A stretch of DNA of 25,866 bases from Syntrophaceae bacterium UBA1163 (GTDB taxonomy: Bacteria; Desulfobacterota; BSN033; UBA1163), in the NCBI GenBank assembly GCA_002311635.1, contig DBZJ01000147.1, positions 1 to 25,866 on the forward strand, given 5' to 3'. Below, one piece after another: positions 1-25,866 of the stretch (positions are counted from its first letter, which is position 1; each line of letters begins with the position of its first letter). The notes under the pieces were generated by a model that saw only the letters and a list, made by a program, of their open reading frames with translations, had not been told where the DNA came from and made no database searches. The translations under genes and the position numbers were made by a program.

Positions 1-108
1 TCCAGTTTTTGGGGAGTACTATAGGGGCCTCCCTTCTCTTTTTTTCTTAAATTGCCCTTTCTTTCAAAAATCAACTAAATTTTCCAAACTAAAAAGGAGG
101 AAACGATT

Positions 109-618
109 ATGGCTACAAAAAGGACAACATGGATTGTTTTAGGGATTTTCATTATCTTTGCTTGGTTTTTGGTTTCCGTTCCTCAAACAATGGCAGAAAC
201 CGAGAATGGGAAATATATCAACCGTGTTACGAAGATGGAATCTTTTCCAATCCCCGATGCTGAGGGACACTCGGTCGGTATGGCGGTGCTAGAAGGAGCG
301 GCCATATCTGAAAAAGGAGAGTTGGCCTGGCAGAAAGTGGTTGTCATTTTTGACGGGACGAAAGGAGTAGGGCCTTTTTACCAATATTGGACGACGACCT
401 TCCAGGATGGATCAACGGTTACAGGCTATAATAAGGGCACAACTGGCGGCGGCCCAACGGCCAAATGGACGAGTGAAATCATTCATGGAATGGGTCGATT
501 CCAAGGGATCAAAGGAACAGTGGCGACTACCGCTAACTTCTTTCCTCCTGATAAGGGAGGTATAGGTTGGAAGACAGTTGGCGAATACACTATGACCTTC
601 ACTCTCCCTTCCAAGTGA
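109..618 (+). CDS. Secreted protein of unknown function
   Basis: This is a 169-residue protein with a clear Sec signal peptide: a Lys/Arg-bearing N-terminus, a hydrophobic core at about residues 9-24 and a likely cleavage after the Ala near residue 29. The mature part is about 140 residues, rich in Gly, Thr and aromatic residues, with no cysteine, which suits a small beta-rich periplasmic or outer-membrane-associated domain. I do not recognise the family and give no function. The ATG start is supported by a strong Shine-Dalgarno (AAGGAGG) about 7 nt upstream. A strong intrinsic terminator follows 33 nt after the stop, so the gene is probably transcribed alone. No convincing promoter is visible in the 108 nt upstream. 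Confidence 0.8.
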   Translation: MATKRTTWIVLGIFIIFAWFLVSVPQTMAETENGKYINRVTKMESFPIPDAEGHSVGMAVLEGAAISEKGELAWQKVVVIFDGTKGVGPFYQYWTTTFQDGSTVTGYNKGTTGGGPTAKWTSEIIHGMGRFQGIKGTVATTANFFPPDKGGIGWKTVGEYTMTFTLPSK

Positions 619-650
619 TTTTTGAGGATAGGGGGTAAGGGTAAGAGAAA

Positions 651-680
651 AAGCCCAGGTTGAACGGCCTGGGCTTTTTT
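651..680 (+). terminator. Intrinsic terminator after the secreted protein gene
   Basis: A 9-bp perfect stem (AAGCCCAGG at 651-659 with CCTGGGCTT at 668-676), an 8-nt loop and a run of seven T. An A-run just before the stem would also allow termination on the minus strand. Confidence 0.9.
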
Positions 681-1207
681 GTCTGAGGCAATAGGTAAGA
701 CCTGCTGTTACTCCCCTCTATATTAGGTTTCCACGCTCCCCAAAAGGTATGATTCTCCATTCGCATATTCAATTCCGAAATGATGATTTTTATCGTAATC
801 TTTGATCGCCTGAGTTTCCTCAGGGTGAAGATTCGTAGGTAATCGGCAAGGGCAACTTTCCTCCGTTACAATACAGTCTTTTCAATTGCCAAGACATTTT
901 TGTAGCTGAGGGACAAGCTGAGGTACCCGCTATAAGATTTTCTCCGACACCCCGTGGCGCGGGGCCCGTCGGCAATAAATGGCGCCGTTACCTCAAGAGG
1001 TCATTGCGAACGAAGCCCTGAACCGCATGGTGTACAGGGCGAAGTGAAGCAATCTCGCGGGATTGCCACGTCGTCCCGCCAAAGCGGGACTCCTCGCAAT
1101 GACTACTCTTTTTGTCGCTCACTAGAATAATTACCACAACTGATGGATTACGCGAAGATACCTAAAAAGTATTGAGTTCAGGCTCTTTTTATGGTATACG
1201 GATACTC
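681..1207. other. Gene-free stretch with repeats and a possible gene remnant
   Basis: No intact gene is supported between the terminator and coaBC. On the minus strand, 881-723 reads as an uninterrupted coding-like frame with no start codon (see findings). A GC-rich hairpin lies at about 945-974 (CCGAC/GTCGG outer and CCCCG/CGGGG inner pairs). A palindromic repeat with 9-bp inverted ends fills 1001-1102. I see no tRNA. Confidence 0.6.
1001..1102. repeat. MITE-like palindromic repeat
   Basis: The ends are a perfect inverted repeat, TCATTGCGA at 1001-1009 and TCGCAATGA at 1094-1102. Inside are nested hairpins: GCCCTG/CAGGGC, GCAATC/GATTGC, and a perfect GTCCCGC/GCGGGAC stem near the right end. 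This style of TCATTGCGA-ended element is a widespread short dispersed repeat in bacterial genomes. Its copy number in this genome cannot be judged from one window. Confidence 0.7.
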
Positions 1208-2416
1208 ATGCTCAAAGGAAAAAGAATTGTTCTTGGCGTCACGGGCGGGATTGCTGCCTATAAGGCAGCAGAGTTTGTCAGGCTTCTGGTCAAGGAAGAG
1301 GCGGATGTCCACGTGGTCATGACTGAAAATGCCCAAAAATTCGTGGCCCCCCTCACCTTCCAAACCCTTTCCGGAAACCCGGTGGTGAGCGATCCTTTTG
1401 CTCTGCTCGAGGATTCAGAAATCGGGCATATTGCTTTGGCCGATCTGGCAGAGTTGGTTGTTATTCTTCCTGCAACGGCAAATATCATTGGAAAGATCGC
1501 GAATGGAATCGCCGATGATTTTCTCTCGACCATGGTGATGGCGACGAGGGCTCCGGTTCTTTTTGTTCCGTCCATGAACGTGAATATGTGGGAGAATAAA
1601 GCCCTCCGGAAAAATATTCAGACCTTAACCGGCATGGGATATCATCTGATGGAGCCAGGAGAAGGGGAGTTGGCATGCCATTGGTACGGGAAGGGAAGGC
1701 TCCCCGAATTGAATGACGTGGCGGAGAAGATGGAAGATCTATTCTCCCCGAAGGATTTGAAAGGGGAGAAGATCGTGATCACGGCAGGACCCACTCAGGA
1801 GCCCATCGATCCTGTGCGGTTCATCACCAATCCCTCCTCCGGAAAGATGGGATATGCGCTGGCAACCATGGCGAGGCGCAGAGGCGCGGAGGTTACTTTG
1901 ATCACGGGTCCTGTCTCTTTCCCTCCCCCGCGGAGGGATATCCAATGGATTCCGGTTCGATCCGCGGAGGAAATGAGAGAGGCTGTCTTCGGCCATCTGG
2001 GAGGATCTTCTGTTGTGATCAAGGCAGCCGCTGTCTCGGATTACCGTCCGAAGGTGACCAGCGAGAAAAAAATAAAGAAAGGAAGCTCCGATTATATCCT
2101 GGCCTTGGAGAGAACGAAGGACATTCTCGAGGAGCTCGGGAAGAAGAAGGGAAATCGAATTCTCGTCGGGTTTGCTGCGGAGACAGAAGATGTAATGGTG
2201 AACGCCAAAAAGAAATTGCAGGAGAAAAATCTCGATTTTATCGTGGTCAATGATGTGACCAAACCTGGGGCGGGTTTTGGTTCAGATACGAATCAAGTCA
2301 AGATCCTGTATCCCTCCGGTCAGGTAAAAGACCTTCCTTTGATGACGAAGGAGGAAGTGTCGCAGTTCATCCTGGATGATGTGGTAAAGTTATTGAATCA
2401 GAAGAAGAACCAATAG
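1208..2416 (+). CDS. coaBC: Bifunctional phosphopantothenoylcysteine decarboxylase / phosphopantothenate-cysteine ligase
   Basis: CoaBC joins cysteine to 4'-phosphopantothenate and then decarboxylates the product to 4'-phosphopantetheine, two steps of coenzyme A synthesis. The product is 402 residues, a normal length. The N-terminal flavoprotein half (about 1-180) shows the VTGGIAAYK nucleotide-binding start, the catalytic His74 in GHIALAD, the PSMNVNMW motif (121-128) and the active-site Cys157 in ELACHWYGKG. The C-terminal ligase half (about 185-402) starts with ITAGPTQEPIDPVRFITN and contains the VIKAAAVSDYRP and VGFAAET signatures. The frame also opens at a TTG at 1172, but the ATG at 1208 fits the family N-terminus. 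No clear Shine-Dalgarno precedes either start. It converges on the FmdB-type gene. Confidence 0.96.
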   Translation: MLKGKRIVLGVTGGIAAYKAAEFVRLLVKEEADVHVVMTENAQKFVAPLTFQTLSGNPVVSDPFALLEDSEIGHIALADLAELVVILPATANIIGKIANGIADDFLSTMVMATRAPVLFVPSMNVNMWENKALRKNIQTLTGMGYHLMEPGEGELACHWYGKGRLPELNDVAEKMEDLFSPKDLKGEKIVITAGPTQEPIDPVRFITNPSSGKMGYALATMARRRGAEVTLITGPVSFPPPRRDIQWIPVRSAEEMREAVFGHLGGSSVVIKAAAVSDYRPKVTSEKKIKKGSSDYILALERTKDILEELGKKKGNRILVGFAAETEDVMVNAKKKLQEKNLDFIVVNDVTKPGAGFGSDTNQVKILYPSGQVKDLPLMTKEEVSQFILDDVVKLLNQKKNQ

Positions 2417-2436
2417 GGTTCAACCAAACCCCCGGC

Positions 2437-2718
2437 CTATTTGGGATCCGCCTTTTTCTCTGCCTTTTTTTCTTCACCCTTCCCGCTCTGTCCCTTCTCT
2501 TTCCCGTCTTTCTCCGACTTTTTTCCTTCCTTCCGACTTTTTGAAGGATAATCATTCACATAAAAACCGGACCCTTTCAGGACGAAGTTGGTTGCCGAGA
2601 TCAGTTTTTTTGCCGGCTTCAGGCATTTCGGACAAGTCACTTTGCAGTCTTCATCTATCTTATGAAAAATCTCGAAAACCTCATCGCAGCGGGTACATTG
2701 ATATTCGTAAATGGGCAT
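2437..2718 (-). CDS. FmdB-family zinc ribbon protein
   Basis: A 93-residue protein that starts with the typical FmdB-family MPIYEYQC sequence. Cys8, Cys11, Cys29 and Cys32 form two CxxC knuckles that should bind one zinc. Residues 60-93 are a low-complexity tail rich in Lys, Glu and Gly. The family is common but its molecular role is not established; a regulatory or nucleic-acid-linked role is often assumed. The start is set by GGGGGAGG 8 nt upstream; a longer reading frame to 2763 would overlap rpoH and is rejected. It lies 16 nt after the rpoH stop, so it is probably co-transcribed with rpoH and shares its HrcA-type control. Confidence 0.85.
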   Translation of the reverse strand: MPIYEYQCTRCDEVFEIFHKIDEDCKVTCPKCLKPAKKLISATNFVLKGSGFYVNDYPSKSRKEGKKSEKDGKEKGQSGKGEEKKAEKKADPK

Positions 2719-2734
2719 TCTCAATACCTCCCCC

Positions 2735-3592
2735 TTAGGCTTGCAGCTCCAATTTGGTACCAAATTCCCTTTTTAACTTTTTCAACGCTTCACTTTCAAT
2801 CTGCCTCACCCGTTCCCTGGACAGCTTGAGGTGGTCCCCAATCTGCTGAAGGGTGAGAGGTTCTTCGGCCATGATTCTGCTCTTGATCACGTAGACTTCT
2901 TTCTCGTTCAAACGTTTCATCGCATTCTGGACCTCGCGCTCCAGAATCTTTTTTTCCTCTTCCTGTGCGATGGCCTCTTCCTGATTTGGAGATTCCTCTC
3001 TCAGGAGTTCGAGGTGGGTGAGCTCCTTTCCCTCATCAAACGGCGTGTCCAAGGAGAGGTCTCTTGAAGACATCCTCTGTTCCATCTCAATGATATCCTC
3101 TTTCGCCACATCTAAGTCGCGGGCCAGAAGGTCGTATTTCTTTTCGTTTTCTCCGTCGGCTTCCAATGCCTTTCTTACCTTCCCAATCTTGTAGAAGAGC
3201 TTCTTTTGGGCTTGGGTCGTACCGATCTTAACCAAGCTCCAAGTTTTTATAATAAAATTTTGCATATAAGCTCTGATCCACCAGATCGCATAGGAGATGA
3301 AGCGATACCCTTTATAGGGGTTAAATTTCTTGACCGCCATCATCAGGCCGATATTCCCCTCTTGGATGAGGTCTTGGATCTTTACGCCGTACGATTTATA
3401 CTCGAATGCGATCTTGACAACGAATCGTAAATTTGATGTAATAAGCTTTTGTGCAGCCTCAATATCCTCGTATTTACGATATTTTACGGCAAGCTGAAAT
3501 TCTTCCTCCTGGGTTAAGAGCGGAAATCGGTTAATCTGAGCCAGGTAGGATTCCAACGAATTCTTGATGACTGGAAGATTTGGACTCGGCAT
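2735..3592 (-). CDS. rpoH: Heat-shock sigma factor RpoH (sigma-32)
   Basis: This is a 285-residue sigma-70-family factor, close to the length of E. coli RpoH. Region 2 lies at about residues 49-117, with the core-binding/-10 part DLIQEGNIGLMMAVKKF and the melting-region motif YAIWWIRAYMQNFI. The RpoH box follows at about 128-136 (QKKLFYKIG), which separates it from RpoD. Region 4.2 carries a helix-turn-helix at about 247-272 (LQQIGDHLKLSRERVRQIE). The start ATG at 3592 has GAGGTG 7 nt upstream. It should direct RNA polymerase to heat-shock promoters. Upstream sits a sigma-70-type promoter directly followed by a CIRCE operator, so HrcA probably represses it. The FmdB-type gene follows in the same operon. 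Confidence 0.95.
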   Translation of the reverse strand: MPSPNLPVIKNSLESYLAQINRFPLLTQEEEFQLAVKYRKYEDIEAAQKLITSNLRFVVKIAFEYKSYGVKIQDLIQEGNIGLMMAVKKFNPYKGYRFISYAIWWIRAYMQNFIIKTWSLVKIGTTQAQKKLFYKIGKVRKALEADGENEKKYDLLARDLDVAKEDIIEMEQRMSSRDLSLDTPFDEGKELTHLELLREESPNQEEAIAQEEEKKILEREVQNAMKRLNEKEVYVIKSRIMAEEPLTLQQIGDHLKLSRERVRQIESEALKKLKREFGTKLELQA

Positions 3593-3612
3593 CTAAATCA
3601 CCTCGCAAGAAT

Positions 3613-3641
3613 GTTAGCACTTTTCTCAATAGAGTGCTAAC
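3613..3641 (-). promoter_or_regulatory. CIRCE element (HrcA operator) of rpoH
   Basis: TTAGCACTT (3614-3622), a 9-nt spacer, and GAGTGCTAA (3632-3640). This matches the CIRCE consensus TTAGCACTC-N9-GAGTGCTAA with a single mismatch, and the dyad extends by one more G/C pair at 3613 and 3641. It covers the predicted rpoH transcription start, as expected for a repressor site. HrcA would bind it in the absence of heat stress. Confidence 0.95.
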
Positions 3642-3644
3642 AAT

Positions 3645-3674
3645 ATCATATAATAAGGACAATTGAAAAGTCAA
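3645..3674 (-). promoter_or_regulatory. Sigma-70-type promoter of rpoH-fmdB
   Basis: On the minus strand, -35 TTGACT at 3674-3669 and -10 TATGAT at 3650-3645 are separated by 18 nt; each differs from consensus at one base. The predicted start, near 3638, lies inside the CIRCE element. This indicates housekeeping transcription repressed by HrcA. Confidence 0.75.
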
Positions 3675-3793
3675 GTATTTTTTATATGTATTTGAATTTA
3701 TTAAATAATTTTTTGGAAAATAGAATTCCGTCTCGCGGTAAGGTCAACGAAGAAAGAAACCTTTCAGAATGAGGCTGGTTTCTGGAGGCTGTC

Positions 3794-4192
3794 ATGGGAA
3801 ATGACAAGAAGAGCCCGGAAGAAGAAAAGGGTTTCGTTATAAAGGATAGAAGGTTTAGCGCAAAGAAGGAGGAGAAGCCCGAGCCCCAGGCTAAGCAGGA
3901 GGGGGAGACGACTCCTGAGGAAGATATCTTCAAAGAACAAGGGCCCCTGCCTGTGATTGATTTTTCTCAGTTCATCTTTTCTTTGAGCACTTCGGCCCTC
4001 GTTCAATTGGGGGAGGTTCAGGATCCATTCACCCAAAAAACAGCAAAAAACCTCCCCTTAGCCAAACAGACGATTGACCTCATCGCGATGTTGAAGGAAA
4101 AGACAAAAGGAAATCTCACCCCCGAAGAGGGGAAGATCATAGAAAATCTCCTCTATGATCTGAGGATGAGGTATGTCAAGGCCTCGGCGTAA
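3794..4192 (+). CDS. DUF1844 family protein
   Basis: A 132-residue protein. Residues 1-50 are charged and low in complexity (many Lys, Glu, Pro). Residues about 52-130 match the DUF1844 pattern: VIDFSQFIFSLSTSALVQLGE, then an Asp-Pro-Phe segment and a helical end with LAKQTIDLIAMLKEKT and LYDLRMRY. DUF1844 is found often in deltaproteobacteria and has no known function. The start is supported by GGAGG 5 nt upstream of the ATG. It diverges from rpoH across about 200 nt that hold the CIRCE element; whether HrcA also affects this gene is unclear. Its stop lies 11 nt from the convergent protease gene. Confidence 0.85.
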   Translation: MGNDKKSPEEEKGFVIKDRRFSAKKEEKPEPQAKQEGETTPEEDIFKEQGPLPVIDFSQFIFSLSTSALVQLGEVQDPFTQKTAKNLPLAKQTIDLIAMLKEKTKGNLTPEEGKIIENLLYDLRMRYVKASA

Positions 4193-4203
4193 GTCGTTCA
4201 GGG

Positions 4204-5673
4204 TTATTTCTTGAAAGAGTGATAAAAGGTGTTTCCCCTCCGATGAAGACGTAAAACCACGCCTTTTTCCATGTTCATATCCTTTGCCGCTTTTTCAAAA
4301 TCCTTTACCGTCTCGATCTTTTTTCGGTTGATCTCCAGGACCACATCCCCTTCCTGAAGACCGATGTCCTCGGCAGGGCTGCCCTCTTCAACGCCGACCA
4401 CGATGACGCCGCGCTTTACTTCGCTTGAGATTCGATACCGGGCGGCCAGCTGGGGTGTCAGCTCCTGGACCCTCGCCCCCAGCTTCTCCTCTATATCTTT
4501 TTCCTGCATTGGCTCCGGTTTGGCCGGCATCGCGGCGGTGGTGACTTCAACGGTCATGGGCTTTCCATCCCTGACCAGACCCAGCTTCACTGTCTGCCCC
4601 ACCTTTTTCTTCTGGATTTCTTTGATCAGCTCATTGCCATTCTTGACAGATTTCTCATCCACCGATTTGATAATGTCACCTGAAAGGAGTCCTGCTTTTT
4701 CGGCACCGGTTCCTTGATGGACCTGAGCGATGAGCACTCCCTCTTTCTCTTTCACCTGGAATTGTTCCGCCATCTCGGGGGTCAGGTCTTGTACGCTGAT
4801 TCCGAGCCAGGGCCGGACCACCTTTCCCTGTTTGATAAGATCGCTCAAAATCTGTTTGGCCATATTGATCGGGATGGCAAATCCGATCCCTGTTCCTGGC
4901 TGGATGATCATGGCATTGATCCCAACCACCTCTCCGTCGATATTGATCAGCGGGCCTCCGGAGTTGCCGGGATTGATCGAGGCATCGGTCTGGATGAAAT
5001 CTTCATAAGTTCCCGTCCCCAGCCCCGACCGGCCTTTGGCGCTGATCACTCCAACCGTCACCGTATGCTCGAGGCCAAAGGGGCTTCCGATGGCAATGGC
5101 CCATTCTCCCACCTCCAGTTTGTCCGAGTCGCCGAGGGTGGCCACCGGAAGATCCTTCGCTTTAATATGGAGGACGGCCAGATCCGTTCTTGGATCCTGG
5201 CCTTTGAGCGTCGCTGAAAACTCCCTTCCGTCGTTGAGACGTATTTTAATCTTATCCGCGTCTTCTACCACGTGATTGTTGGTCAGAATATAACCTTCCT
5301 TATCAACAATGACCCCCGACCCTCCACTTCTCTGTTTGTGCTTGTATTCTTTTCCTTTTTCCCTGGGTGAAGGGCCAAAACCCTTGAAAAAATCCTCAAA
5401 GGGGCTCCCCTTGAAGAAGTCCTCTCCGTATCGATCCCAGGGTCTCATGGTAATGGTTTTTTCTGTCGTAATGTTGACCACGGCAGGCTGGGCTTTCTTG
5501 GCCACTTCCACGAAGGCCCTGCCAAGCGACTTCGGCGTCGTCAATGTTTCCTTTTCTTCTTTAGCGCTGGTCAGGGAGTTGGCCCGGTCGTTATTCATGC
5601 AGAAGAATAGGCCAAAGAGAAGACCAGCAAAGGCAAGACCCACACCCAAAGTTTTAGCCATTTTCTTGTACAT
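4204..5673 (-). CDS. degP: Do-family periplasmic serine protease (DegP/HtrA/MucD type)
   Basis: A 489-residue periplasmic protease-chaperone for misfolded envelope proteins. Residues about 6-25 form a membrane-spanning signal sequence or anchor. The trypsin-like domain (about 50-265) has the full catalytic triad: His134 in TNNHVV, Asp164 in RTDLAVL and Ser238 in GNSGGPL. Two PDZ domains follow, at about 288-375 (start PWLGISVQDL) and 400-485 (ending with the LEINRKKIETVKDFEKA type strand). Length and order match the Do family with two PDZ domains. The ATG at 5673 is preceded by AAGGAG. A promoter with a perfect -35 lies just upstream. The next gene downstream is convergent. Confidence 0.95.
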   Translation of the reverse strand: MYKKMAKTLGVGLAFAGLLFGLFFCMNNDRANSLTSAKEEKETLTTPKSLGRAFVEVAKKAQPAVVNITTEKTITMRPWDRYGEDFFKGSPFEDFFKGFGPSPREKGKEYKHKQRSGGSGVIVDKEGYILTNNHVVEDADKIKIRLNDGREFSATLKGQDPRTDLAVLHIKAKDLPVATLGDSDKLEVGEWAIAIGSPFGLEHTVTVGVISAKGRSGLGTGTYEDFIQTDASINPGNSGGPLINIDGEVVGINAMIIQPGTGIGFAIPINMAKQILSDLIKQGKVVRPWLGISVQDLTPEMAEQFQVKEKEGVLIAQVHQGTGAEKAGLLSGDIIKSVDEKSVKNGNELIKEIQKKKVGQTVKLGLVRDGKPMTVEVTTAAMPAKPEPMQEKDIEEKLGARVQELTPQLAARYRISSEVKRGVIVVGVEEGSPAEDIGLQEGDVVLEINRKKIETVKDFEKAAKDMNMEKGVVLRLHRRGNTFYHSFKK

Positions 5674-5703
5674 CGTCCGCTCCTTAAACGTAAAAGTCTA
5701 TTC

Positions 5704-5732
5704 TATATAAATAATTTCCTTTGCGTTGTCAA
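5704..5732 (-). promoter_or_regulatory. Promoter of the DegP-type protease gene
   Basis: Minus-strand -35 TTGACA at 5732-5727 and -10 TATATA at 5709-5704 with a 17-nt spacer. The predicted start is near 5697, leaving a leader of about 24 nt. It looks like a housekeeping promoter rather than a heat-shock one. Confidence 0.65.
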
Positions 5733-5776
5733 ATAGGCCCAAACCGGCCCATCACCCATCCCCAAAAGCGTAGCTA

Positions 5777-5790
5777 CAGCCTTCAGGCTG
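5777..5790. repeat. Short hairpin between the DegP- and MltD-type genes
   Basis: CAGCCT-TC-AGGCTG is a perfect 6-bp stem in a short context (GTAGCTACAGCC...) that resembles dispersed bacterial repeats. It lacks a T-run, so it is not a typical terminator. Confidence 0.4.
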
Positions 5791-5856
5791 CGAGTCCTGA
5801 TAGACGAGCAGGGAAGTCAAAGCGATATGGGAATGGCGAGACTGGATAGGTTTAAT

Positions 5857-7554
5857 TTAGAGTTGAGATTTAGTACTTCCGACCTTTAATTTCAACCGAT
5901 CTTCAGCGTGAATCCGATTGGTCCCGTTGAGATGATTCCAGGTCTTGATTTCTGAAACCGTGAGGTTGAACTTTTTCGCAATCGTCCAAAGGGTGTCTCC
6001 CTCTTTCACGACATAGAGGATTTCTTTTCCCGGCTGTTTTCCGTGCGGGTCATCCAATGCCCTGTGGGCTTTCGTCAACCTGATTTCCAGCTTATCCCCG
6101 GGCATCAGTTTCTTTTCCGGGTAGAGGTTATTCCAGCTGCTGAGGGCCCCGACATTCACTCCCATTTCGTTGGCAATACTCCACAGAGAATCCCCTTTCT
6201 TGATCGTATAGGTCATCTCCTTTGGTTTCGAATGCCGATTACCCCCGTTCGATTCTTTCTTGACCATGGCCATCAGCTTCTGATCCTGATCTTTCGGCAA
6301 GGGGATGAGAAGGTCCATTCCTTTGGAGAGGCGGCTCTTCTTGCTCAGCCGGTTCAGTTCAAGGATGGGCTCTAAGTCGACCCCATAAAGTTTGGCAATT
6401 CTTGCAGGGGTCTCGCCTCTCTTCACCGAATGGGTTCTGAATTGAAATCTTTCGCCAGGAGAGAGGGCTTCAAAATTTCTCAAAAAAAGCTCCTTTTTTC
6501 CGGAAGGAATCTTGATCTCGTAGTCAGGGAAGTTCGGAGGAGTGCACCAGCGCGACAATTCGGGGTTGAGACCCTTGATGTCATCCAGGTCCACCTCGCA
6601 GGCCTTGGCGATCAGGCGAAGGTCGGTGACTTCGGGCACCTTCACCTTCTCATAACGGAGGGACTCCTGGTATTCGATGCCAATGAAACCGTATTTCTCC
6701 GGTTCTTTGGCGATGAGCGCGGCGGCAATCATCTGGGGGACATAATCTTTTGTCTCCCGTTTCAGGTACCGGTATTTTGTCAATTCCCAGAAGTCTTCCG
6801 TGCCATAGCGTTTCATCGCGGCGGCGATCTTTTTTTCACCGGCATTGTAACCGGCGGCAGCGAGGTACCAGCATTCAAACATATCGTGAAGGTCTTTGAG
6901 ATATTTGGCCGCGGCGATGGTCGATTTCTCGGGGTCCCTTCTCTCGTCAATCCACCAGTTCGACCTTAAGCCATATTTTTTCCCCGTGAGATAAATGAAC
7001 TGCCAGGGGCCGGACGCCTTGCTCCTGGAATAGGCATAAGGATTGAAGCCACTCTCGATCAGGGCCATATAGACGAGGTCTTCAGGAAGGCCGTTCTCTC
7101 TCAGAAGACTCTTCATGAAGGGGATATATCTCTCCGACCGCGCCAGCCAATTGGCGAATACCTTCCGACCCGTCGTTTGAAAATACTGGATGAATTGCTC
7201 CACCTTCGCATTGATCACAATAGGGATATCGAAATCCGGTCCTTGTTTTTGCCGCTCTTGCGGGATGACCTCAAGACTGAAATCGTCATTGGACTCCTCG
7301 CCGGTCGGAAATTCCAAACTCCAATTTCCTTGGTTCTCCGCAGGGGATGTTGGATTGGAGGCTGAGGGTTTTTCTGAAGAACAAGGAATTTCTTGAGGGG
7401 AAGACTTTTCCGAACCTGTTTGCGCGGGGAGAGAGGCATATTGTTTTGGAGGGAGAGGAGCAGGAGACGTTTTCTCGGAAACAGGGCTTGGATGGGGATG
7501 ACATGCACACAACAGGAGCACGATTAACCCCGCCGCTAAAATCTTACCCACCAT
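5857..7554 (-). CDS. mltD: Membrane-bound lytic transglycosylase with three LysM repeats (MltD type)
   Basis: A 565-residue lipoprotein that should cleave peptidoglycan glycan strands to 1,6-anhydro products. The signal sequence ends in a lipobox Leu-Cys-Ala-Cys, with Cys18 as the lipidated residue. Residues 19-100 are a Pro/Ser-rich linker. The SLT domain (about 120-270) has the catalytic Glu167 in ALIESGFNP, followed by SGPWQF (181-186) and the AAGYNAGEKKI motif. Three LysM repeats start near residues 375 (HSVKRGET), 449 (YTIKKGDS) and 514 (YVVKEGDT) and would bind GlcNAc chains. The domain order is that of MltD. A TTGACA-like -35 lies at 7642-7637 on the minus strand, but the -10 is unclear. 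Confidence 0.94.
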   Translation of the reverse strand: MVGKILAAGLIVLLLCACHPHPSPVSEKTSPAPLPPKQYASLPAQTGSEKSSPQEIPCSSEKPSASNPTSPAENQGNWSLEFPTGEESNDDFSLEVIPQERQKQGPDFDIPIVINAKVEQFIQYFQTTGRKVFANWLARSERYIPFMKSLLRENGLPEDLVYMALIESGFNPYAYSRSKASGPWQFIYLTGKKYGLRSNWWIDERRDPEKSTIAAAKYLKDLHDMFECWYLAAAGYNAGEKKIAAAMKRYGTEDFWELTKYRYLKRETKDYVPQMIAAALIAKEPEKYGFIGIEYQESLRYEKVKVPEVTDLRLIAKACEVDLDDIKGLNPELSRWCTPPNFPDYEIKIPSGKKELFLRNFEALSPGERFQFRTHSVKRGETPARIAKLYGVDLEPILELNRLSKKSRLSKGMDLLIPLPKDQDQKLMAMVKKESNGGNRHSKPKEMTYTIKKGDSLWSIANEMGVNVGALSSWNNLYPEKKLMPGDKLEIRLTKAHRALDDPHGKQPGKEILYVVKEGDTLWTIAKKFNLTVSEIKTWNHLNGTNRIHAEDRLKLKVGSTKSQL

Positions 7555-8026
7555 TCACTGCTCCTTGCGAGTTGAGTAGAAGATCAGGAGAATCCAGCCA
7601 AAAATTGATAGATTAATGACATAGATCACTCAGGCTTGTCAAGCTAAAAAACTTTTTTTGTTTTATTGGAGGGTCCCGAGCTCTTATCGAAACTCGAAAC
7701 ATACCCGAAAGTCGCCTTCGAATCCTAGTCCTTTTGGGGAATATGGCGCGTCGAATATCGGTACCGGGATAGGTTATGGGGATTTAATGCAGAGGCGTGG
7801 GTAAACGAAGAAGTTTCTTTCCGAGGAGTTATTTTGAAAAAATATTTTTCGAACTCTCAATTTTTCTCGAAGCCATCCATTCCAACGCCTGATTAGGCCC
7901 TCGGGCGCTTCTTCGAATGATGCTGCAATTCCGGAAATCCAGCTGCAGCTGCCGAACATCAGCAGGGAAGTCCGCGAGTTCCTGCACCTGGCGCGAGTCG
8001 TCACAGGTGTTTCCTATGTCTGATTC
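7555..8026. other. Gene-free stretch between the MltD-type gene and uspA
   Basis: No supported gene. The minus strand stays open for about 63 codons after the uspA stop, in the uspA frame, but has no plausible start, ribosome binding site or recognisable domain. The part nearest the transglycosylase gene should hold its promoter. No repeat or strong terminator is seen. Confidence 0.5.
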
Positions 8027-8491
8027 TTAGGGCATGATGAATTTCTTGCCGGGGAGTCGCACCGTCAATACGGGGCAGGGCGATTTTCTGACCACTTTCT
8101 CTGCGGTGCTACCTAAGATGAGATGGTCTATCCCTGTCCTTCCATGGGTCCCCATAACAATAAGGTCCGCAGACTCTTCCCTCGCCACTTGGATGATCTC
8201 GTAAAAGGCTCTGCCCTCGTCTGTCTCTCTTGCGAAAATCTCGTAATTCTTGAACCCCTCAATCTTTTGCAGATAGCGAGTATTTATTTCCTGCTTCACC
8301 CGCTCAGTCTGCCTGGCGATCAGTTCATCCTCCGCTTTTGGTGTGGACGACCAATAGTAGGAAACCGGTTCGACGATGACATGAAGAATTAAAAGCGTTG
8401 CATTATAAGTTTTTGTGAGATTAAGGGGATAGGCGAAGGCATGGTCAGAATTTTCCGAGAAATCGGTACAAAATAAGATTTTCTTGAACAT
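8027..8491 (-). CDS. Universal stress protein, UspA family
   Basis: A 154-residue single-domain universal stress protein. The N-terminus (FKKILFCTDFSENSDHAF) is the standard first strand and helix of the fold. The ATP-binding motif G-x2-G-x9-G-S/T is intact at residues 114-129 (GTHGRTG...GST), so it is likely an ATP-binding member. Usp proteins are cytosolic stress factors of varied roles. The ATG at 8491 has GGGGTGAT 8 nt upstream. It lies 115 nt downstream of the predicted selenoprotein on the same strand, so the two may share a transcript, but the gap also leaves room for a separate promoter. Confidence 0.92.
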   Translation of the reverse strand: MFKKILFCTDFSENSDHAFAYPLNLTKTYNATLLILHVIVEPVSYYWSSTPKAEDELIARQTERVKQEINTRYLQKIEGFKNYEIFARETDEGRAFYEIIQVAREESADLIVMGTHGRTGIDHLILGSTAEKVVRKSPCPVLTVRLPGKKFIMP

Positions 8492-8607
8492 CGATAAATC
8501 ACCCCTTTATTAAACTCCCCGCGTTCCCTGTTTGAAAATCACATTAAAGATCCTTGGGAGTCTTTTCCCGTGCTCCCGTATCGGCTGACCCCTCGCCCAC
8601 TATCGAG

Positions 8608-9312
8608 TTACTTTTTTGGCCTTTTCCAGAATGGGCCGGTTTTGCCGATTTCCTTCATGGCCTGGACCATCTCGCGGGCATATTCCTGCATATGGGAAAC
8701 GTAGTCCTCATCCAAGCGCCGCCTGAAGTAAGGCCCGGAGAACAGCTTGAGCAGGTCGGAAAGTGACAAGATACCCTCGTCGGTGCCTTTGACAAAGGAT
8801 TTCCAGTTACGGATGTGCTCTTCCGACCGGAAGAGATTCATGGTGCTTCAGGCATAGGCCGGGTCTTCAAACCATTTCCAGAACGGGACGGCCACGTAGG
8901 CCGTGTATACTGAAGCTTCCTCATTCAGAACCTTCCCGTCATTGATGACCACCCGGAGAGGCTTGCCGCAATCCAGGCAGGGGAATTCCAACGTCAGTGT
9001 TTTGCCAGGGAATAGCCAGCAGACCGCCAGCGATTCAAAGGCTCACTGGCCGAACCATTTCTGCTGACCGTCGATGGTGATCCGGTATTGCGTCGGAAGG
9101 TTGTTAAAGGGTGCGAATGAGACGATGAGATCGGTTTGAGGGTATAGCCACCCGGGGATTCCCGAGGAGAAAAGGTCGTGCAGGATTTTCCGGCCCTCTT
9201 CAACGGAAAGACCGAGTGCGGCAAGCTCCGTGTAAAAGGGCGCCTGGCCGGTTTCTACCATACGCTTCATGATGACATGAAACGTTTTGTCAAGCACGGT
9301 GGGATTGCTCAT
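8608..9312 (-). CDS. Predicted double-selenocysteine MerB-like (alkylmercury lyase family) protein
   Basis: One continuous frame of 234 codons ending in TAA and holding two internal TGA codons (9045-9043 and 8850-8848), read here as selenocysteine (U). It starts at an ATG with GAGGAGG upstream. The N-terminal 85 residues look like the winged-helix part of MerB (PFYTELAALGLSVEEGRKIL). Then FGQ-U-AFESL...GKTLTLEFPCLDCGKP aligns with MerB YAW-C96-ALDTL...GRTARV...C117, and AYA-U-STMNLFRSEEHIRNW aligns with the Cys159 segment ending in its ...EDW. Thus both catalytic cysteines map to U, and MerB Asp99 maps to Glu. Each TGA is followed by a SECIS-like hairpin. Family knowledge suggests cleavage of carbon-metal bonds, probably mercury; the substrate here is inferred. 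A pseudogene is less likely, since there is no frameshift and no other stop. Confidence 0.88.
8818..8835 (-). promoter_or_regulatory. SECIS element for the second in-frame TGA
   Basis: A perfect 7-bp stem, CUCUUCC (8835-8829) with GGAAGAG (8824-8818), closes a 4-nt loop GGUC (8828-8825). The loop starts 19 nt after the UGA at 8850-8848. A G at the first loop positions and this distance are the features expected of bacterial SECIS elements. Confidence 0.82.
9010..9036 (-). promoter_or_regulatory. SECIS element for the first in-frame TGA
   Basis: In the mRNA, GAAU (9036-9033) pairs with AUUC (9013-9010). After one mismatch, GCUGGC pairs with GCUGGC with two G-U pairs, closing a 5-nt loop GGUCU (9025-9021). 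The loop starts 17 nt after the UGA. Loop sequence and distance closely match the E. coli fdhF SECIS (GGUCU, 18 nt). SelB would bind the loop. Confidence 0.85.
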
Positions 9313-9348
9313 GATGTTCCTCCTCTGAAGTTTCATAAATGAATTATC

Positions 9349-9377
9349 AGTATATGCTAAAAAAGTCAATCAGTAAA
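9349..9377 (-). promoter_or_regulatory. Promoter of the MerB-like selenoprotein gene
   Basis: Minus-strand -35 TTTACT (9377-9372) and -10 TATACT (9354-9349), spaced 17 nt. The predicted start near 9342 gives a leader of about 30 nt with a good GAGGAGG ribosome site. This supports an expressed gene. Confidence 0.6.
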
Positions 9378-9556
9378 AAGATTTGTGGAAATCATCTTCG
9401 ATGGTAGGAACAGGGAACCCTCAGAAATGGCGGATGAAAAGGGGATCCGAGGAACGTTGGACCTGAAGCACTTTAAGATAATTCTGTCACGAGTTTCTTT
9501 TTCAAGACTTCAGAAAGATTCTACGAGAGGTTTATGGAACTTTTCGGAAACCCACT

Positions 9557-10486
9557 TCAAGGGTCCATGCCGGTTTTAATCGGCATGGTTTTGTCTGCGG
9601 ACCACTCGATCCAGGAGCCGCGGTATAGAAAAACATGGGGAAACCCGAGAACATATTTCAAGGTGAAGTAGAGGTGGCTCGCCTCTCTTCCTCTCTCGCT
9701 ATAGACGACGATCTCTTTTCCACGCATCACGCCGGATTCTGCAAAGAGCCTTTCCAGATCCCCTTTTTTCTTCCAAGCCCTCACCTCTTCCCCTTCGAGA
9801 GTCGTTTCCCAAAATATATTCCTGGCTCCAGGGATATGGCCTCTCCGGAGCTCTTCTCCCTCTTCCCCGCTGTATTCTCTTGGATGGCGGGCGTCCACGA
9901 TCACAACATTTCTCGCGGAGAGTCGGTCTTGAATCCATTTTTTCTCGGCGGCCGTCTCCCGAATCACTTTCCCGAAAAATTTACTGGGCAAAAGAGAGGG
10001 ATAGGTCTGGGTAATGGGATATCTCTCTGAAACCCATTTTTCCCAGCCTCCGTTCAGGACTCCTACCTTTTTGTGACCCAAAAAATCCAAGGTCCAGGCA
10101 AGGAGCGTCGCATTCGGATTTGATCTTTCGGAGTAGAGGACGATCCCCATGTGATTGGAAAGGCCCAAGTTATCTCCTAATAATCTTTCGAGACAGATCC
10201 GGTCAGGAGCCTGGTCGGGGACCCCCTTATCCGGAATCTGGAGGTTTTCGAAATGGAGATAGACAGCGCCGGGGATATGGCCTTTGAGATAGTCGGACAG
10301 CGATGTCCTCATGTCAACGATACGAAGCGAAGGGTGATCCATCAGATTGAATAATTCTCGTGTTTCAATCAGTCTGGGGTGGTCAAAATTATTTAAGGGA
10401 AACGGTTTGGCAGAGAGGCCCGGAGGAAATAAAGCCACGAAGGTGAGGAGTCCTCCGATCATGATGAGAGATCTTTGATTCTTCAT
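9557..10486 (-). CDS. Exported double-rhodanese protein lacking the catalytic cysteine
   Basis: A 309-residue protein with an N-terminal signal peptide (about 1-26) and two rhodanese domains, at about 38-155 and 185-300. The domain hallmarks are present: RIVDMR...GHIPGAVYL and VIVDARHPREYSG...GHIPGARNI, with GGWEKW and GSWIEW near the domain ends. The usual active-site loop C-x-x-G-x-x-A-S reads SERGREAS in the second domain, with Ser263 in place of Cys. The first domain also has Ser (Ser119). Classical sulfurtransferase activity through a persulfide on that residue is therefore unlikely. The start ATG overlaps the glgA stop by 4 nt, so translation is probably coupled, although no functional link with glycogen is evident. 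Confidence 0.88.
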   Translation of the reverse strand: MKNQRSLIMIGGLLTFVALFPPGLSAKPFPLNNFDHPRLIETRELFNLMDHPSLRIVDMRTSLSDYLKGHIPGAVYLHFENLQIPDKGVPDQAPDRICLERLLGDNLGLSNHMGIVLYSERSNPNATLLAWTLDFLGHKKVGVLNGGWEKWVSERYPITQTYPSLLPSKFFGKVIRETAAEKKWIQDRLSARNVVIVDARHPREYSGEEGEELRRGHIPGARNIFWETTLEGEEVRAWKKKGDLERLFAESGVMRGKEIVVYSERGREASHLYFTLKYVLGFPHVFLYRGSWIEWSADKTMPIKTGMDP

Positions 10487-11961
10487 ACGGACCTCGTTTT
10501 ATCCCCCAGCGCTTTCCGGTAGAGTTGAACGTAGGCCTCAGCCGACCTTTTCCAGGAGAAGTCCGCGGTCATGGCATTCCGGAGGAGCTGCTCCCAATGC
10601 TCCGGCTGGGAATAAAAACGGATGGCTTCTTTAATGGTGTTCAGGAGCTCTTTGGCGTCGTAGCGGACGAACTTAAACCCATTTCCTTTTTTCGAGACGG
10701 GGTCGTAAGGGGTGATGGTATCGTCGAGCCCGCCGGTCGCACGCACAATGGGGATCGTTCCATACTTCAGGCTGTAAATTTGATTCAGGCCGCACGGCTC
10801 ATATTTGGAAGGCATGAGGAAGAAATCTGATCCGGCTTCAATTTTATGGGCCAGCCGGTCGTCATAGGCGATCCGGACCCCTGCCTTTTGTGGATACCTC
10901 TGAGCGACCCGGTTGAAAAGATCGTGGTACTTCTGCTCCCCTGTGCCCAGAAGGACGAGTCCGATGTCGAGGCTGAAAAGTTCGTCCAAAATCTCCATCA
11001 GCAGGTCGAATCCTTTCTGATCGGTTAATCGGGAGATCATTCCTAAAAGAGGGGCTTTCATCAGGGAGGAGGGGAGATGGAATTCTTTGAGGAGATCTTC
11101 TTTGCATTCCCTCTTGCCGGAGAGATCTTTCAAATCATATCGGGCGATCAGATGCGGGTCGCGAGAAGGGTCCCACTCCCCATAGTCTACGCCGTTGATG
11201 ATTCCGTAAAGGCGGTCCCTTCTCTTTCTCAAAATACCCTCCAGCCCGTATCCATATTCTACGGTCTGGATCTCTTCGCTATATTTTTTGCTCACCGTGT
11301 TGATCGCATCGGCATAAACGATTCCGGCTTTCATGAAGTTGATCCGCTCCCAGAACTCGATCCCTTCCGGGTTGTACATCTCCGCAGGGAGGTCGGTGAG
11401 CCGGAACTTCTCCTTCTTGAATAACCCTTGATAGGCAATGTTATGGATGGTGAACAGGGTCGCCGTGCGGGAAAAAAGAGGATCGCGCCGGTAGACCGAT
11501 TTGAGATAGGCCGGGACTAATCCGGTCTGCCATTCGTGATGGTGGATGATGCCGGGAGAGAACCCTAAGTGCTGGCAAAGGAGGAAGACGGCTTTGGAGA
11601 AGAAGATGAAGCGCTCCGCATTGTCGAAGTAATCGCCTTTGGCCGTACCGTAGAGGTGGGACCTGTCAAAGAACTCTTCCCGGCCGATGAAATAGACCGG
11701 GATGTCCTGGTCCAGACGGCCCTGATAAATTTCCGCCTTGAGCTTCTCATATCCGATGGGGACCTCGATCTCGTTGCCCAAATATTGAACGGGAAGGCCG
11801 GAGTCTTTCACCATCCGGTAATAAGGCATGATCAACTTGATCTCGCATCCCAGGTCCCGAAGGGATTTAGGGAGGGCTCCAGCCACATCCGCCAGCCCTC
11901 CTGTCTTGGCAAAAGGGACGGCCTCCGGAGTCACGAAGAGAATCTGTAGGGGCTTATCCAC
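10483..11961 (-). CDS. glgA: Glycogen synthase (ADP-glucose type, GT5)
   Basis: A 492-residue GT5 glycosyltransferase that extends alpha-1,4-glucan chains from ADP-glucose in the cytoplasm. The N-terminal ADP-glucose-binding motif KTGGLADVAGALP lies at residues 19-31. The domain core has HHHEWQTGL and the start-of-second-domain INGVDYGEWDP. The C-terminal donor-binding part has SKYEPCGLNQIYSLKYGT and ATGGLDDT. The start is a GTG at 11961 with GAGG 5 nt upstream. It is followed with a 4-nt overlap by the double-rhodanese gene. No other glycogen gene is in the window. Length is normal for the family. Confidence 0.96.
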   Translation of the reverse strand: MDKPLQILFVTPEAVPFAKTGGLADVAGALPKSLRDLGCEIKLIMPYYRMVKDSGLPVQYLGNEIEVPIGYEKLKAEIYQGRLDQDIPVYFIGREEFFDRSHLYGTAKGDYFDNAERFIFFSKAVFLLCQHLGFSPGIIHHHEWQTGLVPAYLKSVYRRDPLFSRTATLFTIHNIAYQGLFKKEKFRLTDLPAEMYNPEGIEFWERINFMKAGIVYADAINTVSKKYSEEIQTVEYGYGLEGILRKRRDRLYGIINGVDYGEWDPSRDPHLIARYDLKDLSGKRECKEDLLKEFHLPSSLMKAPLLGMISRLTDQKGFDLLMEILDELFSLDIGLVLLGTGEQKYHDLFNRVAQRYPQKAGVRIAYDDRLAHKIEAGSDFFLMPSKYEPCGLNQIYSLKYGTIPIVRATGGLDDTITPYDPVSKKGNGFKFVRYDAKELLNTIKEAIRFYSQPEHWEQLLRNAMTADFSWKRSAEAYVQLYRKALGDKTRSV

Positions 11962-12000
11962 TGAGGCCTCAATCTTGATCTAAAATAGGTGGTTTACTTG

Positions 12001-12258
12001 AAATGTCAAAGATCAAATTCCAAAATTCAAATGAACGCCAAATGTCAAAACCTTAATTTCAAAAATTTACTTGCCATTTGTCATTGATACTTCGACGGCG
12101 CCAAACTCCCATCCTTTAGGACAGGGTGAAAAGCGCTGCTCAGTATCAACCCTGAGCCCTCGACCTGAGCTCGGGCCGAAGGGCAAGCCCCGGGTTTAAG
12201 ACCGGGGAAAGTCGAAGGGCTGATTTGGAATTTGAACTTCGACATTTGACATTGAATC
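12001..12258. repeat. MITE-like inverted-repeat element downstream of the small membrane protein gene
   Basis: The stretch between glgA and the next gene carries inverted ends: the left arm at about 12001-12026 (ATGTCAAA then TCAAATTCCAAA) and the right arm at about 12223-12256 (TTTGGAATTTGAA then TTTGACAT). Inside are several GC-rich dyads, among them CCCCGG/CCGGGG around 12188-12207 and an imperfect AGCCCTCGAC/GTCGAAGGGCT pair spanning the interior. It has no coding capacity, as for a non-autonomous element. Confidence 0.55.
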
Positions 12259-12270
12259 ATCCTTTTGAGC

Positions 12271-12507
12271 CTATTCGCTCTTTTCTGTCTTCCGGATGGC
12301 CTTTTCCAGACGTTCCAGCGCATCGGCCGTCTTTTCTCTCAGAGAATCGCTCATCGCCAGCAAAGCATCTATCTGTTTCTTCAAATCAGGGGAAGAAGCG
12401 GCGCCCTCGATCTGCCGTTTCAACTCCGCGGTTCCCCCTGTGCGCTGATAGGCGAGGATAGCGATGATGAGCGCAACCACTGCGATCAGAAGCGTGATAC
12501 CCTCCAT
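12271..12507 (-). CDS. Small single-pass membrane protein with coiled coil
   Basis: A 78-residue protein. Residues 3-20 form one hydrophobic helix (ITLLIAVVALIIAILAY), and residues about 28-75 are charged and helical, with heptad-like spacing (LKKQIDALLAMSDSLREK). The likely topology is an N-terminal anchor with a cytoplasmic coiled coil. I do not recognise a family. The ATG at 12507 is chosen because AAGGAGG lies 9 nt upstream; a TTG two codons earlier would be too close to it. It follows the DUF502 gene by 59 nt on the same strand and is probably the last gene of the purB-ftsH-DUF502 operon. Confidence 0.8.
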   Translation of the reverse strand: MEGITLLIAVVALIIAILAYQRTGGTAELKRQIEGAASSPDLKKQIDALLAMSDSLREKTADALERLEKAIRKTEKSE

Positions 12508-12566
12508 AGTCAAGAACCTCCTTCCGCTTTTGGATTAAGATACTTCAGCCCTCCGAAATTTTCAAC

Positions 12567-13211
12567 CTATTCCTTTTTCGATTTCGAACTGGATAAGGGA
12601 ACCGAAAGGGTGTGAGGGGTGACGATCCCCACGGACATGATGGCTTTGATCGCTTCTTCGACGGTCAACTGGGCAGGAAGTGTCTTTTCTTTGGGGAGGA
12701 AGAGAAGAAAACCCTGGGGCGGGACAAAGGCGGTAGGGACGAAGACGGTCACCCTGGTTTTGCGGTCGAGATCCGTCAGCTCGTTCGTCACGAATCCAAG
12801 CACATAATTTCCTTCCTGCGGAAACTCGACAAAAACGGCCTGGCGGAAGGAACCTTTACGCGTGGCCGAAAAGGCATCGGTCAGCTGCTTAGAGGAGGTA
12901 TAGATATTCTTGACCACCGGGATCGCGGTGAAGAGACGATCCCCCCAGCCAATCAATTTGCGTCCTAGGACGTTGGTAGTGATCAATCCGATGAGATAGA
13001 GCAGGAGCAGAAAGCTAAAGAGTCCCACATAAGGGAGATGGAAGAGGCGATGGAAAAGGAAGACGTTGATGTCGGGGATCAGGGGGCCGAGGATGCTGTC
13101 CAGGGTATTGAAGACGAACTTCAAGACGAGAAAGGTGATCCCGAGAGGAAGGATGACCAGGATTCCCGCGAACATCTTTGCCCGGAGATGTTTTAAGATT
13201 TTCTTTATCAT
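12567..13211 (-). CDS. DUF502 family membrane protein
   Basis: A 214-residue inner-membrane protein with two hydrophobic helices at about 14-37 and 60-83. The loop after the second helix has the DUF502 hallmarks [21 protein letters not shown] and, further on, VFVEFPQ and [20 protein letters not shown]. The biochemical role of the family is unknown. Its ATG overlaps the ftsH stop by 4 nt (ATGA), so translation is probably coupled to FtsH, the membrane quality-control protease. This suggests, but does not prove, a membrane-related role. The C-terminus is short and Ser/Lys-rich. Confidence 0.88.
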
Positions 13212-15097
13212 GCGCTGGCAGGGGGTAACTCAAGAATCTTTTTCAGATCCGCCTCCTCAACCACCTCTTTTTCAAGCAAGAGACGGGCAAGCTCCCCCAC
13301 CTTGTCTCTGTTCGCCGTCAGTATTTCCCTGACCCTGAGATAGGTTTCATCCATAATCTTCTTCACTTCCTCGTCGATCTGTTTGGCCGTGTCCTCGCTG
13401 TACTCCCTGGAGGGGAAAAGGGAACTGGGGAGAAAAAGAGGCTGTTTTTCTTTTTCGAAGGTGACGTAACCTAGTTTTTGGCTCATCCCGAATTCTTTGA
13501 CCATGCTTGTGGCGATGTCGGTCGCCCGCTGGAGATCGTTATGAGCACCGGTGGAAATCTCTCCAAAAACGATTTCCTCGGCGACCCTTCCGCCCAGCAG
13601 AACCGCCAGGCGGTCGAGAAGCTCTGTCTTGGTCATCAAATATCGATCCTCCGTAGGCAGTTGAAGCGTATACCCTAAAGCAGAGATACCTCTCGGAATG
13701 ATGGAGATGCGTCGAACCGGGTCGGCATTCGGCACCATGGAGGCCACAATGGCATGGCCGGATTCATGAAAGGCGACGATCTCTTTTTCTTTCTTCGACA
13801 TCAACCGGTTCTTTTTTTCCAGGCCGGCCACCACGCGGTCAATGGCCTCCTCAATATCGGCCATTTCTACGGCCTCTTTGTTCTTTCGGGCGGCCAGAAG
13901 GGCAGCCTCATTCACGATATTAGCGAGATCTGCGCCCACGAACCCCGGTGTTCTTGAAGCGATGACCTTCAAGTCGACGTCCGGAGACAATTTGACATTG
14001 CGGGCATGAATCTTCAGAATCTGCTCCCGGCCGACGATATCGGGCCGGTCGACTACGACATGGCGATCGAACCTTCCAGGCCGGAGAAGGGCGGGGTCCA
14101 AAATTTCAGGCCGGTTGGTAGCGGCCATGATGATCACGCCTGTATTGGAGTTGAAGCCGTCCATTTCCGCCAAAAGCTGGTTGAGGGTCTGCTCCTGTTC
14201 GTCGTGTCTGCCCATGGGGTTTACCCCGCGCGCTTTTCCGAGGGCATCCAGTTCATCGATAAAGATGATACACGGGGCATGGTTTTGGGCCTGGGCGAAG
14301 AGATCCCTGACCCGTGCCGCTCCCACGCCGACAAACATCTCCACAAAATCGGAGCCGCTGATGGAGAAAAAGGGAACGTTGGCCTCTCCGGCCACGGCCC
14401 GGGCGAGTAACGTTTTCCCCGTTCCGGGCATTCCCACCAGGAGGACTCCTTTGGGAATCTTTCCGCCGAGGCGTTGAAATTTTCCAGGACTTTTGAGAAA
14501 CTCCACCACCTCTTCCAATTCCGCTTTGGCCTCGTCAATTCCTGCCACATCGGCGAAGGTGATCTTCTTCTCTTTCTCGGCGTATATCTTGGCCCGGCTC
14601 TTTCCGAAGGACATCACGCTGGTCTCGGCTCCCATTCGGCCCATGAGGAACCTCAAGATCAAGAAAAACACGATTACCGGAAGGAACCACGACGCAATAA
14701 ACGTGAGCCATTTACTTTCGACCTTCCCTTCAAATGTTACGTGGTGAGTCTCCAATTCTTTCACCAGATCCGGATCTTCCACCCGCACCGTCTGAAATTT
14801 TCTTAAACCTTTTTCGGTCTCCCTCTTCCCTGTGATCGAATCGGAAGTGATGGCCACGTCTTTGATTTTGTCTGTCCGGAGGGATTGCTTGAATTCACTG
14901 TAGGTGATGACATCCTCATCCTTTCTTGAGCTGATGTAACTCTGGATGGCCAGGATGATAAGAAAGGCGATGACGAAATACCAGATCGTAAAGTGGGTCT
15001 TTTTAGAGAGGGGTTTCTTCCCGCCTCGTTCCGGAGAAGGCTCTTTGATTCCGAGAAGATCTCTCAGGTCAGGGGCAGATTTTTGATCCTTCTTCAT
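13208..15097 (-). CDS. ftsH: ATP-dependent zinc metalloprotease FtsH
   Basis: A 629-residue membrane-anchored AAA+ protease that degrades unfolded membrane proteins and short-lived regulators. Two membrane helices (about 38-54 and 131-151) flank a periplasmic domain. The AAA domain has Walker A GMPGTGKT (222-229), Walker B IIFIDE (277-282) and the second region of homology [20 protein letters not shown] (326-345). The zinc site HESGH is at 444-448. The start at 15097 is chosen because GGAGAGG lies 6 nt upstream inside the purB end; a longer start at 15133 would overlap purB by 35 nt. In many bacteria FtsH turns over RpoH, and rpoH is encoded about 10 kb away in this window. Confidence 0.96.
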
Positions 15098-15098
15098 C

Positions 15099-16397
15099 TT
15101 AAGCCTCTCCAAATACTCTTCGGAAGATATCATCGACGTGTTTCAGATGCGCCCGGACATCGAGCAGAGCGTCCAATTCCTTTTCGGTCAAGAGGCGCTT
15201 GATGGTCTCGTCCCGGGAGAGAAGCGCCTTGAAATCCTCGCCCTTCTCCCAGACCCTCATCGCATTCCTCTGCACCGCCCCGTAGGCTTCTTCCCTCGAG
15301 AGGCCCTTTCGGGTCAGGGAGAGCAGAATCGATTCGGAAAAGATGAGGCCTCCCATCTTCTCGAGATTGGCCTTCATATTCTCCGGGTAGACGATGAGGT
15401 TCTCGATCAGGGAGCTGAGGCGGTTGAGCATGTAGTCGATCAAAATCGTGGCATCCGGACCGATCACCCTTTCTACGGAGGAGTGGCTGATGTCACGCTC
15501 GTGCCAGAGGGGAACGTTTTCTAAAGCCGCCAGGCTGTAAGACCGTACCAACCGTGCCAGACCGGAGAGATTTTCTGAGGAGATGGGATTCCTTTTATGG
15601 GGCATGGCGGACGAGCCCTTCTGCCCCTTGGAAAAGAATTCCTCGGCTTCCAGGACCTCCGTGCGCTGGAGGTGACGAAGCTCTACGGAAAATTTTTCTA
15701 TTGAGGAAGCGACGATGGCCAGGGTGGTGAAGAATTCGGCATGGTGATCCCTCTGGACAATCTGTGTCGAGACGGGCGCGGGTCTGAGTCCCAATCGGCC
15801 GCAGACAAACTCCTCAACAGAGGGCGGGATATGGGCGAAGGTCCCCACCGCTCCTGAGATTTTTCCCACGCTCACCGCCTCTTTGGCCCTCTCCATGCGG
15901 ATGAGATTTCGTTTCATCTCATCGTACCAGAGTGTCATCTTGAGGCCGAAAGTGATGGGCTCGGCGTGAATGCCGTGGGATCGACCGATCATCAAGGTCT
16001 CCTTATACTGGAAGGCCTTTTTCTTCAATACCTCTAAAAGCCGCTGGATGTCTTGCAGGACGAGTGCAGAGGCGTCCTTTAAAAGCATGGCCAGAGAGGT
16101 GTCGAGGATATCGGAAGAAGTGAGACCGTAATGGAAATATCTCGAGAGGGGACCGATTGACTCCCCCACGTTGGTCAGGAAGGCGAGGACATCGTGTTTC
16201 GTCACTCTTTCTAATTCATCGATACGGTGGATATCGAAGGAGGCTTTTTCTTTGATTTCGCGGACAGCCTCTGCCGGGATCTCACCCAATCGGGAAAGGG
16301 CCTCGCAGACGAGGATCTCAATCTGGAGCCAGGCTTCAAACTTTCTCTGGTCCGTCCAAATCTTTCCCATCTCCGGTCGGGTATATCTTGGAATCAT
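15099..16397 (-). CDS. purB: Adenylosuccinate lyase
   Basis: A 432-residue member of the fumarase/aspartase superfamily. PurB removes fumarate from SAICAR and from adenylosuccinate in purine synthesis. The N-terminus ([20 protein letters not shown]) is typical. The substrate-binding histidine segment is present ([14 protein letters not shown]), and the superfamily signature [11 protein letters not shown], with its catalytic Ser loop, is intact. Length fits the shorter bacterial PurB type. The ATG at 16397 has GAGGTG 8 nt upstream and a good promoter further up. The stop lies a single base before the ftsH start (TAAGATG), so the two are probably translated in series. It diverges from map. Confidence 0.96.
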
Positions 16398-16426
16398 CTA
16401 AGGCACCTCATGTGATCCATTACACA

Positions 16427-16454
16427 ATATTACTGAACGGTGTTGAAAAGTCAA
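16427..16454 (-). promoter_or_regulatory. Promoter of purB-ftsH-DUF502
   Basis: Minus-strand -35 TTGACT (16454-16449) and -10 TAATAT (16432-16427), 16 nt apart. The predicted start is near 16420, about 22 nt before the purB ATG. Confidence 0.6.
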
Positions 16455-16531
16455 TAAAAAACGGCTTGTTAAATATTGAGCGTCTGATGGCACGAACCGC
16501 CACCGCTGGAAGCATTTTGAAGAGAGAAAGG

Positions 16532-16560
16532 TTGACAATTGCATGGTTCAAATGCATATT
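16532..16560 (+). promoter_or_regulatory. Candidate promoter of map, possibly leaderless
   Basis: A consensus -35 TTGACA (16532-16537) and -10 CATATT (16555-16560), 17 nt apart. A start 6-7 nt further would fall on the map ATG at 16567, which also lacks a ribosome binding site. Confidence 0.5.
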
Positions 16561-16566
16561 AGTGCT

Positions 16567-17313
16567 ATGGTTATCATCAAATCCCAGCGGGAGATTGAGC
16601 AATTGAAGAGATCCAATGTCGTGGTGGCAGAGGTCTTTGAAAAATTGAAGGGTATGATCGAGCCCGGGATCACCACAAAGGAATTGGATCAAGTGGCCGA
16701 AAATTATATCCTTTTAAAAGGAGCCCGTCCAGCCTTCAAGGGTTATAGGGGATTTCCGGCAACTCTTTGTATTTCCATCAATGATGAAGTCGTTCACGGC
16801 ATTCCAGGCCAGCGCCGGTTGAAAGAGGGCGATATTGTCAGCCTGGATGCAGGGGTCAATTATCTGGGCTATTTCGGAGACGCAGCCATCACGTTTCCCG
16901 TGGGAGAGGTCGATCCGGAAGCCAAAAGGCTTCTCGAGGTGACGGAGAAGGCTCTCTATATTGGCATTGAAAAAGCCAAAGTGGGAAATCGACTTTTTGA
17001 TATCTCCTACGCCATTCAGAGCTGGGTGGAATCCCACGGATTTTCCGTGGTCAGGGATTTCGTAGGCCATGGGATCGGGAGAGAACTCCACGAGGAGCCG
17101 CAGATTCCGAATTTTGGGATGCCCCACCAGGGACCGAGACTCGGCAGAGGCATGGTCCTCGCCCTGGAGCCCATGGTGAATGAAGGAACGTACGAGGTCA
17201 GGGTTCTCTCGGACGGCTGGACCGTTGTGACGGCGGATGGAAAGCGCTCTGCCCATTTTGAGCATACCGTTGCCATCACAGACGTCGGGGCCGAGATACT
17301 GAGTGCGCTTTAA
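16567..17313 (+). CDS. map: Methionine aminopeptidase, type I
   Basis: A 248-residue metalloenzyme that removes the initiator Met from new proteins. All five metal ligands are in place: Asp94 (SLDAGV), Asp105 (GDAAITF), His168 (GHGIG), Glu201 (EPMV) and Glu232 (FEHTV). The substrate-side His77 (VVHGIP) and His175 are also present. The protein lacks the N-terminal extension of types Ib-Ic. The start at 16567 (MVIIKS) fits the family N-terminus (usually M-I-x-I-K-S); an ATG at 16543 would add eight unlikely residues and would lie between the putative -35 and -10. No Shine-Dalgarno precedes 16567. The gene stands alone, divergent from purB. Confidence 0.94.
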   Translation: MVIIKSQREIEQLKRSNVVVAEVFEKLKGMIEPGITTKELDQVAENYILLKGARPAFKGYRGFPATLCISINDEVVHGIPGQRRLKEGDIVSLDAGVNYLGYFGDAAITFPVGEVDPEAKRLLEVTEKALYIGIEKAKVGNRLFDISYAIQSWVESHGFSVVRDFVGHGIGRELHEEPQIPNFGMPHQGPRLGRGMVLALEPMVNEGTYEVRVLSDGWTVVTADGKRSAHFEHTVAITDVGAEILSAL

Positions 17314-17322
17314 ACTTTGGTC

Positions 17323-17432
17323 ACGTGACTCGTGCTGGTGATTCGTGATTCGAGAGCGATTTGAATTCGTTTCCTTTTATTCAGAGAGATCTTTCGTGAC
17401 ACGATCCACCATTTGCGGATCATGATTCACGT
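17323..17432. repeat. Inverted-repeat segment between map and the cysteine synthase gene
   Basis: ACGTGACTCGTG (17323-17334) is an imperfect inverted copy of CATGATTCACGT (17421-17432), with two mismatches in 12. A short tandem repeat of GTGATTC lies just inside the left arm. It looks like a small dispersed element; copy number is unknown. Confidence 0.45.
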
Positions 17433-17462
17433 CATTTGAGTAGTGGGGAGGTAGGGACAGCG

Positions 17463-18455
17463 ATGCATCGTGTGGCCAAGAATATGGTCGATTTGGTGGG
17501 GGATACCCCCTTGGTGAGGATTAATCATATTGTTCCCAACAAGAGGGTAAAAGTCTATGGAAAACTGGAGCGATATAACCCGGCTGGTTCTGTCAAAGAT
17601 CGGATTGCGAAATACATGATTGAATACGGGGAGAAGGAAGGCCTCCTGACGAAGGATAAGATCGTGATCGAGCCTACCAGCGGAAATACCGGCATTGCAC
17701 TGGCTTTGGTCTGCGCAGTGAAAGGATATCGCTTAGAATTGGTGATGCCGGAGACCATGAGCATCGAGAGAAGAAAGATCATCACGGCCTTTGGAGCAAA
17801 GATCATTTTAAGCGAGGGCTCCAAGGGAATGGACGGAGCGATTGATTTGGCTGAGGAGATGGCCACGGATTCCAAATATTTCATGCCCCAGCAATTTGAG
17901 AATAAGTATAATGTGCTTGCCCATTATGAGACGACCGGCGAAGAGATCTGGAGGGCCACCAAGGGAAAGGTCAATATGTTTGTCGCAGGGATTGGAACCA
18001 CCGGGACCCTCATGGGCGTTTCCAAGCGACTGAAAGAATATAATCCTGAGATCAAGGTTGTTGGCGTGGAGCCGTATCCGAAATCGAGCATCCAGGGGTT
18101 GAAAAACCTCAGCTCCCAGTATGTCCCGGAGATCTACGATCCAAGCCGTTTGGACGAAAAGATCAACGTGAAGGACGAGGATGCTTTCGAGATGGCAAGG
18201 GCCCTCACCGTTCGGGAGGGAATCTTTTGTGGAATCAGCTCCGGGGCGGCCATGTGGGGGACGTTACAGAAAGCGACAGAGATGGATCGGGGTGTGATCG
18301 TCACCCTGTTTCCGGATGGTGGAGAAAAATATGTGAGCACCCCTCTCTACGAGCCGAGCAAATGTTTTGAATGCCTGCAGAAGCACCGGATCCCCACCTG
18401 CATGACAGCGGAGTATATCACGGCCCTGGAATGCCTGGTAAAAGACGGGAACTAA
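17463..18455 (+). CDS. PLP-dependent cysteine synthase family protein
   Basis: A 330-residue fold-type II PLP enzyme that should make cysteine from O-acetylserine and sulfide, or act as a cystathionine beta-synthase-like enzyme. The N-terminal signature GDTPLVRI is followed by the PLP lysine, Lys45, in NPAGSVKDR. The substrate loop TSGNTG is at 72-77. The cofactor phosphate loop GIGTTGTLMG and the C-terminal GISSGAAM are also present. Residues about 297-330 are a tail with four cysteines (301, 304, 313, 324) beyond the catalytic fold. The ATG at 17463 is preferred over a TTG at 17436; GGGGAGG and AGGG lie just upstream. It cannot be told from sequence alone which of the CysK/CysM/CBS activities applies. 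Confidence 0.92.
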   Translation: MHRVAKNMVDLVGDTPLVRINHIVPNKRVKVYGKLERYNPAGSVKDRIAKYMIEYGEKEGLLTKDKIVIEPTSGNTGIALALVCAVKGYRLELVMPETMSIERRKIITAFGAKIILSEGSKGMDGAIDLAEEMATDSKYFMPQQFENKYNVLAHYETTGEEIWRATKGKVNMFVAGIGTTGTLMGVSKRLKEYNPEIKVVGVEPYPKSSIQGLKNLSSQYVPEIYDPSRLDEKINVKDEDAFEMARALTVREGIFCGISSGAAMWGTLQKATEMDRGVIVTLFPDGGEKYVSTPLYEPSKCFECLQKHRIPTCMTAEYITALECLVKDGN

Positions 18456-18499
18456 TTTTACGGGAAACGGGGCCAGAGCGCCGTGGGGTCGAAGGAGGA

Positions 18500-18533
18500 T
18501 TGACATAGTAACTATCATAGCTTATATTATAGT
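18500..18533 (+). promoter_or_regulatory. Promoter and palindromic operator of the toxin-antitoxin pair
   Basis: -35 TTGACA (18500-18505) and -10 TATATT (18523-18528) with a 17-nt spacer. Overlapping palindromes fill it: ATAGTAACTAT (18505-18515), CTATCATAG (18512-18520), and ACTAT (18511-18515) paired with ATAGT (18529-18533). This is the layout expected for autoregulation by an antitoxin or toxin-antitoxin complex. Confidence 0.7.
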
Positions 18534-18538
18534 AAATC

Positions 18539-18633
18539 CGCCGACGCCCCAGCCCGAAGGCCGGGGCTTACTCAGGGTTGACCCTACGATTCAATAGACT
18601 CGGCGTTCTGAATGCGCCGAAGGAAGCGGCGCG
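18539..18633 (+). other. Structured leader of the toxin-antitoxin transcript
   Basis: Between the promoter and the antitoxin gene, CGCCGA (18539-18544) can pair with TCGGCG (18600-18605) around two hairpins. These are GCCCCaGCC/GGCcGGGGC (18546-18567) and AGGGT/ACCCT (18574-18585). A third hairpin, GCGCCG/CGGCGC, spans 18614-18632. No T-run follows any of them. It may be a repeat insertion or an RNA control element. Confidence 0.45.
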
Positions 18634-18695
18634 TTATACTCCACCCTAAAGGGGGCTTGGTGCTGCCGAAGGGTCGGAATTCCAGGAGGTTCGGA

Positions 18696-18974
18696 ATGAA
18701 GACGGTGACGGCTCTCGACTTAAGGAAAAAGCTCGGCTCTGTCCTTAATGATGTGTCGAGGAAGGGGGAGCAAGTGGTGATCTCCAGGGCAAATAAACCT
18801 CTCGCCGTGTTGATCTCACTCGATGAGTACGAAGAGAAGGTGCTTAACAAAAACAGGGAGAGAAAGCTCGAGAACATATCGACTGAGATGGACAGGTGGA
18901 AGAAGAGGCATCTCAAAGAAACTGTCAATATAGATATCGTCAAGGCGATTAGAGAGGTCAGAGAGGGGAGATGA
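18696..18974 (+). CDS. Antitoxin of the Phd/YefM type
   Basis: A 92-residue protein. Residues 1-55 match the Phd/YefM antitoxin fold: MKTVTALDLRKKLGSVLNDV, then EQVVISRANKPLAVLISLDEYE. This part forms the DNA-binding dimer. Residues 56-92 are charged and helical and should wrap around and block the toxin. The ATG at 18696 has AGGAGG 7 nt upstream; the frame is open further upstream but without a ribosome site. It overlaps the toxin gene by 4 nt. It probably represses its own promoter at the palindromes around 18505-18533. Confidence 0.9.
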   Translation: MKTVTALDLRKKLGSVLNDVSRKGEQVVISRANKPLAVLISLDEYEEKVLNKNRERKLENISTEMDRWKKRHLKETVNIDIVKAIREVREGR

Positions 18975-19375
18975 TCGTCCTTGATGCCTCTGTAGCCCTT
19001 AAGTGGATTTTTGGAGAGGAAGAAGAAGGAGAAAAGGCAAGACTTTATAAAGAGGGACATGTTAGCGGAAAAGAAGCGGTAGCGGTTCACAGCCTCTTCT
19101 TTTATGAGATCGCCAATGTATTGGCCACAAAGACCAGATTAAGTACAAAAGATGCAGCCGAAGCCTTTTCTTTGATATGGAATTTCGATCTTGAGGTGTT
19201 CAGTCTCGGTCTCGATGAATTTTTGGAGGGAATAGTTTTATCCCGGCAATACGGAATAACCCTCTATGATGCCGCCTACGTCGTTCTCGCCAGAAGATTA
19301 GGGTGCGCTTTCGTTACGGCTGACCGAGGCCTTTACAAAAAGACAAAGGAATTGAAAGAGTTGAGGATCGTGTGA
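18971..19375 (+). CDS. vapC: PIN-domain toxin (VapC type)
   Basis: A 134-residue PIN-domain ribonuclease. Four acidic residues of the metal site are visible: Asp5 (MIVLDASVALKW), Glu46 (YEIANVL), Asp100 (LYDAAYV) and Asp118 (VTADRGL). VapC toxins cleave tRNA or rRNA at set sites when released from the antitoxin; the target here is unknown. The start ATG overlaps the antitoxin stop (ATGA), so translation is coupled. The pairing of VapC with a Phd/YefM-type antitoxin is a common combination. Confidence 0.92.
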   Translation: MIVLDASVALKWIFGEEEEGEKARLYKEGHVSGKEAVAVHSLFFYEIANVLATKTRLSTKDAAEAFSLIWNFDLEVFSLGLDEFLEGIVLSRQYGITLYDAAYVVLARRLGCAFVTADRGLYKKTKELKELRIV

Positions 19376-19396
19376 CGGGATGTTAAACGAACACTG

Positions 19397-20287
19397 TCAA
19401 AGAAGTAGCGCTTTGGAAAGTTGGCAAGAGAGAGAAGGTCTCGGGTTATCCTCGCAATAAATGTCGAATCGAATTCCTTCCCCGCTCGATATGCCTTTGA
19501 GAGAGACGTTGCTTTTGTAATAGATAGGTCCTTTGAACAATGCCAGCAGACGGAATCTGGACGGATCGAAATCCGAAAAGCAACTCAGGCTTTTTGATAG
19601 GATTAACAACGGTTGAGCAAAATCCCTTTTAAAACCACATAGCCTCGCGTATGAGCTGCTGTAGTGAATCCCGTTGGCATCCCCGGAGATCCTGGCGAAG
19701 CGAAACCCGATCCCGTCCGGAAGATACCAGGAGGCCACTGTCTTGGCCTCCGAGATGGGGGGGAGCTCCGGCTGGTCAGAATGGGAGGGATTCCCGTCTC
19801 CGAATTTTCCGCGATAGTAAAATGTCTGTAAGGATTCCCACACGGTTTCATGATTGGCCTGAGCAGAAGAGGTCAAATCCAATTCAAGCCCTTTAGGGAG
19901 GACCCGCAGGGGCCCGGTTTCAGAGATGATCCGGAGAGGCTCATGCACTCCGATTCGGCGATGAGAAGTGACCTGCAATTTCGTATTTAACATTCGGAAT
20001 ACGCTCAAAGGTGCCTTTTTATGACCGAGGACCCTGAGGACAAGGGGATAGATGAACGTCTGTGGATACAGCGGATAAAGGAACTCACCGTGGGAAGGCA
20101 GTCCGCAGACTTCTCCGAAATCCTTAAGATGATCGGGGTCTATTTTCACATCTTCCCACACCGCCCTGATTTTCGGCACTCGGTCGCCCCTCTTGAAATC
20201 AGTTGAAATTCCATAAAGGGCGAGCGCAATGCTCAGGAGGGCATTGGGCCGTCGATGAAAATGTAAGATGATTTCATTCTCCGCCAT
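19397..20287 (-). CDS. MaoC-like hot-dog fold protein
   Basis: A 296-residue protein with the MaoC/hydratase-2 motif near its C-terminal part: ISGDANGIHYSSSYARLCGF, with Asp203 and His208 as the expected catalytic pair. The N-terminal half (about 30-130) is likely a second hot-dog domain without the motif (FLYPLYPQTFIYPLVLRVL, VTSHRRIGVHEPL). This two-domain layout is known among (R)-specific enoyl-CoA hydratases and related acyl dehydratases. The substrate cannot be named. It lies 21 nt after the adenosine-specific kinase gene and is probably co-transcribed with it; no strong ribosome binding site is seen. Function is inferred from the motif only. Confidence 0.75.
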   Translation of the reverse strand: MAENEIILHFHRRPNALLSIALALYGISTDFKRGDRVPKIRAVWEDVKIDPDHLKDFGEVCGLPSHGEFLYPLYPQTFIYPLVLRVLGHKKAPLSVFRMLNTKLQVTSHRRIGVHEPLRIISETGPLRVLPKGLELDLTSSAQANHETVWESLQTFYYRGKFGDGNPSHSDQPELPPISEAKTVASWYLPDGIGFRFARISGDANGIHYSSSYARLCGFKRDFAQPLLILSKSLSCFSDFDPSRFRLLALFKGPIYYKSNVSLKGISSGEGIRFDIYCEDNPRPSLSCQLSKALLL

Positions 20288-20308
20288 AAAGGATTTCTTC
20301 CCGACTGG

Positions 20309-20791
20309 CTACAGTTTATACTTAAACCTCCTCAACAGGTTTTTCCTCCACGCAATTCCTTCCTCCTTTTCAACGCCTTTCGGAGAGGAGCCGTCGATGA
20401 CGCCGAGGACACCTCTTCCCTGTTCGGACTCAGCGAGAATGACTTCCACCGGATTTGCCGTGGCGCAGAAAATCGTGCAGACCTCCTGGCACATCTTGAT
20501 TGCGTTGAGGACATTGATCGGGAAGGCATCCTTTAAAACGATGACAAAGGTATGACCCGCTCCCATCCTCAGAGCGTTTTGTTTGGCCACTTCTTTCAAA
20601 GTCTCATCGTTTCCCTCGAGCCGGATGAGGCAATCCCCCGAGGCCTCACAGAATCCGATTCCAAATTTCGCGCCCGGAACGGAACCCACCATGATCTCGT
20701 AGAGGTCTTCGACCGTTTTGATAAAATGGGTCTGGCCAAAAATCACGTTACATCCTTCCGGGATCTCCAACCGCTCAGTCTTCAGTTCCAT
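20309..20791 (-). CDS. Adenosine-specific kinase family protein (PF04008)
   Basis: A 160-residue compact protein of the family annotated as adenosine-specific kinase, found mainly in archaea and anaerobic bacteria. Conserved segments are visible: NVIFGQTHFIKTVEDLYE (15-32), GAKFGIGFCEASGDCLIR, GHTFVIVLKDAFPINVLN (79-96), CTIFCATANPVEV and GRGVLGVIDG. The physiological role is poorly defined. Two adjacent ATG codons (20794 and 20791) are possible; the second is chosen because it sits 6 nt from GGAGG, while the first is only 3 nt away. Upstream is a strong promoter and a leader of about 90 nt with a long hairpin. The MaoC-like gene follows. Confidence 0.88.
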   Translation of the reverse strand: MELKTERLEIPEGCNVIFGQTHFIKTVEDLYEIMVGSVPGAKFGIGFCEASGDCLIRLEGNDETLKEVAKQNALRMGAGHTFVIVLKDAFPINVLNAIKMCQEVCTIFCATANPVEVILAESEQGRGVLGVIDGSSPKGVEKEEGIAWRKNLLRRFKYKL

Positions 20792-20838
20792 CATTTACCT
20801 CCTTAAATCTAAATAAAAGGATACAAAGATTCGAGGGT

Positions 20839-20873
20839 CCAAGGGCTCAAGTGGGTCGAACTTGATCCCTTGG
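20839..20873 (-). promoter_or_regulatory. Leader hairpin of the kinase-MaoC operon
   Basis: On the minus strand CCAAGGG pairs with CCCTTGG (7 bp). After one mismatch, TCAAG pairs with CTTGA (5 bp), leaving a 9-nt loop. It lies between the predicted transcription start and the kinase gene. No T-run follows, so it is not a standard terminator. Confidence 0.5.
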
Positions 20874-20888
20874 CCGCTTATTGAGTCT

Positions 20889-20917
20889 AAAATATCGTCA
20901 GATTGGCGAATTGTCAA
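20889..20917 (-). promoter_or_regulatory. Promoter of the kinase-MaoC operon
   Basis: Minus-strand -35 TTGACA (20917-20912) and -10 TATTTT (20894-20889) with a 17-nt spacer. The predicted start near 20882 gives a leader of about 90 nt. Confidence 0.65.
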
Positions 20918-21070
20918 CGGGAGGATATTCCACGGTTTGAAAAATAGAAAATTGCGGAGAGGATAAATTTAGGTTATTTATAAATACCTCCGCGAGAATT
21001 AAACTGAGATCTTAATTGATCAACCCAAATCATTTCGAATGTCGCAGACCACGAAAGGAGACGTTGCCCC

Positions 21071-22546
21071 ATGAGGTATTCAGTTGCTTGTAATTGGGAC
21101 GCGGAACTTTTGGAACGTCTGAGCCGCGAGTCTTCCCGTGTGGAGACACTCTTCGGCCAGATTACCGATGATCCGTTCGGAGGAGGCAGGGGTTCTTTTC
21201 TGGCTCCGAAGGTCACACGCGAACCGGCCAAAGAATTCATTGCCGACGCTCGCAAGCGCGGCTTTCATTTCAACTATCTTCTCAACGGCGCCTGCCAGGA
21301 CAACCTCGAGATGACCCGTGAAGGGAACCGTAATCTGTTCGACCATATCGAATGGGTGGCCACGACGGGCGCCGATATGGTGACGGTCACGCTGCCTATG
21401 CTGCTCGTGTGGATCAAGCGACATTTTCCCGACTTTAAGGTCGTGGTTTCGAGCTGGGCGCGCGTGGCCAACGTCAAACGGGCCAAATACTGGGAAGACC
21501 TTGGTGCGGACGGAATCATTCTGGCGGAGTCTGCAACCCGCGATTTCGCCGCGCTCCGTTCGATGCGGCGGGCCCTTCGCTGCAAACTCGAGGTCATCGC
21601 CAATCCCTCCTGTCTCTACCTGTGCTATCTCGACACAAATCATATCAACATGATGTCCCACTCGTCGCAGGGAGGCCACGTCAGCGGCGGCTTTGTTCTC
21701 GACCATTGTCAAGTGTATTGCCAGAGGATGAAATTGGGAAAGCCCGATGAACTCATCAGGGCCCGTTGGGTCCGCCCGGAGGATGTGGGCGATTACGACG
21801 AGATCGGGATCGAGTCGCTCAAATTGCTCGAACGATTCCGAAACACGGAGACCCTCATGCAGGTCGTCCGGGCCTATGAGGAGCGCCGCTTCGACGGAAA
21901 CCTCGTTGAGCTGCTGACGCTGCCCCGACAGAACGCCTATAATCCGCCCAATTTGGAGTACCTCATCCGGCCCGATCTTGTGAACATTGACTTGATGCTC
22001 GAGATGGCCGACATCTTCGGTTATTCCTTCTCGGACGTGATGCAAATAGACAATCGGGCCCTGGATGGTTTCGCCGAGCATTTCAAGACCCACGACTGCT
22101 ATCATAGTTCGTGTGACGAATGCGGCTACTGCAAGCGATGGGCTGAAAAGGTGGTGCGGGTTAACAAAGAGAGGCATCAAGCGATTCTCAAGAAGTTTGA
22201 TGCCTTCATCGAGGCCATTATTAATCGGCAGACGCTTACAGAGAATGTCCTACCGGATGTGAGCGGCGTTCGCCTGAGTCCGGATGCCGCCTCGGTTTTG
22301 GATAGCCTGATGGCCTTTGTGCCACCCCCGTTGGCAGAGATCGCCCGACTGAAGATCATCCACGGTGCTGCTCAAATCACAGCACAAGGAGGAAGAGAAG
22401 AATCCGGCACCAACGGAGGCGTGGGTACGGGAGCGGTTGTCCTCGCCTTCTGGACGGGAACCCCCGAGCCCTCGCGTGAGCCTGTTCGCAGAACACTTGA
22501 GCAGATGGGACTGTGGGAGTATGTTACGGCAGCGAGAAGGATCTAA
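21071..22546 (+). CDS. U32-family peptidase-like iron-sulfur protein
   Basis: A 491-residue protein of the U32/UbiU-like type. The N-terminal barrel part has FGQITDDPFGGGRGSF, FNYLLNGACQDN and ADGIILAESATRDF. Cys181, Cys185, Cys213 and Cys217 (NPSCLYLC and DHCQVYC) are placed like the cluster cysteines of U32 proteins. A second group, Cys343, Cys348, Cys351 and Cys354 (HDCYHSSCDECGYC), could bind another cluster or zinc. The last 100 residues (LSPDAASVLDSLMAFVPPPLAEIARLK) are not recognised with confidence. U32 members include tRNA and ubiquinone hydroxylation factors; which applies is unknown. AAAGGAG lies about 10 nt before the ATG. Confidence 0.82.
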   Translation: MRYSVACNWDAELLERLSRESSRVETLFGQITDDPFGGGRGSFLAPKVTREPAKEFIADARKRGFHFNYLLNGACQDNLEMTREGNRNLFDHIEWVATTGADMVTVTLPMLLVWIKRHFPDFKVVVSSWARVANVKRAKYWEDLGADGIILAESATRDFAALRSMRRALRCKLEVIANPSCLYLCYLDTNHINMMSHSSQGGHVSGGFVLDHCQVYCQRMKLGKPDELIRARWVRPEDVGDYDEIGIESLKLLERFRNTETLMQVVRAYEERRFDGNLVELLTLPRQNAYNPPNLEYLIRPDLVNIDLMLEMADIFGYSFSDVMQIDNRALDGFAEHFKTHDCYHSSCDECGYCKRWAEKVVRVNKERHQAILKKFDAFIEAIINRQTLTENVLPDVSGVRLSPDAASVLDSLMAFVPPPLAEIARLKIIHGAAQITAQGGREESGTNGGVGTGAVVLAFWTGTPEPSREPVRRTLEQMGLWEYVTAARRI

Positions 22547-22617
22547 ATTTCAGAAGCGAAGTCGTGTGCGCGATGCTTCTTAGGTCGGTATTCCGCAATC
22601 CGCATTCCAAGCTTGGA

Positions 22618-23571
22618 TTACGTTCCGGTTCCTATCTCCTTTAATTTTCCGACAATCTTTTCCTTTTCCATCATTCCGACACTTCGAAAAGCTTCTTTTC
22701 CCTTCGAATCGAAGAAAACGAGTGTCGGAAGCATGAAAACTTTATAATTTTGAGCAAGATTCTGATTTTTGTAAACATCGATGAGCAGAACCTTTGCCTT
22801 TTCCGAATATTCCTTGCCGACCTCCTTAAGTACAGGCCTCATCTGGCGACAGGGGATGCAGGAATTTGCTCCGAAATCCACCAAGACGGGCTTTCCACTC
22901 GTGAGAGCCTTCTTCAGATCATCCTCCGTATTCATGTCAGGTGCTTTGACCGCAATTTTTTGTAACCGTTCTTGGTCGATATCCACCTTGGCATTTTTCC
23001 GAAGCTCCACCAGATACTGCTCCAGTGCATCCTGTCGTTTCGCTTCCCGTATATACTGTTCAATCGCCGGAGCGACCTCTTTCAGAGGTTTCCCCTCCAT
23101 TCGATCTTTATACATCTTATAAAATCCCTCAACCTCCTCGCGTTTTACCTCCGGCGGGGAAGAGAACTTCTTGGCGACAAATTCGATGATGATCGATTCG
23201 TCGGATGAAAGAGGGTTCTTGGCCGCATCCTTGTAGGTTTGAACCGGAGCCGATATACCCTGCTTCTTTGCCTCTCGCAATAGAAGGGTTTTCACGATCA
23301 ATCTGTCGAGAAATTTACCGGGCTCTTCCCGAAACATGTCTCTTATCAAAGGGGGTTCTAATTTGTCGATCTCTTTGTTGAATTGTTGGACCGTAATTCT
23401 TTCGTCGTTCACCCGCGCAAGAACCAGGCGGCGTGGACTTTGGAGATAGAAAAAGTAAAAAAGGAAGGCCCCTGCCACGATAACGATTGCGGCAGCCGCA
23501 AGGAGAATAGTCTTCCGACTCATCTTTCCTCCCTTAGGTTCGGCGGATTGTTCCTCAACCGTGTTATTCAT
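22618..23571 (-). CDS. Membrane-anchored SurA-like / thioredoxin fusion protein
   Basis: A 317-residue protein with one membrane helix (about 21-43), which places the rest in the periplasm. Residues about 46-205 resemble the SurA/PpiD-type chaperone helices: VNDERITVQQFNKEIDKL, then a helical region. No parvulin domain is seen. Residues about 212-317 form a thioredoxin domain with the active site Cys238-Ile-Pro-Cys241 in FGANSCIPCRQMRPVL and the cis-Pro loop VFMLPTLVFFD. It probably acts on thiols of folding exported proteins. The ATG at 23571 is chosen because GGAG lies 8 nt upstream. It follows the CcdA-like gene by 135 nt on the same strand, which suggests that protein supplies its electrons. 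Confidence 0.85.
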   Translation of the reverse strand: MNNTVEEQSAEPKGGKMSRKTILLAAAAIVIVAGAFLFYFFYLQSPRRLVLARVNDERITVQQFNKEIDKLEPPLIRDMFREEPGKFLDRLIVKTLLLREAKKQGISAPVQTYKDAAKNPLSSDESIIIEFVAKKFSSPPEVKREEVEGFYKMYKDRMEGKPLKEVAPAIEQYIREAKRQDALEQYLVELRKNAKVDIDQERLQKIAVKAPDMNTEDDLKKALTSGKPVLVDFGANSCIPCRQMRPVLKEVGKEYSEKAKVLLIDVYKNQNLAQNYKVFMLPTLVFFDSKGKEAFRSVGMMEKEKIVGKLKEIGTGT

Positions 23572-23706
23572 TTTAAACACTCCTTTCATTATTTTGAGAC
23601 GAATCTAGCAAGCGAACAGCTCACGGATCACCCGGATCTTCTCAGGATCGACCAGACGAGGAAGAATACGGATAATTCTGTAAAATTCGAACAGTATCTT
23701 TATGAC

Positions 23707-25308
23707 TCATATCAAAGTCAAAATCAATATCCCTGCCAGGGCAAAAAAGAAAACAGAGGTGAGGAGCTTAATGGTGGATGCCCTCTTCTGGAGAAAAAAG
23801 GAAAGTTGCTCCGAAGTGACTCCCCAGTAGACTATCCCAAAGATGACCAATAATGGAAGGATATAAACGAGATTATACAAAATGAGGTACAAAACAGCAC
23901 TCCCTCTGAGGGAAGGGATATTTGTGACAAAGAGGATTGTGGGAAGATAAACCTGGCTTGTACAAGTGGATTGCAAGAGGGTGACAATGAAACCAATGAC
24001 GACAGCGGCAAGCAGGAAGCGCACAGACGTGCCTTCCCTATTCGCCTCCAACTCGCCACTTCTTACCCGAATGATCCGGTGGATCTTCTTTTTCAAAAAA
24101 TCCGGGACCTGAAGCTTCATCTTGGAAGGGCGTCCCTTTTTCAGCTGGATGTAATCATAAAGGCTAAAGATTCCAAGGAGGACGGCGAATACAAAGGTGA
24201 CAAAATAAACGATTTGCGAGAAGAGAGGCAAGAACGAGAAATGCTTGATGAAACTCAGAATTCCAAGACCGAGCGATAAATGGGTGATGAAGCCTGTTCC
24301 TGAAAAACCCAACCCTACGTACAAGATCTCCCTTTGTTTACTGCCAACCATGGTAAGATAGGAAATGAAAAAAACCAGAGTGGCCAAGGCACATGGATTC
24401 ATTCCCTCAATTAAGCCTGCCAGGAGGATGGCCAGGACTCCAAAGGACTTAAAGCGTTCTACAATTGACTCTTCGGCTTTCTTGGTCTCCTCCGGCGACA
24501 GGGATAGGGATGGTGCTGATTCAGGCATTTTGCTACGACCGACGGTGACGCCAACACTTACTCCGGCAGCGGCGTCAAGACTTACCCGTTCGTACCTCTG
24601 GATCAATGTCTCCACCTTGGATTCCGTGATCTCACCCGGAGGAAGGTAATCGTTTCCGATAAAAATACTCGGTGCAATCAAACGCTTGTCCATGGGAAGG
24701 TTGAGCCGGCTGGACAGGGTTTCGTTTAAACGCTTCCCATCGGGTGTATTCAGGTCGATCTCTTTGATCGTTAGTCGGGGGTACTTCTTCGTCATGTACT
24801 TGAGGAGGACGTTTGCGCGGTCACATTTTGAACATCCTTTCTGATAAAAATAGGCAAGGTCCACTGACCCTTCGGTTCGTGAATCGCGTTTGGTGATTGG
24901 CATTTTCCCCGAGTCACTTAGCTCAATAGGCGGAGGGGAGGCGCCCCCTTGTGCCTGAACCTCCAAGAGGAGGGGATTCAATTTCTCCATGATCTCCATC
25001 TCTCCGGAGAGCATTTGATCTCCGACGAAGACGATAGGGAGTTCATTTTCTGTACGGCCAAATTTTTTCTCCAGCTTGGTGAGGGCTTCATAATAGGCCG
25101 GTTTGTTCACATCGAACGTCTTGATTTCGAGCGTCGGGACCATAGTCTTCAGTGTGGGAAGATAGCTCTGGAGAATGACCTGACAGGACTGACAGTCCTC
25201 GGTATAGAAGTAATAGATCTGGATAGAAGAAGGAGGCTCCTGGGCTATCCCGTAGACAGGCCAGCAGAGGAGAACAGTGCAGAAAAGAAAAACGATCAGC
25301 CTTCGCAT
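23707..25308 (-). CDS. CcdA/DsbD-like thiol-disulfide transporter with two thioredoxin-like domains
   Basis: A 533-residue protein. A signal peptide (about 1-22) leads into two thioredoxin- or glutaredoxin-like domains with CxxC sites, Cys39-Gln-Ser-Cys42 (TEDCQSCQ) and Cys159-Ser-Lys-Cys162 (KGCSKCD). A DsbD/CcdA membrane domain follows at about 285-533. It has several helices and the two expected membrane cysteines, Cys306 (EGMNPCALATL) and Cys449 (QSTCTSQVYLP). It should carry electrons from cytoplasmic thioredoxin to the periplasm. The order (soluble domains first, membrane domain last) differs from E. coli DsbD, where the thioredoxin domain is C-terminal. The ATG at 25308 directly precedes the signal peptide and follows GGGGAAGG. 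Confidence 0.88.
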   Translation of the reverse strand: MRRLIVFLFCTVLLCWPVYGIAQEPPSSIQIYYFYTEDCQSCQVILQSYLPTLKTMVPTLEIKTFDVNKPAYYEALTKLEKKFGRTENELPIVFVGDQMLSGEMEIMEKLNPLLLEVQAQGGASPPPIELSDSGKMPITKRDSRTEGSVDLAYFYQKGCSKCDRANVLLKYMTKKYPRLTIKEIDLNTPDGKRLNETLSSRLNLPMDKRLIAPSIFIGNDYLPPGEITESKVETLIQRYERVSLDAAAGVSVGVTVGRSKMPESAPSLSLSPEETKKAEESIVERFKSFGVLAILLAGLIEGMNPCALATLVFFISYLTMVGSKQREILYVGLGFSGTGFITHLSLGLGILSFIKHFSFLPLFSQIVYFVTFVFAVLLGIFSLYDYIQLKKGRPSKMKLQVPDFLKKKIHRIIRVRSGELEANREGTSVRFLLAAVVIGFIVTLLQSTCTSQVYLPTILFVTNIPSLRGSAVLYLILYNLVYILPLLVIFGIVYWGVTSEQLSFFLQKRASTIKLLTSVFFFALAGILILTLI

Positions 25309-25390
25309 GCCTTCCCCTTTAGGCACATTCAAATGCGACCTCCAGAAAAATTTGGCGTTCAGCCTCAAACCTTACGATTCCACTCGAATG

Positions 25391-25866
25391 TTAAGCGATC
25401 AGATTTGGCCTTGGAATCTCAAATTCACACGGAACGTCCGTCTGACAGAGGCCACAGGAAGAAGAAGCATTTTGCAACCCGTATTCCAACCGCTTGGCAC
25501 GCAGAGACCCAGAAACGATATACTCAGAACATTTGTCCTTGTTATGACCTTTTTCCGTAATCGCGCCGGCCGGACATCTCCGTATGCACTTTCCACATTT
25601 TTCATTCCGAAACTGGAGACAGTTTTCCCGGTGGTGGCGATATTTCTTCTCATTCGGCGTCAGCTTTAATAAAGTAACCACACTCCCGAATCGAACTGCC
25701 ATTCCCTTCGGAGTGATGAGACCGTCATTGAGGCTGAAGGTTCCAAGACCACAGGCATAGGCAATATGGCGTTCCGACCAGGGAGAGGCCCAGCCTATCT
25801 TCTCATCCCTGATATACTGAAACGTTGACGAGAGAGTAGGTGCCACGGCGAGGTGCCCTAAATCCT
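25391..25866 (-). CDS. 4Fe-4S ferredoxin-type protein, QueG-like (partial)
   Basis: This is the C-terminal 158 residues of a gene that runs off the right edge of the window; the start is outside. The visible part has WSERHIAYACGLGTFSLNDG and TPKGMAVRFGSVVT, typical of the region before the clusters in epoxyqueuosine reductase-like proteins. A cluster motif CGKCIRRCPAGAI follows, then a second group of cysteines (CSEY and SSCGLCQTDVPCE), which together suit two 4Fe-4S clusters. It could be QueG itself or one of the related proteins of unknown function; the missing N-terminus prevents a choice. The CcdA-like gene starts 82 nt downstream. Confidence 0.8.
   Translation of the reverse strand, partial: DLGHLAVAPTLSSTFQYIRDEKIGWASPWSERHIAYACGLGTFSLNDGLITPKGMAVRFGSVVTLLKLTPNEKKYRHHRENCLQFRNEKCGKCIRRCPAGAITEKGHNKDKCSEYIVSGSLRAKRLEYGLQNASSSCGLCQTDVPCEFEIPRPNLIA

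Follow-up and report, generated by a model that had tools for sequence, protein, structure and literature searches.

The window, a stretch of 25,866 nucleotides from the metagenome-assembled genome of Syntrophaceae bacterium UBA1163 (GCA_002311635.1, contig DBZJ01000147.1), carries on its minus strand a gene at 8608..9312 that the initial annotation had described as one continuous frame of 234 codons. This was confirmed: the frame runs from an ATG at 9312 to a TAA at 8610-8608, and its sole internal stops are TGA codons 90 (9043..9045) and 155 (8848..8850), giving a protein of 234 residues with selenocysteine (Sec, U) predicted at U90 and U155. A Shine-Dalgarno sequence, AGGAGG, lies 6 nt 5′ of the ATG (9319..9324, minus strand), and similar stretches occur upstream of the start codon in most of the 28 genes of this type that were listed. 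Promoter-like hexamers at 9349..9377 (minus strand) are a consensus match only, with four such sites in the stretch searched against 1.2 expected. The remaining 23 likely genes in the window end in TAA (11), TGA (8) or TAG (4); with TGA as the normal stop of eight of them, a general code in which TGA specifies tryptophan does not operate here.

The gene is flanked by Usp downstream and a rhodanese upstream. Comparison of neighbourhoods across loci revealed no clear operon partner, so the substrate is not named by neighbouring genes. Elsewhere in the window, at 23707-25368 (minus strand), a protein of 553 residues adjoins a thioredoxin/SurA-like protein; two CxxC segments lie within the N-terminal third of the former, which gave no Pfam match at 1e-3.

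The protein had been proposed to be a MerB homologue, and both profile and structure comparisons agree. It scores 62.7 bits against Pfam MerB (PF03243), for which the gathering cut-off is 27, and all 11 Foldseek matches of the AlphaFold model at E ≤ 0.001 were MerB or MerB2, consistent with a predicted MerB fold. Identity to solved MerB across the structural alignments is 15–19%, and the NCBI MerB equivalog cut-off was missed (NF009710, 22 bits against 193; NF033555, no match listed). Profile alignment places U90 at MerB Cys96 and U155 at MerB Cys159, as had been aligned by eye (in wild-type MerB the aligner picks the neighbouring C160). The catalytic Cys96/Cys159 pair of classical MerB is absent, both aligned positions being occupied by TGA. 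The tryptophan that had been counted as eleven residues beyond the second Sec lies 14 residues beyond it (U155...W169).

The place of Asp99, the general acid of MerB, is taken in the profile alignment by Glu93 (codon at 9034..9036, minus strand); the earlier alignment around Cys96, sound as to the cysteine, itself displays this departure from MerB. Glu93 is invariant in one family alignment (A1, 18 rows) and present in at least 90% of a larger one (A2, 65 rows), and MerB2 is likewise without Asp at this position in the same profile alignment. Furthermore, a Cys112-x-x-Cys115 motif (CLDC; 8968..8979, minus strand) is conserved in the family, although one member (L077) has lost both cysteines. 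Cys115 has no counterpart in aligned MerB sequences.

Related genes were collected from a scan of GTDB contigs (17 loci) and from whole-genome searches, with matches in 25 of 198 relatives and, across the phylum, in 44 of 395 genomes. After removal of a duplicate (L086, identical to L010), 28 genes and a further nine made up a set of 37 distinct full-length or near-full-length genes, in which we counted L101 despite some 18 residues missing from its N-terminal part. The set spans 11 families of the phylum, in addition to named GTDB contigs, and extends down to about 41% identity to the window protein. In all 37 genes the two TGA codons occupy the same two alignment columns (hereafter U/U). They are the sole internal stops in 36; in L076, codon 227 is also TGA and probably marks the true end. 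Median dN/dS among the 28 genes was 0.135 upstream of the first TGA, 0.199 in the part between the two and 0.215 downstream of the second (145, 207 and 182 of 378 pairs, respectively, in the usable range), and purifying selection is thus acting before, between and after both codons.

Other stops or frameshifts in close homologues had been named as evidence that would speak against selenocysteine. No in-frame TAA or TAG occurs in any of the 37 genes; frameshifts do occur, in three copies kept outside the set (L009, L078 and L116). Also kept outside were two copies at contig ends (L015, L017) and the fragments L079, L083/L042 and L018. The frameshifted and fragmentary copies suggest that some lineages can do without the gene, or that the assemblies contain errors there. 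Several U/U copies are found in some genomes, with two in G009, two in G097 and three in G102.

A SECIS-like hairpin was found 3′ of each TGA, as the initial annotation had anticipated. Hairpin 1 (9015..9031, minus strand) has two GCUGGC strands around a GGUCU loop that starts 17 nt after TGA codon 90, and hairpin 2 (8818..8835, minus strand) pairs CUCUUCC with GGAAGAG around a GGUC loop that starts 19 nt after TGA codon 155; these spacings are near that of E. coli fdhF. The RNA string CUUCCGGUCGGA follows the second TGA in 37 of 37 genes, as a stem of 6–7 pairs with a GGUC loop. Its TTC, CGG and TCG codons are likewise used in 37 of 37, whereas elsewhere in the same genes TTC accounts for 54% of Phe codons, CGG for 34% of Arg codons and TCG for 18% of Ser codons. 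Pairing in hairpin 2 reaches 99.2% of cells, every slid register being far less paired, and the outer pairs covary, with CG replaced by UA in five of 34 distinct rows and UA by GC in two, both changes there altering the amino acid. The percentage paired, the cells changed on both sides and the covariation score were each reached by none of 500 shuffles (uncorrected for kinship), while the pairs changed on both sides and the further pair types were reached by 50 and 49 of 500.

Hairpin 1 is paired in 99.5% of cells, and its loop starts with GGUC in 29 of 37 genes. Its stem is nearly invariant, and the lack of covariation reflects how little the stem varies. Folding energies compared with codon shuffles gave a mean z of −0.54 for hairpin 1, slightly lower than the shuffles, and −1.53 for hairpin 2. 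Moreover, synonymous diversity relative to expectation was reduced to 0.51 in the 11 codons following the first TGA and to 0.41 in the 11 following the second (p about 0.004 and 0.003), compared with 0.85 elsewhere. The evidence for a SECIS element is strong at the second site; at the first, the hairpin is conserved and its folding energy signal is weak.

All four genes for selenocysteine insertion, selA, selB, selC and selD, whose presence in the same genome had been proposed as a check, are present in the window's genome (G000; 248 contigs, 90.6% complete), each over its cut-off (SelA 643 bits, SelB 364, tRNA-Sec 81.4 and SelD 386). The SelD gene of this genome itself contains one TGA. SelB exceeded the cut-off in 23 of 24 U/U carriers tested, the exception being G030 (85% complete); of 29 other genomes tested, 28 were positive too, so that SelB is necessary rather than telling. 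We consider it very probable that the gene encodes a double-Sec protein of the MerB fold, and Sec is predicted to be inserted at both TGA codons through two separate SECIS elements within the gene.

A protein search for relatives with Cys or UGA at the two positions recovered Cys/Cys forms and putative TGA/TGA and Cys/Sec forms. Among the best 120 of 328 relatives (the query not counted), the two sites read Trp/Trp in 52, Cys followed by the end of the protein in 64, Cys/Cys in three (P0036, P0051 and P0055) and Ser followed by the end in one. No row has Trp at a single site, and TGA stands at both places in the DNA of the 37 kin, from which we infer that the Trp/Trp rows are TGA/TGA genes translated with table 4. 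These 52 proteins, all among P0002–P0059, apparently come from short metagenome contigs, and table-4 tryptophan at Sec sites is apparently a naming trap for selenoproteins in protein databases. The 64 shortened proteins end exactly at the position of the second TGA and would accordingly read as Cys/Sec.

We examined the history of the two sites on a 161-row tree for which both site columns were masked. Mapped on this tree, which was built by a quick method and carries a long-branch warning, the U/U label requires 18 changes, at least nine of them forced by well-supported branches. The second site is Sec-coded, as seen or inferred, in 154 of the 157 family rows. Together these results suggest that the first site flips between Cys and Sec, while the second is nearly fixed as Sec. 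Remoter homologues from within this phylum (L082, L081 and L108–L110) carry Cys at both sites, and one genome (G062) carries a U/U gene together with a distant Cys/Cys relative.

A far-diverged MerB lineage also has TGA at both catalytic positions. Its two members, L117:449-1234 (minus strand; genome G356) and L118:446-1186 (minus strand; genome G131), score 54.8 and 59.6 bits against Pfam MerB and are 24% and 20% identical to the window protein. Both keep Asp after the first TGA (UAVD) and have the same UUCUUCCGGUCGGAAGA hairpin, with GGUC, after the second; in L117, codon 252 is a third TGA, at which the gene probably ends. A single TGA, at the second site, was found in L080 (genome G056, about 6538-6981; WCAVD type) and in L119/L111 (genome G363), L110 being a relative of L111 with Cys at the second catalytic site. 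With double TGA in L117 and L118 and single TGA in L080 and L119/L111, selenium in active sites of the MerB type looks recurrent. At the place of Cys112/Cys115, a CxxC is present in L117, L118 and L080 and absent from L111 and from the Cys/Cys homologues L082 and L081.

A single sample of 395 genomes from the phylum, comprising 23 U/U carriers and 372 others, served for the counts of mercury genes. The genome with a frameshifted copy, G393, was counted as a carrier; G004, G040 and G167, whose copies are more badly broken, were left out, and of these only G040 has hgcA. In the sample, hgcA exceeded the NCBI cut-off in 113 genomes, namely 17 of 23 carriers and 96 of 372 others (odds ratio 8.1, one-sided Fisher p = 4e-6), rising to 19 of 23 carriers when hgcA fragments at contig edges were counted. 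The association, corrected for phylogeny at the family level only, persisted on permutation within taxonomic families (97 genomes; p = 0.002), also among genomes of at least 3 Mb (p = 0.009) and at least 3.5 Mb (p = 0.012), and the hgcA effect was kept in a logistic fit with genome size (z 2.63). As a control of similar frequency, nifH (98 of 395 genomes) showed no association, with 5 of 23 carriers positive. Within one family (f1) the link was weak, at 3 of 5 carriers against 3 of 8 others.

Four carriers (G011, G014, G030 and G209) have no hgcA over the cut-off, and the gene is absent from the window's genome, where the best match scored 69.9 bits. The U/U gene and hgcA are unlinked: they lie on different contigs in 16 of 17 genomes, and in G293, whose assembly is one contig, about 3.5 Mb separates them. 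Just 2 of 23 carriers have MerA over its cut-off, and the window's genome is not one of them (best 395.7 of 454 bits). Three MerA-like flavoprotein frames with one in-frame TGA each (G236:C109:14250-15620, G140:C25:44971-46341 and G267:C36:8806-10179) score 391–411 bits, under the MerA cut-off, and are possibly selenoprotein oxidoreductases.

The reading that we favour, and regard as reasonably probable, is a stand-alone selenoenzyme of the MerB fold with Sec in place of both metal-binding cysteines, cleaving the C–Hg bond of methylmercury or of a like organometal; the narrower assignment as an organomercurial lyase is somewhat more likely than not. In MerB, according to the accessible part of one study, Hg–C cleavage is aided by a proton, with loss of methane and Asp99 in an accessory role, and the Hg(II) held on Cys96/Cys159 is released when thiols attack (PMC4525700). 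By analogy, the two selenolates would capture R-Hg+ that is complexed with thiols or sulfide, the carbon would be protonated by Glu93, the counterpart of Asp99, and the hydrocarbon would depart. The Hg(II), gripped by both seleniums, would then pass to other thiols, a route suggested by the few carriers with MerA over the cut-off; the acceptors may be the adjacent Cys112/Cys115 pair and then cell thiols or sulfide. The benefit would be protection of anaerobes, often ones that might themselves make methylmercury via HgcAB.

A double-Sec enzyme of the MerB fold might alternatively act on another organometal(loid) or metal (organotin, organolead, organoarsenic or Cu), in the manner of SaoL and outside mercury resistance. 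This we think rather unlikely: the absence of shared neighbours pointing to mercury, the scarcity of MerA, the replacement of Asp99 by Glu and the lack of hgcA in the window's genome are all in keeping with it, as is the filing of SaoL, a Sec-containing MerB relative, under a Sec-assisted organometallic system in the accessible part of a recent inventory (PMC13188914), whereas the hgcA association, with its negative nifH control, argues for mercury.

The affinity of selenium for mercury far exceeds that of sulfur, and two seleniums might grip Hg(II) too tightly for turnover. The protein could on this account be a binding protein and no enzyme, its seleniums trapping MeHg+ or Hg(II) near-irreversibly and the loaded protein being discarded. 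The need for thiol attack to free Hg(II) from MerB (PMC4525700, accessible part) and the small number of carriers in which MerA, a dedicated acceptor, is over the cut-off are consistent with such a trap; the retained acid, Glu93, and the predicted MerB fold would be superfluous in it, and we regard it as quite improbable. A thiol/selenol oxidoreductase built on the MerB fold and using a Sec–Sec diselenide seems very unlikely. An Se–Se bond could join two Sec that share an active site, and a redox function is assumed for many selenoproteins of prokaryotes (PMC13188914, accessible part), but the positions are those of the MerB metal ligands and not those of a CxxU or UxxC redox motif, and the first site is often Cys. 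Finally, a pseudogene, an error in sequencing or read-through that inserts a different amino acid, which the two in-frame stops and the few broken copies in relatives might suggest, has a negligible probability given both TGA codons in 37 of 37 genes with no in-frame TAA or TAG, purifying selection 3′ of both, ordinary use of TGA as a stop elsewhere in the window, and the hairpins and Sec genes; this reading is refuted already, unless one error is common to all these assemblies.

Returning to the carbon–mercury lyase, we propose more tentatively that the gene represents a hidden methylmercury-destroying class, in which a bis-selenolate MerB of mercury-methylating anaerobes would strip methylmercury from sulfide and thiols and cleave it, with Sec near-fixed at the Cys159 site, flipping with Cys at the Cys96 site and recurring in L117 and L118, and which surveys of merB and gene callers would have overlooked. 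If this is true, an enzyme breaks a metal–carbon bond with two Sec as its metal-ligand pair, and a methylmercury sink exists within bacteria that often own hgcA (17 of 23 double-Sec carriers); anaerobic bacteria would thereby likely be able to destroy methylmercury. Ordinary gene calling would stop the protein at residue 89, ahead of the catalytic core, and one survey, in its accessible part, selected MerB model sequences by Cys96/Cys159 (PMC9948709), so that environmental estimates of methylmercury breakdown would likely miss the gene. Moreover, why selenium would be used against mercury could be tested directly with this protein.

Compared with known systems, the protein aligns with MerB (PF03243; PDB 1s6l/3f0o) and MerB2 (PDB 5c17) in fold, in the C96 and C159 positions and in the acid position. 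It differs from MerB in the predicted Sec at both positions, in Glu for Asp99 and in the extra Cys115, and further in its setting, no mer gene being seen beside it and carriers mostly being without MerA over the cut-off. HgcAB, the proposed maker of the substrate, is represented by hgcA in the same 17 of 23 carriers, unlinked to the U/U gene and absent from the window's genome.

The Sec-linked MerB-like family mentioned in the initial annotation does exist in databases, as SaoL (NF040728), likewise a MerB relative and predicted selenoprotein; the window gene falls below its cut-off. SaoL has one Sec (motif CU; PMC13188914, Table 1) and belongs to the SAO operon, with the ABC transporter subunits SaoB/P/X, SaoC and SaoT, whereas the window gene lies next to Usp and rhodanese and appears to stand alone. 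Against the SaoL cut-off of 140 bits the window protein scored 29.4 bits and L103, L077, P0036, L117 and L118 scored 19.8–47.5 bits; none of these six reached any cut-off in NCBIfam 20.0. In the accessible part of an inventory from May 2026, which covers 119 families or subfamilies of prokaryotic selenoproteins, SaoL, with its one Sec, is the sole MerB relative (PMC13188914), and an earlier inventory, in its accessible part, gives the same SaoL accession (PMC9312934). The known double-Sec families include MbdU, MduS and a UxxU protein annotated as putative mercuric reductase, which share with the window protein the two Sec and, in some cases, a tie to metals; none of those in Table 1 of that inventory is MerB (PMC13188914), and the window protein matched no NCBIfam model of known double-Sec families at E ≤ 1. 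By title and abstract, no double-Sec MerB was found among the literature matches listed, a mention within papers describing SaoL being possible. MerB-fold enzymes and selenoproteins are each known, and what appears to be new is the double-Sec active site.
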